Of a stretch of 64,000 bases of DNA, positions 1-64,000 are shown in pieces. The stretch is from Profundibacter amoris. Its GTDB lineage: Bacteria; Pseudomonadota; Alphaproteobacteria; Rhodobacterales; Rhodobacteraceae. The stretch covers positions 3,176,001-3,240,000 of the forward strand of contig NZ_CP032125.1 in the NCBI RefSeq assembly GCF_003544895.1. Direction: 5' to 3'. The notes under the pieces were generated by a model. That model was given only the letters and a program-made list of their open reading frames with translations. It was not told where the DNA came from and did no database searches. Position numbers and translations under genes: made by a program. Positions within the stretch are counted from its first letter, which is position 1, and each line of letters opens with the position of its first letter.

Positions 1-1
1 G

Positions 2-805
2 GTCGAGGCTTTGCGCAATGAACTGGGCCTGAATGGCTCAATCTGGGCGCGTTATATCGGTTGGGTCTCCGGTATGCTGGTGGGGGATTTCGGACAATCC
101 TACACCTACCGCGTGCCGGTATCGGACCTGATTGCCCAACGCATCTGGGTCTCGCTGCCGCTGGCGATGATCGCGCTGCTGCTGTCCACCCTTATCGCCT
201 TTCCGGTCGGCCTGATTGCTGCGGCGCGGCGCGGGAAATTCAGTGACTACAGCATCATGGGGCTGACCCAACTGGGCATTGCCGTGCCGAATTTCTGGTT
301 CGCCATGCTGCTGGTTCTGGTGTTTGCGATCAATCTGCACTGGTTCGGGGCCGGCGGTTTTCCGGGCTGGGAAAACGGCATCCTTGGCGGGCTAAAGGCG
401 CTGACCCTGCCCGCGATTGCATTGGCCCTGCCCCAAGCTTCGATCCTTGCCCGCGTGATGCGCTCAAGCTTGCTGGAAACCCTAACGCAAGATTACATCC
501 GGTCCGCCCGCGCCAAGGGTCTGACCCGCGCGCAGGCCCTGCGCCGCCACGCCCTGCGCAACGCGATGATACCGGTGCTGACCATCATCGGTTTGCAGTT
601 CTCGTTTCTGCTGGCCGGTGCCATCATCATCGAAAACGTGTTCTACCTGCCCGGCCTTGGGCAGTTGATTTACAAGGGCATCACCCAGCGCGATCTGGTG
701 GTGGTGGAAAGCGTTGTGATGCTGCTGGTTTTCGCCGTGATCCTTGTCACTTTCCTTGTCGATCTGGCCTATGCCGCCGTTGATCCCCGTCTAAGGAAAC
801 ATTGA
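2..805 (+). CDS. ABC transporter permease, DppB-type (5' end outside window)
   Basis: Inner-membrane permease of a dipeptide/oligopeptide/nickel-type ABC importer. The reading frame is open to the first base of the window, and the residues before the first possible start codon fit the usual region ahead of the second transmembrane segment, so the true start lies upstream. Several hydrophobic helices are visible, and the cytoplasmic EAA coupling loop (ARAKGLTRAQALRRHALRN) sits about two thirds along, as in DppB/OppB proteins. The stop codon overlaps the next start by one base (TGATG), so the two permeases are translationally coupled. The substrate cannot be told from the permease. The solute-binding protein is presumably just upstream, outside the window. 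Confidence 0.93.
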   Translation, partial: VEALRNELGLNGSIWARYIGWVSGMLVGDFGQSYTYRVPVSDLIAQRIWVSLPLAMIALLLSTLIAFPVGLIAAARRGKFSDYSIMGLTQLGIAVPNFWFAMLLVLVFAINLHWFGAGGFPGWENGILGGLKALTLPAIALALPQASILARVMRSSLLETLTQDYIRSARAKGLTRAQALRRHALRNAMIPVLTIIGLQFSFLLAGAIIIENVFYLPGLGQLIYKGITQRDLVVVESVVMLLVFAVILVTFLVDLAYAAVDPRLRKH

Positions 806-1623
806 TGAGACTGCCTTTCCAACTGATCCTCGGGGCCTTGCTGACATCGTTTTTTGTCATTGCCGTGCTGGTGTCCTTTGTCTGGACACCGCATGACGTC
901 ACCGTGCTGACCATTGCCGACAAGCTGCAACCGCCATCGGACAAATACTGGCTGGGCACTGACCATTTCGGGCGCGATCTGTTTTCCATGCTGATGGTCG
1001 GCGCGCGCACCTCGATTGCTGTGGCGATTGTCGCGGTAGGCATCGGCATGGGCATCGGCGTGCCGCTGGGCCTGATGGCGGCGGCCAACAAGGGCAGCCT
1101 GCTGGACGAGGTAATCATGCGCGGCAATGACCTGATCTTTGCCTTTCCCTCGCTTGTCATCGCCATACTGATCACCGCTGTTTTCGGCCCCTCGGCCCTG
1201 AATGCGATCCTTGCCATCGGTATTTTCAACATCCCCGTTTTCGCCCGTGTTTCCCGTGGCGCGGCGCTGTCGATCTGGACGCTGGACTATATCCTTGCCG
1301 CGCGCACATTCGGCAAAGGGCGGGTGCGGATTTCGGCAGAACACATCCTGCCCAACATCGCCAACCTGCTGATCGTGCAGGGCACCATCCAGTTTTCGCT
1401 GGGCATTCTGGCCGAAGCGGGCCTGTCCTATGTCGGCCTTGGCGCACAGCCCCCGACCCCCAGCTGGGGCCGGATGCTGGCCGACGCGCAGACCATGATC
1501 TACACCAAACCGATGCTGGCCATCCTGCCCGGCATGGCGATTGTGCTGATGGTTCTGGGGCTGAACCTGATGGGCGACGGGTTGCGCGATCTGCTGGACC
1601 CACGGATCAGGAGGGAGCGTTGA
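805..1623 (+). CDS. ABC transporter permease, DppC-type
   Basis: Second membrane permease of the same importer, 272 residues. It starts at the ATG that overlaps the stop of the upstream permease, with an AAGGA ribosome site 8 bases before it; a TTG one codon earlier is less likely. The protein has an N-terminal transmembrane anchor, a periplasmic stretch with the family motif YWLGTDHFGRD, and a C-terminal block of helices with the EAA loop (AARTFGKGRVRISAEHILPN). These are the landmarks of DppC/OppC proteins. It pairs with the upstream permease to form the channel and is followed after 1 base by the ATPase gene. Confidence 0.93.
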   Translation: MRLPFQLILGALLTSFFVIAVLVSFVWTPHDVTVLTIADKLQPPSDKYWLGTDHFGRDLFSMLMVGARTSIAVAIVAVGIGMGIGVPLGLMAAANKGSLLDEVIMRGNDLIFAFPSLVIAILITAVFGPSALNAILAIGIFNIPVFARVSRGAALSIWTLDYILAARTFGKGRVRISAEHILPNIANLLIVQGTIQFSLGILAEAGLSYVGLGAQPPTPSWGRMLADAQTMIYTKPMLAILPGMAIVLMVLGLNLMGDGLRDLLDPRIRRER

Positions 1624-1624
1624 T

Positions 1625-3205
<1,581 letters not shown>

Positions 3206-3211
3206 GAAATC

Positions 3212-4663
3212 ATGCTGAAAAACATCTGGTATCCCACCGACAAACTGTTCATCGGCGGCGAATGGGTTTCGCCTGCGGGCGGAGAGGTTTTGCAACTGGA
3301 AAACCCCTCGGACGGCACCCCGCTGGCCCCGATTGCCCGCGGCAAAGCCGCCGATATAGACGCGGCGGTTACAGCGGCACAGGCGGCCATGGATGGCGAA
3401 TGGGGCCGCACCACGGCGCTGGAGCGGGGCCGTATCCTGACACGGATGGGGCAACTGGTTTTGAAAAAGGTCGATGAACTGGGCATCATCGAGGCCCATG
3501 ACGTTGGCAAACCCTTGACCCAGGCCCGCAACGACGCCATCGCGATGGCCCGCTATCTGGAATATTACGGCGGGGCGGCGGACAAGGTGCATGGCGAAAC
3601 CATCCCCTATATGGACGGCTATACCGTTTACACCCTGCGCGAACCGCACGGGGTGACGGGGCATATCGTGCCATGGAACTACCCGATGCAGATCATTGGA
3701 CGTTCCGTCGGGGCGGCGCTGGCGATGGGCAACGCTTGTGTGCTGAAACCGGCGGAAGAGGCCTGCTTGACCGCGCTGGGTTTCGCCGCGATTGCCCAAG
3801 AAGCAGGCCTGCCCGCCGGTGCCCTGAACGTGGTGCCGGGTCTGGGAGAAGAGGCCGGTGCGGCCCTGTCCGGCCATACCGGCATCCAGCATATATCCTT
3901 TACCGGCTCGGTCGGGGTCGGGAAACTGGTGCAGGCGGCAGCGGCGCAGAATGTGATTCCGGTGACGCTGGAACTGGGGGGGAAATCGCCGCAGGTGGTG
4001 TTTGATGACGCCGATCTGGACGCGGCCCTGCCATTCCTTGTCGGGGCCTGCATCCAGAACGCGGGGCAAACCTGTTCAGCCGCCTCGCGCGTGCTGATCC
4101 AGCGCGGGGTTTACGATAAGCTGCTGGCGCGTATGGCGGACAGTTACAGCGGCATGATGGTGGGGCCGGCAATGGCGGACGCCAATGTCGGCCCGCTGAT
4201 TTCGGCGCGGCAAAAGGAAATCGTCACAGGGTTTCTGGCGCAAGGCAAGGACCTGCGACTGGCCGCCCAGGGCAGCATTATCGAGGGCACGCCCGAGGGC
4301 GGGCATTACGTGGTGCCGACCCTGTTCGCCAATGTGCCGCCGGATCATCCACTGGCCCAGAATGAAATCTTCGGCCCGGTTCAGGTGGTGATCCCGTTCG
4401 AGGACGAAGCCGAAGCGGTTGCCATTGCCAACGGCACTGATTTCGGGCTGGTGGCAAGTGTCTGGAGCCGCGATGGCGCGCGCCAGATGCGCATGGCCAA
4501 GGCGCTGAAGGCCGGTCAGGTGTTCATCAACAATTACGGTGCCGGTGGCGGGGTTGAACTGCCCTTTGGCGGGGTCGGAAAATCCGGTCACGGACGCGAA
4601 AAAGGCTTCGAGGCGCTGTATGGATTTTCGGTGTTGAAAACGGTGGCGGCCTATCACGGGTAG
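3212..4663 (+). CDS. NAD(P)-dependent aldehyde dehydrogenase
   Basis: Oxidises an aldehyde to its carboxylic acid. The 483-residue length is typical of the superfamily. The catalytic cysteine is C288 in GQTCSA and the general-base glutamate is E254 in LELGGK; the cofactor-site motif PWNYP is present. It begins 6 bases after the ATPase gene and shares its operon, so the aldehyde is probably derived from the imported compound, as in opine, amine or amino-acid catabolic clusters. The sequence resembles betaine/aminoaldehyde dehydrogenases in general form, but I cannot assign a substrate. Its last six codons form the left arm of a long perfect palindrome described separately. Confidence 0.9.
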   Translation: MLKNIWYPTDKLFIGGEWVSPAGGEVLQLENPSDGTPLAPIARGKAADIDAAVTAAQAAMDGEWGRTTALERGRILTRMGQLVLKKVDELGIIEAHDVGKPLTQARNDAIAMARYLEYYGGAADKVHGETIPYMDGYTVYTLREPHGVTGHIVPWNYPMQIIGRSVGAALAMGNACVLKPAEEACLTALGFAAIAQEAGLPAGALNVVPGLGEEAGAALSGHTGIQHISFTGSVGVGKLVQAAAAQNVIPVTLELGGKSPQVVFDDADLDAALPFLVGACIQNAGQTCSAASRVLIQRGVYDKLLARMADSYSGMMVGPAMADANVGPLISARQKEIVTGFLAQGKDLRLAAQGSIIEGTPEGGHYVVPTLFANVPPDHPLAQNEIFGPVQVVIPFEDEAEAVAIANGTDFGLVASVWSRDGARQMRMAKALKAGQVFINNYGAGGGVELPFGGVGKSGHGREKGFEALYGFSVLKTVAAYHG

Positions 4664-4703
4664 CCGAAATCTTTATAAGATTTCGGCTACCCGTGATAGG
4701 CCG
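4647..4703. terminator. 27-bp perfect inverted repeat spanning the ALDH stop codon
   Basis: Bases 4647-4673 and 4677-4703 are exact reverse complements, separated only by TAT. The left arm covers the last codons and the stop of the aldehyde dehydrogenase gene; the right arm ends 6 bases before the stop of the convergent gene. It would form a 27-bp stem in RNA from either strand and may be a bidirectional terminator, although no long T run follows the stem. Confidence 0.7.
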
Positions 4704-4709
4704 TTTAAA

Positions 4710-5303
4710 CTATCCGTGCGGATTAACCCCTGTGGCCATCATCCAGTGATGATTCTGGTGGTGCATGCCCATTGCCATAATCCCGAAAAATCCGAGCGCG
4801 CGTAGTTTATCCATGTCATCTGCGGTGCTTGTAACAGTCAGAACCACGCCGGTTTCTGTCTTTTCAGGGCTGAAGGTCCAGTCGCCTGTGCCGTTCATGA
4901 CACCGGCATGGGCAATCGCCATCCGCTGAATGGACCCGATGGTTTTGCCCGCCCCCGTCACTGCAAACTGAAAACCGTTTTCAACCTCGGTTGTCTGGAC
5001 TTCGGCATCGGTGAACACCAGTTCCATATCGACCAGATGTTCACGCAGGGCCGGGATGTTGACTTTGGACCAATCGGTATCCGGATCGGCATCGAGCGCC
5101 AGAACGATTTCTTCTACCGCGGCAAAGGCGGACTGGCCCGCTTCGGTCGCCGGGTTCATCTGCAGACCGGTCGCCATGGTCTCACCCTGGACCATACCGG
5201 TGCCGTTCATCATCGCTTCGTGGTTCATCCCTGTATGGGTCTCCTGAGCGGCAGCCAGATTTGGCAAAAGGGCCACAAGGCCTATAATTGCAAAATGTTT
5301 CAT
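4710..5303 (-). CDS. Met/His-rich periplasmic protein of unknown function
   Basis: A 197-residue exported protein that I do not recognise. It opens with a clear signal peptide (basic MKH, hydrophobic core, cleavage near LAAA|QE at about residue 20). The mature N-terminus is rich in Met and His (HTGMNHEAMMNGTGM) and the C-terminus ends with MGMHHQNHHWMM, a composition typical of copper or other soft-metal binding. No cysteine appears in the mature part. It is divergent from a Crp/Fnr-type regulator with only 54 bases between them, which suggests regulation by that protein. A periplasmic metal-handling role is inference from composition only. Confidence 0.8.
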   Translation of the reverse strand: MKHFAIIGLVALLPNLAAAQETHTGMNHEAMMNGTGMVQGETMATGLQMNPATEAGQSAFAAVEEIVLALDADPDTDWSKVNIPALREHLVDMELVFTDAEVQTTEVENGFQFAVTGAGKTIGSIQRMAIAHAGVMNGTGDWTFSPEKTETGVVLTVTSTADDMDKLRALGFFGIMAMGMHHQNHHWMMATGVNPHG

Positions 5304-5357
5304 TCATGCATTCCTGTTCCTGATTGATGTCCCGAATAAGCTTGCCTGATAAAACCA

Positions 5358-5909
5358 ATGCGTGACATGATAGTGATCATGGCGCAGAGCTTTTTTGACC
5401 ACCTACAACAACTTCGCCATACCCGCCGCACCCTTGCGGCAGGAACGATGCTGTTTGATCGCGATGATCCTGTGACCTCGGTTTACAGGGTTGAAAGTGG
5501 CGAAGTCCATTTGTTGCGGCGACAGACGGACGGGGCGGAATTTATCCTGCAACGGGCGCAGGCAGGGGGGCTTTTGGCCGAAGCGTCGATCACGTCCAAG
5601 GCCTATCATTGTGGCGCAGTTGTGGTCAGGCCATCAGTATTGGCGGTCTTTTCGCGCGCCGATGTGCAGGCATTGATTGCCAATAATCAACAGGCCGCGA
5701 CCGCCTTTGCCGCACATTTGGGACGCGAAGTTCGCGAGGCGCGGATGCGGGCCGAAATATTGTCCCTGAAGCGGGTATCCGAGCGGCTGGATGCGTGGCT
5801 GATCTGGAATGACAATACCTTGATAAACAAGGGGAAATGGCATCAGGTTGCCAAAGAAATCGGGGTGTCCCCCGAGGCGCTGTACAGAGAGCTTGCGCGG
5901 CGTCGGTAA
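5358..5909 (+). CDS. Crp/Fnr-family transcriptional regulator
   Basis: Cytoplasmic regulator with an N-terminal cyclic-nucleotide-binding-like beta barrel (about residues 20-110, with VYRVESGEVHLLRR) and a short C-terminal helix-turn-helix (about 150-183, ending VSPEALYRELARRR). There is no FNR-type cysteine cluster near the N-terminus, so an iron-sulfur oxygen sensor is unlikely. Three in-frame ATGs lie close together (5358, 5367, 5379) and none has a good ribosome site; the third, giving MAQSFFDHL, may be the true start. It is transcribed away from the Met/His-rich periplasmic protein gene, its most likely target. The signal sensed is unknown. Confidence 0.85.
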   Translation: MRDMIVIMAQSFFDHLQQLRHTRRTLAAGTMLFDRDDPVTSVYRVESGEVHLLRRQTDGAEFILQRAQAGGLLAEASITSKAYHCGAVVVRPSVLAVFSRADVQALIANNQQAATAFAAHLGREVREARMRAEILSLKRVSERLDAWLIWNDNTLINKGKWHQVAKEIGVSPEALYRELARRR

Positions 5910-5955
5910 AGCGGGCAGATTGCCCGTAACAGACATAAAACCCGGGGGTTATCCG

Positions 5956-6696
5956 ATGCGACTGGAAGGAAAAACAGCAATTGTAACGGGGGCCGGTTCA
6001 GGCTTCGGTGCAGGGATTGCGCGCAAATTTGCCGCCGAAGGCGCACGGGTGATGGTGGCCGATATAAACATTGAGGGGGCCGAGGCTGTGGCCGCCGAAG
6101 TGGGCGGTATTGCGCAGAAGGTGGATGTCTCGAACGGCGATAGTGTGGCGGCAATGATCAAAGCGGCGCGAGAGGCGTTCGGGCAGACCGACATTCTGGT
6201 AAACAACGCCGGTATCACCCATATGCCCGGCCCGCTGGAAACCATTTCGGAAGAGGATTTCGACCGCGTGTTGGCCGTGAACGCCAAATCGGTCTACCTG
6301 ACCGCGCGCGAATTGGTGCCGCTTATGAAGGCGGCCAAAGCAGGGGTGATCCTGAATGTGGCCTCGACCGCTGGCGTTTCGCCGCGCCCGAACCTGAACT
6401 GGTATAATGCCTCCAAAGGCTGGATGATCACCGCGACACGCACAATGGCGGTGGAACTGGCCCCCTTTGGCATACGGGTAAACGCGATCAATCCGGTGGC
6501 GGGTGACACGCCCTTGTTGAAAACATTCATGGGCGAGGACACGCCGGAGATCCGCGCCAAATTTTTGTCGACCATCCCGATCGGGCGCTTTTCCACACCC
6601 GAGGATATGGGCAATGCGGCGGCGTTCCTGTGCTCGGACGAGGCCAGCATGATCACCGGTGTGGCGATGGAAGTTGACGGCGGGCGGTGTATTTAG
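5956..6696 (+). CDS. SDR-family oxidoreductase (3-oxoacyl-ACP reductase-like)
   Basis: Classical short-chain dehydrogenase/reductase of 246 residues, using NAD(P)(H) on an alcohol/ketone pair. It has the cofactor motif TGAGSGFG (11-18), NNAG, and the catalytic Tyr150-x3-Lys154 in YNASK, with the expected Ser/Thr in NVASTAG. The start is the ATG followed by RLEGKTAIV, the normal beginning of this family; an open frame extends further upstream without SDR similarity. It is close to the FabG-like group often called SDR oxidoreductase, glucose 1-dehydrogenase or 2,5-dichloro-cyclohexadienediol dehydrogenase, so the substrate is not predictable. It lies 46 bases after the Crp/Fnr gene on the same strand. 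Confidence 0.9.
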   Translation: MRLEGKTAIVTGAGSGFGAGIARKFAAEGARVMVADINIEGAEAVAAEVGGIAQKVDVSNGDSVAAMIKAAREAFGQTDILVNNAGITHMPGPLETISEEDFDRVLAVNAKSVYLTARELVPLMKAAKAGVILNVASTAGVSPRPNLNWYNASKGWMITATRTMAVELAPFGIRVNAINPVAGDTPLLKTFMGEDTPEIRAKFLSTIPIGRFSTPEDMGNAAAFLCSDEASMITGVAMEVDGGRCI

Positions 6697-6705
6697 AGGG
6701 CAGGA

Positions 6706-6726
6706 GCGGGGGTTTCACACCCCCGC
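6706..6726. repeat. Hairpin between SDR and P1 peptidase genes
   Basis: GCGGGGGT (6706-6713) pairs with ACCCCCGC (6719-6726) around TTCAC. It lies directly after the SDR stop but lacks a T run. It is followed at 6727-6758 by a copy of the GGTATTT...AAGAAGAAGG intergenic sequence found elsewhere in the window. Confidence 0.55.
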
Positions 6727-6766
6727 ACCCCCGTGAGGTATTTTCAGCAAGAAGAAGGACAAGGCC

Positions 6767-7759
6767 ATGAAACCGGGACCGCTTAATCTGATTACCGATG
6801 TGGCCGGATTGCGGGTGGGCAATGCGGCGGATGCGAGGGTAAAATCGGGATCGACCGTGTTGGTGGGCGATGCGCCTTTCGTTGCGGCTGTGCATGTGAT
6901 GGGGGGCGCGCCGGGCACGCGGGAAACCGATTTGCTGGCGCCGGACAAGGTGGTGCAGGAGGTGGATGCGCTGGTTCTGTCTGGTGGGTCGGCCTTCGGT
7001 CTGGATGCCGCTTCGGGTGTGGCGGATGCTTTGCGCGCGCAGGGGCGCGGGTTTGAAATTGGCGGACAGCATGTGCCGATCGTGCCGGCGGCGATCCTGT
7101 TTGATTTGCTGAACGGTGGTGACAAGGATTGGGACGAAAATCCTTACAAAGGGTTGGGCCGCACCGCGCTGGAAACGGCAGCGGTCGAGTTTTCTTTGGG
7201 CACCCATGGCGCAGGCGCGGGGGCCACGGTGACAGGGTTGAAAGGCGGGCTGGGGTCGGCCTCGGTTGTGCTGGAGTGTGGTGTGACAGTGGGTGCTTTG
7301 GTGGCTGTGAATGCGCAAGGGGCGGTGACGGTTGGGGACGGGCCGCAATTCTGGGCCGCGCCCTTCGAGATGGGCGGTGAATTCGGTGGGGGCGGGATCG
7401 CGCAAGGCTATGACGCGGGCTATGAGCCGCACCCCGAGACCCAGTTGCGCGAGAATACCACGATTGCGATTGTTGCCACCGATGCGGTGCTGACGCAGGC
7501 GCAGACCACACGCATGGCCACCGCCGCGCATGACGGCATGGCGCGGGCGATCGTGCCCAGCCACACGCCCTATGACGGGGATCTGGTGTTCGGCGTGTCC
7601 ACGGGGGTTAAACCGCTGCCCGATCCGGTGTTCGATCCGATCCGGCTGGGCCATGCTGCCGCTGTGTGCCTAAGCCGCGCCATTGCCCGAGGGGTATACG
7701 AGGCCACGCCCGAGGACGGGGACAGATGGCCAACGTGGCAGGAGAAATTCGGCCGCTAA
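6767..7759 (+). CDS. P1-family (DmpA/NylC-type, S58) N-terminal nucleophile peptidase
   Basis: Autoprocessing amidohydrolase of the DmpA / 6-aminohexanoate-oligomer hydrolase (NylC) superfamily, 330 residues. The N-terminal block (ITDVAGLRVGNA) and the glycine-rich LSGGSAFGLDAASGV are signatures of the family. The predicted self-cleavage site is Asn230-Thr231 in REN|TTIAIVATDA, equivalent to Asn-Thr in NylC and Gly-Ser in DmpA; Thr231 would become the catalytic N-terminal nucleophile of the small subunit. The physiological substrate is unknown; relatives act on beta- or D-aminopeptides and amides. No signal peptide is seen. A GAAGAAGGA ribosome site precedes the ATG. Its stop overlaps the stop of the convergent CPBP gene. 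Confidence 0.9.
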   Translation: MKPGPLNLITDVAGLRVGNAADARVKSGSTVLVGDAPFVAAVHVMGGAPGTRETDLLAPDKVVQEVDALVLSGGSAFGLDAASGVADALRAQGRGFEIGGQHVPIVPAAILFDLLNGGDKDWDENPYKGLGRTALETAAVEFSLGTHGAGAGATVTGLKGGLGSASVVLECGVTVGALVAVNAQGAVTVGDGPQFWAAPFEMGGEFGGGGIAQGYDAGYEPHPETQLRENTTIAIVATDAVLTQAQTTRMATAAHDGMARAIVPSHTPYDGDLVFGVSTGVKPLPDPVFDPIRLGHAAAVCLSRAIARGVYEATPEDGDRWPTWQEKFGR

Positions 7760-8397
7760 CCATTCACCAACATCACCGCCGGAAAGGCCATCATGTTCAC
7801 GCCAATATGCGAGAGGGTGGACAGGTAGATTGACTTGGTGCGCCACGCGAGGATACCCCAGAGCAGCCCCATGATGGCCGCGCCACCGATCAGGGTCAGC
7901 GCGCCGCCCTGATACTGTGCGCCTTTGATCAACGCCAAGGCGATGTGCCATGTGGTGAACAGCACCAGCGGATAGGCGACGGCATAGCGGGCGTCCTGCG
8001 GGAAATGGCGAATGAATGCGCCGCGCCAGAACAGTTCTTCGGCACTGCCGTTGATGATGGCGAACAGTGTTGCCAGCAGCAGGATGCGCGGGGTCAGGGT
8101 GGCGGTGATGGGCAGGAAGGCCGCAAAAAACACCAGCACCACGGGCAGGATGGCAAGGGCAAGGTTCAGCGTGTTTGCGGTTTTCGGGCGGGTGTAAAGG
8201 CGTTTCAGATTGCGCGGGCCGATTATGGTCAGGCCAAAGCCGAAACACACCGCACCCCAGTAGATCGCCAGCGCTATTGCCACCCCGCGCGACCTGCCAA
8301 GGCTGTGGGTCAGCGCCGGAAACATGTAGATCAGCAGCAGCACGATCAGCGGCGTTGCCACCAGCAGGGTCTTTTGCGGGGCGGAGAAACGGCTCAT
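7756..8397 (-). CDS. CPBP-family intramembrane glutamic metalloprotease
   Basis: A 213-residue multi-helix membrane protein of the CPBP (CaaX protease and bacteriocin-processing, Abi) family. The first catalytic motif is EELFWRG (E120, E121, R125), and later histidines in WHIAL and SHIGVN fit motifs two and three. In bacteria such proteins process membrane peptides or act in bacteriocin immunity, but most have no known substrate. The start overlaps the stop of the upstream hydrolase gene by four bases (ATGA), so the two are translationally coupled. No bacteriocin gene is visible nearby, so a housekeeping role is more likely. Confidence 0.88.
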   Translation of the reverse strand: MSRFSAPQKTLLVATPLIVLLLIYMFPALTHSLGRSRGVAIALAIYWGAVCFGFGLTIIGPRNLKRLYTRPKTANTLNLALAILPVVLVFFAAFLPITATLTPRILLLATLFAIINGSAEELFWRGAFIRHFPQDARYAVAYPLVLFTTWHIALALIKGAQYQGGALTLIGGAAIMGLLWGILAWRTKSIYLSTLSHIGVNMMAFPAVMLVNG

Positions 8398-9188
8398 ACC
8401 AGCAGGGCCTTGACCATCTCGCTATCCGGTTCGGCCAGATCGCCGATCACATCGAAATGGTGGCGGTCGGGGGCGATGGTCAGTTGTGTATCGGGCCAGC
8501 CATCCGCCAGCCAGCGGGCCTGATCCAGAAAGGCGGGGCGCTCGTTTGCGCCGACCCAGACGTGGGTGGGGATGTCGCGCAGGCCCTTGCACAGCAGGGG
8601 GCTTTCGGCCTTGGCTTCGGCCATGTCCATGCGCAGCGTCTCGTTCATCTTTGTTTGCAGCAACGGGCGCAGATCGGAGAGCGGCGAGATCGGCATGATC
8701 CGCTGCACCCTGTCGGCCACAGCCAACGCCACATCTGCACAGCGCATCCGCGCCACCAGATGCCCGCCCGCCGAATGGCCGGTCAGCACAATTGGCCCCT
8801 GAATGCACTTCGCCGCCGCTTCAATCGCGCGGGCGATCTGGCCGGTGATCCCGGAAATCCGTGCCTCGGGGGCCAGTGTATAAGACGGTATCGCCACCGC
8901 CCAGCCCCGCGCCACAGCACCGGCGGCCAGATGCGACCACGATTTGTTGTCAAACGCCATCCAGTAGCCGCCATGCACGAATACCGCCAACCCCTCGGGC
9001 TTGCCTGATGCCGGATAGAACAGATCGAACACCTCGCGCGAACCCTCGCCATAGCGCAGGTTCAACCGCGCCCGCCCGAAGGCGTTTTCAAGCGAGCGGA
9101 AATCATGCGCGGCATCATCCCAGCGGTCAGGATATTCATCGGCCCCGTCAATATAGGCGCTGTTGCTGTAGGCATCGTCGAAATCCAT
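8394..9188 (-). CDS. Alpha/beta hydrolase, carboxylesterase / kynurenine formamidase-like
   Basis: Cytoplasmic serine hydrolase of about 264 residues. The oxyanion-hole motif HGGYW and the nucleophile elbow GHSAGGH are clear, and a late DRHHFDVIGD supplies the likely catalytic histidine. This combination is seen in arylformamidase-like esterases; no other kynurenine-pathway gene is nearby, so the substrate stays open. The start chosen gives MDFDDAYSN, the usual N-terminus of this group; upstream in-frame ATGs at 9212 and 9254 would push into the promoter region of the divergent dehydrogenase gene. It is translationally coupled to the CPBP protease gene downstream. Confidence 0.85.
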   Translation of the reverse strand: MDFDDAYSNSAYIDGADEYPDRWDDAAHDFRSLENAFGRARLNLRYGEGSREVFDLFYPASGKPEGLAVFVHGGYWMAFDNKSWSHLAAGAVARGWAVAIPSYTLAPEARISGITGQIARAIEAAAKCIQGPIVLTGHSAGGHLVARMRCADVALAVADRVQRIMPISPLSDLRPLLQTKMNETLRMDMAEAKAESPLLCKGLRDIPTHVWVGANERPAFLDQARWLADGWPDTQLTIAPDRHHFDVIGDLAEPDSEMVKALLV

Positions 9189-9283
9189 ATCCGGCCCCGA
9201 TAATTTGATCATTTTTCTGGACAACATCAAACGCACATGATCTGCCATTGTCAAAGAGACATTTTTTTTTGCAGGAGAACACC

Positions 9284-10762
9284 ATGCTTGAATCCGCGAC
9301 TAATCTGAAAGACCTGCTAAAGGATCCCACGTTGCTGGCCACCAAAGGCTATGTGAATGGCGAATGGACCAATGCCAGCGACGGCAACCGCTTTGACGTG
9401 ACCAACCCTGCGCGCGGGGATGTGGTCTGTCAGGTGGCCGACCTGACCCGCGCGGATGTGAACCGCGCCATTGCGGCGGCACAGGTGGCCCAGAAAAAAT
9501 GGGCAGCCGTGACCGCCAAGGAACGCGCCAACACCCTGCGGGCGTGGTATGACCTGATGATGGAAAACGCCGACGATCTGGCCACCATCCTGACCGCCGA
9601 AATGGGCAAACCCTTTGCCGAGGCACGCGGCGAGATCGTCTATGGCGCGTCCTTCATCGAATGGTTCGCCGAAGAGGCCAAGCGCGTTTACGGCGAAACC
9701 ATTCCGGGCCATGCACCGGACAAACGCATCACCGTGATCAAGCAGCCGATCGGCGTTGTCGGCTCGATCACCCCGTGGAATTTCCCCAACGCGATGATCA
9801 CCCGCAAGGCGGGTCCGGCCATCGCCGCCGGCTGCGCCTTTGTCGCCCGCCCCGCCGCCGAAACACCGCTGTCGGCGCTGGCGCTGGCGGTGCTGGCCGA
9901 TCGCGCGGGCATCCCTGCGGGGGTGTTCAATGTGGTGCCCTCGACCCATTCGTCGGATGTGGGCAAGGAATTCTGCGAAAACCCGATTGTGCGCAAATTG
10001 ACCTTTACCGGCTCGACCGAAGTGGGCCGCATCCTGTTGCGGCAGGCCGCCGATCAGGTGATGAAATGCTCGATGGAACTGGGTGGCAACGCGCCGTTTA
10101 TCGTGTTCGACGACGCGGATCTGGACGCCGCAGTCGAAGGCGCGATGATCTGCAAATTCCGCAACAACGGCCAGACCTGCGTCTGCGCCAACCGGATCTA
10201 TGTGCAGGCCGGAGTCTATGACGAATTCGCCAAGAAACTGGCCGTGGCCGTCAAAGGACTGAACGTGGGTGACGGGTTGAAAGACGGCATCACCACCGGC
10301 CCGCTGATCAATCAGGATGCGGTTGAAAAGGTGCAGGAACATCTGGACGACGCCACCGCCAAAGGCGCGGAAATCCTGATGGGCGGCAAGGGGCACAATC
10401 TGGGCGGCACATTCTATCAGCCAACCGTTGTAACCGGCGTTACGCAGGATATGCAGGTGGCGCAGGATGAAACCTTCGGCCCGCTGGCCGCCCTGTTCAA
10501 ATTCGAAACCGAGGACGAGGTAATCGAGATGGCCAATGACACCATTTTCGGTCTGGCCTCCTATTTCTACGCCAAAGATCTGTCGCGCGTTTACAAGGTA
10601 GCCGAGGCGCTGGAATACGGCATGGTCGGCATCAACACTGGCATCATTTCCACCGAAGTCGCCCCCTTTGGCGGGGTCAAGCAATCGGGTCTGGGCCGCG
10701 AAGGCAGTCGTCACGGAATGGAAGATTACCTTGAAATGAAATACCTCTGCATGTCGGTCTAG
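9284..10762 (+). CDS. gabD: NAD(P)-dependent succinate-semialdehyde dehydrogenase
   Basis: Oxidises succinate semialdehyde to succinate, linking GABA and related C4 compounds to the TCA cycle. The 492-residue protein matches the GabD subgroup throughout: KGYVNGEW near the start, TPWNFP for the cofactor, the general base E265 in MELGGNAPF, and the catalytic cysteine C299 in [11 protein letters not shown], with the second cysteine two residues later that is typical of GabD. The ATG is preceded by AGGAGA at 9273. A run of nine T residues lies just before that ribosome site. No GABA aminotransferase gene is adjacent; the gene stands alone between a divergent hydrolase operon and a convergent gene. 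Confidence 0.9.
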
Positions 10763-10771
10763 GGGCTGGTG

Positions 10772-12709
10772 CTACTCCTCTTGGGTTAAATTCCAGGAAT
10801 AGCCGTTGTTGTCATGCATCCGCCTGATATCGCGAATAACATCGGGTGCCACGTCTGGTGGCACCTGACGTGTTTTGGTGTGCAGGGTCCACTTCAGCTC
10901 CATCCCCCCGCCATCCGAACTGGTGCCTTCGAATTTGAAGGAAAACGCAGGGTTGTCTATCACAACCATATCCGGTGCCCGAAATTCGATCGGTGCTCTT
11001 TTGACAACCACCCGGTGCGTGCGCTGGAATTGGTAAGGGATGGCCATTGGATTCCGCCGCTGATGCGCACGCAGATTTTCCAATGACGACAGGTAATCCT
11101 CTTCTCTGAAGGGAAAATCCTCTTGCAATTCCTTTTGCTCGAAGTCTGCTTGCGGAAGGAAATAGGATTCCACCACACGAAATACATTGTTGTCGGGGTC
11201 GTCGATAACCCTTGTTTCCTGACTTTTTCGAAGCCCGGGGTAATTCTGTGCGTAATAATCAAAATACCGCTGCCGAATAACCGAAGGGGCCTCGTTCTGC
11301 CAATAGGCACGCTGATTTGTTGCGGCTTCGCCGGTGTATTCAGTGTTAACACCCAGTAATACACCCAGATCGGAAAAGATAAACATCTCGAGGATTTCAA
11401 CACGATCTGCGGTTTTTGCATTTGGGGAAATCTGTACGATACTAGCCTTGTCTTTTTGCCCCAAAGGCAACACATAACCATAGTCGGGTATCACAAGCTG
11501 ATCCGGGGTCCTGCCCCCTTCATAAGAAGCTGTCGGATCCATCCAGACGGTTTGGCCATCCAGTTGCGCCCCGACAATCATATGGTCAAAAGCATTGCCG
11601 CTGGGTAGACGATTTACGATCTGGTGGCCCAGTTTCAGATTGGCAAGTGCGACAACCGAATGTACGCCCAGTTCTGCCAGCGTGGTTTTCAACAGCAGGG
11701 ATTTGTCTTTGCAATCCCCGAACCCCTGCCGGATAACCGTCTGCGGATCGCGCGCGACATAGCCGCCTTTGCCAATCTCGATTCCAACATAGCGAATTTC
11801 GTTCTGCACCAAACGCAGAGCAGCGACCACCTGTTCGGACGGGTCTGTATAATTCTTGCGGATCTGGTCAATTTTGGCCAACCATTCATCACTCAGCTTT
11901 TGCGGCTGGTTGTAATCATCGCGAAAAGCTGCCGCCACCTCGTCCCAGTTATTATATGCCGAATAGGATATATAAGCCCTGTCCCTGTATCCTGCCGGCA
12001 CAGCATCTTCCAACGGGGGCGGGATAATATCACCACGACGCCAGCGATAGGCGGTCGTTTCATCCCCTTCTTCCTTGTTATATTCCACTTGATCAAGCAT
12101 GGGCTGAAAGAAAACCGGCCTGTCATTTGGCCAATGCAGCAATACCTGTGTCAACCCGACCGGCACGGAATATTCCAGCCAGTACCCATCGCTGAATGTT
12201 GACCCTTTGTATCGGGGTTGTTCATCCCAGATAACCTCGGTTTCAATCACATCCCCGACCCGCACATCCGTCAGATCGGTATAGATGGTCTGCCCGCCAT
12301 CAATGATCCCGCGCTCCAGATCGGTTTCGCGTTGAAATACACGAAAAGTCACCTGATCCTTCAATTCTTCCTTTACCCCGTCACGGCTGCGACTAAGGGA
12401 TACCAGATTCATCACTTCAAATGACGGGTCAATCTCGAAGCTTAAACTGCCCGCATTTTCCAGCCCTTTGCGGTTCAGGATTTTCTTGACAATATGCACA
12501 TAGATTTGGCGGCGTTCACCCACCCAACGGATCTGTTTGTCAACCAGCAGGTAGTAAATCCCGCCCGTGACATAGGCGATATGATCCGGATTCATTTCGG
12601 GGACGGGGGTTTGCTCAATCCAGTCCGGAGTATCAATTTTTTCAAACAGGTCCGCCCTTGCCGCCGTCGCCGACAGCAAAACCCAGACAAATATAACAAA
12701 CAAACGCAT
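10772..12709 (-). CDS. Exported DUF3857/transglutaminase-like protein
   Basis: A 645-residue protein with an N-terminal signal sequence (MRLFVIFVWVLLSATAARA), so it acts in the periplasm or envelope. The first half is a DUF3857-type beta domain and the middle is a transglutaminase-like cysteine-peptidase fold, with a plausible triad C333 (GDCKDKS), H376 (FDHMIVG) and D391 (MDPTAS). Such proteins are widespread in proteobacteria and their substrates are unknown. The start is the ATG after GGGAAG; an upstream ATG would bury the signal peptide. Base composition is visibly more AT-rich than the flanking genes, and codon choice differs, which may mean a different history. It is convergent with gabD, with only a few bases between stops. 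Confidence 0.85.
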   Translation of the reverse strand: MRLFVIFVWVLLSATAARADLFEKIDTPDWIEQTPVPEMNPDHIAYVTGGIYYLLVDKQIRWVGERRQIYVHIVKKILNRKGLENAGSLSFEIDPSFEVMNLVSLSRSRDGVKEELKDQVTFRVFQRETDLERGIIDGGQTIYTDLTDVRVGDVIETEVIWDEQPRYKGSTFSDGYWLEYSVPVGLTQVLLHWPNDRPVFFQPMLDQVEYNKEEGDETTAYRWRRGDIIPPPLEDAVPAGYRDRAYISYSAYNNWDEVAAAFRDDYNQPQKLSDEWLAKIDQIRKNYTDPSEQVVAALRLVQNEIRYVGIEIGKGGYVARDPQTVIRQGFGDCKDKSLLLKTTLAELGVHSVVALANLKLGHQIVNRLPSGNAFDHMIVGAQLDGQTVWMDPTASYEGGRTPDQLVIPDYGYVLPLGQKDKASIVQISPNAKTADRVEILEMFIFSDLGVLLGVNTEYTGEAATNQRAYWQNEAPSVIRQRYFDYYAQNYPGLRKSQETRVIDDPDNNVFRVVESYFLPQADFEQKELQEDFPFREEDYLSSLENLRAHQRRNPMAIPYQFQRTHRVVVKRAPIEFRAPDMVVIDNPAFSFKFEGTSSDGGGMELKWTLHTKTRQVPPDVAPDVIRDIRRMHDNNGYSWNLTQEE

Positions 12710-12841
12710 TTTCTTCCCGTTCCCCTTGCAACCTTCCGGCAGGCTACTATGCAAGGTTATCATCTGCAATATCCTGCCACCGGCAATTTTTTTGAACTAT
12801 TTTCCAAGGATTGACGACACCGCCCCGTCTAACAGAATGTA

Positions 12842-13387
12842 ATGCGTATGGAGACCACAGACGAAACACTGGCCCAGTCGGCCGCTGACGGTGATCGCGA
12901 GGCATTCTCGCTTTTGCTGCGGCGCAATTACGACCGCCTGTTCGGCCTGTGTTTCCGCCTGACCGGCACCCGCGCCGATGCCGAGGATCTGACACAGGAC
13001 ATCTGCGCCGCCCTGCCCGCCAAACTGAACGGTTTTCGCGGACAGGCGCGGTTTTCAACTTGGCTCTATCGTGTGGCGGTGAATGCCGCGCACGACCGGC
13101 GCCGCCGCTTTGCCAGCCATGCCCGCGCCGCCGATGGCTGGGGCGATTGGGAGGTCAACCGCGTCGCCGCCAACAAGGAAACGCAGGACGGGATCGACTG
13201 GTTGACCCAATCCATGTCCGCCCTGCCACAAGAACTGCGCGACACGCTGGCGCTGACACTGGAAGAAGAAATGACACACCGCGAGGCAGGCGTTGTTTTA
13301 GGTGTGTCCGAGGGCACAATAAGCTGGCGCATGGCCGAGGTGAAAAAGCACCTGCGCGCCCTGCATGAAAAGGAGCAAAAGGCATGA
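12842..13387 (+). CDS. ECF-type RNA polymerase sigma factor
   Basis: A 181-residue sigma-70-family factor with region 2 (about residues 22-90: DREAFSLLLRRNYDRLF, then AEDLTQDI) and region 4 (about 120-170: LPQELRDTLALTLEEEMTHREAG, then SEGTISWRMAEVKKHL), with no regions 1 or 3, as in ECF factors. The ATG at 12842 has no obvious ribosome site; a second ATG lies two codons in. The stop overlaps the start of the VWA-protein gene (ATGA), a coupling usual between ECF factors and their anti-sigma partners. The promoter region is short (132 bases) and shared with the divergent DUF3857 gene. Confidence 0.92.
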   Translation: MRMETTDETLAQSAADGDREAFSLLLRRNYDRLFGLCFRLTGTRADAEDLTQDICAALPAKLNGFRGQARFSTWLYRVAVNAAHDRRRRFASHARAADGWGDWEVNRVAANKETQDGIDWLTQSMSALPQELRDTLALTLEEEMTHREAGVVLGVSEGTISWRMAEVKKHLRALHEKEQKA

Positions 13388-15366
13388 CAGACGACCTGAA
13401 GCACCTGCAAGATGCCATGAAAGCGGCCACGCCCGGGCCGTCCAGAAAAGAGGATGATCTGGCGCTGGCGATGAAAAACTTTGACGATTTTCACGGCGCC
13501 CGCCAAGGATCGACCAATGCCGCGCGTCCTACTTCTGATCGCCCCACACACCGCTTGGGGCTTAGCTCAGGAGTATTCAAAATGTTTCATTCCCTAACCA
13601 CCCGCGGCGCATTGGCCGCCACCACCTCGATTGTTGCCGTCGGCATTGGTGTGCTTTTCTACACCCAGCAGGGGGGTACAACATTCGATTTGCCCAAACC
13701 GGAACCGGTTATCAACGAAACACCAGCGGCCCCCGCCGCACCGCAGAAAGCTGCACAGGCAGCCGAACCGGTTGCGCCCGTTATTGCAGAACCGGCGCCC
13801 TCCCGCCGTGTCCGTAGCGAGGCCGAGGGCGCACCCGAAGCGCCTGTTCTGGATCAGGGACTTGCTGCTTCCGAAACTCCGATGGTGCGCAAAATGGCAC
13901 CTTCGGCTGTTGGCGGCATTACAGGCGGGGCCATTGGGTATAATGATCCGGCCATTGCCCCCACACCCAACACCGAAACCTTCGCCAACGCCGATGCGAA
14001 CCCCGTGAAAATCACCACCGAAGATTCTGTTTCCACCTTCTCGATCGATGTTGATACCGCGTCCTATGCCATCGTGCGCTCCAGCCTGATGAACGGACAA
14101 CTGCCCGCCCCCGACGCCGTGCGGATCGAGGAAATGGTCAACTATTTCCCCTACAACTACCCCGCCCCCGAAGCCGGCGAAGCCCCGTTCAAACCCACCG
14201 TCACCGTGCTGCAAACCCCGTGGAACAGCGGAACAAAGCTGGTGCATATCGGCATACAGGGCGAATTGCCTGCGCTTAAGGATCGCCCCCCGCTGAACCT
14301 TGTGTTCCTGATTGATACCTCGGGGTCGATGAACCAGCCCAACAAACTGCCCCTGCTGATCCAGAGTTTCCGCCTTATGCTGTCCCAACTGCACCCCGAT
14401 GACGAAGTATCGATCGTCACCTATGCCGGCAGCGCCGGTCAGGTGCTGGAACCGACACAGGTTTCGGACAAGGCAAAAATCATGGCCGCGCTGGAAAATC
14501 TGCGCGCTGGTGGCGCAACCGCCGGTCAGCAAGGGTTACAACAGGCCTATGCGGTGGCCGAAGGCATGGCCAAAGACGGCGAGGTCAGCCGGATCATTCT
14601 GGCCACGGATGGCGATTTCAACGTCGGCATCAGCAACCCCGAGGCGCTGAAAGATTTCATCGCCAAGAAACGCGAAAGCGGCACTTACCTGTCGGTACTG
14701 GGTTTCGGGCGCGGCAATCTGGATGACGCCACCATGCAGGCGCTGGCACAAAACGGCAACGGCACGGCGGCCTATATCGATACCCTGTCCGAGGCACAAA
14801 AGGTGCTGGTGGACCAGCTAAGCGGTGAATTGTTCCCGATTGCCAATGATGTGAAAATTCAGGTCGAGTTCAACCCTGCGCAAATTGCCGAATACCGCCT
14901 GATCGGCTATGAAACCCGCGCCCTGAACCGCGAGGATTTCAACAACGACAAGGTGGACGCTGGCGAGATTGGTGCAGGCCACACCGTCACCGCAATTTAC
15001 GAAATCACGCCGGTTGGCTCGGACGCCATCCTGCATGACGCGCTGCGCTATCAGCCGGCGGCAGAAACGGATGACAGTGGTGAATTGGGCTTCCTGAAAC
15101 TGCGCTACAAGGAACCGGGCGAGGATATCAGCAAACTGCTGACCACGCCCATCACCCCGGGTATGGGGCAGGCCACCGATGATGTGCGTTTCTCGGTTGC
15201 GATTGCCGGTTTCGGGCAGTTGCTGAAAGACGGCAAATATCTGCAAGGTTGGGGGTATAACGATCTGATCACGCTGGCGAACGCGAACAGGGGGCAGGAT
15301 GCCTATGGTTATCGCTCCGAAGCTGTGAAGCTGATTCGGCTGGCCAAAAGCCTGAGCGGCGGGTAA
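13384..15366 (+). CDS. Membrane-anchored VWA-domain protein (YfbK-like), partner of the ECF sigma factor
   Basis: A 660-residue protein in three parts. The first 70 residues are charged and predicted cytosolic. One transmembrane segment follows (about 75-93), then a low-complexity Pro/Ala region. From about residue 215 there is a YfbK-type N-terminal domain (TFSIDVDTASYA) and a von Willebrand factor A domain with an intact metal-ion site, D311-T-S-G-S. The C-terminal part matches the domain that follows VWA in YfbK-like proteins. The gene overlaps the sigma-factor gene by four bases, so the cytosolic N-terminus may bind the sigma factor; that is inference. An internal CAGGAG-ATG at residue 67 could allow a shorter product. 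A terminator follows directly. Confidence 0.88.
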   Translation: MTDDLKHLQDAMKAATPGPSRKEDDLALAMKNFDDFHGARQGSTNAARPTSDRPTHRLGLSSGVFKMFHSLTTRGALAATTSIVAVGIGVLFYTQQGGTTFDLPKPEPVINETPAAPAAPQKAAQAAEPVAPVIAEPAPSRRVRSEAEGAPEAPVLDQGLAASETPMVRKMAPSAVGGITGGAIGYNDPAIAPTPNTETFANADANPVKITTEDSVSTFSIDVDTASYAIVRSSLMNGQLPAPDAVRIEEMVNYFPYNYPAPEAGEAPFKPTVTVLQTPWNSGTKLVHIGIQGELPALKDRPPLNLVFLIDTSGSMNQPNKLPLLIQSFRLMLSQLHPDDEVSIVTYAGSAGQVLEPTQVSDKAKIMAALENLRAGGATAGQQGLQQAYAVAEGMAKDGEVSRIILATDGDFNVGISNPEALKDFIAKKRESGTYLSVLGFGRGNLDDATMQALAQNGNGTAAYIDTLSEAQKVLVDQLSGELFPIANDVKIQVEFNPAQIAEYRLIGYETRALNREDFNNDKVDAGEIGAGHTVTAIYEITPVGSDAILHDALRYQPAAETDDSGELGFLKLRYKEPGEDISKLLTTPITPGMGQATDDVRFSVAIAGFGQLLKDGKYLQGWGYNDLITLANANRGQDAYGYRSEAVKLIRLAKSLSGG

Positions 15367-15369
15367 CCC

Positions 15370-15397
15370 GTTCCGGCCCACGCGCCGGAACCTTTTC
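15370..15397 (+). terminator. Rho-independent terminator of the sigma/VWA operon
   Basis: GTTCCGGC (15370-15377) pairs with GCCGGAAC (15384-15391) around CCACGC, followed by TTTTCTT. It lies 4 bases after the VWA-protein stop. Confidence 0.8.
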
Positions 15398-15404
15398 TTC
15401 AAAG

Positions 15405-15432
15405 CAAAAAGGCCCCGCATCATGTGCGGGGC
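15405..15432 (-). terminator. Rho-independent terminator on the minus strand
   Basis: GCCCCGCA (15412-15419) pairs with TGCGGGGC (15425-15432). On the minus strand the stem is followed by CTTTTTG, so it ends transcription coming from the Hsp20 gene. Confidence 0.8.
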
Positions 15433-15445
15433 AGCAACACGGCAA

Positions 15446-15474
15446 AGGGCGCAAAGCAACCCGCTTTGCGCCCT
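15446..15474. repeat. Strong 12-bp hairpin between VWA and Hsp20 genes
   Basis: AGGGCGCAAAGC (15446-15457) is the exact reverse complement of GCTTTGCGCCCT (15463-15474), with a 5-base loop. It precedes the minus-strand terminator in Hsp20 transcripts and may protect the 3' end of that mRNA. Confidence 0.7.
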
Positions 15475-15500
15475 GTTTCATACCAAAACCTGAAAAGACG

Positions 15501-15983
15501 TTAGTGCGTCTTCTTGGCTTTCTTCGGTTTGTTTTCCACCGCCTTGGCATCGACCGGCAGATCGGACGCAATTTTGATCTGGCGTGGTTTCAATGCCTCT
15601 GGCACTTCGCGTACCAGATCGATGTGCAGCATCCCGTCAGTGTGGGCAGCCCCCACAACGCGGACATGTTCGGCCAGATGGAAGCGGCGTTCAAACGCGC
15701 GGGTGGCAATGCCGCGATGCAGATAGACGCGATCATCGTCTTCCTCGGCTTTGCGGGCAGTGACGATCAATGCCCCCTCACGCACTTCGACCGACAGGTC
15801 ATCATCGGAAAAACCCGCAACGGCAATGGTGATCCGCCAGGCGTCTTCACCTGTTTTTTCGATGTTGTAAGGGGGGTAGCTTTGCTTGCCGGCGTCATTG
15901 GTGAACACGCGGTCCATCAGGTCGGCGATCTGGTCAAAACCGACAGTGGCACGGTAAAGCGGTGTAAGGTCAAGATTTCTCAT
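15501..15983 (-). CDS. Hsp20-family small heat-shock protein (IbpA-like)
   Basis: ATP-independent holdase chaperone of 160 residues. The central alpha-crystallin domain (about residues 30-125) starts with YPPYNIEK and contains the usual beta strands, including the stretch GIATRAFERRFHLAEHV of bacterial IbpA proteins. The C-terminal tail is lysine-rich (KPKKAKKTH) and no I-x-I anchoring motif is evident. The chosen ATG has AAGGA 10 bases upstream; an ATG seven codons earlier lies on top of that ribosome site. A heat-shock-type promoter about 100 bases upstream is described separately. Confidence 0.92.
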   Translation of the reverse strand: MRNLDLTPLYRATVGFDQIADLMDRVFTNDAGKQSYPPYNIEKTGEDAWRITIAVAGFSDDDLSVEVREGALIVTARKAEEDDDRVYLHRGIATRAFERRFHLAEHVRVVGAAHTDGMLHIDLVREVPEALKPRQIKIASDLPVDAKAVENKPKKAKKTH

Positions 15984-16083
15984 GGTTTTTTCATCCTTCT
16001 TCAAGCGATAAAATGTGGTGCCTTCCGGTATTGGACAGGCTATTTTGCTGACCGGACCCGCTAAACGGCATCCGGCTGATATT

Positions 16084-16113
16084 TAGATATGTAAGCGATT
16101 TTTAGGTTTCAAG
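16084..16113 (-). promoter_or_regulatory. Probable RpoH (sigma-32) promoter for the Hsp20 gene
   Basis: Read on the minus strand, CTTGAA (16113-16108) is followed after 16 bases by CATATCTA (16091-16084). This fits the alphaproteobacterial RpoH pattern of CTTG and a TAT-type -10 element. The resulting leader would be roughly 95 bases long. Confidence 0.5.
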
Positions 16114-16116
16114 GCC

Positions 16117-16935
16117 CTAAGGGCGGACAAATTTCGCACCCGTATGATCCAGCGGCCCTCGCAAAATTATTCGCTGTGATGCCGGTTCCACCTTTTGAAA
16201 CGGCCCTTCGGTTTCTTTCAGCTTTGCCAGAACCACTTCCAGCGGTTCGGCCAGCGACATGCCAAGGGCAACCTTTCGCCCCTGCACCTCGGCCATTGCC
16301 GAGACCACCGATACAATTTGCGGGTTGCCGTTTTCCATATTGAAGACCGGCGCCCCGCTGGCCCCGAAATCCACATCGCACGACATAATCAAATTCCCCG
16401 ATTGCCGCGCCAGCACGCGACAGCTTTCTTCAATCGACGGGGAATCAGACCGCCCGCGGGCATAGGAAACCACCCCGACAGTCGCCCCTTTGCGCGGCCT
16501 TGGACCAGTGGCAAACGGCGTGATCGAGGTTTTCTGGATAGGCCGGGTCAATTGCAAGACGGCAATATCGTTGCGCACACGGATATCACTGGAATTCACC
16601 GCATAGGTATAATCCGGATGCACCACCGCCCGTTTCACACGGGCATAGGCCGTGGCCCGCCCGCCGCGCCATCCGGCCAGAAACTCGATCTTGGTGGCGT
16701 CCACCTGTTTGCGGCTATCCTTGTCAAACATGCAATGCGCTGCGGTCAGCACCAGATCCGGCGCGATCAAGGCACCTGTGCACATGCTGTTTCCGGCGAT
16801 GTTCAAGCGCCCCACGGCCTCCCAGCCGCGACTGTCGTCACCGGTTATCATGGCACGCAGCCCGCTATGTTCCTCGGAATATCCTACCGAGGCAAAACCG
16901 GCCAGAAAGACCAGAACGCTCAAGAAAAACCGCAT
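16117..16935 (-). CDS. Secreted trypsin-like serine protease (S1 family)
   Basis: A 272-residue protein with a signal peptide (MRFFLSVLVFLAGFASVGYS, cleavage near residue 20). The chymotrypsin-fold triad is complete: H67 in TAAHC, D123 in NDIAVLQL and S193 in GASGAPVF. The glutamyl-endopeptidase/V8-like layout, with no PDZ domain, separates it from DegP/HtrA proteases. It probably acts in the periplasm or outside the cell. The gene stands alone between Hsp20 and glcF on the same strand, with 46 bases to the glycolate oxidase genes upstream, so read-through from that operon is possible. Confidence 0.9.
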   Translation of the reverse strand: MRFFLSVLVFLAGFASVGYSEEHSGLRAMITGDDSRGWEAVGRLNIAGNSMCTGALIAPDLVLTAAHCMFDKDSRKQVDATKIEFLAGWRGGRATAYARVKRAVVHPDYTYAVNSSDIRVRNDIAVLQLTRPIQKTSITPFATGPRPRKGATVGVVSYARGRSDSPSIEESCRVLARQSGNLIMSCDVDFGASGAPVFNMENGNPQIVSVVSAMAEVQGRKVALGMSLAEPLEVVLAKLKETEGPFQKVEPASQRIILRGPLDHTGAKFVRP

Positions 16936-16981
16936 ACTTCCTCCGTTACTTGCCGCATCCTAACGGCCCGTTACGGCGAGA

Positions 16982-18277
16982 TTAAGGCTGATTTCCCGAA
17001 ATTGCACGCGGTTTCGGCCCGCCCAGCGCCCAGTCCAGCAATTCGACCGTATGCACCACCGGCACTTCGGTGCCCCCGCCAATCTGGATCATACAGCCGA
17101 TATTACCAGCAGCGATCACATCCGGCGCCTTGGCCTCGAGCGTGCGCACCTTGCGGACCTGCAACTCCTTGGAAATCTCAGGCTGCATCAGATTATAGGT
17201 CCCGGCCGAGCCGCAGCATAGATGGCTGTCCGCCGGCTCCACCACCTCGAACCCCGCGCGTTTCAGCAAGGTTTTCGGGTGGGTTTTCACCTGTTGCCCA
17301 TGTTGCAGCGAGCAGGCCGCGTGATAGGCTACGCGCATATCCTTGGCCGCACTTTCGGGAAATTCCAGCGTCGCCAGCAATTCGCTGACATCCATCGCCA
17401 GCCCTGCAATCACCGCCGCGTCTTCGGCCAGTGGATCATTGCGGAACATATGTCCGTAATCCTTGACCGTGGTGCCACAGCCCGAGGTGTTGATCACCAC
17501 CGCATCCAGCCCCTCGCCCCTGACTTCCCGCATCCACGCCGCGATATTTGCCGCCGCCGATCCATGCGCCTGCTTGTCCTTGCCCATGTGGTGCGTCAAG
17601 GCCCCGCAACAGCCCATGCCCTGTGCAATCACCACCTCGCATCCCAGCCGCCGCAACAGCCGGATGGTGGCATCGTTGATATCCGTATTCAGCGCCTTTT
17701 GCGCACAACCGGTCAGCAGCGCCACCCGTTTGCGGCGTTCCCCTTTGGCCGCAAACACCTGCGGGTCATCATTGCGGCTGACCGACGGGATGCGTTTGGG
17801 CGCCATCTCCAGCATGGCACGCAACCGCGCATCCGGCACCAGCGCGCGAAACGGCCGCCCGATTTTCGCCCCCAACAGCGCCAGCCGGAACCTTTTGGGA
17901 TAAGGAATGACCGCCGCCAGAACCCAGCGCAAAGCGCGATCCATCAGGGGGCGTTTGTAGGTCTTCTCGATATAGCTGCGGGCGTAATCCACCAGATGCA
18001 TATAATGCACACCGGACGGACAAGTCGTCATACAGGCCAGACAGGACAGGCATTTGTCCACATGCTCGACCGTCTTTTTATCCGCTGGCCGCCCTTCCTC
18101 CAGCATATCCTTGATCAGATAAATCCGCCCGCGCGGGCTGTCCAGCTCATCGCCCAGCACCTGATAGGTCGGGCAGGTCGCCGTGCAAAACCCGCAATGC
18201 ACACAGGCGCGCAGAATTTCATTTGCGCGCTGGATATTCGGGTCGCGCATTTGTTCGGGGGTAAAGTTCGTTTGCAT
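16982..18277 (-). CDS. glcF: Glycolate oxidase iron-sulfur subunit
   Basis: Electron-transfer subunit of membrane-associated glycolate dehydrogenase (glycolate to glyoxylate), 431 residues. Two [4Fe-4S] motifs are complete: C25-x2-C28-x2-C31-x3-C35 followed by P, and C76-x2-C79-x2-C82-x3-C86 followed by P. Two CCG (cysteine-rich) domains follow, with CCGAL and CCGSAG. It is the last gene of glcDEF: its ATG directly abuts the stop of glcE, with no intervening base, so it is translated by coupling. No malate synthase or transporter gene is adjacent. Confidence 0.95.
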   Translation of the reverse strand: MQTNFTPEQMRDPNIQRANEILRACVHCGFCTATCPTYQVLGDELDSPRGRIYLIKDMLEEGRPADKKTVEHVDKCLSCLACMTTCPSGVHYMHLVDYARSYIEKTYKRPLMDRALRWVLAAVIPYPKRFRLALLGAKIGRPFRALVPDARLRAMLEMAPKRIPSVSRNDDPQVFAAKGERRKRVALLTGCAQKALNTDINDATIRLLRRLGCEVVIAQGMGCCGALTHHMGKDKQAHGSAAANIAAWMREVRGEGLDAVVINTSGCGTTVKDYGHMFRNDPLAEDAAVIAGLAMDVSELLATLEFPESAAKDMRVAYHAACSLQHGQQVKTHPKTLLKRAGFEVVEPADSHLCCGSAGTYNLMQPEISKELQVRKVRTLEAKAPDVIAAGNIGCMIQIGGGTEVPVVHTVELLDWALGGPKPRAISGNQP

Positions 18278-19369
18278 TTATCCCATCACCCCTGCATTCA
18301 AAATCCCGTGCGGATCAAACTGCGCCTTGATCCCTGCGCTGATCCTTGCCAATCCCGCAGGCTCGGGATGGAACCTCGTAAAACCGTCGCCGCGCACAAG
18401 CGTTGCATGGCCGCGCACATCGCCCATCCGCGCGCGCAGATCCGTGCCCTTGGCTATCAAAGCCCAAACCAGCCCGCCGCCCCAGTCATAGACCACAGCC
18501 TCGGCACCCAATCCGGCCACCATATCAGGCGCATCCGAGGGCTTGACCGATATCCGCCACACGTCGCCATCACGGCTGTGGAACGGCGCCACATCGCGCA
18601 CCTCCTGCCAGATCGCAGCAACTTGCGCCGGATCATCCAGAACCTCGACCTCGCCAAAGCCGCCCAGCAAATCACGCAACCGACCGGCCCGATAGGCCAC
18701 CGACTCCGCAAACCCCTCGATGCGCAACATTGTGCGCCCACCATCATGCGCCGCGCCAGACACCTCGTAAGGCGAGCCAAGCGCCCGCGCCATTACCGCC
18801 ACGGCCTGCCTGTCATCCAAGCCACGCAACACCACACAGGCGCTGGTTTCCACATCCGGCAGCACCTTGAACGACACTTCCGTCAACACGCCCAACGTCC
18901 CGCAAGACCCCGCCAGCAGCTTGACCAGATCATAGCCGGTGACATTCTTCATCACCCGCCCGCCGCTTTTCAAAACCTCGCCGCGCCCGTCCACAAACCG
19001 CACTCCGATCAGGCTGTCCCGACAGGCCCCCGCCTGCACCCGCCGCGGCCCCGATACATTCGCCGCCACAACCCCGCCAATCGTCGGCACCCCGCCCAAA
19101 CCCAGCAACCCGCGATGGTCCATCGGCTCGAACGGCAGGCGCTGCCCCTCTGATGCCAGCGCCGCCTCGATCTCCGCCAAAGGTGTGCCCGCCTTCGCCA
19201 CCAAGGTCAGCGCACCGGGATCATACAGCGTAATCCCCGCCATCCCCACCGTTGACAAAACCCCGCCCGCACAGTTCACCCCGCGTGTGCCGCCACCGAC
19301 AATCCGCAACGGCCCCTCGGCCCCCGCAATCACCGCACCCAGTTCTTTTTCGTCCACCGGCTTTATCAT
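18278..19369 (-). CDS. glcE: Glycolate oxidase FAD-binding subunit
   Basis: FAD-binding (PCMH-type) subunit of glycolate dehydrogenase, 363 residues. The N-terminal half holds the FAD-binding elements LRIVGGGTRG, GLGGVPTIGGVVAANVSGPRR and VMKNVTGYDLVKLLAGSCGTLGVLTE, all typical of GlcE. It is shorter than GlcD and lacks the full C-terminal substrate domain, as expected. It lies between glcD and glcF, separated from glcD by a 61-base spacer that holds a GC-rich hairpin and a partial copy of a dispersed intergenic sequence. Confidence 0.95.
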   Translation of the reverse strand: MIKPVDEKELGAVIAGAEGPLRIVGGGTRGVNCAGGVLSTVGMAGITLYDPGALTLVAKAGTPLAEIEAALASEGQRLPFEPMDHRGLLGLGGVPTIGGVVAANVSGPRRVQAGACRDSLIGVRFVDGRGEVLKSGGRVMKNVTGYDLVKLLAGSCGTLGVLTEVSFKVLPDVETSACVVLRGLDDRQAVAVMARALGSPYEVSGAAHDGGRTMLRIEGFAESVAYRAGRLRDLLGGFGEVEVLDDPAQVAAIWQEVRDVAPFHSRDGDVWRISVKPSDAPDMVAGLGAEAVVYDWGGGLVWALIAKGTDLRARMGDVRGHATLVRGDGFTRFHPEPAGLARISAGIKAQFDPHGILNAGVMG

Positions 19370-19411
19370 TATCGTTCCTCAAATATCCCGGGGGTGAATT
19401 GGCCATAGGCC

Positions 19412-19431
19412 AAGGGGGGGCAGCGCCCCCT
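19412..19431. repeat. GC-rich hairpin between glcD and glcE
   Basis: AAGGGGG (19412-19418) pairs with CCCCCTT (19425-19431), reaching into the glcD stop codon. With no T run after it on the minus strand, it more likely tunes mRNA stability or polarity inside the operon than ends transcription. Confidence 0.5.
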
Positions 19432-20864
19432 TACCCCGCCCGCCTTGCCTTGGTCGCCTGCAATGGAAACACCTTGGCCGGATTTAACAACCACTTCGGA
19501 TCAAACACATCTTTCACACGCAACTGCGCCTCGATGTCCGCCGACGTAAACTGATCCACCATCAGATCACGCTTCTCGATCCCCACGCCATGTTCGCCGG
19601 TCAGACAGCCGCCCACCTCGACACACAGCCGTAGCACATCGGCGCCAAACCGTTCCGCCAGTTCCAGATCGCCCGGCTTGTTGGCGTCATACAGGATCAA
19701 CGGATGCATATTGCCATCGCCCGCGTGAAACACATTGCCCACGCCCAGCCCGTATTCCTTGGACAACTCGCCAATCCGGCGCAGCACATAAGGCAATTCG
19801 GACACCGGAATCGTGCCATCCAGACACATGTAATCATTGATCTGCCCCATCGCGCCAAAGGCCGATTTGCGCCCCAGCCAGATTTTCGCGCTCTCTTCCT
19901 CGGACTGGCTCTGGCGCAGCTCCACCGGATTGTGACGCGCGGCAATCTCCATGATCCGGCCCAGTTGGAAATCAATCTCGGCGTCTGATCCTTCCACCTC
20001 GACAATCAGCAACGCCTCGCAATCGGGATAGCCGGGGTGGGCAAAAGCCTCGGTCGCCTCGATGCAGGGGCGGTCCATGAATTCGATCGCCACAGGCAAC
20101 ACACCGGCCTTGATGATGTCCGACACACAGGCCCCCGCCACCTCGTTGCTGTCAAACCCGATCAGCACCGGCCGCGCGCCTTCCGGCTTGGGCAGTATTT
20201 TCAGCGTCGCTTCGGTCACCACGCCCAATTGCCCTTCAGAGCCACAAATCAACCCCAGCAAATCCAGACCCGAAGCATCCAGATGCGCCCCGCCGATTTC
20301 CACCACCTCGCCATCCATCAGCACCAGCGTGACCCCCAACAGGTTGTTCGTGGTCACCCCGTATTTCAGGCAATGCGCCCCGCCGGAATTCATCGCGATA
20401 TTGCCGGCAATCGCACAGGCCAACTGGCTGCTGGGGTCGGGCGCATAAAAGAAACCATCCTCCTCGACCGCGCCGGTCACCGACAGATTGGTGCGCCCCG
20501 ATTGCACCTGTATGAACCGGTTGTCGTAATCCACCTCCAGCACATCATTCATCCGCGCCACGCCCAGAATAACGCTGTCCGCCGTGGGCAAAGCCCCGCC
20601 CGCCAGTGACGTGCCCGACCCGCGCGGCACCACCGGCACGCCCATTTCGTGACAAATCTTCAGCACCGCCGAAACCTGCTCCGTATCCGCAGGCAAAACC
20701 GCGCACAGCGGCGGGCAACGATAGGCACTTAGCGCATCGCATTCATAGGCCTTCACCTCGGCCACATCGGAAATCACCGCCCCGTCCGGCAATACCGCTT
20801 GCAACCGGGCCACGATCTGCGTTTTCTTCGCCAGTATTTCCGCGTCGGGTTCGGGCATTTCCAT
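19431..20864 (-). CDS. glcD: Glycolate oxidase subunit GlcD (FAD-linked)
   Basis: Catalytic flavoprotein subunit of glycolate dehydrogenase, 477 residues. The FAD-binding domain shows VPVVPRGSGTSLAGGALP and APDPSSQLACAIAGNIAMNSGG, and the C-terminal FAD-oxidase domain shows the family's GNVFHAGDGNMHPLI and GEHGVGIEKRDLM. It opens the glcDEF operon. An ATG two codons into the frame is an equally good start. The intergenic region to the divergent DUF599 gene holds an inverted repeat matching GntR/PdhR-type half-sites, so the operon is likely controlled by such a regulator, with a candidate at 42021. Confidence 0.95.
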   Translation of the reverse strand: MEMPEPDAEILAKKTQIVARLQAVLPDGAVISDVAEVKAYECDALSAYRCPPLCAVLPADTEQVSAVLKICHEMGVPVVPRGSGTSLAGGALPTADSVILGVARMNDVLEVDYDNRFIQVQSGRTNLSVTGAVEEDGFFYAPDPSSQLACAIAGNIAMNSGGAHCLKYGVTTNNLLGVTLVLMDGEVVEIGGAHLDASGLDLLGLICGSEGQLGVVTEATLKILPKPEGARPVLIGFDSNEVAGACVSDIIKAGVLPVAIEFMDRPCIEATEAFAHPGYPDCEALLIVEVEGSDAEIDFQLGRIMEIAARHNPVELRQSQSEEESAKIWLGRKSAFGAMGQINDYMCLDGTIPVSELPYVLRRIGELSKEYGLGVGNVFHAGDGNMHPLILYDANKPGDLELAERFGADVLRLCVEVGGCLTGEHGVGIEKRDLMVDQFTSADIEAQLRVKDVFDPKWLLNPAKVFPLQATKARRAG

Positions 20865-20887
20865 TGGTCAGGACTCCTGAGATTGGC

Positions 20888-20912
20888 AATTGGTAAAGAA
20901 ATATAACCAATT
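20888..20912. promoter_or_regulatory. Inverted repeat AATTGGT-N11-ACCAATT, candidate GntR/PdhR-type operator
   Basis: AATTGGT (20888-20894) and ACCAATT (20906-20912) are perfect reverse complements with 11 bases between them. It lies 23 bases upstream of the glcD start and in front of the divergent gene. The half-sites equal those of the Escherichia coli PdhR operator, but the spacing is 11 instead of 3. The same TGGT-N11-ACCA layout occurs upstream of the GntR gene at 42021. Confidence 0.55.
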
Positions 20913-20956
20913 TATCCGTATGGCAAGTCAATTCCCGACCCGCTATGATCCCGCGC

Positions 20957-21676
20957 ATGGAACTTCTTGATCGTTTACAGTTTTTCAGCACGCTTGATCT
21001 GATCGCAGTCACCCTGCTGGGGCTGGCGTGGGTCGGAATTGGCTGGATTATCGAGCGCGCCGACGCAACGCATCCCTCGGTTTCCGTCATCATGGCCGGA
21101 TACCGGCGCGAATGGATGACCCAGTTCGTCACCCGCGAGCCGCGCATTTTCGATGCCAATATCCTTGCCAACCTGCGCCAAAGCACCAATTTCTTTGCCT
21201 CGACCAGTATGATCGGCATTGGCGGCGGGCTGGCCCTGATCGGCAACAAGGAACAGTTGCTGGGCATCGCGCAGGATCTGTCCCTGGAAAACGCCCCCGC
21301 CGTGGTGTGGGAGATGAAAATCCTGATTGTGATCCTGTTCCTTGCCAACGGGTTTCTGAAATTCGTCTGGTCGCACCGGCTGTTCGGCTATTGCGCCGTG
21401 ATGCTGGCCTCGGTGCCCAATGACGCAACCGATCCGGCCTGCATCCCCCGCGCCAAACAGGCGGCAGAAATCAACATCACCGCCGCGCGCAGCTTCAATC
21501 GCGGCCTGCGGTCGGTCTATTTCGCCCTCGGGGCGCTGGCGTGGTTGCTGGGCGCCATCCCGCTGCTGGTGGCCACCGCCCTGACCGTGCTGATCCTGTG
21601 GCGGCGCGAATTCGCCTCGCATTCCCGCAGTGTTTTGTTGCAAAGCGACGGACCGGAAAACCTCACACCATCGTGA
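20957..21676 (+). CDS. DUF599-family integral membrane protein
   Basis: A 239-residue inner-membrane protein with about four hydrophobic segments (near residues 8-32, 70-90, 110-135 and 190-215), matching the DUF599 family in length and in motifs such as LRQSTNFFASTSMIGIGG and NGFLKFVWSHRLFGYC. No biochemical function is known for the family. The start is uncertain: ATG 20945 gives four more residues and neither has a convincing ribosome site. It is divergent from glcD and may share its operator region. The next gene follows after 55 bases on the same strand. Confidence 0.85.
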   Translation: MELLDRLQFFSTLDLIAVTLLGLAWVGIGWIIERADATHPSVSVIMAGYRREWMTQFVTREPRIFDANILANLRQSTNFFASTSMIGIGGGLALIGNKEQLLGIAQDLSLENAPAVVWEMKILIVILFLANGFLKFVWSHRLFGYCAVMLASVPNDATDPACIPRAKQAAEINITAARSFNRGLRSVYFALGALAWLLGAIPLLVATALTVLILWRREFASHSRSVLLQSDGPENLTPS

Positions 21677-21731
21677 CGGGACATTCCACCGTGAAACCGT
21701 CATCCTGCCGCCAACACGACCGGAGACCAAA

Positions 21732-22088
21732 ATGAAAAAACTTGCCCTTGCCCTGCTGATACTCGCCCCCCTGCCCGCATGGGCCGAATTCCCGACCATC
21801 GAGGCTGTAAAGGTCCAGCCCTCGGGCGGCGGCTACAATTTCGCCGTCACCCTGAAACACCCCGACAGCGGCTGGGACCATTATGCCGACGGCTGGGAAG
21901 TGCTGGATGCTGACGGCAACCGTCTGGGATACCGCCTGTTGGCCCACCCGCATGTGAATGAACAACCGTTTACCCGATCATTGGGCGGCGTCGCCATTCC
22001 AAAAGGCACCGAAAAGGTGTTCATCCGCGCCCATTGTCTGGTCGATGGCTGGGGTGATCAGCTGTTCGAGGTGGATTTAGGCAGGTAG
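21732..22088 (+). CDS. Small exported protein of unknown function
   Basis: A 118-residue protein with a clear signal peptide (MKKLALALLILAPLPAWA, cleavage at about residue 18). The mature part is about 100 residues and looks like a single small beta-rich domain: PTIEAVKVQPSGGGYNFAVTL, then WDHYADGWEVLD and HPHVNEQPFTRSLGG. I recognise no named family, although similar small periplasmic proteins occur in Rhodobacterales. GGAGACC serves as ribosome site. It probably follows the DUF599 gene in the same transcript. Function unknown. Confidence 0.8.
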   Translation: MKKLALALLILAPLPAWAEFPTIEAVKVQPSGGGYNFAVTLKHPDSGWDHYADGWEVLDADGNRLGYRLLAHPHVNEQPFTRSLGGVAIPKGTEKVFIRAHCLVDGWGDQLFEVDLGR

Positions 22089-22118
22089 AGTAAACAATTC
22101 CACACAAAGACAGAATTA

Positions 22119-22145
22119 TTGACAGGTTAAACAAAGAAATACACT
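22119..22145 (+). promoter_or_regulatory. Candidate sigma-70 promoter for the small membrane protein
   Basis: TTGACA (22119-22124) matches the -35 consensus exactly and TACACT (22140-22145) is a fair -10, although the 15-base spacer is short. The surrounding 85 bases are strongly AT-rich. Confidence 0.35.
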
Positions 22146-22172
22146 ACTACCTTAAACAAATAGGTTGAGTAA

Positions 22173-22418
22173 ATGATATGGGTTTCATTAATATTAGCAC
22201 TTTCAGTTCCTGCAGTTTTCTGGTTCGGATACCAGAATAGAAAAGGCAACCAATCAGAAGATACCAAAGGCATTGGTTGGCAGTTTATCCGCTACACTGT
22301 GCTTTCTATTTCGCTCCCTATCGTTGGAATACTTGCGTTGAATGATGCATTGTCCGGCGAGGCTGCGACGCTGATTGCAGGAGCAATGGGATACGCATTC
22401 GGTAAAAAAGCCGACTGA
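22173..22418 (+). CDS. Small two-helix membrane protein, AT-rich gene
   Basis: An 81-residue protein that I do not recognise. It has an N-terminal transmembrane helix (about residues 2-19), a short polar loop (NRKGNQSEDTKG), and a second hydrophobic segment around residues 37-72, ending in FGKKAD. Codon use and base composition are clearly more AT-rich than all neighbours, and the gene has its own promoter-like upstream region. It ends 2 bases before the stop of the convergent 22421 gene. The ribosome site is weak (GGTTGAG). The coding call rests on uninterrupted frame, plausible membrane topology and its fit between flanking genes. Confidence 0.65.
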   Translation: MIWVSLILALSVPAVFWFGYQNRKGNQSEDTKGIGWQFIRYTVLSISLPIVGILALNDALSGEAATLIAGAMGYAFGKKAD

Positions 22419-22420
22419 AT

Positions 22421-24496
22421 TTACCTGCGCCCCTCGCGCAGCCATGCGCCAACGGTAAACAGCGCCGCCAATAGCAGCGTCAGCCATGCAGGCAGTAGCG
22501 GGATCAGTGTCACATCCGCTGTCAGATAAGCCTCGCGCGGGGTGATCCCCAGCCAGCCACGCCCTGCCGCAGGGCGCCCGCTGCGCACATTACGCAAGGC
22601 CGGCACGCCGTCCTCCAACGTGAATGTGCCGCCACGCATCTGCTCGACCACCGGCAACAGCTTGTCCCCTGTGGCGATGGTTTCCTCGAATTCGCGCGGG
22701 GCCGATGGGCCAAGGGCAATCACCGCGTCCTTTTCCCCGTCGCTAAGCCGGTACAGCCCGATTGTCGGCCCGTCGAACGTTGCCTGATAGCGTCCCGGCG
22801 ATACCTGTTTCAACGTCACCGTCTGCGTGCTGCCATCCGGCAGGGTTACCTCGACATCCGGCACCTCTTCGCCCAGCGTGCGGCGGATGATGGTCATCAC
22901 CTGCCCGCGTGCCTCGGCCCACAGCGCCTCTTCTTCCAGCTCGGGTTCCTTCATCATCCAGTGCGCCAGCCGCCGTAGCAGTTCCAGTTGCGGCCCGCCG
23001 CCCTCGAACCCGCGATCCCACAGCCATGCCTGATCAGACGCCAGCAACGCCACGCGCCCCTCGCCCACGCGATCCAGTACCAGCAGCGGACGATCCCCGA
23101 CACCGGTCATCACCGTATTGCCCAACAGTGTTTCCAGTTCGATCTGGCGGAACCAGCGGCCCCAGCCGGGGCCATCTTCGCCCTCGGCCACAGGGGGGGC
23201 AAAATCCTCAAGCCCTTCGGTCACCGGATGGCGCTGACCGATGTCGGACAGTAGTGGTTTGAACCCCTCTTCCAGCACCCGCGCGGTTGGCGCGGCGGGT
23301 AGAATATCGGCCAGTGACGTGTGGTAAATCGAATCCGCCGATGCAAAATCAGGCCCCGCCGCCACCATCAGCGCCCCGCCCTGTTCAACAAAATCCCGCA
23401 CGCTGTCCATATAAATCCCGGGCAGCAACCCGCGCCGTTTGTAGCGGTCAAAAATGATCAGATCGAAATCGTTGATCTTGTCCAGAAACAGTTCGCGCAC
23501 CGGAAAGGCGATCAGCGACAGTTCCGTCACCGGCACCCCGTCCTGTTTGCCCGGCGGGCGCAGAATGGTGAAATGCACCAGATCGACCGAGCTGTCCGAT
23601 TTCAGCAAATTGCGCCAGGTGCGCTCGCCCGGATGCGGCTCGCCGGACACCAGCAGCACCCGCAGCCGGTCGCGCACCCCGTTGATCTGCACCACGGCGA
23701 TATTGTTGCGGTTGGTCAACTCGCCTTCGCTTTCCGGCACAGTAAACTGGATCACATTCATACCGCCATGGGGCAACGTCACCGGCAATTCCAGATCCTG
23801 CCCGATCGGCACGTTATACGCCTGCACCGGCCCGCCATCGACCGAGATTTCCAACTCGGCCAGCTTGCCCAGCCCGTCCGGAACCGCGCCTTGGTCATCC
23901 ACCCGCAGGGTCAGCAAAACCTCTTCGCCCAGAATGGCAAAACCGGGGGCGTTTTTTACAATTAGCCGCCGGTCCCAATCGGTTTTATGCCCTGTCAGCA
24001 GGGTGTGCACCGGCGCTGGAATATTGGGGGCAAGGTCCACATCATGCACCTGCCCGTCGGTCAGCAACAACACACCGGCAAGGCGCGATTGCGGGATGTC
24101 GGCCAAGGCCTCGGCCACTGCGCCCATCAACAGGGTGCCGCCGTCACCCTCGGCATCGGGCACCGTGGTGGTGCGCAATTCGGTGTTGGGGCGGGCAGTG
24201 ATGCGGGCCGTCAGCGCGGCCAAAGCGGCCGCCGTCTGATCCTGCCGGTCCGACACCTTCTGGCTGGCGCTTTCATCCACCACCAGCAGCACGATATCGG
24301 TCAGCGGTTCGCGGTCCTCTTGCTGTAGGGCCGGATTGGCCAGCGCCCCGACCAGCACCAGCGCCGCCAGCCCGCGCAGCGGCCAGCCTGCCAGTTTGCG
24401 CCAGATAGCAAAGCCGATGAACAACACCGCCAGCGCTGCCAAAACGGCCAGTATTGGTAACGGGATAATCGGGGAAAACAGGATGGAGTTGCTCAT
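22421..24496 (-). CDS. Large membrane protein of the moxR operon (VWA/GATase-like periplasmic region)
   Basis: A 691-residue protein with two or three N-terminal transmembrane helices (about residues 8-55), a long periplasmic region and a C-terminal helix (about 660-685, ending ALFTVGAWLREGRR). After the helices, VLLVVDESASQKV and VLLLTDGQ resemble a degenerate VWA fold, with DESAS in place of DxSxS. The middle part (FDLIIFDRY then GGALMVAAGPDF and a later VALLASDQAWLWDRG) looks like the class I glutamine-amidotransferase-like domain found in such proteins. It is last in the moxR operon; its ATG lies one base after the preceding stop. Role unknown, probably envelope-related. Confidence 0.8.
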   Translation of the reverse strand: MSNSILFSPIIPLPILAVLAALAVLFIGFAIWRKLAGWPLRGLAALVLVGALANPALQQEDREPLTDIVLLVVDESASQKVSDRQDQTAAALAALTARITARPNTELRTTTVPDAEGDGGTLLMGAVAEALADIPQSRLAGVLLLTDGQVHDVDLAPNIPAPVHTLLTGHKTDWDRRLIVKNAPGFAILGEEVLLTLRVDDQGAVPDGLGKLAELEISVDGGPVQAYNVPIGQDLELPVTLPHGGMNVIQFTVPESEGELTNRNNIAVVQINGVRDRLRVLLVSGEPHPGERTWRNLLKSDSSVDLVHFTILRPPGKQDGVPVTELSLIAFPVRELFLDKINDFDLIIFDRYKRRGLLPGIYMDSVRDFVEQGGALMVAAGPDFASADSIYHTSLADILPAAPTARVLEEGFKPLLSDIGQRHPVTEGLEDFAPPVAEGEDGPGWGRWFRQIELETLLGNTVMTGVGDRPLLVLDRVGEGRVALLASDQAWLWDRGFEGGGPQLELLRRLAHWMMKEPELEEEALWAEARGQVMTIIRRTLGEEVPDVEVTLPDGSTQTVTLKQVSPGRYQATFDGPTIGLYRLSDGEKDAVIALGPSAPREFEETIATGDKLLPVVEQMRGGTFTLEDGVPALRNVRSGRPAAGRGWLGITPREAYLTADVTLIPLLPAWLTLLLAALFTVGAWLREGRR

Positions 24497-24497
24497 G

Positions 24498-27266
24498 TCA
24501 CTGCCCCAACCGTTCCAGCAGGGCGGGTACATGCACCTGATCCGATTTATAGTTGCCCGTCAGCACATACATCATCAGGTTCACACCGAACCGGTAGGCG
24601 ATCTCGCGCTGGCGTTCGCCGGTATAGCCGCGCCCGACGCGGAACAGGTAGTTCCCCGCATTGTCCACCGCCCAGGCCGCCGCCCAGTCGTTGCCCCCGA
24701 TCACCACCGGCGTCACCCCGTCATTCAGGTTGCGAAACGGCATCCCTTCCACTTTTTCGGCATCCGGCGGCGCGGCCTCGACCCAGACATCGCGCCCCGT
24801 AAAACGGCCCGGAAAATCCTGAAGCAGGTAAAAGCTGCGGGTCAGAACATGGTCCTGTGGCACCGGTTCCAGCGGCGGAATATCCAGCCCCAGCGCCAGT
24901 TGCTGCAATTTGCGCCCCTCGGGCGTCTGACCACCATAACCGGCAATATCGCCATCGCGGGTGTCGAACAGGATCATCCCGCCGCTGCGCAGATAACGGT
25001 TCAGCTTGGCGTATGCCTCTTTCGAGGGGATCTTCTGGTTGGCAGTGACCGGCCAGTAAAGCAGCGGAAAGAACGACAACTCGTCGGTTTCGATATTCAC
25101 CCCGATCGGATTTGCCGGCTCGATCGAGGTGCGCTGGAACAACACATCCGACAGGCCCAAAAGCCCCGCCTGCGCGATGTCGTCCACCTGCGTATCACCG
25201 GTCAGGACATGGGCCAGAACCACCTCGGCGGTGGCATTGATGGCGAATTCATCATCCACCTGCTGCGCCTGTGCGTGGTCGCCAAAGGCCAGCAAACCCA
25301 GCGCCAGCACTGCCGCCACACCGCTGCGCGGTCCGAACAGGCGGCCGGACAACCAGAGCGAGGCCAGAATATCCAGCATCAGCAGCCCGAGGGCCACCGC
25401 CAGAAACGCACCCTTCAACAGGGTTTCACGCGCCACATTCAGCCCCTCGACCACAATCCGCGCGGGCCATGTGGCCGTTTCCAGCACGGTTTGTGCGCCA
25501 ACGGCATTCACCGCCACGCGTTGTTCGTCACTTTCATACAGGCCCGGCGGCATGGTTGCGCTGACCACACCAGCGGCCAGATCTTCGCCCTTGGCCCCCG
25601 CCATTGCATCCGCATCGGTCAACTGCCCAAAGGCATCCAGCACCCGCACCGGCACCCAGGTGGTGCCCTCCAGATCCTCGGCACTTGGCGCAATCTGTCG
25701 GGTCGAAATCGCCAACCGCTCCAGCATCTGTACAAACAGACCCGACAGCGGCAGGCTGGACCATTCCGCGTTGGCGGTAACATGGAACAGCACCACCTGC
25801 CCCAGTCCCATTTCTTTGCGGGTAACCAGCGGCGTGCCATCGGCCAGCGCGGCGATTACCCGTCCGGCAAGGTTGGGATCAGGTTGCGCCAGCACCTGCG
25901 ATGTGACCGTCACATCATCGGGAATTTGCAGCCCGTAGAACGGCGAGTTTTCGGGAAAGGGTTGCAGGGCCTTGGGTTCACCCCAGCTCATCGCGCCGCC
26001 CACGGTGCGCCCGCCAGCGCGCAGGCGCACCGGCATCAGCACGTCTTCTTCACGGCGGCTAAGATCGCTTGCGGCCATGCGGATACCGGCAAAGCGCACC
26101 AGCAACCCGCCCTTGTCCACCCATTCGATCAGGCCCGCCTTCTGGTCTTCGGTCAGCTTGGCCACATCGGCCAGAATGATCACATCGGGGTTGGCGGGCA
26201 GCACATCTTCCAGCCCGCCTTTGATCAGGTCCGCCGTGGGGTCCAGCGCCTGTTTCAGATAATGCAAAGGCGACAGCAGTTGCAGCCCCTCCTGCGTGTC
26301 ATGCGGCGCAATCAGGGCCACTTCGCGGCGGCGCAAACCGTCATCGGCCAGCGCCACGGCGCCCGCCGAATGCACCCCCTGAATGGTGAAACGCGAAATC
26401 CGGTTGCGCAGTTCGGGCGGCAGACTCAGCGCCACTTCGGCGGTGTCCGCGCCTGCCTCGAATGTCGCCTCGACCCGCGCCAATTCACGCTCAACGCCTG
26501 CGGGATCCAGCCCGATGGCCGTGACCGTCACCATAGCCGCATCCGCCGCCGCACTGCGCACCGCCGTGATCTGCAATGCGCCATCCTTGATTTGCACGGG
26601 TTTCAACCCCAGCACCGGACGGGGGGATTGCATCACCGTCACCGCCCCCTTGTCCTCAAGCGTCGCCAGCAACTCTTCGCGGCCTTCGCGTGCCAACCCG
26701 TCCGACAGCCAGAAGGTTTCAAAACCGTCATCACCCAAACCGTCCGCCCATTCAGCAACCGCCGCCGCATCCGGCGCCCAGGGTTTCGGCTCCAGCCCGC
26801 CCAAACGGGATTGCCAGACATCCGCCGACAAAAACTGCGCCTCGCCCGCCGGCAAATCCGTCAGAACCGCCACCGAAACCACCCGCCCCGCGCGCGCGGC
26901 TTCTTCAAGCAGCCCCGCCATCCGGTCGCGCCGCGCGGTCCAGTCGCGGGCATCGGCCCATGTGCCATCAGCCACGATCAACAAAGGCCCCTTGCCCGCC
27001 ACTTCGGTTTTCGGGTTCAGCACCGGCCCCGCAAACCCGATGATCACGGCAGCCACCGCCAGCATCCGCAACAGCATCAGCCACCACGGGGTTTTGTCGG
27101 TCTGGGTTTCGTCATCCGTCAGCCCCAGCAACAACGCCACACCGGGGAACCGGCGTTTGATTGGTGCCGGCGGCACAGCGCGCAGCAAAATCCACAGGAT
27201 CGGCAATGCGATCAGCCCCAGCAACAGCCAGGGCGCAGTGAAACCTATCGGGCCTATTGTGAACAT
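24498..27266 (-). CDS. BatA-N-terminal and DUF4159 membrane protein
   Basis: A 922-residue membrane protein. It starts with the aerotolerance-regulator (BatA) N-terminal domain: a hydrophobic segment with PWLLLGLIALPILWILLR, then PPAP and a second helix near residues 60-80. A long periplasmic region follows, with two more helices around residues 630-680. The C-terminal 220 residues match DUF4159, with LLYWPVTANQKIPS, then MILFDTRDGD and VMMYVLTGN-like LMMYVLTGNYKSDQVH. The ATG overlaps the stop of the DUF58 gene (TGATG). This arrangement of MoxR, DUF58 and BatA/DUF4159 is conserved in alphaproteobacteria, with no established substrate. Confidence 0.87.
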   Translation of the reverse strand: MFTIGPIGFTAPWLLLGLIALPILWILLRAVPPAPIKRRFPGVALLLGLTDDETQTDKTPWWLMLLRMLAVAAVIIGFAGPVLNPKTEVAGKGPLLIVADGTWADARDWTARRDRMAGLLEEAARAGRVVSVAVLTDLPAGEAQFLSADVWQSRLGGLEPKPWAPDAAAVAEWADGLGDDGFETFWLSDGLAREGREELLATLEDKGAVTVMQSPRPVLGLKPVQIKDGALQITAVRSAAADAAMVTVTAIGLDPAGVERELARVEATFEAGADTAEVALSLPPELRNRISRFTIQGVHSAGAVALADDGLRRREVALIAPHDTQEGLQLLSPLHYLKQALDPTADLIKGGLEDVLPANPDVIILADVAKLTEDQKAGLIEWVDKGGLLVRFAGIRMAASDLSRREEDVLMPVRLRAGGRTVGGAMSWGEPKALQPFPENSPFYGLQIPDDVTVTSQVLAQPDPNLAGRVIAALADGTPLVTRKEMGLGQVVLFHVTANAEWSSLPLSGLFVQMLERLAISTRQIAPSAEDLEGTTWVPVRVLDAFGQLTDADAMAGAKGEDLAAGVVSATMPPGLYESDEQRVAVNAVGAQTVLETATWPARIVVEGLNVARETLLKGAFLAVALGLLMLDILASLWLSGRLFGPRSGVAAVLALGLLAFGDHAQAQQVDDEFAINATAEVVLAHVLTGDTQVDDIAQAGLLGLSDVLFQRTSIEPANPIGVNIETDELSFFPLLYWPVTANQKIPSKEAYAKLNRYLRSGGMILFDTRDGDIAGYGGQTPEGRKLQQLALGLDIPPLEPVPQDHVLTRSFYLLQDFPGRFTGRDVWVEAAPPDAEKVEGMPFRNLNDGVTPVVIGGNDWAAAWAVDNAGNYLFRVGRGYTGERQREIAYRFGVNLMMYVLTGNYKSDQVHVPALLERLGQ

Positions 27267-28141
27267 CAGTGCCGCCGCTCCAATGCGTGATAAAGCCATG
27301 TCAGCGCCACCCGCGGCGCGTCATCGGTGTGATGGCAGGCGTATTGCCAGCCGGTTCGATGCGCCAGATCGGCCAGCGCCGCCTTGCGCTGGGCCAACCG
27401 CTGTAAATAGCGGTCCCGCAAATCCCCTGCATTCAGGGTTTCATGGCGCAGGGTGCCGCCCATGCTTTCGAATATCGTGCGTCCGTCAAAGGGAAAAGCC
27501 TCTTCCTGCGGGTCCAGTATCTGCACCAAAGCACCCTTGACCCCGCGATCCGCCGCACCCGTCAGCGCCTTTTGCACATCGGCAATATCACCCAGAAAAT
27601 CCGAGATGAACACCGCGCGGGTGTTGGGCCGCATACCGTGGGTTTCGGGCGCGCCATAATCCGCCTCGGCCTCTAGCCCCGACAATTCCTGTGCCATGCG
27701 CACCAGTTGGCCCTGCCCGGAACGCGGCGGGTTGGCGCAGCTGGTCAGGCCCACCTTTTCACCGCCCCGCACCAGCAGGATGGAAACGGCCATTGCCAGC
27801 ACCCGCGCCCGCTCGCCCTTGGTGCTCAAATCCTTGGCCGAGGTAAACCGCATCGACGCGGCCTCGTCCACCCAGAGCATCACCGATTGCGCCGCCTGCC
27901 ATTCCCTTTGCCGGATGAAATGCACGTCCGAACGGGCCGAACGCCGCCAGTCGATATTGCGCGCCTCGTCCCCGTCCATCGCCACGCGGTATTGCCAGAA
28001 TTCGTCACCCTGTCCGGCGTGTCGCCGCCCGTGTTCGCCCAGCAACACCATCGCGGCCAGCCGTTCGGCATCGGCCAGCAACGGCGGCAAAGCGCCCGCC
28101 AGTTCCGCCGATTTACGTCTTAGGGCGGCAGGTCCTGTCAC
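27266..28141 (-). CDS. DUF58 domain-containing protein
   Basis: A 291-residue cytoplasmic protein of the DUF58 family, which has a VWA-like fold and always travels with MoxR ATPases. The diagnostic stretch is GDEFWQYR, then DEARNIDWRRSARSD, then RQREWQA; VMLWVDEAASM holds a weakened metal-ion site (DEAAS). It is a likely client or adaptor of the upstream ATPase. It overlaps both neighbours (ATGA with the moxR gene, TGATG with the BatA/DUF4159 gene), so all four genes are translated as one coupled unit. Confidence 0.9.
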   Translation of the reverse strand: MTGPAALRRKSAELAGALPPLLADAERLAAMVLLGEHGRRHAGQGDEFWQYRVAMDGDEARNIDWRRSARSDVHFIRQREWQAAQSVMLWVDEAASMRFTSAKDLSTKGERARVLAMAVSILLVRGGEKVGLTSCANPPRSGQGQLVRMAQELSGLEAEADYGAPETHGMRPNTRAVFISDFLGDIADVQKALTGAADRGVKGALVQILDPQEEAFPFDGRTIFESMGGTLRHETLNAGDLRDRYLQRLAQRKAALADLAHRTGWQYACHHTDDAPRVALTWLYHALERRH

Positions 28142-29142
28142 GCCGCAGCCTCGCTTTTGCCAACCTGCGCCACCACGGAATCAATCAGATCACCCAGCGT
28201 TTCACCGCGTGCCTTGGCGGCAAAGGACAGCGCCATCCGGTGCATCAACACCGGCCGCGCCATGTCGATTACATCATCAGGTGTCGGGGCAAGCCGCCCG
28301 TCCAGCAGTGCCGCCGCGCGCACCGTCATCATCAACGCCTGTGCTGCCCGTGGCCCCGGTCCCCATGATACGTTTTCACGCACTTCCAGTGTTGATAGCT
28401 CGTCATCAGGCCGACAGGCGCGGACCAGATCAAGGATCATGTCCACCACCGCCTCGCCCACCGGCATCCGCCGCAACAGGGTTTGCGCATCCAGCAATTC
28501 CTGCGCGGTAAAGACTTGGCGAACCTCGCCATCCTCGATACCCGTTGTTGCCAGAATGATCGCCTTTTCGGTGTCGCGGTCGGGATATTCCACATCAATC
28601 TGCACCAGAAAGCGGTCCAGCTGCGCCTCAGGCAGCGGATAGGTGCCTTCCTGTTCGATCGGGTTCTGCGTGGCCAGAACGTGAAACGGCACACCCAACT
28701 CGCGTTCCTTGCCCGCAATCGAAACCCGTTTCTCCTGCATCGCCTGCAGCAACGCCGATTGCGTCCGCGGGGATGCACGGTTGATTTCATCGGCCAGCAG
28801 CAACTGGCAGAAAATCGGCCCTTCGATAAACCGGAATTCCCGCTTGCCACCGGATTCATCCAGCACCTCGGACCCCAAAATATCGGCCGGCATCAAATCC
28901 GGCGTGAACTGTATTCGCGAACCATCCAGCCCCATCACGGTGGACAGCGATTCAACCAGCCGCGTTTTCCCCAAACCCGGCACACCGATCAGCAACCCGT
29001 GCCCGCCACATAACAAAGCACTAAGCGTCAGGTCCACGACCCGTTCCTGCCCGATGAACCGGCTGGCGATCATCGCCTTGGCCTTGGCCAGTTTCGCGCC
29101 CAATGCCTCGATATCGGCGACCAGATTTTCGGCTTTGTCCAT
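28138..29142 (-). CDS. MoxR-family AAA+ ATPase
   Basis: A 334-residue AAA+ ATPase of the MoxR family, thought to act as a chaperone that remodels VWA-containing partners. Walker A is GVPGLGKT (53-60), Walker B is LLLADEINRA with D118-E119, and the following TQSALLQAMQEKRV and TQNPIEQEGTYPLPEAQLDRF are family signatures containing sensor 1 and the arginine finger region. It is the first gene of the operon with DUF58, BatA/DUF4159 and the large membrane protein. The promoter region faces the divergent DUF1285 gene. Confidence 0.93.
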   Translation of the reverse strand: MDKAENLVADIEALGAKLAKAKAMIASRFIGQERVVDLTLSALLCGGHGLLIGVPGLGKTRLVESLSTVMGLDGSRIQFTPDLMPADILGSEVLDESGGKREFRFIEGPIFCQLLLADEINRASPRTQSALLQAMQEKRVSIAGKERELGVPFHVLATQNPIEQEGTYPLPEAQLDRFLVQIDVEYPDRDTEKAIILATTGIEDGEVRQVFTAQELLDAQTLLRRMPVGEAVVDMILDLVRACRPDDELSTLEVRENVSWGPGPRAAQALMMTVRAAALLDGRLAPTPDDVIDMARPVLMHRMALSFAAKARGETLGDLIDSVVAQVGKSEAAA

Positions 29143-29213
29143 GACACACTCCCTTTACGCGGTTATGTGTGTATTAAACGGGCAAATTGCACGGGTTACA
29201 AACGGCAAAAGCG

Positions 29214-29789
29214 ATGAATGATGAAAAGATTGTGAAGCCATCGGCGGAAAGCCTCGCATCTGCGGCGCGAAAGGCCGCTAAAGGCGGGTTGCCGCCGGTG
29301 CACCTGTGGAATCCCGATTTCTGCGGTGATCTGGATATGCGCATCGCGCGGGACGGAACATGGTTCTATCTGGGCACCCCGATTGGCAGGCCGGAGCTGG
29401 TGCGGCTGTTTTCCACCATCCTGCGCAAGGACGGGGATGATTATTTCCTTGTCACGCCGGTGGAAAAGGTCGGCATCACCGTGGATGACGCGCCCTTTGT
29501 GGCGGTGGATTTCGAGGTAACGGGCAGTGGTAAGGACCAGACCCTGACCTTTGAAACCAACGTCGGAGATTTTGCCCCCGCCGGCCCCGACCATCCGATC
29601 CGCGTCGAACGCGATACCGAAACCGGCGAGCCATCGCCCTATGTGCTGGTCCGCGCCAATCTGGAGGCGCTGATTGATCGCAAAAGCTTCTACCGGCTGG
29701 TGGACACCGGCGCGCATCATGACGGCTGGTTCGGCATCTGGTCGGGCGGCGAATTCTTCCCCATCATCCCAAGTGACGAGCTGACCTGA
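29214..29789 (+). CDS. DUF1285 family protein
   Basis: A 191-residue protein of the DUF1285 family, found across alpha- and gammaproteobacteria and structurally known but without an assigned function. Recognisable blocks are [18 protein letters not shown], then [12 protein letters not shown] and a C-terminal [14 protein letters not shown]. The start is the ATG giving [10 protein letters not shown]; no good ribosome site is visible. It sits one base ahead of the hydroxypyruvate isomerase gene, so the two are probably cotranscribed. It is cytoplasmic by sequence, with no signal peptide or helix. Confidence 0.88.
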
Positions 29790-29790
29790 C

Positions 29791-30543
29791 ATGCCCACCT
29801 TCTGCGCCAATCTGACGATGCTGTTCACCGAATACCCGCTGATCGAACGCTTTGGCGCGGCCAAGGACGCAGGGTTCGATGTGGTGGAAATTCTGTTCCC
29901 TTATGACAATCCAGCACAGGAAATGCGCTCGGCCCTGATCAAACACGACCTGAAGATGGCCCTGATCAACACTCCGCCGCCAAACTGGGCGGGCGGGGAT
30001 CGGGGTTATGCGGCCATACCGAATGGTGAAAAGCGGTTCCAGTATGATTTCAAACGCACCCTGCGCTATGCGCAACTGCTGAAACCCACCCATATCCACA
30101 TCATGGCGGGCCGTGCCAAAGGGGCCGTGGCGCGGGCGACGTTCATTGAAAACCTGAAATGGGCCGCAATGCAGGCCCCGAAACAAAGCCTGACAATCGA
30201 GCCGATCAACCCCACCGACATCCCCGGTTATTTCCTGCATGATTTCGATCAGGCCGCCGAAATACTGGACGCGGTGGATGCCCCCAATGTGAACCTGCAA
30301 TTTGACGCCTACCACGCGCATATGATCACCGGCGATCTGCCCGCCACTTGGTCCAGACACGGCCACCGCGCAGTGCATATCCAGATTGCAGGCGCACCGG
30401 GGCGGCATGAACCGGACATCGGCGATATTGATTGCGCCGGATTCTTCAAACAGATTGATGCGGACGGCTACAAGGGGTTCGTCAGCGGCGAATATCACCC
30501 AAAGGGGCGCACAGTTGACGGGCTGGAGTGGGTCAAGCTCTAG
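29791..30543 (+). CDS. hyi: Hydroxypyruvate isomerase family protein
   Basis: TIM-barrel sugar isomerase of 250 residues, of the Hyi/OtnI family that interconverts hydroxypyruvate and tartronate semialdehyde or acts on related keto-acids. Landmarks are MPTFCANLTMLFTEYP, GFDVVEILFPYD, LTIEPINPTDIPGYF (with the metal-site Glu), LQFDAYHAHM and GEYHPKG (second Glu). The reaction fits the glyoxylate branch fed by the glycolate oxidase 10 kb away, but the two are not in one operon. The stop overlaps the convergent racemase gene by four bases. The exact substrate within the family is uncertain. Confidence 0.87.
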   Translation: MPTFCANLTMLFTEYPLIERFGAAKDAGFDVVEILFPYDNPAQEMRSALIKHDLKMALINTPPPNWAGGDRGYAAIPNGEKRFQYDFKRTLRYAQLLKPTHIHIMAGRAKGAVARATFIENLKWAAMQAPKQSLTIEPINPTDIPGYFLHDFDQAAEILDAVDAPNVNLQFDAYHAHMITGDLPATWSRHGHRAVHIQIAGAPGRHEPDIGDIDCAGFFKQIDADGYKGFVSGEYHPKGRTVDGLEWVKL

Positions 30544-31226
30544 CTGGCCTCCAGCAACAACGATGCCGCCCCGACAAGGTGAAACACCGGCAAACCGGTG
30601 GCCTGTTTCACGGCATTCGCATAAGGCGGCAGATTTCCACATTCCAGAATAAACGCCGAAAGGTCCGGGTTTTCTGTTTGCAACCCTATGGCCCGCGCAA
30701 CAACAGCATTTTCAAGTGCGGAATAATCCAGTTCGGTTGCCTGTTCGTCACGCGGCACAAGGAAGGTTTCAGCAAATTCCGGCACATCCTCCAGACCGGC
30801 AACCGCAACCAATTCCGGCGATATGCCAGCCGCCGCCAGCGTATTGAGGCCCAGCGCCTTTCCGGAAGCGGTCAATATGCCAATCCGGCCCGGACATGTG
30901 GCCCGAGCAAGCGGAAATAGCGAAAGCGCAGACAACAGCACCGGAATTTTCACGGCAGATGCGATTTCGGATTGCACATTTACCAGAAAACCGCATGTGG
31001 AAATAATCGCCGCAGCGCCGCGTTCTTCCAACGCGCGCGCTTTTGCAATGAATGTTTCAAGAAGCCAGTCTGCGGGCATCCCGTCGCGCACGATGTCAGG
31101 GCTATCGGCCCCCGCGATCACTTTGATGACAACCGCAAAAGGATAGCTGTCAGGGTTGCCAACATCCCCCTTAATCCGCGGGAAGTTGGTATCAAGCGCA
31201 AGAATTCCCAAAAATGGTCTATCCAT
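30540..31226 (-). CDS. Aspartate/glutamate racemase family protein
   Basis: A 228-residue member of the Asp/Glu/hydantoin racemase superfamily. Both catalytic-type cysteines are present, one in STCGFL near residue 78 and one in LECGNLPPY near residue 200, with the N-terminal GILALDTNFPR strand. A perfect GGAGG ribosome site stands 4 bases before the chosen ATG. Members with this layout may be racemases, hydantoin racemases or arylmalonate-decarboxylase relatives, so I do not name a substrate. The gene follows a 27-base gap from the stop side of polA on the same strand, reading away from it. Confidence 0.85.
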   Translation of the reverse strand: MDRPFLGILALDTNFPRIKGDVGNPDSYPFAVVIKVIAGADSPDIVRDGMPADWLLETFIAKARALEERGAAAIISTCGFLVNVQSEIASAVKIPVLLSALSLFPLARATCPGRIGILTASGKALGLNTLAAAGISPELVAVAGLEDVPEFAETFLVPRDEQATELDYSALENAVVARAIGLQTENPDLSAFILECGNLPPYANAVKQATGLPVFHLVGAASLLLEAS

Positions 31227-31253
31227 GATGCCTCCACCGCGCACCAAAAAACC

Positions 31254-34043
31254 CTAATGCGCCTCGGCCCAGTTGACCCCGACGCCCGCGTCCACAATCA
31301 GTGGCACATCCAGTTTGACGGCGGGCATAGATGCCCCTTCCATCACGTCACGCACCACTTTGGTCACAGCGTCCACAGCCCCCTCTTCTACCTCGAAGAT
31401 CAGTTCATCGTGGACCTGTAGCAGCATCTTGGCGGGCATGCCGTAAATCGCCTCTGGCATCCGCACCATCGCACGGCGGATGATGTCGGCGGCCGACCCC
31501 TGTATCGGCGCATTGATCGCCGCGCGTTTGGCAAAACCGGCGCGCGGGCCTTTCGACCCCATTTCCGGCGTGTGGATTTTGCGCCCGAACAGGGTTTTCA
31601 CATATTTATGCTCTTTGGCGTATTCCACCGTTGTATCCATATAGGTACGGATACCGGGGAAGCGTTCAAAGTAGCGATCAATAAACCCCTGCGCCTCTTT
31701 GCGCGGAATCCGCAGGTTGCGGGCCAGACCAAAGCCCGAGATACCATAGATCACCCCGAAATTGATCGCCTTGGCCTTGCGGCGAATGTCGGGCGTCATT
31801 TCGTCCAGCGGCACATCGAACATCTCGCTTGCGGTCATCGCGTGAATGTCCAGTCCGTCGCGAAACGCCTGTTTCAGCGCGTCAATGTCGGCGATATGCG
31901 CCAGTATCCGCAGTTCGATCTGGCTGTAATCCAGCGACAGCAAAACCTTGCCTTCGTCCGCCACAAAGGCCTCGCGGATTTTGCGCCCTTCTTCGGTGCG
32001 CACCGGAATGTTCTGCAAATTCGGATCGGTCGAGGCCAACCGCCCCGTGTTCGCCCCCGCAATCACATAGGACGTATGCACACGCCCCGTATCGGGGTTT
32101 ATGTGATCCTGAAGCGCATCGGTATAGGTCGATTTCAACTTGCTAAGCTGGCGCCAGTCCAGCACCCGTGCTGCCAGTTCGTTACCCTCGGCGGCCAGAT
32201 CCTCGAGCACATCGGCACCGGTGGCATAAGCGCCCGTTTTGCCTTTTTTGCCCCCCTCAAGCCCCATTTCGTCAAACAGGATTTCACCCAACTGTTTGGG
32301 CGAGCCAACATTGAAGGACCGTCCCGCAAGTTCATGGATTTCCGCCTCGAGTGCCGCCATTTTCTGGGCGAAATTGTTCGACATCCGGCTAAGAACATCG
32401 CGGTCCACCTTGATGCCGTTCATCTCCATCTGCGCCAGAACCGGCACCAGCGGGCGTTCCATGGTTTCGTAAACCGTGGTCACCTGTTCCACATGCAGGC
32501 GCGGTTTGAACATCTGCCACAGACGCAGGGTGATATCGGCGTCTTCGGCGGCATAGGGCACGGCATCGGCCACCTTGACCTTATCGAACGTGATCGCGGA
32601 TTTACCCGCGCCCAGCAGCGGTTTGATCGGGATCGGGCTGTGGTCCAGATAACGTTCCGACAGCGCATCCATGCCGTGGTTGTGCAATCCTGCGTGCAGG
32701 GCATAGGACAGCAACATGGTATCATCAATCGGGGCCACATCCACACCGACACGGGCGAAAATCTTGGCATCATATTTCATGTTCTGGCCGATTTTCAGGA
32801 TGCTTTCATCCTGAAGCATCGGCTTCAGCATAGTCAGGGCCACATCGAAATTCATCTGCCCCTCGGCCAGCGCATCCGAGGCAAACAAATCATCCCCTGC
32901 ACTTTCCTTGTGGCGCAGAGGGATATAACAGGCCTCGCCTGCCTCGACCGACAGCGAAATCCCGACCAGATCAACCCGCATGGTGTCCAGCCCCGTGGTT
33001 TCGGTATCCACCGCCACATAGCCACGTTCGTAAATCCGCTCGATCCATTTGGTCAGGGCATCCACATCCTTGACCCATTCGTATTTTCCGGCGTTAAACG
33101 GCGGGGCGTCGGGGGTGTCCACAGGGGCCGCGGACACCTCTATCGCGGGCGGCTCGACCCCCATTTGATCAGCGATCCGTTTGGTCAGGGTGCGAAATTC
33201 CATTTCCGTCAGAAACGACAGCAAAGGTTCCGGCTCCGGCGCTTTCAGCTCCAGATCATCCAGCGTGAAATCCAGATCCATATCGTCAACCAGTGTCACC
33301 AACTGCTTTGACAGGCGGATCAGATCGGCGTTTTCGATCAGCGCCTGCCGGCGTTTGGGCTGTTTGATTTCTTCGGCATGTTCCAGCAGATTTTCCAGAT
33401 CGCCATATTCGTTTATCAGCAACGCCGCCGTTTTGATACCGATCCCGGGCGCACCGGGGATGTTATCGACACTATCCCCCGCCAGCGCCTGCACATCGAC
33501 CACTCGCTCCGGCCCGACGCCGAATTTTTCGCGCACACCGTCCGCGTCTATCCGCTTGTTCTTCATTGCGTCCAGCATTTCAACGCCACCGCCGACAAGC
33601 TGCATCAAATCCTTGTCCGAACTGATGATGGTGCAGCGCCCGCCTGCCTCTCGGGCCTGTCTGGACAGTGTGGCGATGATGTCATCTGCCTCGAACCCCT
33701 CGACCTCGTGACAGGCAATGTTGAAGGCGCGGGTGGCGTCGCGGGTCAGGGGGAATTGCGGGCGCAGGTCTTCGGGCGGGGGCGGGCGGTTGGCCTTGTA
33801 TTTATCGTAGATTTCATTACGAAACGTCTTGCCGGAATAGTCAAAGATCACCGCAACATGGGTGGGCGCATCCGGCCCCTTGTTGGCCTCGATCTGCTTG
33901 TACAGCATGTTGCAAAACCCCGCGACCGCGCCAATCGGCAGACCATCGGATTTGCGCGTCAACGGGGGCAATGCGTGATAGGCACGGAAAATAAAGGCCG
34001 AGCCGTCGATCAGGTGTAGATGGCAGCCTTTGCCAAAACTCAT
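31254..34043 (-). CDS. polA: DNA polymerase I
   Basis: Replicative-repair polymerase of 929 residues with all three domains. The N-terminal 5'-3' exonuclease covers about residues 1-300 (HLIDGSAFIFRAYH, then GDSVDNIPGAPGIG). The 3'-5' proofreading domain keeps its catalytic motif D346-T-E348, so it should be active. The polymerase domain holds motif A DYSQIELRILAH, motif B RRKAKAINFGVIYG and motif C VHDE (D879). The start has AGGAGA upstream; an earlier in-frame ATG has none. It lies within 10 kb of two other repair genes, nth and an MGMT, but is transcribed on its own. Confidence 0.97.
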   Translation of the reverse strand: MSFGKGCHLHLIDGSAFIFRAYHALPPLTRKSDGLPIGAVAGFCNMLYKQIEANKGPDAPTHVAVIFDYSGKTFRNEIYDKYKANRPPPPEDLRPQFPLTRDATRAFNIACHEVEGFEADDIIATLSRQAREAGGRCTIISSDKDLMQLVGGGVEMLDAMKNKRIDADGVREKFGVGPERVVDVQALAGDSVDNIPGAPGIGIKTAALLINEYGDLENLLEHAEEIKQPKRRQALIENADLIRLSKQLVTLVDDMDLDFTLDDLELKAPEPEPLLSFLTEMEFRTLTKRIADQMGVEPPAIEVSAAPVDTPDAPPFNAGKYEWVKDVDALTKWIERIYERGYVAVDTETTGLDTMRVDLVGISLSVEAGEACYIPLRHKESAGDDLFASDALAEGQMNFDVALTMLKPMLQDESILKIGQNMKYDAKIFARVGVDVAPIDDTMLLSYALHAGLHNHGMDALSERYLDHSPIPIKPLLGAGKSAITFDKVKVADAVPYAAEDADITLRLWQMFKPRLHVEQVTTVYETMERPLVPVLAQMEMNGIKVDRDVLSRMSNNFAQKMAALEAEIHELAGRSFNVGSPKQLGEILFDEMGLEGGKKGKTGAYATGADVLEDLAAEGNELAARVLDWRQLSKLKSTYTDALQDHINPDTGRVHTSYVIAGANTGRLASTDPNLQNIPVRTEEGRKIREAFVADEGKVLLSLDYSQIELRILAHIADIDALKQAFRDGLDIHAMTASEMFDVPLDEMTPDIRRKAKAINFGVIYGISGFGLARNLRIPRKEAQGFIDRYFERFPGIRTYMDTTVEYAKEHKYVKTLFGRKIHTPEMGSKGPRAGFAKRAAINAPIQGSAADIIRRAMVRMPEAIYGMPAKMLLQVHDELIFEVEEGAVDAVTKVVRDVMEGASMPAVKLDVPLIVDAGVGVNWAEAH

Positions 34044-34097
34044 GTCATTCTCCTTGGGCAAAGCGCCCGAACGGGAGCAATGCGGCCACCAGATGGC

Positions 34098-34274
34098 CTA
34101 GTCGTTTTTCACATAATCGCTGTGGATGAATTTGGTGTCGCAATAGGGGCATTCGACCCAGCCCTGTTCACTGGGGATTTGCAACCAGACCTTCGGGTGG
34201 CCATTCGCCCCGCCACCATCGCAGGAAATGCGGTATTTATCGACAATTACGGTTTCGGGGGCTTCGGTGGTCAT
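34098..34274 (-). CDS. CHCC zinc-finger protein (NDUFS6-like)
   Basis: A 58-residue protein with the zf-CHCC pattern: Cys in ISCDGG, His in GHPKVW, and the CPYC pair near the C-terminus. Bacterial versions are homologous to the NDUFS6/13-kDa accessory subunit of respiratory complex I, typical of alphaproteobacteria. The start is the ATG giving MTTEAPETV, with GGAGCG upstream. It sits just upstream of polA on the same strand, with 54 bases between them, so it may share a transcript. Confidence 0.87.
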   Translation of the reverse strand: MTTEAPETVIVDKYRISCDGGGANGHPKVWLQIPSEQGWVECPYCDTKFIHSDYVKND

Positions 34275-34510
34275 GGTCGCTCCATTCGTCAATTTGTTGG
34301 CGCCATGATAACGATCCGTGACGCATGGACAAGGCATCAATCACGTCTTTTATACTGCCTTGAAGAAATGTAATTGACTTTGCCCAAGCTGTGCAAACTC
34401 AGGGCCTTTGAATATCTGGCATCATTGCCAAATTCAGCACCCGTTGCCTTCACAACAGGCCCGCGATAACAGTAGTGAACGCATTCTATTATTCCTGTTA
34501 CGAAAAGGCG

Positions 34511-35665
34511 ATGATGCCCCGTTCCGAAAACAGCTCGGCTTATTTCAGCAAAACCCTGTTCTGGATCCTTGCTGCGCTGCCGTTTGTATTTGTGATCCTG
34601 AAATTCGCCAGATGGGAAACCTATGGCATCTTTGATTTCCACACATTCCATCTGGCAGGGGTGCTGGCCAACAACGGGCAGGCGCAATTGGCGTTTGACT
34701 GGGACAGCTTTGTTGCCCAGTTCGCGCCAACCTATGGCACACCGGGCGCCTTTCCGTGGTTTTACCCGCCACTATTGCTGCCCTACAGTCAGGCGCTGGC
34801 CCAGTTTCAGGCCCCCGTTGCTTATGTGGTGTTCAACTTTATCGGTTTGGCGGCCTATTACCTGACGGTCCGTTCCCTTTTTCGCGACAAGTTCCGCGAG
34901 ATCATAATCCTGTCGGCCTTTCCTTTGCTGATCCCCATTGCATTCGGCCACCCCACGGTATTCTTTCTGGTGTTTCTGCTGCTGGGGTATCACCTGTCAA
35001 AACGCCATCCTGTTTTGGCGCTGATTGCCCTGACGTTGGTTGCGGCGAAACCCCATGTCGGCGGGGTGATCCTGTTTTTGTATTTCCTCAAAACCCTGCC
35101 CAAATCGATACTGCCGTCAATCATTATTGCCGCCGTTGCGATCCTGTCTACCAGCCTGTTTTATGGCAGCGATATATGGTTGCAGTTTCTCTCGCTGCTC
35201 AAATCCGCCTCGGACAATCTGTTAGCCATGCAGCTCGAGAACCCGTATAGATCGTCCCTTTTTGTGGCGCTGGCCCCGTTCGGGATTCCGGCCGCAATAA
35301 GGTGGATCTTGCATTTCGCCCTGCTGGCGGCACTCTGCGGGCTGGGGACCTATGCGTTTCGGGATGCCAAAGACGACAGGTTCTGGGTGGTCGCCGGACT
35401 GGCCGCGTTTTTCACCAGCCCCTACATCGTCTTGTATGATTACACCTTGCTGTTGCTACCGCTGATATTGGTGATCAAACACGCCCGCACGCAGGAAAAA
35501 TGCCCCTGGGTGGTGGCTGTGTTGTTTATTGAATCCATCCCCATGGTTCTGACGGTGCTGCCACCGGCCTATAAATTCAACTTCCTTGCGGTTTTGCTGT
35601 TTACCGTGGCCGTTCTACTGATCAAAATCAGATGCACAGGCCCGTCAGATAGGCCCCGACCCTAA
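34511..35665 (+). CDS. DUF2029/GT87-family membrane glycosyltransferase
   Basis: A 384-residue polytopic membrane protein with about nine or ten hydrophobic helices. It matches the GT87/DUF2029 family of GT-C-fold polyprenyl-phosphate-sugar-dependent transferases: the early FDFHTFHLAG loop carries the conserved acidic site, followed by FPWFYPPLLLP. Such enzymes add mannose or other sugars to envelope glycans or lipids. The start is ambiguous; ATG 34511 or 34514 follows AAAAGG, while an upstream GTG would add 12 residues. The stop overlaps the convergent HIT gene. The acceptor is unknown. Confidence 0.82.
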   Translation: MMPRSENSSAYFSKTLFWILAALPFVFVILKFARWETYGIFDFHTFHLAGVLANNGQAQLAFDWDSFVAQFAPTYGTPGAFPWFYPPLLLPYSQALAQFQAPVAYVVFNFIGLAAYYLTVRSLFRDKFREIIILSAFPLLIPIAFGHPTVFFLVFLLLGYHLSKRHPVLALIALTLVAAKPHVGGVILFLYFLKTLPKSILPSIIIAAVAILSTSLFYGSDIWLQFLSLLKSASDNLLAMQLENPYRSSLFVALAPFGIPAAIRWILHFALLAALCGLGTYAFRDAKDDRFWVVAGLAAFFTSPYIVLYDYTLLLLPLILVIKHARTQEKCPWVVAVLFIESIPMVLTVLPPAYKFNFLAVLLFTVAVLLIKIRCTGPSDRPRP

Positions 35666-36042
35666 GCGGGTTGCAACATCCGCCCCAAAGGACGGCCACC
35701 CAGAATATGCACATGCAGATGCGGCACTTCCTGCACCGCGTCACGCCCCGCATTGGCAATCAGGCGATACCCGTCGCCCCCCTCGCCCGGCTCGATGCCC
35801 AACTGTTTGCACACCGCGCCAATCGTGCGGGTGTAATCAATGATCTCGGCATCCGAAGCCTCGGTGGCGAAATGGTCAAAACAGACATAAGGGCCTTTGG
35901 GAATAACCAGCACATGATGCGGCGCCTGCTCGCTGATGTCATGAAAGGCCAGCGTGTGTTCGGTTTCCATCACCTTGCCACAGGGAATTTCCCCGCGCAG
36001 GATTTTTGCGAATATGTTCTGGTCGTCATAAGCATAGGGCAT
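35662..36042 (-). CDS. HIT-family nucleotide-binding protein
   Basis: A 126-residue histidine-triad protein (HINT type). The triad motif HLHVHILGG is near the C-terminus, and the N-terminal FAKILRGEIPCGKV block and HHVLVIPK are typical. Such proteins hydrolyse nucleoside phosphoramidates and related compounds. The start is the ATG giving MPYAYDDQN, with AAGGA upstream. It follows the GT14 gene after 10 bases and is probably cotranscribed with it; no functional link between them is apparent. Confidence 0.92.
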   Translation of the reverse strand: MPYAYDDQNIFAKILRGEIPCGKVMETEHTLAFHDISEQAPHHVLVIPKGPYVCFDHFATEASDAEIIDYTRTIGAVCKQLGIEPGEGGDGYRLIANAGRDAVQEVPHLHVHILGGRPLGRMLQPA

Positions 36043-36052
36043 CGGGCAATCC

Positions 36053-37630
36053 TTAGTCGGTGAACAGGTGGTTGGTTTCTGCGATCTGTCGCGCCTTATC
36101 ATCTGTTATGTCAAGGAACCCTGCAATAGGCGGGGTGTTTTCCTCGACGGAATTCCTCTCGCGGATCAGGGAATGATGATCGAACCCCGCCTCGCGGATC
36201 TGTTCGCTTTCGTAAACCACGTCCTGACGGATGGTTGGCAACAGATTTTCAACGATTTCATGCGGTGTGTTTTCCCCCGCCAGCCCGACCCGTCTGGCAT
36301 GGCCGATCAGATAGTCATCGCTGAAATTACACTCGATTTCCAGCAACCTGATATTCGAGCCACCCGCCTGAAAATCCTTCAACAGATCGACGTTGTTGGG
36401 GTCCAGACAGATCAGCATCCGGTTGGTGTTGTAATAATCAAACAGCATCCGTGTCAGTGCCCGACGGTGACGGGTGCGTTTGGCCAGCGTTGACTGGATA
36501 CCCCCCAGATCGGGCAAGGCTGTGGCCTCTTCGTCAAACAGATATTCAAGCACAGGCAAATCCGTAACCTGCCGCACCGTTTCCACCAGCCGCTTGGCGA
36601 CATGCCATTTCTTGCACAACACGATCAACAGCTCGCGGTCGCGACCGATTGTGCTTTCTGCCTCCCAGAAACGCGGGGCAAAGCGGCGACCCACGCGGCC
36701 ACGGTTGGTCAGGAATTTATACAGCCGCTGGCCTTCGTTCGATATCTGGAAATCCGTCTTGTCGCTGGCATAAAGATCCCCCAGCTTGCGCTTCAGCTCA
36801 TGCGCCTCGGGGCTGATTTTACGGGCAAACAGGAAATTCTGGCCCAACAGCAAATCGTAATGGTCGTTATAAAACGTCGCCGGCATGCCGTAATCGGAAA
36901 ACACCAGAAACGTCAGGGTGCGCGATTTGATCTCGTTTTCAGGCACCAGATGCCGCACAAGCGTCTGGAAAAAGGTTTCATCCGGAATCCATGTGGTGCG
37001 GAAAAACCGCATCACATCCTTGCGCTTGCGAATAAAGTCCAGAATCCATTCAACCGTGCGGCGGCGCAGGCACCACCACTGGCTGCCGATCATAATTTGC
37101 AAATCGGCGGGAATTTCGCGGGTCAGGCCCAACTTTTGCTGTAATTTGAAAGATCCGTAAAACCGCTTGGGTTGGGTGCGCTCGTTAAAGAAGTGGCGAT
37201 AGATCAGGCGTTCTTCTTTCCAGCCCGTTTTGATCCAGTCGCTTTCGAAAAAATCGAAACTTTCGATGTAATCCACATCGTCATTGTCCAGAAAACCATG
37301 CACATAGCTGGCCGATTTGATCGGCATACAATCCCCCGACAGCATGTAAAAATGCGTCGCCCGCGGAAAGGCATCGACCGCCGCTTCGACCGCGTTCAAC
37401 GTGGCCTGCACCAGCGACCACGCCCCCCAACCGCATTTGATCCGTTTCCTGGCAAAGGTCACATTGGGATTGTCGCCCAGCGCATCCTTGATCATTTCAA
37501 AACTGGCCGGATTCGCACGCGCATCAAAGTGAATCGCCATAAAATCGCCGGCCGCAGTTAACCGTTCGGCCTGCTTTATGATCGCATCCGGGTCTTTGTG
37601 ACATAAAAGAATAAAGGCAATTTTTGCCAT
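36053..37630 (-). CDS. GT14-type beta-1,6-N-acetylglucosaminyltransferase-like protein (DUF5928 region)
   Basis: A 525-residue protein. The first 300 residues match the core-2/I-branching (GT14) glycosyltransferases: IAFILLCHKDPD, IHFDARA, FYMLSGDCMPI and the late WIPDETFFQTL. The C-terminal 200 residues form a second domain (LLIVLCKKWHVAKRLVE, then MLICLDPNNVDLLKDFQ) of the DUF5928 kind that accompanies GT14 in Rhodobacterales. There is no signal peptide or helix, so it acts in the cytoplasm, probably on a surface polysaccharide precursor. It is divergent from a sulfotransferase gene, suggesting a sulfated or modified surface glycan. Confidence 0.85.
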   Translation of the reverse strand: MAKIAFILLCHKDPDAIIKQAERLTAAGDFMAIHFDARANPASFEMIKDALGDNPNVTFARKRIKCGWGAWSLVQATLNAVEAAVDAFPRATHFYMLSGDCMPIKSASYVHGFLDNDDVDYIESFDFFESDWIKTGWKEERLIYRHFFNERTQPKRFYGSFKLQQKLGLTREIPADLQIMIGSQWWCLRRRTVEWILDFIRKRKDVMRFFRTTWIPDETFFQTLVRHLVPENEIKSRTLTFLVFSDYGMPATFYNDHYDLLLGQNFLFARKISPEAHELKRKLGDLYASDKTDFQISNEGQRLYKFLTNRGRVGRRFAPRFWEAESTIGRDRELLIVLCKKWHVAKRLVETVRQVTDLPVLEYLFDEEATALPDLGGIQSTLAKRTRHRRALTRMLFDYYNTNRMLICLDPNNVDLLKDFQAGGSNIRLLEIECNFSDDYLIGHARRVGLAGENTPHEIVENLLPTIRQDVVYESEQIREAGFDHHSLIRERNSVEENTPPIAGFLDITDDKARQIAETNHLFTD

Positions 37631-37779
37631 TTGTTGAACCGCAACCCCGAAAAACCGCTTATCGTCTCTAAATAACGCGAATGGGCGTTGAATATACAGC
37701 GTTTATTTGCTTTTTTAGGCGCAATTGTCCTTGGGTCACATTATGCGGCGCGGCAAATTATTAAAGGCGAGTGAATATT

Positions 37780-38604
37780 ATGGGTTTTCCCGGAGTCTGG
37801 ATGACAGAAAGCGAAAGCGTCGTTTATCGTGTCGTCCCCAAATGTGCCTGCTCGACCATCGGGCAAATTATGTATTATTCGGACCACGGGGAATTCTTTG
37901 ACGGCGATATCCATGACGCCAAAAGCAAAATCCACAAATGGGGGATCGAGGACAGCCAGCCGGTGATCGAGGCAAATGTGACAAACCACAAATCACCCGC
38001 CTTTACCTGCGTGCGCAATCCTTACGGGCGCATCCTCAGTTCGTTCTTTGACAAAATCTGCGGTATCCAGCGCAACGGCAAACGCTATCGCGGCAAACTG
38101 GTGCCGCTGCTGATCCAGAAATACGGGATCGAAGTGGGGGATCCGGAAACGGGGTTTGAATTTGACCAGATCAAATCATTCCGCCGTTTCCTGCTGTTTG
38201 CCCGCGACACCATCCGCTGGCGCCGCCCGATGGACCCCGACATCCACTGGTCGGCCATGGCGGGCCATGTTTCCACCTTCATCATGAACGGCGGGCGGTA
38301 TGACCATATCTTCCCTGTCGAAACCTTCAACGACGGGATGCAAAAAGTGCTGGATTCCATCGAAACCCGTCACCCTGTCAACCTGACCGAAATTCCGCGG
38401 TTTAACGAATCCGAAGGCCACGGCCCCAAACGCGCCCACCCGATCGCCGATTATTTCGACGATCTGTCGCTGCATCTGGTCTATGAAATCTACAAACGCG
38501 ATTTCAACCTGTTCAAATACGATGTGCATGACCCGAACAACAAAATGCCGACCGGCGAAATCGATCTGGACGAAGTGCACGCAAAGCTGGGACCAAAGGG
38601 TTAG
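37780..38604 (+). CDS. Sulfotransferase family protein
   Basis: A 274-residue cytoplasmic protein of the PAPS-dependent sulfotransferase superfamily. The 5'-phosphosulfate loop is PKCACSTI (residues 20-27) and the 3'-phosphate motif is CVRNPYGRILSSF, with the Arg and Ser expected to grip PAPS. This subgroup (Sulfotransfer_2) acts on carbohydrates. ATG 37780 has AAGGCGAG 8 bases upstream; a GTG three codons earlier is an alternative. It is divergent from the GT14 gene and convergent with the adenosine kinase gene by four bases. The acceptor is unknown, and no PAPS-synthesis gene is in the window. Confidence 0.83.
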   Translation: MGFPGVWMTESESVVYRVVPKCACSTIGQIMYYSDHGEFFDGDIHDAKSKIHKWGIEDSQPVIEANVTNHKSPAFTCVRNPYGRILSSFFDKICGIQRNGKRYRGKLVPLLIQKYGIEVGDPETGFEFDQIKSFRRFLLFARDTIRWRRPMDPDIHWSAMAGHVSTFIMNGGRYDHIFPVETFNDGMQKVLDSIETRHPVNLTEIPRFNESEGHGPKRAHPIADYFDDLSLHLVYEIYKRDFNLFKYDVHDPNNKMPTGEIDLDEVHAKLGPKG

Positions 38605-39599
38605 GAAATCAGCCCCTTGGCCTTGAACACCTCGGTCAGGTCCGCTTCAGAGCGTGCCCCGATATGGCTGATCACTTCGGATGCCGCGATGCACCCCATG
38701 TTGCCGCAAGCCTGCAAATCATGGCCGTTCACCAGCCCCCACAGAAACGCGCCTGCGAACAGATCGCCGGCACCTGTGGCATCCACGATGTCGGTCGGAA
38801 TGGCCGGTGCGTGCCAGCGCTGTCCGCCGGACAGGATATGCGCCCCCTGATCAGAATCGGTGCAGGCGACAATTTCCACCTCGGCGGCGGCCTGTTGCAA
38901 TGCCGCGTCGAAATCTTCGGTCTGGTACATCGACAGCATTTCGGCACGGTTGCAGAACAACAGGTCGATATCCGATTTGATCATCTCGCGGAACGCATCG
39001 CGGTGGCGCTCGACACAGAACGGATCGGATAGCGTCAAAGACACCTTGCCGCCCGCCGCCTTGCAGGCCTTGTTCGCCTTGGCAAAGGCCTCGTGGCTGT
39101 CCGGCCCGTCAAACCGGTATCCTTCCAGATAAATCCATTCCGCCTGGGCCATTTGGGTTTCATCAATATCGGATGGTTCCAGAAATTCGGTCACGCCCAG
39201 ATAGGTGTTCATCGACCGCTCGCCACAGGGTGACACGATTACAATGCAGCGACCCGTTTCCTGTGCAGCGTCCTTGGCCGCAAATGTGGTTTCATAAGCC
39301 ACCCCTTGCGAGCGCAGATCATGGGCGAAAATCGCCCCCAGCTGATCATCCTTGACCTTGCCGACATAGGCCGTGCGCGCACCCAGATGGGCGGCACCGG
39401 CAATGGTGTTGGCAGCCGAGCCACCGGAAATCTCGGTCGCGGGGCCGATCTTGCCATAGAGTTCCACCGCGCGGTCCATGTCGATCAACTGCATGATCCC
39501 TTTTTCGATGCCATTGTCGGACAGAAAACTGTCCTCGGCATGGGCAAGCACATCCACCATCGCGTTACCGATGCCGACAATCTGGTATTTCTTGGTCAT
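38601..39599 (-). CDS. Adenosine kinase-like PfkB-family sugar/nucleoside kinase
   Basis: A 332-residue ribokinase-fold kinase. The PfkB signature VDATGAGDLFAGAF, with the catalytic Asp in GAGD, lies near residue 275, and the N-terminal GIGNAMVDVL and GGSAANTIAGAAHLG strands are characteristic of the adenosine-kinase-like group. The likely reaction is ATP-dependent phosphorylation of adenosine or a similar nucleoside. Its start overlaps the nth stop (ATGA), so it is translated from the nth transcript. Confidence 0.88.
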   Translation of the reverse strand: MTKKYQIVGIGNAMVDVLAHAEDSFLSDNGIEKGIMQLIDMDRAVELYGKIGPATEISGGSAANTIAGAAHLGARTAYVGKVKDDQLGAIFAHDLRSQGVAYETTFAAKDAAQETGRCIVIVSPCGERSMNTYLGVTEFLEPSDIDETQMAQAEWIYLEGYRFDGPDSHEAFAKANKACKAAGGKVSLTLSDPFCVERHRDAFREMIKSDIDLLFCNRAEMLSMYQTEDFDAALQQAAAEVEIVACTDSDQGAHILSGGQRWHAPAIPTDIVDATGAGDLFAGAFLWGLVNGHDLQACGNMGCIAASEVISHIGARSEADLTEVFKAKGLIS

Positions 39600-40240
39600 A
39601 GGGTCTTTTCCTCAAAGGGGCAGAGATCACGAATTATACAATTGGCACAGACAGGTTTGCGCGCCTTGCACACATAGCGGCCATGCAGGATCAGCCAGTG
39701 ATGCGCGTGTAGCTGATACTCGGCGGGGACGTTGTCTTCAATAGCGCGTTCCACCGCATCCACATCTTTTCCGGGCGCAATGCCGGTGCGATTACCAAGC
39801 CGGAAAATATGGGTGTCCACCGCCTGCGTTGGCATATGGAACCACATGTTCAAAACCACATTGGCGGTTTTGCGGCCCACGCCCGGCAGGCTGATCAATG
39901 CAGCGCGTGAACTGGGCACCTCGCCGTCAAATTCATCGACCAGAAGCTGGCTCATCTTGATGACGTTCTTGGCCTTTTGCCGAAACAGCCCGATGGTTTT
40001 GATATGTTCGGTCAGACCATCCAGCCCCAGCGCCAGCATCTTTTGCGGCGTATCCGCAATTTTGAACAAATCGCGCGTGGCCTTGTTCACGCCCGCGTCC
40101 GTTGCCTGCGCCGAAAGGGCCACCGCGACGGTCAGCGTATAGGCGTTGGTGTGGTGCAATTCGCCCTTGGGTTCCGGCTCCAACTCATGGAACCGGCGGA
40201 ACACTTCCTTGATGGTCTGGTATTTCATCTGTTTGGCCAT
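39596..40240 (-). CDS. nth: Endonuclease III
   Basis: DNA glycosylase/AP lyase for oxidised pyrimidines, 214 residues. The helix-hairpin-helix LPGVGRKTANVVL contains the catalytic lysine, VDTHIFRLGNR contains the catalytic aspartate, and the C-terminal iron-sulfur loop has the C-x6-C-x2-C-x5-C spacing. The start is the ATG giving MAKQMKYQT; longer in-frame versions would run into the promoter of the divergent MGMT gene. nth is divergent from another repair gene, 78 bases apart, and overlaps the kinase gene downstream. Confidence 0.95.
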   Translation of the reverse strand: MAKQMKYQTIKEVFRRFHELEPEPKGELHHTNAYTLTVAVALSAQATDAGVNKATRDLFKIADTPQKMLALGLDGLTEHIKTIGLFRQKAKNVIKMSQLLVDEFDGEVPSSRAALISLPGVGRKTANVVLNMWFHMPTQAVDTHIFRLGNRTGIAPGKDVDAVERAIEDNVPAEYQLHAHHWLILHGRYVCKARKPVCANCIIRDLCPFEEKTL

Positions 40241-40318
40241 GCCGATGGTATGCCCTCTGTTTAGAAGATGCGCAAGAAACGGATCGACCCGGGCTGCGCA
40301 ATGCGCCATCTTTGCATC

Positions 40319-41149
40319 ATGGAAAACGATTACCATTACGGCGTGATCAAACGCGCGATTGAAACCATTGATGCCGCCGGCGGGCGCAACCTGTCGCTGG
40401 AACAGTTGGCGGGCGAATTACAGATGAGCCCCGCCCATTTCCAGCGTGTCTTTTCCCGCTGGGTCGGCACCTCCCCCAAACGATTGCAACAATACCTGAC
40501 GCTGGGCTATGCCAAAACCCTGTTGCACGACCATTTCACAACCCTTCAAGCCGCCGATACCGTCGGCCTGTCCGGCAGCAGCCGCTTGCATGATCTGTTC
40601 CTGCGCTGGGAGGCCATGAGTCCGGGCGAATTCGCCCGCAGAGGCGACGGGTTGACCATCCGCTATGGCTGGTTCGACAGCCCCTTTGGCGAAGCATTGG
40701 TGATGGGCACCGGCAAGGGGCTGTGCGGATTGGCCTTTGCCGCCGAAACAGGGCGCGATGCCGCGATGGCAGATATGCAATCACGCTGGCCCAAGGCCAC
40801 GTTTATTCTGGATGCGGCCCCGCTGGCAGACTGGGTCAAGGCCGCCTTCGGGCAATCGGGGCAGGCCAACCTGCACCTGATCGGCGCCCCGTTCCAGATC
40901 AAGGTCTGGGAAGCCTTGCTGACCATCCCGTCCGGCCACGTCACCACCTATTCCGAAATCGCCAGCTGCGTTGGCGCCCCGCGTGCCGCGCGTGCAGTCG
41001 GAACAGCGGTGGGCCGCAATCCTGTCAGTTGGCTGATCCCCTGCCACCGCGCCTTGCGCAAATCCGGTGGTTTGGGCGGGTATCACTGGGGCATACCGGT
41101 GAAACGGGCGATGCTTGCATGGGAAGGGATTCGCTCGAATACCGCCTGA
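40319..41149 (+). CDS. AraC-type HTH fused to methylated-DNA-protein-cysteine methyltransferase
   Basis: Repairs O6-alkylguanine by transferring the alkyl group to its own cysteine. The 276-residue protein starts with an AraC-type helix-turn-helix pair (about residues 20-105) and continues with an MGMT domain whose active site is PCHR, C242. Compared with Escherichia coli Ada it lacks the N-terminal zinc/methylphosphotriester domain, so it resembles the Ada C-terminal two thirds. Several ATGs (40268, 40301, 40319) are possible; the last gives the usual N-terminus, MENDYHYGVIKRA. It is divergent from nth, so one intergenic region may coordinate two repair activities. Confidence 0.9.
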   Translation: MENDYHYGVIKRAIETIDAAGGRNLSLEQLAGELQMSPAHFQRVFSRWVGTSPKRLQQYLTLGYAKTLLHDHFTTLQAADTVGLSGSSRLHDLFLRWEAMSPGEFARRGDGLTIRYGWFDSPFGEALVMGTGKGLCGLAFAAETGRDAAMADMQSRWPKATFILDAAPLADWVKAAFGQSGQANLHLIGAPFQIKVWEALLTIPSGHVTTYSEIASCVGAPRAARAVGTAVGRNPVSWLIPCHRALRKSGGLGGYHWGIPVKRAMLAWEGIRSNTA

Positions 41150-41253
41150 TTTGGCGGTTTCCGGCCTATTGCGGTGGTTGATATTCGATAACAACGCCCG
41201 ATATTGTATGTATATCACGTCAAAGAACGGCAATATTGAACGAGGCAGATACC

Positions 41254-41910
41254 ATGAAATTCAAAACACCTGTAATTCTACTGGCTGCAGGCAGCTTTGC
41301 CCTGGCCGGCTGTATGGATCCCGGTCCCGAACCGGCAAACGGCAACACACGCGCCCAGAACGGTGCGTTGATTGGCGCTGGTCTGGGTGCCCTGTTGGGC
41401 GCCACCCGCGAAAGCGGCAATGACCGCGTTAAAAACGCAGTTGTCGGGGCCGCAATCGGCGCCGGCGTTGGCGCCATCATCGGCAACGAGCTGGACAAAC
41501 AGGCCGAAGAACTGCGTGGCTCGATGAGCGACGATGTGAAAATCGTAAACGCTGGCGACCGCTTGATCGTGACCATGCCACAGGACATCCTGTTTGACGT
41601 GGACAGCACTTATGTGCGCCCCGATCTGCGCAGCGACCTTGGCAAACTGGCCGCAAACCTGCGGAAGTATCCGAACTCCACGGTTGATGTTTTAGGTCAC
41701 ACCGACAACACTGGTGCGGCATCCTATAACCAGAACCTGTCAACCCGCCGCGCCAGAGCGGTTGCATCTGTATTGATCAATTCGGGTGTGGCACAGTCGC
41801 GGGTGCGCGCAATCGGTCGAGGCGAGGATGAACCCATCGCAACCAATCTGACGGCAGAAGGGCGCCGCCTGAACCGCCGCGTTGAAATTGTAATCCGACC
41901 GGTTCGCTAA
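41254..41910 (+). CDS. OmpA-family outer-membrane lipoprotein
   Basis: A 218-residue protein with a lipoprotein signal peptide ending in the lipobox LAGC at about residue 20. A glycine-zipper region follows (GALIGAGLGALLGAT, then VVGAAIGAGVGAIIG), and the C-terminal 110 residues are an OmpA/MotB peptidoglycan-binding domain with LGHTDNTGAASYNQNLSTRRA and NRRVEI. It resembles YiaD/Omp16-like proteins that tie the outer membrane to the wall. The ATG has GAGGCAG upstream. A strong terminator follows the stop. Confidence 0.92.
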   Translation: MKFKTPVILLAAGSFALAGCMDPGPEPANGNTRAQNGALIGAGLGALLGATRESGNDRVKNAVVGAAIGAGVGAIIGNELDKQAEELRGSMSDDVKIVNAGDRLIVTMPQDILFDVDSTYVRPDLRSDLGKLAANLRKYPNSTVDVLGHTDNTGAASYNQNLSTRRARAVASVLINSGVAQSRVRAIGRGEDEPIATNLTAEGRRLNRRVEIVIRPVR

Positions 41911-41933
41911 ACAGCACACCTTGCAAATATCCC

Positions 41934-41963
41934 AAAGGCCAGACCCTCGCGTCTGGCCTTTTT
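41934..41963 (+). terminator. Rho-independent terminator after the OmpA-family gene
   Basis: AAAGGCCAGAC (41934-41944) pairs with GTCTGGCCTTT (41951-41961) around CCTCGC, and the stem runs into TTTTT. It lies 24 bases after the stop. Confidence 0.9.
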
Positions 41964-41983
41964 GTATTGTCCCTGCCATTCAG

Positions 41984-42002
41984 TGGTCATATGTTTTAAC
42001 CA
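41984..42002. promoter_or_regulatory. TGGT-N11-ACCA repeat upstream of the GntR gene, candidate autoregulatory operator
   Basis: TGGT (41984-41987) and ACCA (41999-42002) are separated by 11 bases, the same core and spacing as in the larger repeat in front of glcD. It lies 18 bases upstream of the regulator's ATG and would overlap its promoter or leader. Confidence 0.45.
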
Positions 42003-42020
42003 GTTTTCAAAGGATACCAT

Positions 42021-42791
42021 ATGCCATTTCAACCCGTCCAGTCCGAAAAGCTGTCACAATCCGTGGTGCGCCAGATCGAGCAACTGATCCTGCGCGGCAT
42101 CCTGCGCCCCGGCGAACGCCTGCCCTCGGAACGCGAGCTAAGCGAAAAAATGGGTGTTTCGCGCCCCTCCCTGCGCGAAGCCGTGGCAGAACTGCAAACC
42201 CGCGGCCTGCTGGAAAGCCGTGCGGGCGCAGGTATTTTCGTATCGGACGCTTTGGGCAGCACCTTTCCGCCGGCGCTATCCCGACTGTTCGCCACCCATG
42301 ACGAAGCGGTATTCGACTACCTCGATTTTCGCCGCGATATGGAGGGGCTGGCAGGCGAGCGCGCCGCGCGCCTTGGGTCGGACACCGACCTACAGGTGAT
42401 CAACCAGATTTTCCTGAAAATGGAAGCCGCCCACCCCAAACGCAACCCTGCGGAAGAGGCCGCGCTGGACGCCGAATTCCATCTGGCAATTGTCGAGGCC
42501 AGCCACAACGTGATCATGCTGCATATGATGCGCTCGATGTTCGATCTGCTGCGCGAAGGGGTGTTCTATAACCGCAAGGTGATGTTCAAACAGCGCACCA
42601 CCCGCAGCGCCCTGCTGGATCAGCACCGCGCCATCAACGACGCCCTGCTGGCCCGCGATCCGTCCGGCACCCGCGCCGCGATCGAGGCGCATCTGGATTA
42701 CGTTGGCGCCGCCTTAAGCGATCAGCAAAAGGCCGACCATAACGAAGCCGTCGCGCGCCTGCGCCTGCAACAGGAACAGACGCGCGGGTAG
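42021..42791 (+). CDS. GntR-family regulator, FadR/FCD subgroup, PdhR/GlcC-like
   Basis: DNA-binding regulator of 256 residues. The N-terminal winged helix (about residues 10-75) includes LRPGERLPSERELSEKMGVS and RPSLREAVAELQTRGLLE, and the C-terminal FCD ligand-binding domain includes EFHLAIVEASHNVIMLHMM. These match PdhR and GlcC closely, and that subgroup responds to pyruvate, lactate or glycolate-type acids. FCD metal-ligand histidines are present (H in FHLAI, HN and QHR). A PdhR-like half-site pair lies directly upstream, suggesting autoregulation, and a matching pair lies in front of glcDEF. It is monocistronic by position. Confidence 0.9.
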   Translation: MPFQPVQSEKLSQSVVRQIEQLILRGILRPGERLPSERELSEKMGVSRPSLREAVAELQTRGLLESRAGAGIFVSDALGSTFPPALSRLFATHDEAVFDYLDFRRDMEGLAGERAARLGSDTDLQVINQIFLKMEAAHPKRNPAEEAALDAEFHLAIVEASHNVIMLHMMRSMFDLLREGVFYNRKVMFKQRTTRSALLDQHRAINDALLARDPSGTRAAIEAHLDYVGAALSDQQKADHNEAVARLRLQQEQTRG

Positions 42792-42794
42792 AAT

Positions 42795-42830
42795 GCCTGC
42801 GGCGCAGGTATTTAGGGCAAGAAGAAGGGG
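42795..42830. repeat. Copy of the GGTATTT...AAGAAGAAGG intergenic sequence
   Basis: GCCTGCGGCGCAGGTATTT, then AGGGCAAGAAGAAGGGG, directly after the GntR stop. Related copies lie at 6727-6758, 47243-47279, 47313-47334 (inverted) and 19381-19401 (partial, inverted). Confidence 0.6.
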
Positions 42831-42837
42831 GGAAAGG

Positions 42838-43719
42838 TTACCCCCTTGCTTCACGGCCCAGCAAATAGAGCGACGCGCCGACAATCAGGAAGGTGCCGAT
42901 CCACATTGCGCCTGCCGGCAGGAAGCCGAAGACAGCCCAGCCCAGCAGCACATTGAACGGCAGTTTCACATGGTCGAACGGTTGCAGATAGGCGGCATCG
43001 GCGACGCTGTAGGCTTTGACAAGGGTGTAGTTGGCCGCCGCTGTCAGCACCCCTGTTGCCACGATCAGCCACATGGAATCCGTGGTGGTAAGGATAAAGC
43101 CGCTTTTCACCGCCAGCACCGCGTTGATCGGGGTTAGCAGGATCAGCAGATACAGGGTCAGCGAGTCAGGCGTTTCCGTGCGGGTCAGAACCTTGGTGAC
43201 AAGCGATGACATCGCCCAGAGGAACGACGCGCCCACGGGCAGAAGCGCGGCCCAGCCAAAGGCATCCGACCACGGTGACAGTATGATCATGCCCCCGACA
43301 AAGCCGACAAATACAGCCGCCCAGCGTTCCATGCCAACGTTTTCGCCCAACATCAGCCGCGCGCCGATGGTGACAAAAAAAGGCGAGGTCATGATCAGCG
43401 CAATCGCCTGCCAGATCGGCACATAGGCCAGCCCCGCAACCCACATCTGCACACCGGCCGCCGCCAGCGCCACGCGGAAAATATGCATCGGCCAGCGTTT
43501 GGAAAACACGCCCGTGCGCAGGCGCATCACCACCCATGGCAGACTGAACAGCAGGGCAATGGCATATTGCCAGAAAGCGACCGTAGCCGGTGCCTGCCCT
43601 TGCTGCATGGTCAGCATCTGCACCAGTGTATTGTCGATAGCAAACAACAGGCCCGCCGCCATCATCCAGACGGCCCCTGTAATGGCCGTGCTACGACCTG
43701 TGGTCAGTGTATGAGTCAT
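42838..43719 (-). CDS. ribN: DMT/EamA transporter, probable riboflavin importer RibN
   Basis: A 293-residue inner-membrane protein with two EamA repeats and about ten transmembrane helices. The family alone does not reveal the substrate, but the gene is preceded by a clear FMN riboswitch with nothing in between, which marks it as a flavin gene. DMT-type riboflavin importers under FMN riboswitch control are known as RibN in alphaproteobacteria. Export of another compound cannot be excluded from sequence. The chosen ATG (MTHTLTTGR) keeps the riboswitch in the leader; the longer frame would overlap it. Confidence 0.85.
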   Translation of the reverse strand: MTHTLTTGRSTAITGAVWMMAAGLLFAIDNTLVQMLTMQQGQAPATVAFWQYAIALLFSLPWVVMRLRTGVFSKRWPMHIFRVALAAAGVQMWVAGLAYVPIWQAIALIMTSPFFVTIGARLMLGENVGMERWAAVFVGFVGGMIILSPWSDAFGWAALLPVGASFLWAMSSLVTKVLTRTETPDSLTLYLLILLTPINAVLAVKSGFILTTTDSMWLIVATGVLTAAANYTLVKAYSVADAAYLQPFDHVKLPFNVLLGWAVFGFLPAGAMWIGTFLIVGASLYLLGREARG

Positions 43720-43807
43720 GGCGTCGTCCCTGTTTTCCTTTTGCGCACAAGACCCAAGGCAAAACAGGACATTTCGGGTGCGCACAGCGGCACAGCCCAA
43801 ATCCCGC

Positions 43808-43942
43808 TCTCTTTCATCCGGACTTTAACCGTCGGCTCCGGAGTCTCGCCGGATCTGCTGACCCCTCATTTCAGGAGGGCGCTCGCGGGCTTTCACAGAA
43901 GTGATTTACCGCCGGTGGGGAATTTCACCCCGCCCTGAGAAC
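43808..43942 (-). promoter_or_regulatory. FMN riboswitch (RFN element)
   Basis: Read on the minus strand, the conserved RFN segments occur in order: TTCTCAGGGCGGGGTGAAAT, TCCCCACCGGCGGTA, AGCCCGCGAGCGC, GGTCAGCAGATCCGG, GACTCCGGAGCCGACGG and TTAAAGTCCGGATG followed by AAAGAGA. This is an essentially complete aptamer. It ends about 90 bases before the ribN start, leaving room for an expression platform; FMN binding would be expected to lower expression. Confidence 0.95.
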
Positions 43943-44012
43943 ATACTGCCCGATGACGGGCAGCCATATTTTGGTAATTGAAAAAAACAGGCGTGGCAAG
44001 TTTTAGAAAACA

Positions 44013-44040
44013 AAAACCCGACCACAAAGGATCGGGTTTT
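44013..44040 (-). terminator. Rho-independent terminator of the atp F0 operon
   Basis: AAAACCCGA (44013-44021) pairs with TCGGGTTTT (44032-44040). On the minus strand the stem is followed by TGTTTTCT. It lies about 65 bases after the atpF stop and before the ribN leader. Confidence 0.8.
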
Positions 44041-44051
44041 CAAATTCTGCC

Positions 44052-44095
44052 GTAGGGTGGGCGGTTCTGTGGCCTTGGCCGCAGGTTCGCCCACC
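44052..44095. repeat. GTAGGGTGGG...CCCACC hairpin element
   Basis: GGTGGGCG (44056-44063) pairs with CGCCCACC (44088-44095). It is preceded by GTAGG, as is the hairpin at 52914-52935. These may be copies of one small dispersed element. Confidence 0.45.
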
Positions 44096-44105
44096 GCTTG
44101 TCAAT

Positions 44106-44660
44106 TCAATGCAGCTTGGCAGCCACATCCTTGATGGCGTCCTCGATCAGCGCATTGCCATCCGCTGCTGTCAGCTTCTTGGCAATCACATCTTCCGCCG
44201 CTGCCACCGCAACCGCAATCGCTGTGTCGCGGACTTCTTTCACGGCCGAGGCCTGTGCCGAAGTGATCTGCTCGTCCGCAGCCGCCAGACGGCGCGCGAT
44301 CGAGGCTTTCAGCTCTTCCTTGGCTTGGGTTGCCGCAATCTCGGCTTCGGCCTTGGCGGCCTCGACGATGCGGTCGGCCTGTTCCTGCACTTCTTTTTGC
44401 TTGCGCTCGTAAGATGCAAGGATTGTCTGCGCTTCTTCGCGCAGGGCCTTGGCCTCGTCCAGATCCGATTTGATGCCTTCGGCCCGCTTGTCCAGCATCC
44501 CGCCAATCAGGCCGGGAACCTTCAGATAGGCCAGCAGCGCCAGAAACAGGACAAAGCCGATGACGACCACAAATTCGGGGTTCTTGAGGCTAAAGAACGG
44601 ACCTTCAGCGGCAAGAGCCGGCGAAGCGATAAGAACGAGTAGAACTGTAAGTTTTTTCAT
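44106..44660 (-). CDS. atpF: ATP synthase F0 subunit b
   Basis: Peripheral-stalk subunit b, 184 residues. The N-terminus is signal-like (MKKLTVLLVLIASPALAAEG), followed by the membrane helix (about residues 30-48) and a long charged coiled coil that joins F1 to the a subunit. It is last in the operon, 4 bases after the b' gene. Having b and b' as two related genes is the arrangement of photosynthetic and many other alphaproteobacteria. A Rho-independent terminator follows the stop after about 65 bases. Confidence 0.95.
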   Translation of the reverse strand: MKKLTVLLVLIASPALAAEGPFFSLKNPEFVVVIGFVLFLALLAYLKVPGLIGGMLDKRAEGIKSDLDEAKALREEAQTILASYERKQKEVQEQADRIVEAAKAEAEIAATQAKEELKASIARRLAAADEQITSAQASAVKEVRDTAIAVAVAAAEDVIAKKLTAADGNALIEDAIKDVAAKLH

Positions 44661-44664
44661 ATCC

Positions 44665-45210
44665 CTACCCCTTCATCCGTGCAGTAACCGCAGCAGTCAC
44701 CGATTTGGCATCCGCCTTGATGCCCATGGATGCCACAATCTCTTTTGCGGTATCCGCGGCCACCTTTTTCACGCTTGCAACCGAACCCTTGCGGATTTCG
44801 GCAATCGCGGCTTCTGCCTCGGCAGATTTGGCGGCGATTTCGGCGTCGGCCTTGCTGATCGCAATGTCCAGCTCGGCCTGTATTTCGGCCTTGGCTTCGG
44901 CAGCAATCTTTTGCGATTCAGCACGCGCATCGGCCAGCGCCTTGTTATAGGCTTTTTCGGCTTCAACAGCCTGTTGCTTCAGCTCTTCGGCTGCTGCAAG
45001 ATCATTCGTAATCGTCCCTTGGCGTTCGGATAAAACCGAACCGACGCGCGGCAGAACCACCCGCGACAGGACGAGGTAGATCACGACAAGCGTGACCAGC
45101 AACCAGAATATCTGGTTGGGAAAAGTGCTGAAGTCCAGCTGCGGCATACCCGCGGCTTCTGCCCCGTGTTCTGCCATCTGGCCAGCGGCTTCTGTAGCTT
45201 CTGTTGCCAT
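44665..45210 (-). CDS. atpX: ATP synthase F0 subunit b'
   Basis: Second peripheral-stalk subunit, 181 residues, forming a heterodimer with b. An Ala-rich N-terminal extension leads to [20 protein letters not shown], the membrane helix with its conserved entry motif, then a continuous Ala/Glu/Lys-rich coiled coil to the C-terminus. It lies between atpE (85 bases away) and atpF (4 bases away). Also named atpG or atpF2 in some genomes. Confidence 0.95.
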
Positions 45211-45295
45211 GTCGTCGTCCTCCTGGGAACCTGTGTTTACATCGGTGCGCCCGCATTAGGGACGCACCGACCGTAAGGATTTGGTTCTCGGGGTT

Positions 45296-45532
45296 TTAAA
45301 CAGCAAACATCAGCAGCAGCGCAACGAGGAACGAGAAAATCCCGAAAGCCTCGGCAAATGCGATGCCGATGAAAAGCATGGCTGTCTGGCCGCCAGCGGC
45401 CGAAGGGTTGCGCAATGCGCCGGACAGAAAGTTGCCCACGATTGAGCCAACACCGATAGCAGCGCCGCCCATACCGATTGTGGCCAGACCTGCACCGATG
45501 AATTTACCCATTTCTACGATATCGCCTTCCAT
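45296..45532 (-). CDS. atpE: ATP synthase F0 subunit c
   Basis: Ring-forming proteolipid of 78 residues with two transmembrane helices joined by the polar loop RNPS (R41-N42-P43). The ion-carrying carboxylate is Glu61 in [10 protein letters not shown], as in most alphaproteobacteria; there is no clear sodium-binding pattern, so proton coupling is expected. The Gly-rich first helix ([17 protein letters not shown]) packs the ring. AAGGAG stands upstream of the ATG, a strong ribosome site, as usual for this highly expressed subunit. Confidence 0.96.
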
Positions 45533-45587
45533 AGTGTATTCTCCTTACGTTGGAATTTGGCTTGTAATTAGTGAATTGTCGGGCTGA

Positions 45588-46337
45588 CTAGTGGCTGGGA
45601 TGCAGCGCATCCTTTAGATAAACACAAGTCAGAATAGTGAACACATAGGCCTGAATAAAGGCCACCAGCACATCCATGCCGAACATCGCAACGATGCCGA
45701 CCAGCGCCAGCGGGGCAATCAGGATCGCGCCTGCAAAGGTGGCGAACACCTCGATCACGGCGTGGCCCGCCATGACGTTGCCGGCCAAACGAATGGAGTG
45801 GCTGACAGGACGCACGAAATAGGAAATGATCTCGATCACGGCCAACACAGGGCGCAGCGCCAGCGGTGCGCTGGAAACCCAGAACAGGCCCAGAAACTTG
45901 ATGCCGTGCAGGTAGAAGCCCAGCAATGTGACCGAAACAAACACCAGCAGCGCCAGAACCACGGTAACCGCGATATGCGAGGTGGTCACAAAGCTCATCG
46001 GGATCAGGCCCAGAAAGTTCGAGAACACGATAAAGATGAACAGCGTCATAATATAAGGGAAGTATTTCAGTGCCTCTTTACCGGCCACATCCTCGACCAT
46101 CGAGTGAACAAAACCATAGGCCAGTTCGGCAACCGACTGTGTGCGGCTGGGAACAATCGCGCGCTTGCGTGTGCCCAGAACCAGCAGACCGATGATGGCC
46201 AGAACCGCAAGGGCCATCCACAGGGTTACATTCGTGGGTGTATACCAATGGATCGTGTCACCCCCGAACAGAGGTTCCACTGTGAACTGCTCCATCGGAT
46301 GAAATTGCAGACCTTCGGCTTGTTCTTCAGCTGCCAT
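45588..46337 (-). CDS. atpB: ATP synthase F0 subunit a
   Basis: Membrane stator subunit a, 249 residues, with five or six helices and the proton half-channels. The essential arginine is R183 in [13 protein letters not shown], and the C-terminal [14 protein letters not shown] is typical. It follows atpI with one base between the genes and precedes atpE by 55 bases. Confidence 0.96.
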
Positions 46338-46338
46338 G

Positions 46339-46668
46339 TCACTTTCCCTCGTCCATCCCGGCGGATTCCGCCGTGTTTTCTTCCTGTAACTCTTTGGCGG
46401 TTTTCAACATCACATTGACGCCCGCCGCAAAGCCTAACAATGTAAACGGCACCAGAAACCACGGCATCGTGCCAAACAGCACATCCAGCCCGTATCCAAT
46501 GCCGACGCCGATAGCGATACCGACGGTCAGCTCGACGATCATCCGCCACGCATGCTGCGCCTGGGATATCTTCGATTCTTCCTTGGGCTCCGGCTCTTGC
46601 GCTTTCCAGGCCGCTTCAATCCGCTGCTCCAGCTCGCTCAGCCGGTTTGGATCAGGTGCGTCAGACAT
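46339..46668 (-). CDS. atpI: ATP synthase assembly protein AtpI
   Basis: A 109-residue protein with two transmembrane helices (about residues 45-90: [22 protein letters not shown], then [17 protein letters not shown]), matching AtpI of alphaproteobacteria, which assists c-ring assembly. The start is the ATG giving [10 protein letters not shown]; a longer frame upstream has no matching sequence. It opens the F0 operon. The F1 genes are not in the window; a separate F1 operon is normal for this group. Confidence 0.9.
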
Positions 46669-46851
46669 GGCAAAAGGGCCCCCTCGGACAGTTGGGCGGA
46701 ACCTAGGCAGCAGGGGGGCATGAGTCAAGCGTGAAGGGGTGGGCATCATCAGACGCCAACTATCTGTAATAAAACAGTATTTCCAATACCGCGACAGAAC
46801 GCCAATACTGAATAATCGCGAATTTACCGGAATCTCCACCAAACCCGTTAT

Positions 46852-46867
46852 TCAACCAAATGGTTGA
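46852..46867. promoter_or_regulatory. Palindrome TCAACCA-AA-TGGTTGA, operator of the ArsR regulator
   Basis: A perfect 7-bp inverted repeat with a 2-base centre, 32 bases upstream of the ArsR start. It matches the CAACCNNNNGGTTG-type sites of ArsR proteins of the DPTRRAIL (SdpR-like) subgroup, pointing to autorepression. Confidence 0.65.
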
Positions 46868-46899
46868 CGATTACCCCGCCTTGCGCATACCCATCAGGC

Positions 46900-47223
46900 A
46901 TGAGCACAACTCTGGACACCACCTTTGCCGCCCTCAGCGACCCGACCCGCCGCGCCATCCTTGCGATGCTGCTCGAGGATGACATGGCTGTCACCGATGT
47001 GGCCGAACCGTTTGCAATGTCGCTGGCCGCCATTTCCAAACACCTGACCATCCTGACCCGCGCCGGTCTGATCAGTCAGGAAAAACGCGGACGGGTGAAA
47101 TGGTGCAAACTGGAACCCGACGCCCTGCGCGACGCGACGATCTGGATGCAGGGGTTCGGGCAATTCGAAGCCGTCAATCTGGATGCTTTCGAGCGGTTTC
47201 TAGAGGAAGAATTGGGTAGATAA
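46900..47223 (+). CDS. ArsR/SmtB-family transcriptional regulator
   Basis: A 107-residue winged-helix regulator. TTFAALSDPTRRAILAML at the N-terminus and AISKHLTILTRAGLI in the recognition region are typical of the non-metal ArsR subgroup. No metal-binding cysteine pair of the ELCVCDL kind is present. This subgroup usually sits next to an SRPBCC (AHSA1) gene, but none is here; the next gene is convergent. Its start has only a weak ribosome site, and an ATG-less extension upstream overlaps the operator, so the shorter start is preferred. Confidence 0.88.
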   Translation: MSTTLDTTFAALSDPTRRAILAMLLEDDMAVTDVAEPFAMSLAAISKHLTILTRAGLISQEKRGRVKWCKLEPDALRDATIWMQGFGQFEAVNLDAFERFLEEELGR

Positions 47224-47242
47224 GACAGCTATAAAGATTCTA

Positions 47243-47334
47243 GGCCTGCGGCGCGGATATTTAAGAAAAGAAGAAAGGACAATTTAATTCAAATTGCGCC
47301 CCTTCCAAATGGCCCAAATATCCCCGCCGGAGGC
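47243..47334. repeat. Facing copies of the TATTT intergenic sequence between convergent genes
   Basis: A plus-strand copy (47243-47279, GCCTGCGGCGCGGATATTT then AAGAAAAGAAGAAAGG) faces an inverted copy (47313-47334, read as CCGGCGGGGATATTTGGGCC). GGATATTT and AAATATCC can pair, so the 90 bases may form one structure between the ArsR and EamA stops. Confidence 0.55.
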
Positions 47335-47335
47335 T

Positions 47336-48220
47336 TTAAAGTTCTTCATCCTTCAACAGCAACCACAGCGCAACGATGGTCATGCCCACCCCGACCAGTA
47401 CCAGACCGTTCGGCACACCGTTGCCCAGCACGATTTCCCACAGAATCACCCAGCTGGGTGTCAGATAGGTATAGGCCATCACCTTGGCCGACGGCAGGCG
47501 CAACACGGCATACTGCAGCAAGACAAAGGTGATCGAACTGGCCGCGATCGAAATATAGGCCAGCGTGATCCACACAATCCCCGGCAAGGCGGCCCAGTCG
47601 GTCGCCCACAGATCGTTCCAGCCATAGGCCAGCAGGATAAAGAACCCCGCCACCATCATACCGAAACTGAACACCACCGGCGCTTCGCCGCGGTTCAGTT
47701 TGCGCACCAGCGGGGTATAGATGGCATGGGCGACACAGCCCCAGAAATAGATCATCTCCCCTGTACCGATGCGAAACCGCAGCAGCGCCGCCAGATCGGC
47801 ACGGAAGATCACCCACAGCGCGCCCACCGCCCCGATCGCCAGCGCCAGCGCCATCCGGCGTGTCATGATCTGGCGCAGCAACAAATAGCCGAACCCAGCC
47901 GACATCAGCGGGATCAGCGTGAACACCGCCGAGGTGCTGACCGGATCGGCCGTTTTCAGCCCCTCGAACATCAGCACGAAATAGATGGCAAACAGCCCGC
48001 CCAGCAGCAGATACCGCCACGGGGCGTCAAAATCGCTGCGTTTGAACCCTGTGGTCAGGGACGCCACCGTGCCAATCACCACCGAGGCAATCAGAAACCG
48101 CACCACATTCAGCGCCGCAGGGGAAATTTCATTTGCTGCCATATGGCCCAGACTGAACGATCCGGCCACCAGCACCGAAAACAGCAGCATCGCCAGATGC
48201 CCGCGCATTTGGTAGCTCAT
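47336..48220 (-). CDS. EamA/DMT-family transporter
   Basis: A 294-residue inner-membrane protein with two EamA repeats and about ten transmembrane helices; typical elements are NVVRFLIASVVIG and YLTPSWVILWEIVLGNG. Such proteins export amino acids or other metabolites. There is no riboswitch here, unlike the other EamA gene in the window. Its ATG overlaps the stop of the LysR gene (ATGA), so it is coupled to that regulator and may be its target. Substrate unknown. Confidence 0.88.
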   Translation of the reverse strand: MSYQMRGHLAMLLFSVLVAGSFSLGHMAANEISPAALNVVRFLIASVVIGTVASLTTGFKRSDFDAPWRYLLLGGLFAIYFVLMFEGLKTADPVSTSAVFTLIPLMSAGFGYLLLRQIMTRRMALALAIGAVGALWVIFRADLAALLRFRIGTGEMIYFWGCVAHAIYTPLVRKLNRGEAPVVFSFGMMVAGFFILLAYGWNDLWATDWAALPGIVWITLAYISIAASSITFVLLQYAVLRLPSAKVMAYTYLTPSWVILWEIVLGNGVPNGLVLVGVGMTIVALWLLLKDEEL

Positions 48221-49098
48221 TCACCGGCCTCGATTGCCATTTCAGCCTTCAGGAATTTCAGAAAGGTCTGCACCTTGGCGGTCCGGTGCAAATCCACATG
48301 CGTGACAAGCCACAAAGGCGAGGCCCATTCGGGCCGCGATGGCAACACTTTGACCAACCCTTTGTGGCTGTCGGCCATCCTTTCCGTCATGAACCCCAGC
48401 CCCGCGCCCGCCAGAATAGCCTGTTGCAGACTACGGTCATCGGCCACGCGGAACGTCACCTGTTCGGAGGGAATGTTGTCCTTCAGCCACTGGTGATAGG
48501 GCGCGCGGGTGTGGGGCTCATCATAGCTGACAAAGCGGTGCGTGCCCAGATCGCCCTCGCCCATGGGCATGCCATTCACCGCGATATAATCCTCGGACCC
48601 GTAGAGCGCGATACGTTCGGTTGAAAACTTCTGCACCACATTGTCGGGTTGATCCGGCGGCGAGCCGGCGCGGATCGCCACATGGGCCTCGCCATATTCC
48701 AGCCGAAACAGCCGTGATCCGGTCAGGTAGCGCACCGTGACCTCGGGATGTTTGCGCTGGAACCGCACCAGAACCGGCGTCATCACATGCGAGAAACTGG
48801 CAAGCGACGTCACCACCAGATCCCCTGTCACCGTATCGCCCTGTCCCTTGATCCGTCCGGCAAGCTGGGCGAATTGATCATCCGTTGCCTGCGCTACCCG
48901 CAACAGATCGGCGCCTGCTTCGGTCGGGGTATAACCGCGCGCGTGGCGCTGGAACAGCTTGGTGCCCATCCGGGTTTCCAGTGCATCAATATGCCGGATC
49001 ACCGTGGCATGATGCACCCCCAGTTCCTGTGCCGCACCACTAACCGTTCCGGCGCGGGCAACGTGATAGGCGGTGCGGATTTCGTCCCAACTGTCCAT
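48217..49098 (-). CDS. LysR-family transcriptional regulator
   Basis: A 293-residue regulator with the N-terminal winged helix-turn-helix (AGTVSGAAQELGVHHATVIRHIDALE, about residues 15-40) and a C-terminal periplasmic-binding-like effector domain. The start is the ATG giving MDSWDEIRT; the frame is open further upstream without LysR similarity. It is cotranscribed with an EamA transporter, which is unusual for LysR proteins, since many are divergent from their target. Confidence 0.9.
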   Translation of the reverse strand: MDSWDEIRTAYHVARAGTVSGAAQELGVHHATVIRHIDALETRMGTKLFQRHARGYTPTEAGADLLRVAQATDDQFAQLAGRIKGQGDTVTGDLVVTSLASFSHVMTPVLVRFQRKHPEVTVRYLTGSRLFRLEYGEAHVAIRAGSPPDQPDNVVQKFSTERIALYGSEDYIAVNGMPMGEGDLGTHRFVSYDEPHTRAPYHQWLKDNIPSEQVTFRVADDRSLQQAILAGAGLGFMTERMADSHKGLVKVLPSRPEWASPLWLVTHVDLHRTAKVQTFLKFLKAEMAIEAGE

Positions 49099-49168
49099 AA
49101 TCGACCTCTGCGCATTTTCAAACAACAGGGGCGCAGCTTTGGCCAATCCGTTGAAAATTGCAAGGGCC

Positions 49169-50293
49169 CTATTCTTGCAGCAAATCCTCGTATCGCGCAT
49201 CCGTCAGGGTTTCCATAAACGCCACCAGCGCGTCGATTTCATCATTGCTCAGGGCCGGCCCGTGGGTCAGTTCGCGCACCGCCAGTGTCTTGGGCACCTC
49301 GGGCCAGCCGAACGGCTTGCCGGTTTCGGGGTTGATCTGCCATTCGGGATCATCGGTGTTGTAGCGGTTGTAAAACAGAACCACCGTGCGCAGATCGTTG
49401 AAAATGCCGTTGTGCATATAAGGCCCCGTCACCGCGACATTGCGCAAGGTGGGGGTGCGGAATTTGCCCATCTCGATCACATCGTTCACCTCGGGGTTGC
49501 CCAACAGGCCGAAATCGATCTTGCCCACCAGAACCCCGTTCGCCTTGCGCCCCGGCACATTGGTCGGAACCCCCAGATTGAAATATTCATGCGCTGTAAA
49601 CAATTCGCCCGCACTGGCGGGTTTTTCGTTCCCGAAATGGCACAGGCTGCAATTGGTGCGTTCCTTGTCAAAAAACAGATCCTGCCCCAAGGCCTCTTGC
49701 GGGGTCATCACATAGTCCCCCCGAACCGCGCGGTCGTATTTGCTGTCATAAGGGGCGAACAGGTCCGTCCGCTCATAAGCCGCAATCGCCTGTGTCATCG
49801 CGTCAAAGGCGGCCTCTACATCGGCCACATCCGCGCCGAAATACGCCTTTAGCGCCGCCACATAATCGGTATTTTCCGCCAGCCGCAAAACCACACTGGC
49901 CTTGTCCGGCATCCCCATTTCAATCGGGTTCAGCGGCGGGCCACCGGCCTGCGCCGCCAGATCATGCGCGCGCCCGTCCAGAAACTGCCCGCCCATGTAG
50001 AACCCCATGTCGTTCACCTGAAACAAAGGCACCTCGCGCGCATAGGTAATCGTCGGCGCATTGCGATCCCCCAGCGATTCGCCGTCATCGCCCAGCGAAA
50101 ACGCCAGCCCCGCATCGGTTTGCCGCGTGTCCACATAGGCCTGATCGGGGTTGTGACAACTGGCACAGGATTGCGTGCGGTTCTGCGACAGGTTCACGTC
50201 GAAAAACAGCGCCTCGCCCAGTTCTTCAATGCTGTCAAACCCTGCCTGCGCCATGCCCGCGCCCAGAACCCAGAAAACCACAGCCAGTTTCAT
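49169..50293 (-). CDS. Di-heme cytochrome c peroxidase / MauG-like protein
   Basis: Periplasmic di-heme protein, 374 residues, with a signal peptide (MKLAVVFWVLGAGMAQA). Two heme c sites are present: C43-x2-C46-H47 and C215-x2-C218-H219. The order and the segment GKFRTPTLRNVAVTGPYMHNG match the CcpA/MauG superfamily. It may reduce hydrogen peroxide with electrons from small cytochromes, or modify a partner protein like MauG; no methylamine genes are near. It reads in the same direction as the LysR gene, 70 bases away. Confidence 0.9.
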   Translation of the reverse strand: MKLAVVFWVLGAGMAQAGFDSIEELGEALFFDVNLSQNRTQSCASCHNPDQAYVDTRQTDAGLAFSLGDDGESLGDRNAPTITYAREVPLFQVNDMGFYMGGQFLDGRAHDLAAQAGGPPLNPIEMGMPDKASVVLRLAENTDYVAALKAYFGADVADVEAAFDAMTQAIAAYERTDLFAPYDSKYDRAVRGDYVMTPQEALGQDLFFDKERTNCSLCHFGNEKPASAGELFTAHEYFNLGVPTNVPGRKANGVLVGKIDFGLLGNPEVNDVIEMGKFRTPTLRNVAVTGPYMHNGIFNDLRTVVLFYNRYNTDDPEWQINPETGKPFGWPEVPKTLAVRELTHGPALSNDEIDALVAFMETLTDARYEDLLQE

Positions 50294-50402
50294 GAAAACC
50301 TCCATCACTTGCCCCCTGATACCAAACCGCCCCGCAACCGCCAGCGGACAAATCCGCCCACGCTTGACTCTGGCGCCTTCCCGCCGTAAATCACCCCTGT
50401 AT

Positions 50403-50478
50403 CCGGAAGTCCGTCAAAGCTTCCGGTCCCCGCACACGCGGGGATCGCCCCCCGTCAGCGAGGTTTCGCCCACGGGGG
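50403..50478. repeat. Three tandem stem-loops upstream of ffh
   Basis: Stem 1: CCGGAAG (50403-50409) with CTTCCGG (50420-50426). Stem 2: TCCCCGC (50427-50433) with GCGGGGA (50438-50444). Stem 3: CCCCCGT (50449-50455) with ACGGGGG (50472-50478), enclosing GCGA/TCGC. The three are almost back to back in the 253 bases between the peroxidase start and ffh. They may be part of the ffh leader or a small RNA. Nothing else is recognisable in this stretch. Confidence 0.55.
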
Positions 50479-50546
50479 TGATTGGCATTTGGGCGTTCCA
50501 TCCTGCATGATGGGGCATATGGTTAACGGCGATAGGAGCCTTTAAG

Positions 50547-52043
50547 ATGTTTGAAAATCTATCCGAACGCCTTGGTGGTGTCTTTGACCGGCTGACCAAA
50601 CAGGGCGCCCTGTCTGACGACGACATCAAAACCGCGCTTCGCGAGGTCCGCGTGGCTTTGCTCGAGGCCGACGTTTCCCTGCCCGTTGCCCGCGATTTCA
50701 TCAAGGCAATTTCCGACAAGGCCGCAGGTCAGGCCGTTACCAAATCCATCACTCCCGGCCAGCAGGTCGTTAAAATCGTCCATGACGAACTGGTGCATGT
50801 GCTGGCCGGCGACAATGACAACGCCGGCGAACTGAAAATTGATAACGCCCCCGCACCGATCCTGATGGTCGGCCTGCAAGGCTCGGGTAAAACCACAACC
50901 ACCGCCAAACTGGCCAAACGCCTAAAGGAAAAGCAGGGTAAACGCGTGCTGATGGCATCATTGGACGTGCAGCGCCCTGCCGCGCAGGAACAGCTGGCCG
51001 TGTTGGGCACGCAAATCGGCGTTGATACCCTGCCGATCGTCAAAGGCCAGTCCGCCGTGGACATCGCCAAACGCGCCAAACAGCAGGCGACGATGGGCGG
51101 CTATGACGTCTATATGCTGGACACCGCCGGTCGCCTTCACATCGACGAAGTGTTGATGGACGAAGTGCAATCCGTGCGCGACATCGCCAACCCGCGCGAA
51201 ACCCTGCTGGTGGTCGATGGCCTGACCGGTCAGGACGCGGTGAACGTGGCCGAGGAATTCGACAGCAAGGTCGGTGTGTCCGGCGTGGTCCTGACCCGTA
51301 TGGACGGCGACGGCCGCGGCGGTGCGGCCCTGTCCATGCGCGCTGTCACCGGCAAGCCGATCAAATTCGTCGGCCTTGGCGAAAAGATGGACGCGCTCGA
51401 GGAATTCCACCCCGAACGTGTGGCGGGCCGGATCCTTGGCATGGGCGACATTGTATCGCTGGTCGAAAAGGCACAGGAAACCATCGAGGCCGAACAGGCC
51501 GAACGCATGATGAAGCGGTTCCAGAAGGGTCAGTTCAACATGAACGACCTGAAACAGCAGCTGGAACAGATGCTGAAAATGGGCGGCATGGAAGGTATCA
51601 TGGGCATGATGCCTGGCATGGGCAAGATGAAGAAACAGGTGGAAGATGCCGGTTTTGACGACAGCATCCTGAAACGCCAGATCGCGCTGATCAATTCGAT
51701 GACCAAACGCGAACGCGCCAATCCCAAACTGTTGCAGGCCTCGCGCAAGAAACGCATCGCGCGTGGTGCCGGTCTGGAAGTGTCCGAGCTGAACAAGCTG
51801 ATGAAGATGCACCGCCAGATGGCCGACATGATGAAGAAGATGGGCAAAATGGGCAAAGGCGGGATGCTGAAAAAAGCCATGGGCGGCATGTTTGGCAAAG
51901 GCGGTCACGGCATGGCTGGCGAATTGCAGAACATGGACCCAAAGGCAATGGAAGCCGCGGCCAAACAGATGGGCGGCAAACTGCCCGGTCTGGGTGGCGG
52001 CTCGCTACCGCCGGGGCTGTCGGGGTTTGGTAAAAAGAAATGA
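50547..52043 (+). CDS. ffh: Signal recognition particle protein Ffh
   Basis: GTPase of the signal recognition particle, 498 residues, which with 4.5S RNA takes ribosomes making membrane proteins to FtsY. The N domain is followed by the G domain with GLQGSGKTTTTAKLA (P-loop, about residues 108-122), DTAGR and TRMDGD. The C-terminal M domain is very rich in methionine and ends with a long Gly/Met/Lys tail. GGAG stands before the ATG. It heads a plus-strand run leading to rpsP, rimM, trmD and rplS. Confidence 0.97.
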   Translation: MFENLSERLGGVFDRLTKQGALSDDDIKTALREVRVALLEADVSLPVARDFIKAISDKAAGQAVTKSITPGQQVVKIVHDELVHVLAGDNDNAGELKIDNAPAPILMVGLQGSGKTTTTAKLAKRLKEKQGKRVLMASLDVQRPAAQEQLAVLGTQIGVDTLPIVKGQSAVDIAKRAKQQATMGGYDVYMLDTAGRLHIDEVLMDEVQSVRDIANPRETLLVVDGLTGQDAVNVAEEFDSKVGVSGVVLTRMDGDGRGGAALSMRAVTGKPIKFVGLGEKMDALEEFHPERVAGRILGMGDIVSLVEKAQETIEAEQAERMMKRFQKGQFNMNDLKQQLEQMLKMGGMEGIMGMMPGMGKMKKQVEDAGFDDSILKRQIALINSMTKRERANPKLLQASRKKRIARGAGLEVSELNKLMKMHRQMADMMKKMGKMGKGGMLKKAMGGMFGKGGHGMAGELQNMDPKAMEAAAKQMGGKLPGLGGGSLPPGLSGFGKKK

Positions 52044-52564
52044 CCCTGACCATCCCCACCCTTGAAACCGAACGCCTGATCCTGCGCGGCCCTGTCGCCG
52101 AGGATTTCGAGCCGCTGGCCGAATTCTTTGCCGATACCGAACGCTCGGCCGGTTTTGGCGACACGGCCTCGCGCTCCGAGGCATGGCGCTGGTTCGCCAG
52201 TTCCATCGGCCACTGGCAATTGCGCGGTTACGGATATTTCACCGTCGTGACCAAAACCGACAACCGGCCCTGTGGCATCGTCGGCATCTGGAACCCCGAA
52301 GGCTGGCCCGAACCGGAAATCGGCTGGGTGGTGTTCCGGAATGCCGAAGGCAAGGGTTACGCCTATGAGGCCGCCTTGGCCGTGCGTGAACATGCCTACG
52401 GGGAAATGGGCTTCACCACCATGACCAGCAACATCGTGCCCGATAATGTCAGGTCGATCGCGCTGGCCGAACGGCTGGGCTGTGTGCTGGACCGAGTCTA
52501 TGAAAACGAACAGATGGGCACCACCCGCATGTATCGCCACCCCGCACCGGAGGCGCTGTCATGA
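52040..52564 (+). CDS. GNAT-family N-acetyltransferase
   Basis: A 174-residue acetyltransferase of the RimJ/RimL-like GNAT subgroup. It starts with the usual TLETERLILRG, has IGWVVFRNAEGKGYAYEAA for acetyl-CoA binding, and ends with the AERLGCVLDR helix. It overlaps the ffh stop by four bases (ATGA). The substrate cannot be predicted; RimJ-like enzymes acetylate ribosomal proteins, which would suit the neighbourhood, but many do other things. Confidence 0.87.
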   Translation: MTLTIPTLETERLILRGPVAEDFEPLAEFFADTERSAGFGDTASRSEAWRWFASSIGHWQLRGYGYFTVVTKTDNRPCGIVGIWNPEGWPEPEIGWVVFRNAEGKGYAYEAALAVREHAYGEMGFTTMTSNIVPDNVRSIALAERLGCVLDRVYENEQMGTTRMYRHPAPEALS

Positions 52565-52615
52565 TTGTACGTTTCACCCCCTCGATTGTACAAAAGGTAC
52601 AGACCGGAGGCCCCA

Positions 52616-52912
52616 ATGACTGATCCCGTCACCCGCGCCGCGGAACTGCTGAAAGACCACCGCAAGAGCATCGACCGGCTGGATTCGATCCTTGTCTATA
52701 CGCTGGCCGAACGCTTCAGCCACACGCAGGCCGTGGGCAAACTGAAGGCCGAACATGACCTGCCCGCCTCTGATCCGGCGCGCGAGGCAGCACAGATCGC
52801 ACGACTCGAGGAACTGGCCGAAAAAGCCGACCTCGACCCGAAATTCGCCAAGAAATTCCTGAACTTCATCATTCAGGAAGTCATCCAACACCACAACAAA
52901 CACAAAACCTGA
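52616..52912 (+). CDS. Chorismate mutase (AroQ type)
   Basis: Converts chorismate to prephenate for Phe and Tyr synthesis. It is a 98-residue all-helical AroQ-type enzyme: [28 protein letters not shown], then [19 protein letters not shown], with the conserved Arg, Asp and Lys of the active site. It is single-domain, not fused to prephenate dehydratase. CGGAGG lies 6 bases before the ATG. The 52 bases between the GNAT stop and this start contain the direct repeat GATTGTAC (twice) and a GGTAC. Confidence 0.88.
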
Positions 52913-52913
52913 T

Positions 52914-52935
52914 GTAGGGCGGGGTTCACCCCGCC
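52914..52935. repeat. GTAGGGCGGGG...CCCCGCC hairpin between chorismate mutase and rpsP
   Basis: GGCGGGG (52918-52924) pairs with CCCCGCC (52929-52935) around TTCA. It begins with GTAGG, like the element at 44052. There is no T run, so read-through into rpsP is likely. Confidence 0.5.
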
Positions 52936-52964
52936 ACACCACGCCATTTATAGGAGAATATCAC

Positions 52965-53345
52965 ATGGCTATGAAAATTCGTCTCGCACGCGGCGGTTCC
53001 AAGAAACGTCCTTTTTATCGCATCGTTGCGGCTGACAGCCGGATGCCCCGCGATGGCCGTTACATCGAAAAGCTGGGCACATACAACCCGCTGCTGCCCA
53101 AGGATTCCGAAGAGCGCGTGAAAATGGACATGGAGCGCGTGAAATACTGGCTGGGCGAAGGTGCACAGCCGACCGACCGCGTATCGCGTTTTCTGGAAGC
53201 TGCCGGCGTTCTGGAAAAGAAAACCCGCAACAACCCCAACAAAGGCAAACCCGGTGACAAAGCCGTTGCCCGCGCCGAGGAAAAGGCCGCAAAAGCTGCT
53301 GCTCCTGCTGAAGAAGCCGCGCCCGAGGAAAATGCTGCCGAGTAA
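52965..53345 (+). CDS. rpsP: 30S ribosomal protein S16
   Basis: Small-subunit assembly protein S16, 126 residues. The core matches from [20 protein letters not shown] to [11 protein letters not shown]; the remaining 40 residues are an Ala/Glu/Lys-rich tail, a common extension in alphaproteobacteria. AGGAGA precedes the ATG. It is followed by bluB and then rimM, where rimM directly follows in most genomes. Confidence 0.97.
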
Positions 53346-53365
53346 TCGGCAGTTCAGGTTTACTC

Positions 53366-53995
53366 ATGCCTGATTTTTCCGATCAGTTCCGGCAAGAGTT
53401 TACCCAGCTTCTGCGCTGGCGGCGCGATGTGCGCCGCTTTCGCACGGATCCGGTCGAGGGGGCTATTGTTGATCGTTGTTTGTCGACGTTCAATCTGGCC
53501 CCCTCGGTCGGTCTGTCCGAACCCTGGCGGATTGTGCGTGTCACCTCGCAACCCGCCCGCGATGCCGCGATTGCCAATTTCGAGGCCGCGAATGCCGATG
53601 CCCTGAAGGGCTATTCCGGCGAAAAAGCACAAATATATTCAGGGCTTAAACTAAGCGGGATGCGCGATGCACCCGTTCAGTTCGCCGTGTTCTGCGATGA
53701 CGAAACCCCCAAAGGGCAGGGCCTTGGCGCTGCCACCATGCCCGAAACCCGCCGCTATTCGGTTGTGGCCGCGATCACCCAGTTCTGGCTGGCCGCCCGC
53801 ACCGAAGGGCTGGGCGTTGGCTGGGTTTCCATCCTTGACCCCGCCCGCCTGACCCGCGATCTGGACGTGCCTGCGGGCTGGTCGCTGATCGCCTATCTTT
53901 GCGTCGGCTGGCCCGAGGAAAACAAGACCACCCCCACCCTGCAACAAGTCGGCTGGGAAACCCGCAGCACGACGCTGGACATACTGGAGCGATAG
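53366..53995 (+). CDS. bluB: 5,6-dimethylbenzimidazole synthase BluB
   Basis: Flavin destructase that makes the lower ligand of cobalamin from FMN and oxygen, 209 residues. It has the nitroreductase-like fold with the family's LRWRRDVRRFRTDPV, then APSVGLSEPWRIVRV and GLGVGWVSILDP, which separate BluB from ordinary nitroreductases. It lies between rpsP and rimM with short gaps (20 and 3 bases), so it is almost certainly in the ribosomal-protein operon; no cobalamin gene is adjacent. A PduO-type adenosyltransferase lies 5 kb further on. Confidence 0.92.
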   Translation: MPDFSDQFRQEFTQLLRWRRDVRRFRTDPVEGAIVDRCLSTFNLAPSVGLSEPWRIVRVTSQPARDAAIANFEAANADALKGYSGEKAQIYSGLKLSGMRDAPVQFAVFCDDETPKGQGLGAATMPETRRYSVVAAITQFWLAARTEGLGVGWVSILDPARLTRDLDVPAGWSLIAYLCVGWPEENKTTPTLQQVGWETRSTTLDILER

Positions 53996-53998
53996 ACG

Positions 53999-54505
53999 AT
54001 GCCAACAGACCACATCTGTGTCGGGGCTTTTTCCGGCTCTTACGGTGTCAAAGGCGAGGTGCGCCTGAAAAGTTTCTGCGCCGATCCCGAAGCGATCGCC
54101 GCCTACAGCCCCCTGACCACCGAGGACGGCAAGCACAGCTATGCCATCACCATCACCCGCAGCATCAAGGGTGCGCTGGTGGCTCGGGTCGAGGGGATCA
54201 CGAACAAAGAGATGGCCGACGACCTGAAAGGTATCCGCCTGTTTGCGCGACGCGGTCAACTGCCCGCCCTGCCGGATGACGAATTCTACCACGCCGACCT
54301 GATCGGCCTGACCGTTCTGGACACCGGCGGCACGGTTCTGGGCAAGGTCCACGCGGTGCAAAACCACGGTGCCAGCGACCTGCTGGAGATCATGCCAAGC
54401 ACGGGGGGCAACACCATCCTGCTGCCCTTTACCCGCGAAGTGGTGCCAACCGTTGACCTGACTGCAGGCCGCATCATCGCCGATCCGCCCGAAGGGGCGC
54501 TGTAA
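53999..54505 (+). CDS. rimM: Ribosome maturation factor RimM
   Basis: Assists late 30S assembly near helix 31-33 and binds S19. The 168-residue protein has the N-terminal RimM barrel ([21 protein letters not shown]) and the C-terminal PRC-like domain ([14 protein letters not shown], then [17 protein letters not shown]). The start codon comes 3 bases after the bluB stop. It is followed by trmD in the standard order. Confidence 0.96.
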
Positions 54506-54515
54506 GGCGCAACAC

Positions 54516-55361
54516 ATGTCAAAGCCAACCAAACCCCCGCTGACCAAATCGCACGGTCGCAAAACCATCACCGCCACGCTGCAACCGCGTGATCTGATGG
54601 GCGAGGCCCCGCAACTGGCCAACGCCTGGCGGGTCAAGGTGGTCACCCTGTTCCCCGAGGCATTTCCCGGTGTGCTGGGCGCATCCCTGACCGGCAAGGC
54701 TCTGCAAGAAGGGCTGTGGCAGTTGGAAACCATTGACCTGCGCCCCTTTGGCGAAGGCAAGCACAAGAACGTCGATGACACCCCATCCGGTGGCGGTGCC
54801 GGCATGGTGCTGCGGGCCGATGTGGTGGGCAAGGCGCTGGAAAAGGCGCAACAGGGCACCCCGACCGATCGTGCCAAATGGCCGGTGATTTACCTGTCGC
54901 CACGCGGCAAACCCCTGACACAGGCGATGGCACAGCGATTCGCAAAAGCTGACGGAATGACCCTGCTTTGTGGCCGTTTCGAGGGTGTAGACGAGCGCGT
55001 GATCGAAGAATTCGCGATAGAAGAGGTTTCTTTGGGCGATTTCGTCCTGACAGGCGGCGAGATTGCAGCACAGGCCTTGATTGATGCCACAGTCCGTCTT
55101 ATACCGCGCGTCTTGGGGAACCAGGCATCCACCGAAGAGGAATCATTCTCGGACGGGTTGCTGGAACACTCGCAGTATACAAGGCCTGCCGTCTGGAAGG
55201 GTCGCGAGGTACCGGAAATTCTTCTGTCCGGCCATCACGCGAAAATAGCCGACTGGCGACAGGAGATGGCCGAAAGGCTGACAAAGAAACGTCGACCTGA
55301 TCTCTGGCGGGCTTATTGTGAGAAACACGATAGGGACCCGGAAGAAGACCAAGAGCAATAG
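54516..55361 (+). CDS. trmD: tRNA (guanine37-N1)-methyltransferase
   Basis: SPOUT-fold methyltransferase that makes m1G37 and prevents frameshifting, 281 residues. The knot region shows [11 protein letters not shown] and [13 protein letters not shown], then [11 protein letters not shown], and the core starts at [15 protein letters not shown]. An N-terminal extension of about 38 residues ([16 protein letters not shown] and on) precedes the core; such extensions occur in Rhodobacterales, but an internal start is possible. It precedes rplS by 55 bases. Confidence 0.95.
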
Positions 55362-55416
55362 GGGCGCGCCAACACTTCGCGGGCAAACCGTGAGCATTTA
55401 TGAAGGAGCGTTTCAG

Positions 55417-55791
55417 ATGAACCTGATCGCAGAACTGGAAGCCGAGCAAATCGCTGCGCTTGGCAAAGACATTCCCGATTTCAAGGCGGGTGATACCATC
55501 CGCGTAGGTTACAAGGTAACCGAGGGCACCCGCACCCGTGTGCAGAACTACGAAGGTGTCTGCATCAGCCGCAAAAACGGTTCGGGCATTGCCGGATCGT
55601 TCACCGTGCGCAAGATTTCCTTTGGCGAAGGTGTGGAACGTGTGTTCCCGCTGCATTCAACCAACATCGACAGCATCACAGTTGTGCGTCGTGGCCGTGT
55701 GCGCCGCGCCAAACTGTACTATCTGCGCAGCCGTCGCGGTAAATCGGCGCGTATCGCCGAAGACACCAACTACAAGCCCAAAAAATCTTAA
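55417..55791 (+). CDS. rplS: 50S ribosomal protein L19
   Basis: L19 at the 30S-50S interface, 124 residues. The match is continuous, with [32 protein letters not shown] and [26 protein letters not shown] stands before the ATG; the open frame extends upstream through the trmD end but without L19 similarity. It is followed after 11 bases by rpmE. Confidence 0.97.
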
Positions 55792-55802
55792 GGAGTGCGG
55801 AG

Positions 55803-56024
55803 ATGAAAAAAGATATTCACCCCGACTACCACACAATCAACGTCAAAATGACCGACGGCACGATTGTAGAAATGAAATCGACCTACGGGACCGAAGGCGA
55901 AACAATGTCGCTGGAAATCGACCCGTCGGTTCACCCCGCCTGGACCGGCGGCGGCACCCGTTTGATGGATGCCGGTGGCCGTGTGTCCAAGTTCAAAAAG
56001 AAATACGAAGGGCTTGGCTTCTAG
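55803..56024 (+). CDS. rpmE: 50S ribosomal protein L31
   Basis: L31, 73 residues: [19 protein letters not shown] at the start and [21 protein letters not shown] at the end. The zinc-binding CxxC of type C+ L31 is absent, so this is the zinc-free form. It closes the operon that begins at ffh or rpsP and is followed by a terminator. Confidence 0.95.
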
Positions 56025-56047
56025 GCCATATCCCCCTTTCGGATTTG

Positions 56048-56081
56048 AAAACGCCGCACTGGAAAACAGGGCGGCGTTTTT
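56048..56081 (+). terminator. Rho-independent terminator of the ribosomal operon
   Basis: AAAACGCCGC (56048-56057) pairs with GCGGCGTTTT (56071-56080) and runs into T. It lies 24 bases after the rpmE stop. Confidence 0.9.
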
Positions 56082-56100
56082 CGTTTGAGTAGGCCAGAAT

Positions 56101-56253
56101 TCACCACCCGTTGGGTGTGCACACAATGCCATCCGGACCGGTGGTAATAATCCATGCCCCCGGACCGCAGGGGCCATCAGTTGGTTCGACCGGTGGTTCC
56201 GTCTCGCATCCGGCAAGCATAAATACACTGGAAAGCAACCAAAGAAGTTTCAT
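56101..56253 (-). CDS. Small lipoprotein, 50 residues
   Basis: A short gene on the minus strand. AGGAGGTAG stands 5 bases before the ATG, one of the best ribosome sites in the window. The product has a lipoprotein signal (MKLLWLLSSVFMLAGC) with lipobox LAGC at residues 13-16, so the mature lipid-linked peptide is only 35 residues: a Glu/Pro-rich start (ETEPPVEPTDG), then two further cysteines and TTGPDGIVCTPNGW. I recognise no family, but the short entericidin-like and Rhodobacterales small lipoproteins look similar. It is convergent with rpmE and divergent from mipZ. Function unknown. Confidence 0.8.
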   Translation of the reverse strand: MKLLWLLSSVFMLAGCETEPPVEPTDGPCGPGAWIITTGPDGIVCTPNGW

Positions 56254-56429
56254 AATCTACCTCCTGCAATAAACACTGCTGATAATTCCGCCTTTATAAC
56301 ACAGGATGCCAAATACTCGTAATTCGCAGTAATAGAGCCTGATCACGGCTTCCCATAAGCCAAGCCACTGCATATAGTGCCCATAGCGCACTGGGGCGCA
56401 GTATTAGCGAATGAACGGGGTGTATTGTT

Positions 56430-57242
56430 TTGGCGCATATTATTGTTGTGGGGAACGAAAAGGGTGGCTCGGGTAAATCGACCACCTCGATGCATGTGGC
56501 AACGGCACTGGTCCGGATGGGCCATAGTGTTGGCGCGCTGGATCTGGATTTGCGGCAACGCACCTTTGGCCGCTATGTCGAAAACCGCCGCACCTATTGC
56601 GAAACCCATGATGTCAAACTGCCGATGCCAGATTACCACGACCTGCCGGATGTGGATCGTGCCAAACTGAAGCCGGGCGAAAATGTTTACGACCATCGTC
56701 TGTCAGCCGCCGTTGCTACGCTGGAGCCGGACAATGATTTCATTCTGATCGACTGTCCCGGGTCGCACACCCGATTGTCACAGGTGGCCCATTCGCTGGC
56801 CGACACATTGATCACCCCGCTGAACGACAGCTTTGTCGATTTCGACCTGCTGGCGCATATGGATCCGGATAGCGGTAAAATCCTCAGCCCTTCTGTCTAT
56901 TCCGAAATGGTCTGGAACGCGCGGCAATTGCGGGCGCAGGCCGGATTGCCCTCTATTGACTGGGTGGTGGTGCGCAACCGTCTGGCCGCACAGCGGATGC
57001 ACAACAAGGAAAAGATGGAGCAGGCCCTGAATGCCCTGTCAAAACGTATCGGTTTTCGCATCGCACCGGGGTTTGGCGAGCGGGTCATTTTCCGTGAACT
57101 TTTCCCGCGCGGCCTGACCCTGCTGGATTTGCGCGATGTCGGCGTCAAAGGGCAGATGAATATTTCCAATGTCGCCGCCCGTCAGGAGCTGCGCGAACTG
57201 ATGAAGGCGCTGAATTTGCCGGGGGTTTCGGTGAATTTCTAG
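56430..57242 (+). CDS. mipZ: Division-plane positioning ATPase MipZ
   Basis: ParA/MinD-family ATPase of alphaproteobacteria that binds ParB at the poles and keeps FtsZ rings at mid-cell, 270 residues. It shows the deviant Walker A GNEKGGSGKST (about residues 9-19), DLDLRQRTFGRYVENR, the MipZ fingerprint, and VDFDLL near residue 135. The only plausible start is TTG: an in-frame stop lies 6 codons upstream and no ATG or GTG comes between. A GGGG ribosome site is about 10 bases away. It appears monocistronic. Confidence 0.94.
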   Translation: MAHIIVVGNEKGGSGKSTTSMHVATALVRMGHSVGALDLDLRQRTFGRYVENRRTYCETHDVKLPMPDYHDLPDVDRAKLKPGENVYDHRLSAAVATLEPDNDFILIDCPGSHTRLSQVAHSLADTLITPLNDSFVDFDLLAHMDPDSGKILSPSVYSEMVWNARQLRAQAGLPSIDWVVVRNRLAAQRMHNKEKMEQALNALSKRIGFRIAPGFGERVIFRELFPRGLTLLDLRDVGVKGQMNISNVAARQELRELMKALNLPGVSVNF

Positions 57243-57281
57243 GAACTGCGCCAACCCGCATAACAAAAACAAGGCAGGGAA

Positions 57282-58115
57282 ATGAGCGAAAAATCCATTC
57301 TGATCACCGGTTGTTCTTCGGGCATCGGCTATGACGCGGCGCATACGTTGCACAAACGCGGCTGGCGGGTGTTTGCGACCTGCCGTCAGGAATCCGATTG
57401 CGAACGCCTGCGCGGTGAAGGGCTGGAAAGTTTCGCTCTGGATTATGCCGACGAGACGTCGGTCAAAGCCGCCGTCACCGAAACCCTGTCGCGCACCGGC
57501 GGCACGCTGGACGCGCTATATAACAACGGCGCCTATGCCATTCCCGGTGCCCTCGAGGATCTGCCCCGTGACGCCCTGCGCGCAATCTACGAGGTTAATT
57601 TGTTTGGCTATCATGACCTGACCCGTCAGATAATTCCGGTGATGCGGGCGCAGGGGCACGGGCGGATAATCAACTGTTCCTCGGTTCTGGGGCTGGCCGC
57701 TTTGCGGTTTCGCGGAGCCTATGTTTCAACCAAATTCGCGCTGGAGGGGCTGACCGATGTGCTGCGTCTGGAAATGCACAGCCAGCCGATTGACGTGATC
57801 CTGATCGAACCCGGTCCGATCACCAGTAAAATCCGCGTCAACGCCCAACCGCATTTTGAAAAATGGATCGACTGGGAAAATTCCGCCCTGCGCAAACTGT
57901 ACGAGTTCGGTCTGCGTCCGCGCCTGTATGACACCAGCGGCGAACCTGACAAATTCGAACTGCCAGCTTCGGCGGTCACGAAAAAGCTGATCCATGCGCT
58001 GGAATCAAAGCGACCAAAACCGCGTTACTATGTTACGGTCCCCACATACCTTTCCGGTTTCTTTCGCCGCATCCTGTCGACCCGCGCCTTTGACTGGATC
58101 CTGCTAAAGGGCTAA
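57282..58115 (+). CDS. SDR-family oxidoreductase
   Basis: Short-chain dehydrogenase of 277 residues with TGCSSGIG (9-16) for NAD(P), NNGAYAIPG in place of NNAG, and Tyr-x3-Lys in AYVSTKFALEGL. The C-terminus is extended and hydrophobic, with TVPTYLSGFFRRIL, as in membrane-associated retinol-dehydrogenase-like SDRs. Some relatives near mipZ in alphaproteobacteria are annotated as SDR of unknown substrate. It lies 39 bases after mipZ and 24 bases before the HIG1-like gene, so these may be cotranscribed. Confidence 0.88.
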   Translation: MSEKSILITGCSSGIGYDAAHTLHKRGWRVFATCRQESDCERLRGEGLESFALDYADETSVKAAVTETLSRTGGTLDALYNNGAYAIPGALEDLPRDALRAIYEVNLFGYHDLTRQIIPVMRAQGHGRIINCSSVLGLAALRFRGAYVSTKFALEGLTDVLRLEMHSQPIDVILIEPGPITSKIRVNAQPHFEKWIDWENSALRKLYEFGLRPRLYDTSGEPDKFELPASAVTKKLIHALESKRPKPRYYVTVPTYLSGFFRRILSTRAFDWILLKG

Positions 58116-58139
58116 ACCGGCAACATAAGGAAACGCGAC

Positions 58140-58343
58140 ATGCTTCAAGACCCCCTATTTCTGACCCTTGCCGCTGCCTGTCTGGTGGTGGTGGTTATCC
58201 TGATGCTGGGCATCGGCGGCTTTGCCAAGGGTGGTGAATTCAACCGCAATCACGCCAACCGGCTGATGCGGTTCCGCATCTATGCACAGGCCATTGCCGT
58301 GGTGCTGCTGTTGCTGTTTCTCTATATCCGTAGCAAAGGCTAG
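58140..58343 (+). CDS. HIG1-like twin-transmembrane protein
   Basis: A 67-residue protein with two membrane helices (about residues 8-26 and 46-63) joined by GGFAKGGEFNRNHANRLMRFRI. That loop is typical of the HIG_1_N family, whose mitochondrial members assist respiratory supercomplexes; bacterial function is unknown. ATAAGGA stands 8 bases before the ATG. It precedes the adenosyltransferase gene by 3 bases. Confidence 0.85.
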   Translation: MLQDPLFLTLAAACLVVVVILMLGIGGFAKGGEFNRNHANRLMRFRIYAQAIAVVLLLLFLYIRSKG

Positions 58344-58346
58344 ATC

Positions 58347-58919
58347 ATGGTCGTTCTGAACAAGATTTACACCAAAACCGGCGATAGCGGCGAAACCGCG
58401 TTGGGGGATGGCACCCGCGTGCCCAAAACCTCGCCGCGCGTTGCGGCCTATGGCACTGTGGACGAGGTAAACGCCACCGTCGGCCTTGCCCGTCTGCACG
58501 CCAACGGCGACATGCACGATATGCTGGCGCTGATCCAGAACGATCTGTTCGATCTGGGGGCCGATCTGTGCCGCCCTGAAATGGACAAAGACAAAGACGC
58601 CGAATACCCGCCCCTGCGGCTGGCCACCTCGCAAGTCGAGCGGCTGGAAGGCGAGATCGACGCGATGAACGCCAACCTTGCCACGCTTCGGTCCTTTATC
58701 CTGCCCGGCGGCAGTCCGCTGGCCGCGCATCTGCATCTGTGCCGCACGGTTTCACGCCGCGCCGAGCGGTTGGCTGTGGAACTGGCGGCCAGCGAATCTG
58801 TCAATCCGGCGGCGGTGAAATACCTGAACCGTTTGTCCGACTGGTTCTTTGTGGCCAGCCGTGTTGCCAATGAAAATGGCGCAAAAGATGTGCTATGGGT
58901 GCCCGGCGCCAACCGTTAA
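58347..58919 (+). CDS. PduO-type cob(I)alamin adenosyltransferase
   Basis: Attaches adenosyl to cobalamin, making coenzyme B12, 190 residues. The ATP-binding N-terminus is KIYTKTGDSGETALGDG, and RVAAYGTVDEVNA, FILPGGSPLAAHLHLCRTVSRRAER and YLNRLSDWFFVASR are the PduO-type landmarks (not CobA type). It links to bluB earlier in the window as part of B12 supply, although the two are in different transcripts. It follows the HIG1-like gene by 3 bases. Confidence 0.93.
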   Translation: MVVLNKIYTKTGDSGETALGDGTRVPKTSPRVAAYGTVDEVNATVGLARLHANGDMHDMLALIQNDLFDLGADLCRPEMDKDKDAEYPPLRLATSQVERLEGEIDAMNANLATLRSFILPGGSPLAAHLHLCRTVSRRAERLAVELAASESVNPAAVKYLNRLSDWFFVASRVANENGAKDVLWVPGANR

Positions 58920-59064
58920 ACCCCCGAAAACCGCAAAACGCGGCGTCGCCATGTCTATTCATGTCGATTTTGCTCTGTTTTTCACCGCGACACTGGGCTA
59001 ACAAACCTGCGAGAGCTTGGACAACTCCGCCCTTTGTGGGGGAATTAATAGGAGAGATACGCTG

Positions 59065-59823
59065 ATGAAGGTGCTAGTGCCAGTCAAGCGCGTGATCGAC
59101 TACAACGTGAAGGTTCGCGTCAAAGCGGACGGATCGGGTGTTGATCTCGCCAATGTCAAAATGTCGATGAACCCTTTTGACGAAATCGCGGTAGAAGAAG
59201 CGATCCGCCTGCGCGAAGCGGGCAAGGTCGAAGAAGTGGTTGCCGTTTCCATCGGTGTCAAACAGGCACAGGAAACCCTGCGCACCGCTTTGGCGATGGG
59301 CGCTGACCGCGCCATTCTGGTGATTGCCGCCGATGATGTGCATCAGGACATCGAGCCGCTGGCCGTTGCCAAAATCCTGAAGGCCATCGTGGATGAAGAA
59401 AAGCCCGATCTGGTTCTGGCAGGAAAACAGGCGATCGACAACGACATGAACGCCACCGGCCAGATGCTGTCAGCATTGCTGGGCTGGTCGCAGGCCACCT
59501 TTGCCTCCGAAGTGGACATCGATGGCGATCACGCCACCGTCACCCGCGAGGTGGACGGCGGTTTGCAAACGATCAAGGTCAAGATGCCAACCATCATCAC
59601 CGTTGATCTGCGTCTGAACGAGCCACGCTACGCCAGCTTGCCCAACATCATGAAGGCCAAGAAAAAGCCGCTGGATGAAAAAACCGCCGCCGATTACGGC
59701 GTCGATGTCACCCCGCGTCTGACCGTTGTGAAAACCGGCGAACCTGAAACCCGTGCTGCGGGTGTGAAGGTGGCGGATGTGGCCGAACTTGTTGCGAAAC
59801 TCAAAGAAGCGGGGGTTGTCTGA
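59065..59823 (+). CDS. etfB: Electron transfer flavoprotein beta subunit
   Basis: Beta subunit of ETF, 252 residues, carrying electrons from acyl-CoA dehydrogenases to ETF-ubiquinone oxidoreductase. It opens with [19 protein letters not shown] and has the AMP-binding [22 protein letters not shown], plus the later [15 protein letters not shown] typical of the recognition loop. AGGAGAG precedes the ATG. The stop overlaps the etfA start (TGATG). It is preceded by a 145-base non-coding region with no clear promoter. Confidence 0.96.
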
Positions 59824-60749
59824 TGGCTGTATTACTATTGGCAGAAGTGAACGGCAGCGAATTGGCTGTTGATGCAACTGCAAAAACCCTGACCGCCGCG
59901 AAAATGCTGGGCGATGTGACCATCCTGTGTGCCAGTGCCGGCTGTTCCGGTGCGGCCGAAGCGGCTGCGAAACTGGATGGCGTGTCCAAGGTGCTGTGCG
60001 CCGATGATGCTGCCTATGGTCACGATCTGGCCGAACCGGTTGCCGATCTGATCGTGGCGCTGGCTGGCGATTACGACCATATCGTTGCCCCTGCTACCGC
60101 ATCTGCGAAAAACGTGATGCCACGGGTTGCCGCACTGCTGGATGTGATGGTGATCACCGATATTTCCGGCGTGGTGGATGGCGATACGTTTGAACGCCCG
60201 ATCTATGCGGGCAACGCGATCCAGACGGTGAAATCCACCGATGGCAAAAAGGTTCTGACCGTTCGCACCACAACCTTTGACGCCGCTGGCGAAGGTGGTT
60301 CTGCCGCTGTCGAAGCCGCGCCTGCTGTTGCCAACCCCGGCCTGTCCGAATGGGTTGAAGACAAGGTTGCCGAAAGCGATCGACCCGAGCTGACCTCGGC
60401 CGGTATCGTGGTTTCTGGTGGTCGTGGTGTCGGGTCGGAAGACGACTTTGCGCTGATCGAAAAACTGGCCGATAAACTGGGTGCTGCTGTTGGTGCGTCC
60501 CGTGCGGCAGTTGACTCCGGCTATGCCCCGAACGACTGGCAGGTTGGCCAGACCGGCAAGGTGGTTGCGCCCGAACTGTATATCGCGGTCGGCATTTCCG
60601 GTGCGATCCAGCATCTGGCCGGCATGAAAGACAGCAAGATCATCGTCGCCATCAATAAAGACGAAGAAGCGCCGATTTTCCAGGTTGCCGATTACGGGCT
60701 GGTTGCCGACCTGTTCGATGCGGTTCCGGCGCTGATCGACGCGCTGTAA
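59823..60749 (+). CDS. etfA: Electron transfer flavoprotein alpha subunit
   Basis: Alpha subunit of ETF, 308 residues, binding FAD. The FAD domain shows [22 protein letters not shown] and [45 protein letters not shown], the ETF-alpha signature, plus [18 protein letters not shown]. It is coupled to etfB and followed by a strong terminator. It is near the 3-hydroxybutyryl-CoA dehydrogenase gene but not in its operon. Confidence 0.96.
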
Positions 60750-60766
60750 GCCGATATGAAATCGTC

Positions 60767-60797
60767 AAAAGGCCCGCCATATCCGGCGGGCCTTTTT
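60767..60797 (+). terminator. Rho-independent terminator after etfA
   Basis: AAAAGGCCCGCC (60767-60778) pairs with GGCGGGCCTTTT (60785-60796) around ATATCC, a 12-bp stem ending in T residues. It reaches to 3 bases before the stop of the convergent gene and could serve both strands. Confidence 0.92.
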
Positions 60798-60799
60798 GT

Positions 60800-61627
60800 T
60801 TACAGCAAGTGTTTCAACGGCTCGACCAATGCGGCCGCCACTTGTTCATGCGCCCCAACCCCCATCAGTTCGCGGGCGGCCAGTTCATCCAGCGGGGAAT
60901 AGATCATCCCCTCGGTCCCTTTGGCCAGTGTCAGCACGTCTGGCACAACCTCGACCACTTCGGACACATGCGGTCGGATTTCCTCGACCATGCTGCGATC
61001 CACGAACAGCGGGTCGCGCCCCAATCCGTTTGGCACCGGTGGACTATCTGGCGAGCGGTCGGAAAACCACAACAGAATGGTCTTGCCCTCGATCTTGTTG
61101 ATCAACAGCTTTGTGCGCGCCACCCACGCCGCCCGCAATTCACCCTGCACCACCGAAAACCGTTCCGGCGATATGGCCTGCAATGCGTTCATCAGATGTT
61201 TGGTAAAACTGAACTCGGCAAAATCCACCTCGCTGTAGATGGTTTTCAGCAAGGCCGAAGCCCGTAAAAACCTGTCATTGCGGCGCGGATGCACGGCGTA
61301 AAACCGGTTGGTCATATTCTGCGCCCCCAGCGCCTGAATAACCGTCACCCGCGCATTGCCGCAGGCCTCGAGCACGGAAGGTTCGTTGATAAACACATCC
61401 ACCCCGGCGTTTACACAGCCAAAGTTTACGGTTTCCATGCCGATTGCATGTTCGACCAGCGCGGAAAACGGTTTTTCAATGAATTTGCCGTAAGTTTCCG
61501 TGCTGCCGATCATCGCGATAAAATCCCCCGTCATTTCCCGACGCGGCCCGCGAAACAGCAATTTCGATTTCCCGTATCTGCACGGATAATAGTCAAGGGC
61601 ACATTCGCCCAGATTCAAATAGGTCAT
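60800..61627 (-). CDS. DUF6473 family protein
   Basis: A 275-residue protein of a family seen mainly in Rhodobacterales (DUF6473), with no known function. It starts YLNLGECALDYYPCRYGKS and continues LLFRGPRRE; GDFIAMIGSTETYGKF with a Ser in IGSTETYG and NFGCVNAGVD suggest an SGNH-hydrolase-like or sulfotransferase-like fold, which I cannot decide. No signal peptide. The start chosen has GGGTGG before it. It may act on surface glycans like the sulfotransferase and GT14 genes, but that is a guess from taxonomic co-occurrence. Confidence 0.78.
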   Translation of the reverse strand: MTYLNLGECALDYYPCRYGKSKLLFRGPRREMTGDFIAMIGSTETYGKFIEKPFSALVEHAIGMETVNFGCVNAGVDVFINEPSVLEACGNARVTVIQALGAQNMTNRFYAVHPRRNDRFLRASALLKTIYSEVDFAEFSFTKHLMNALQAISPERFSVVQGELRAAWVARTKLLINKIEGKTILLWFSDRSPDSPPVPNGLGRDPLFVDRSMVEEIRPHVSEVVEVVPDVLTLAKGTEGMIYSPLDELAARELMGVGAHEQVAAALVEPLKHLL

Positions 61628-61777
61628 TCCACCCACCCCTTGTTTCGATTCACCCAAAGACAGATTCGCGCAAAGGAGTTTCCAAATAGCTAAACCAACA
61701 ATTTGCCGTAATTTTTAGCGCCTTGCCCCCTCTGCATACAGGCCGTAAAGTCGCCCCAAGCAGTCACGAGGTGTGCT

Positions 61778-62653
61778 ATGGAAGTTCAAAAAATCGGTAT
61801 TGTCGGCGCGGGTCAGATGGGCAACGGGATTGCCCATGTTTGCGCTTTGGCGGGCTATGATATCATCATGGCCGACATGTCGAGCGAGGCGCTGGACAAG
61901 GCGCGCGCGCTGATTGATCGCAACATGGAACGGCAGGTCAGCCGCGAGAAAATTACGGCCGAAGACAAGGCCACAGCCCTTGGGCGCATCAAAACCACGC
62001 TAAAGCTGCCCGACCTTGGCCAGACCGATCTGGTGATCGAGGCTGCAACCGAACGCGAGTCGATCAAAACCGCCATTTTCGAGGATCTGATTCCGCATCT
62101 TCAACCGCATACTTTACTGACCTCGAACACATCCTCGATTTCGATCACCCGCCTTGCATCCCGCACCGACCGGCCGGAAAAATTCATGGGGTTCCATTTC
62201 ATGAACCCCGTGCCGGTCATGCAACTGGTCGAACTGATCCGCGGGATTGCCACGGACGAAGAAACATTCAAGGCCTGCCACGATGTGGTGGAGCGGCTGG
62301 GCAAAACCGCCGCCACCGCCGAGGATTTCCCCGGCTTCATCGTCAACCGCATCCTGATGCCGATGATCAACGAGGCGGTATACACGCTTTACGAAGGCGT
62401 CGGCTCGGTGCAATCCATCGACACGTCCATGCGACTGGGGGCCAACCACCCGATGGGTCCGCTGGAACTGGCCGATTTCATCGGGCTGGATACCTGTCTG
62501 GCGATCATGAACGTGCTGCACGACGGGCTGGCCGATACCAAATACCGCCCCTGCCCGCTGCTGACCAAATATGTCGAGGCCGGTTGGCTGGGCCGCAAAT
62601 CGGGCCGCGGGTTTTACGATTACCGTGGTGAAACACCGGTGCCGACGCGCTAG
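61778..62653 (+). CDS. 3-hydroxybutyryl-CoA dehydrogenase
   Basis: NAD(P)-dependent enzyme of butyrate/PHB and short-chain fatty-acid metabolism, 291 residues. The Rossmann motif is GIVGAGQMGNGIA (about 7-19), the catalytic His is in GFHFMNPVPVM, and the C-terminal domain has PMGPLELADFIGLD and GWLGRKSGRGFYDY. It is the single-domain short form, not a fused FadB. GAGGTG lies before the ATG. Electrons from the linked acyl-CoA step would use the ETF encoded 1 kb upstream. Confidence 0.95.
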   Translation: MEVQKIGIVGAGQMGNGIAHVCALAGYDIIMADMSSEALDKARALIDRNMERQVSREKITAEDKATALGRIKTTLKLPDLGQTDLVIEAATERESIKTAIFEDLIPHLQPHTLLTSNTSSISITRLASRTDRPEKFMGFHFMNPVPVMQLVELIRGIATDEETFKACHDVVERLGKTAATAEDFPGFIVNRILMPMINEAVYTLYEGVGSVQSIDTSMRLGANHPMGPLELADFIGLDTCLAIMNVLHDGLADTKYRPCPLLTKYVEAGWLGRKSGRGFYDYRGETPVPTR

Positions 62654-63537
62654 ATTTTCGGCTTTAACGCCAGTGTTTTATCCCGCAACCACGCCATAAA
62701 CCCGCGCGGATCTTTGGACCATTCCACCACTTCTTCTGGCGGGATCGGCTCGCCGATGATCGGTGCTTGCGGTTTCTTCAGTGCTTTCACCACCTCGTGC
62801 AACAGCAGCCCCTGACGGATTGTCGCCGAAACCAGGTTGGCAATCAGATAGGTGCGCGTGTTGCGACCGGGAAAATAGATTGGCACCACGGTGGCACCGG
62901 ACCGCAATATCATTTTGGCGGTGAAGGGGTTCCACTCGGCCTCGATCGCGGGGCCGAAAAAGGTTTTGCTTGAGGCCACAACCCCCGCCGGAAACAGCAC
63001 AATCACGCCGCCGTCTTTCAGGTGGGACATCGCCTCTTTGCGCATGTTGATATTCAGGCGTTGCGAATTTTCCTCGTGCGGGAAGGCCACGGGCAGCATG
63101 AATTTTTCGATCTCGGGGATGCCGGTCAACAGGCTACGGGTCAGGATTTTGTAATCGGTGCGCACCTTGCCAATCAATTCCGCCAGAACCAGACCATCCA
63201 CCAAACCATGCGGGTGGTTCGCCACCACGATCATCGGCCCTGTAGGGGGGATTTTGGCAATCTGTTCTTCGGGCGTCACAACGTCAATCTGCATCAATTG
63301 AAGGGCGCGGGTAAAGAATGGTTGGCCACTCACAACGCCTTCCTGCTCGAATTTGCGGATCAGGCGCAGCAGGGGGATTTTACCAGTGCCCCATTCCATC
63401 GCCCGGATAACCAGCACCTTGAACGGGTTCTTGAAGGTATTGGCGTAGGACAATTTCTGCCGCTTGTAGGGCACATAGTCGGAATCCTGTTCCGCCGGTT
63501 TATCTTGCGCACTATCCACCAAGAGTTTTCCAGTCAC
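62650..63537 (-). CDS. Lysophospholipid acyltransferase-family protein
   Basis: A 295-residue protein with a PlsC-type acyltransferase domain in its middle: motif I is VVANHPHGLVDG, a spacing of five residues between His and Asp as in the hemolysin-like COG3176 group, followed by GGVIVLFPAGVVAS and PIYFPGRN. It may make ornithine lipids or edit phospholipids. The start is uncertain: GTG at 63537 lies just after the HPr stop, while a TTG start at 63570 would overlap HPr. The stop overlaps that of the convergent dehydrogenase gene by four bases. Confidence 0.82.
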   Translation of the reverse strand: MTGKLLVDSAQDKPAEQDSDYVPYKRQKLSYANTFKNPFKVLVIRAMEWGTGKIPLLRLIRKFEQEGVVSGQPFFTRALQLMQIDVVTPEEQIAKIPPTGPMIVVANHPHGLVDGLVLAELIGKVRTDYKILTRSLLTGIPEIEKFMLPVAFPHEENSQRLNINMRKEAMSHLKDGGVIVLFPAGVVASSKTFFGPAIEAEWNPFTAKMILRSGATVVPIYFPGRNTRTYLIANLVSATIRQGLLLHEVVKALKKPQAPIIGEPIPPEEVVEWSKDPRGFMAWLRDKTLALKPKI

Positions 63538-63538
63538 C

Positions 63539-63811
63539 TTACATGTCTTCGCCGAAACGGTCGGCCACAAGCACCTTTAGTGCATCCATCAATTTGTCGG
63601 CTTCAGGGCCTGTCGTCTCAACCTCAATAGAGGTTCCGACCGAGGCTGCCAACATCAAAAGCCCCATGATCGAATCCCCGGATGCGCTCATCCCGTCCTT
63701 GAACACCTCGGCGCTGGCATCGTGTTCCTCGACCATTTCGACAAATTTGGCCGAGGCCCGCGCATGCAGCCCCTTTTCATTGGTTATTTTCATTGTCTGG
63801 CGGTTGCTCAT
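63539..63811 (-). CDS. ptsH: HPr-family phosphocarrier protein
   Basis: Phosphocarrier of 90 residues. H16 in GLHARAS is the site phosphorylated by enzyme I, and S47 in GDSIMGLLML is the regulatory serine targeted by HPr kinase. In alphaproteobacteria without sugar PTS permeases this protein is part of a regulatory chain with EIIA and HprK. It lies 6 bases after the EIIA gene, in the usual order. Confidence 0.95.
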   Translation of the reverse strand: MSNRQTMKITNEKGLHARASAKFVEMVEEHDASAEVFKDGMSASGDSIMGLLMLAASVGTSIEVETTGPEADKLMDALKVLVADRFGEDM

Positions 63812-63817
63812 AAGGGG

Positions 63818-64000
63818 CTATCCATTTGTTCCGTCAATACAATCTATATACTTTCGCCCCGCAATAAGCGCCGCAGACACCGCTTCGTCAAACGGTTTAT
63901 CGCGCGATTTGGCCAGCTTCACCAGCATCGGCAGGTTTGCGCCATACAGGATCTTGCGATCCTTCTTGCAACAGGCCCCCAGTGACAGGTTCGAGGGAGA
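63818..64000 (-). CDS. PTS EIIA component, mannose/PtsN-like family (5' end outside window)
   Basis: The last 60 codons of a minus-strand gene whose start lies beyond the window. The frame reads PSNLSLGACCKKDRKILYGANLPMLVKLAKSRDKP and continues DEAVSAALIAGRKYIDC before TAG (I give the pieces separately: PSNLSLGACC, GANLPMLVKLAKSRD, AALIAGRKYI). NLPMLVKLA followed by GRKYI is the C-terminal signature of the mannose-type EIIA used in alphaproteobacterial regulatory PTS. The active-site histidine lies in the part not seen. It is directly upstream of HPr, so it fits the EIIA-HPr order. Confidence 0.88.
   Translation of the reverse strand, partial: SPSNLSLGACCKKDRKILYGANLPMLVKLAKSRDKPFDEAVSAALIAGRKYIDCIDGTNG

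Follow-up and report, generated by a model that had tools for sequence, protein, structure and literature searches.

Gene Content and Signals of the Locus

The window, i.e., the whole 64-kb stretch of DNA which was analyzed, contains a small ORF at positions 56101–56253. Its neighbors are read as rimM, trmD, rplS, rpmE, and mipZ, names which we assume and whose order matches annotated Paracoccus. For the two genes flanking the ORF, presumably rpmE and mipZ, the Paracoccus annotation as "L31" and "ATPase" agrees. The following features were assigned:

55803–56024, plus strand: rpmE (ribosomal protein L31), convergent neighbor
56047–56081, no strand assigned: hairpin in the gap between rpmE and the lipoprotein gene, probably a shared two-way terminator
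56101–56253, minus strand: lipoprotein coding sequence of 50 residues, stop included (ORF, homologues, frame-specific constraint)
56113–56154, minus strand: predicted beta-hairpin, residues 34–47, including Cys45 (AlphaFold block with pLDDT 80–89; Cys45 invariant in six of six)
56158–56184, minus strand: motif PTDGPCGPG, residues 24–32, including Cys29 (invariant in six of six full-length homologues)
56206–56208, minus strand: lipobox cysteine, residue 16, lipidation expected (invariant in six of six full-length sequences, lost in the locus L107)
56209–56253, minus strand: signal peptide, residues 1–15 (MKLLWLLSSVFMLAG), assigned from the sequence
56259–56265, minus strand: Shine-Dalgarno sequence AGGAGGT, 5 nt 5′ of the ATG, seven of seven positions matching
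56430–57242, plus strand: gene for a ParA-type ATPase, presumably MipZ-like, divergent neighbor

The 50-codon ORF encodes the protein MKLLWLLSSVFMLAGC-ETEPPVEPTDGPCGPGAWIITTGPDGIVCTPNGW. The original prediction had placed a 50-residue ORF between rpmE and mipZ without naming its strand; it is found there on the minus strand, and reading 56101–56253 on the plus strand does not give the protein. A positive start, a hydrophobic stretch and a lipobox cysteine near residue 16–20, as expected of a lipoprotein, are all present in MKLLWLLSSVFMLAGC. The protein contains three cysteines (positions 16, 29, and 45), and the mature peptide starting with Cys16 comprises 35 residues. The lipobox LAGC with Cys16, the number of cysteines, the length of the mature peptide and its two cysteines are all as had been claimed, and the near-perfect Shine-Dalgarno sequence which had been proposed matches the full AGGAGGT.

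A rule asking for 35–80 codons, a charged start, a hydrophobic stretch, a lipobox, and a Shine-Dalgarno match of at least 5/6 was written after the ORF had been seen; under this post hoc rule the ORF 56101–56253 is the only one to qualify in the 64-kb window, and 60 dinucleotide shuffles gave a mean of 0.07 qualifying ORFs, with one in 4 of the 60. The hairpin at 56047–56081 has a folding energy of −21.6 kcal/mol on the plus strand (z −6.0) and −18.9 kcal/mol on the minus strand (z −5.3); a simple terminator scan called nothing at this position. A promoter scan found no minus-strand site for the lipoprotein gene.

Homologues and Their Distribution

Exact back-translated patterns were searched in 84,980 species, each represented by a single genome, a scan which reaches close relatives only. 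It yielded six loci, namely five full-length copies and one chance match. Four of the full-length homologues, each from a different genome, are located in the rpmE-mipZ gap (L032, L033, L035, and L036; the first two are the loci of the genomes G003 and G007) and the fifth (L034) lies elsewhere, next to what we take to be oxidase-like and PhnA-like genes. The genome of L034 has a mipZ locus (3.8 kb) without rpmE. Three of the homologue genomes are labeled Marinosulfonomonas, a genus label in common with L034, and L036 stems from a Rhodobacteraceae bacterium. Records bearing the gene include WGBJ01000414.1, WFNH01000103.1, JALSJL010000281.1, JALSRG010000075.1, and JALVEX010000293.1.

In the six full-length sequences, including that of the window, the lipobox cysteine, both cysteines of the mature peptide, and PTDGPCGPG-x-W are invariant, the lipobox reads LAGC or LAAC, and all length differences are whole codons. 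The Shine-Dalgarno sequence is matched at seven of seven positions in the window and L032, at six in L033, and at five in L034, L035, and L036. A degenerate seventh copy was found by searching around the genome of L035. This copy, L107 of genome G430, is also located in the rpmE-mipZ gap; compared with L036 it is 17 codons shorter, a gap which takes in most of the hydrophobic stretch, lipobox, and tether, and its last cysteine is replaced by serine. The family signature of a lipobox, two mature cysteines 16 residues apart, and PTDGPCGPG-x-W is therefore found in six of the seven copies. The original prediction had been staked on relatives with the same gene order keeping the frame and the lipobox. 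Among the six loci with the order rpmE, lipoprotein gene, mipZ (window, L032, L033, L035, L036, and L107), five keep the frame, the lipobox, and all three cysteines, whereas in L107 the lipobox and the final cysteine are gone together, a joint loss in keeping with a lipoprotein gene. The homologues sought in Rhodobacterales exist as the four full-length copies in the gap, but wide conservation was not found.

Within the genus, three of eight genomes match; of the five without a match, three are just 66–85% complete. The family was sampled across its genera with 394 genomes, of which 43 give a match at E up to 0.01; the window genome scores 99.9 bits, G007 102.1 bits, and the other 41 at most 24.1 bits. 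At E up to 0.001, 11 of 390 genomes of the order match, the window's own strongly and the remaining ten with 21.5–23.3 bits, and in 385 genomes of the class the single match at E up to 0.0001 is the window's own. Thirty-six genomes of a further search in 61 match at E up to 1, but only G000, G003, and G007 fall below 1e-14, and the rest reach 0.035 or worse. The 120 relatives of the L034 genome (itself included) contain a match in that genome only. Among 60 relatives of the L035 genome there are four matches, namely the genomes of L035 and L036 themselves, G430 with its degenerate copy at 33.1 bits, and a fourth genome at 21.6 bits. These genome samples overlap, and faint relatives could be missed by the family, order, and class searches, since in most genomes only 17 first-look candidates were scored.

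Thirty rpmE loci were also read directly. In 14 of them mipZ lies within 1.4 kb, and the lipoprotein gene is present in 3 of these and absent from 11. In a further relative, G429, rpmE and mipZ are close neighbors and the lipoprotein gene is absent. Beyond the genus, the samples of the family (394 genomes), the order (390), and the class (385) contained no further convincing homologue. The lipoprotein family was thus found to be narrow and lineage-specific, carried by a small group.

Weak matches were judged to be chance by the gap in E-values and by spot checks rather than by inspecting each one. Ten weak loci of the 61-genome search were inspected in the frames of one strand. Of the weak loci of the family search, 28 (L039–L066) were screened by motif, and among them L047 alone contains DGPCGPGAW, which is there a shadow frame of a different protein with an AHEMGH stretch. 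Reading in six frames showed that none of the weak family and order matches L039–L042, L046, L121, and L122 belongs to the lipoprotein family. Three more weak-match loci proved to be something else: one presumably encodes a protein of the membrane-fusion type, another is a shadow frame of what is taken to be a MutL-like gene, and the third seems to encode another lipoprotein. L037 (Spirochaetota) is a match of 13 residues only, outside any lipoprotein. A tblastn search of plasmids gave two weak matches (E 0.1 and 0.9), which were taken as chance, and two hypothetical genes annotated in the rpmE-mipZ gap of a Paracoccus ferrooxidans plasmid (L109:1846–2297, minus strand) are unrelated by eye.

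Coding Evidence and Selection

Substitutions were counted by the Nei-Gojobori method. Between L032 and L033, 10 changes fall on 37.7 synonymous sites and 8 on 112.3 non-synonymous sites (one-sided p 0.003). The synonymous excess has a p of 0.02 (0.027 in a recount) between the window and L032 and of only 0.06 between the window and L033; for the mature part of the L032-L033 and window-L032 pairs the p values are 0.0005 and 0.005. Of the six frames, the proposed one has the lowest pN/pS, with 0.50 over all pairs, 0.27 for L032 and L033, and 0.57 for the window and L032, where the runner-up has 0.59. Variable columns number 29, 25, and 45 (each of 49) at codon positions 1, 2, and 3. In the signal peptide pN/pS lies between 0.53 and 1.3 in 14 of 15 pairs and reaches 3.65 in one. 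The constraint is located in the mature peptide, and the signal peptide varies freely. Synonymous change is hence in excess in the reading frame, which had been named as a check. Together with the invariant mature cysteines, this bears out the reading as a protein-coding lipoprotein gene, and by sequence comparison the ORF 56101–56253 is confirmed as a real gene.

The conserved element could instead belong to the opposite strand, either as a plus-strand ORF at 56111–56272 (reading PGPQGPSVG) or as a non-coding element. The antisense frame runs through the gene without a stop in five of the six homologues, its pN/pS of 0.61 is the second lowest after the sense frame, and a phage collagen-like gene has similar letters on its other strand. 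However, a stop codon interrupts the frame in L035, and in the window it begins at TTG; since antisense and sense third positions coincide, a shadow of the sense-frame constraint is also passed on to it. A search of Rfam gave no match, which argues against a non-coding element. A conserved opposite strand is thus scarcely conceivable.

Counting against the coding evidence, the flanking non-coding DNA, i.e., the mipZ leader and the terminator, is visibly better conserved among the window, L032, and L033 than the gene, which indicates that the gene evolves quickly. The leader at 56254–56430 probably holds divergent promoters. Its mipZ-proximal part is nearly identical in L032 and L033, exceeding the conservation of the gene. 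An upstream frame on the minus strand (56257–56391) looks partly conserved in these two loci, but an 11-nt insertion shifts its start side and nothing similar was seen by eye in L035 and L036; it was therefore treated as leader or promoter DNA.

The gene might also be dispensable and decaying across the lineage, a drifting leftover which is being lost and has no present role in some carriers. The patchy presence (three of eight genus genomes), the degenerate copy L107, the rpmE close to mipZ without the gene in G429, and the freely evolving signal peptide all fit such a course. The three cysteines and the nine-residue motif are nevertheless unchanged in the six full-length copies and the mature part is under purifying selection in the pairs tested, so that decay is considered rather unlikely.

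Comparison With Known Lipoproteins

In Pfam, the matches consist of lipobox models and chance matches, all below the cut-off, e.g., LPAM_1 with 12.9 bits against a cut-off of 20. In NCBIfam, single members give weak matches with a best E of 0.036. A search of the PDB returned nothing below E 0.19, and Foldseek against the PDB nothing below E 6. A lipoprotein family in the rpmE-mipZ gap is not described among the literature matches listed for Marinosulfonomonas, small lipoproteins, and alphaproteobacterial small proteins, and the string TDGPCGPG was not found in the literature searched.

The best PHROG matches are Rz-like spanins, which are weak (E 0.008 and 0.009) and cover residues 4–41 and 1–45, reaching into the mature part. 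The gene could accordingly be an outer-membrane spanin of phage origin, either captured or solitary, as Rz1-like spanins are short proline-rich lipoproteins too. Nine controls with a shuffled mature part all gave poorer scores (best spanin score 0.067), but seven of the nine still matched some spanin PHROG via the signal peptide (0.067 to 0.4, within E up to 1). Furthermore, 50,697 phage records contained no match at E up to 1, and the sole match on a viral contig (L127) lies antisense to a phage collagen-like gene. The lipoprotein also differs from Rz1-like spanins in its conserved cysteine pair and its housekeeping-like neighbors, which by their presumed names do not form a lysis cassette. 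A phage origin of this kind is regarded as highly improbable. The viral locus itself (L127:2–2104, minus strand, IMG/VR) encodes a long collagen-like protein with GXY repeats, whose reverse strand mimics GPCGPGAW.

LptM (formerly YifL) is described in an excerpt of PMC10567701 as a lipoprotein of about 6 kDa which helps LptD gain disulfides. The lipoprotein described here resembles it as a tiny lipoprotein with a short mature part and no Asp after the lipobox cysteine, the LptM side of this comparison being taken from the same excerpt. It would be conceivable that it likewise regulates or assembles an outer-membrane complex, as LptM does on the LPS translocon, since it is of the same size class and anchored in the same way as LptM in that account. 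However, none of the six members has PF13627, the LptM lipobox motif, among its listed families at E up to 1, a range in which most matches beyond about 0.1 are removed by the HMMER filters. In contrast to LptM, the conserved cysteine pair sits in the peptide itself, and LptM-type genes are reported across Proteobacteria (excerpt of PMC10567701) whereas the present family was found in seven genomes. Such a patchy presence is unlike that of a partner of an essential complex, and an LptM-like role seems very unlikely.

Entericidin A/B lipoproteins, e.g., Atu8019 of A. tumefaciens, named in an excerpt of PMC10117765, are similar in their length of about 50 residues, in being lipoproteins and in occurring in Alphaproteobacteria. 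The present protein differs from them, as the entericidin models of Pfam and NCBIfam did not match it at E up to 1.

Predicted Structure and Proposed Function

Two AlphaFold2 runs, one with the window protein in first place and one with the L035 protein, drew on an identical set of six sequences and are therefore not independent. Both predict a C-terminal two-strand beta-hairpin (window residues 34–39 and 42–47), a block with a pLDDT of 80–89 which carries Cys45. The confidence of the whole models is moderate (mean pLDDT 72–73, pTM 0.32–0.34). The genome encodes a DsbB-family protein (125 bits, above the cut-off).

In E. coli, lipoproteins without Asp at position +2 are sorted to the outer membrane. 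The residues at +2 in the six members are E, A, T, A, Q, and V, with no Asp among them, and by this rule the outer membrane is predicted. For LptM, the outer-membrane placement is argued by the same reasoning in the excerpt of PMC10567701.

Signal peptidase II would cut before Cys16, which would then be lipidated, and the Lol system may carry the lipoprotein to the outer membrane. There, the short proline-rich stretch could serve as a tether, and a putative disulfide between Cys29 and Cys45, made by the periplasmic Dsb system, would close a small beta-hairpin knob. This knob would most likely be a small binding element touching one outer-membrane or periplasmic partner, with an accessory rather than a core role, a view which we hold weakly. 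Overall, we consider it likely that the ORF is a true orphan gene restricted to this lineage and that its product is a tiny lipoprotein of the outer membrane, with a proline-rich tether and a hairpin probably closed by a disulfide, its function being inferred. The gene is unlikely to be functionally linked to rpmE or mipZ, as the L034 copy is located elsewhere and many relatives lack it although their rpmE lies next to mipZ.

A more far-reaching reading, which appears doubtful at present, takes the protein as the founding member of an undescribed minimal lipoprotein family. A lipid, a proline tether, and one disulfide closing a 17-residue loop (hairpin) might then be a complete functional outer-membrane protein, gained and lost by a few Rhodobacteraceae and serving a dedicated partner.

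Annotation of Small Lipoprotein Genes

The gene is an ordinary orphan small lipoprotein gene and a modest addition, which is worth annotating and not surprising. It illustrates how comparison can establish a tiny ORF, first spotted by eye, as a gene, and with the three cysteines and PTDGPCGPG-x-W the small family gains a fixed, testable signature. It had also been claimed that length filters miss the gene. The lower length limit of common gene callers is about 90 nt, and for current pipelines the claim may therefore fail. Small lipoproteins are a recognized blind spot; prokaryotic annotation often misses lipoproteins, as stated in an excerpt of PMC10117765 citing Omasits et al. (2017).

Other short lipoprotein-like ORFs were encountered among the weak matches. 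At the locus centers of L120, L123, L124, and L126, which come from four genomes of a different genus within the Rhodobacteraceae, lies a different small lipoprotein family (MKKLVVLGVLVALAAC...DDWCQLTG...LVSCPTG), which has only the signal peptide style and the prolines in common with the present one. An unrelated short lipoprotein-like ORF (MMRRYLTLVALMLTLAACQGG...DATCVEGVTCLP), likewise with two further cysteines, is located on the reverse strand at the center of L121.
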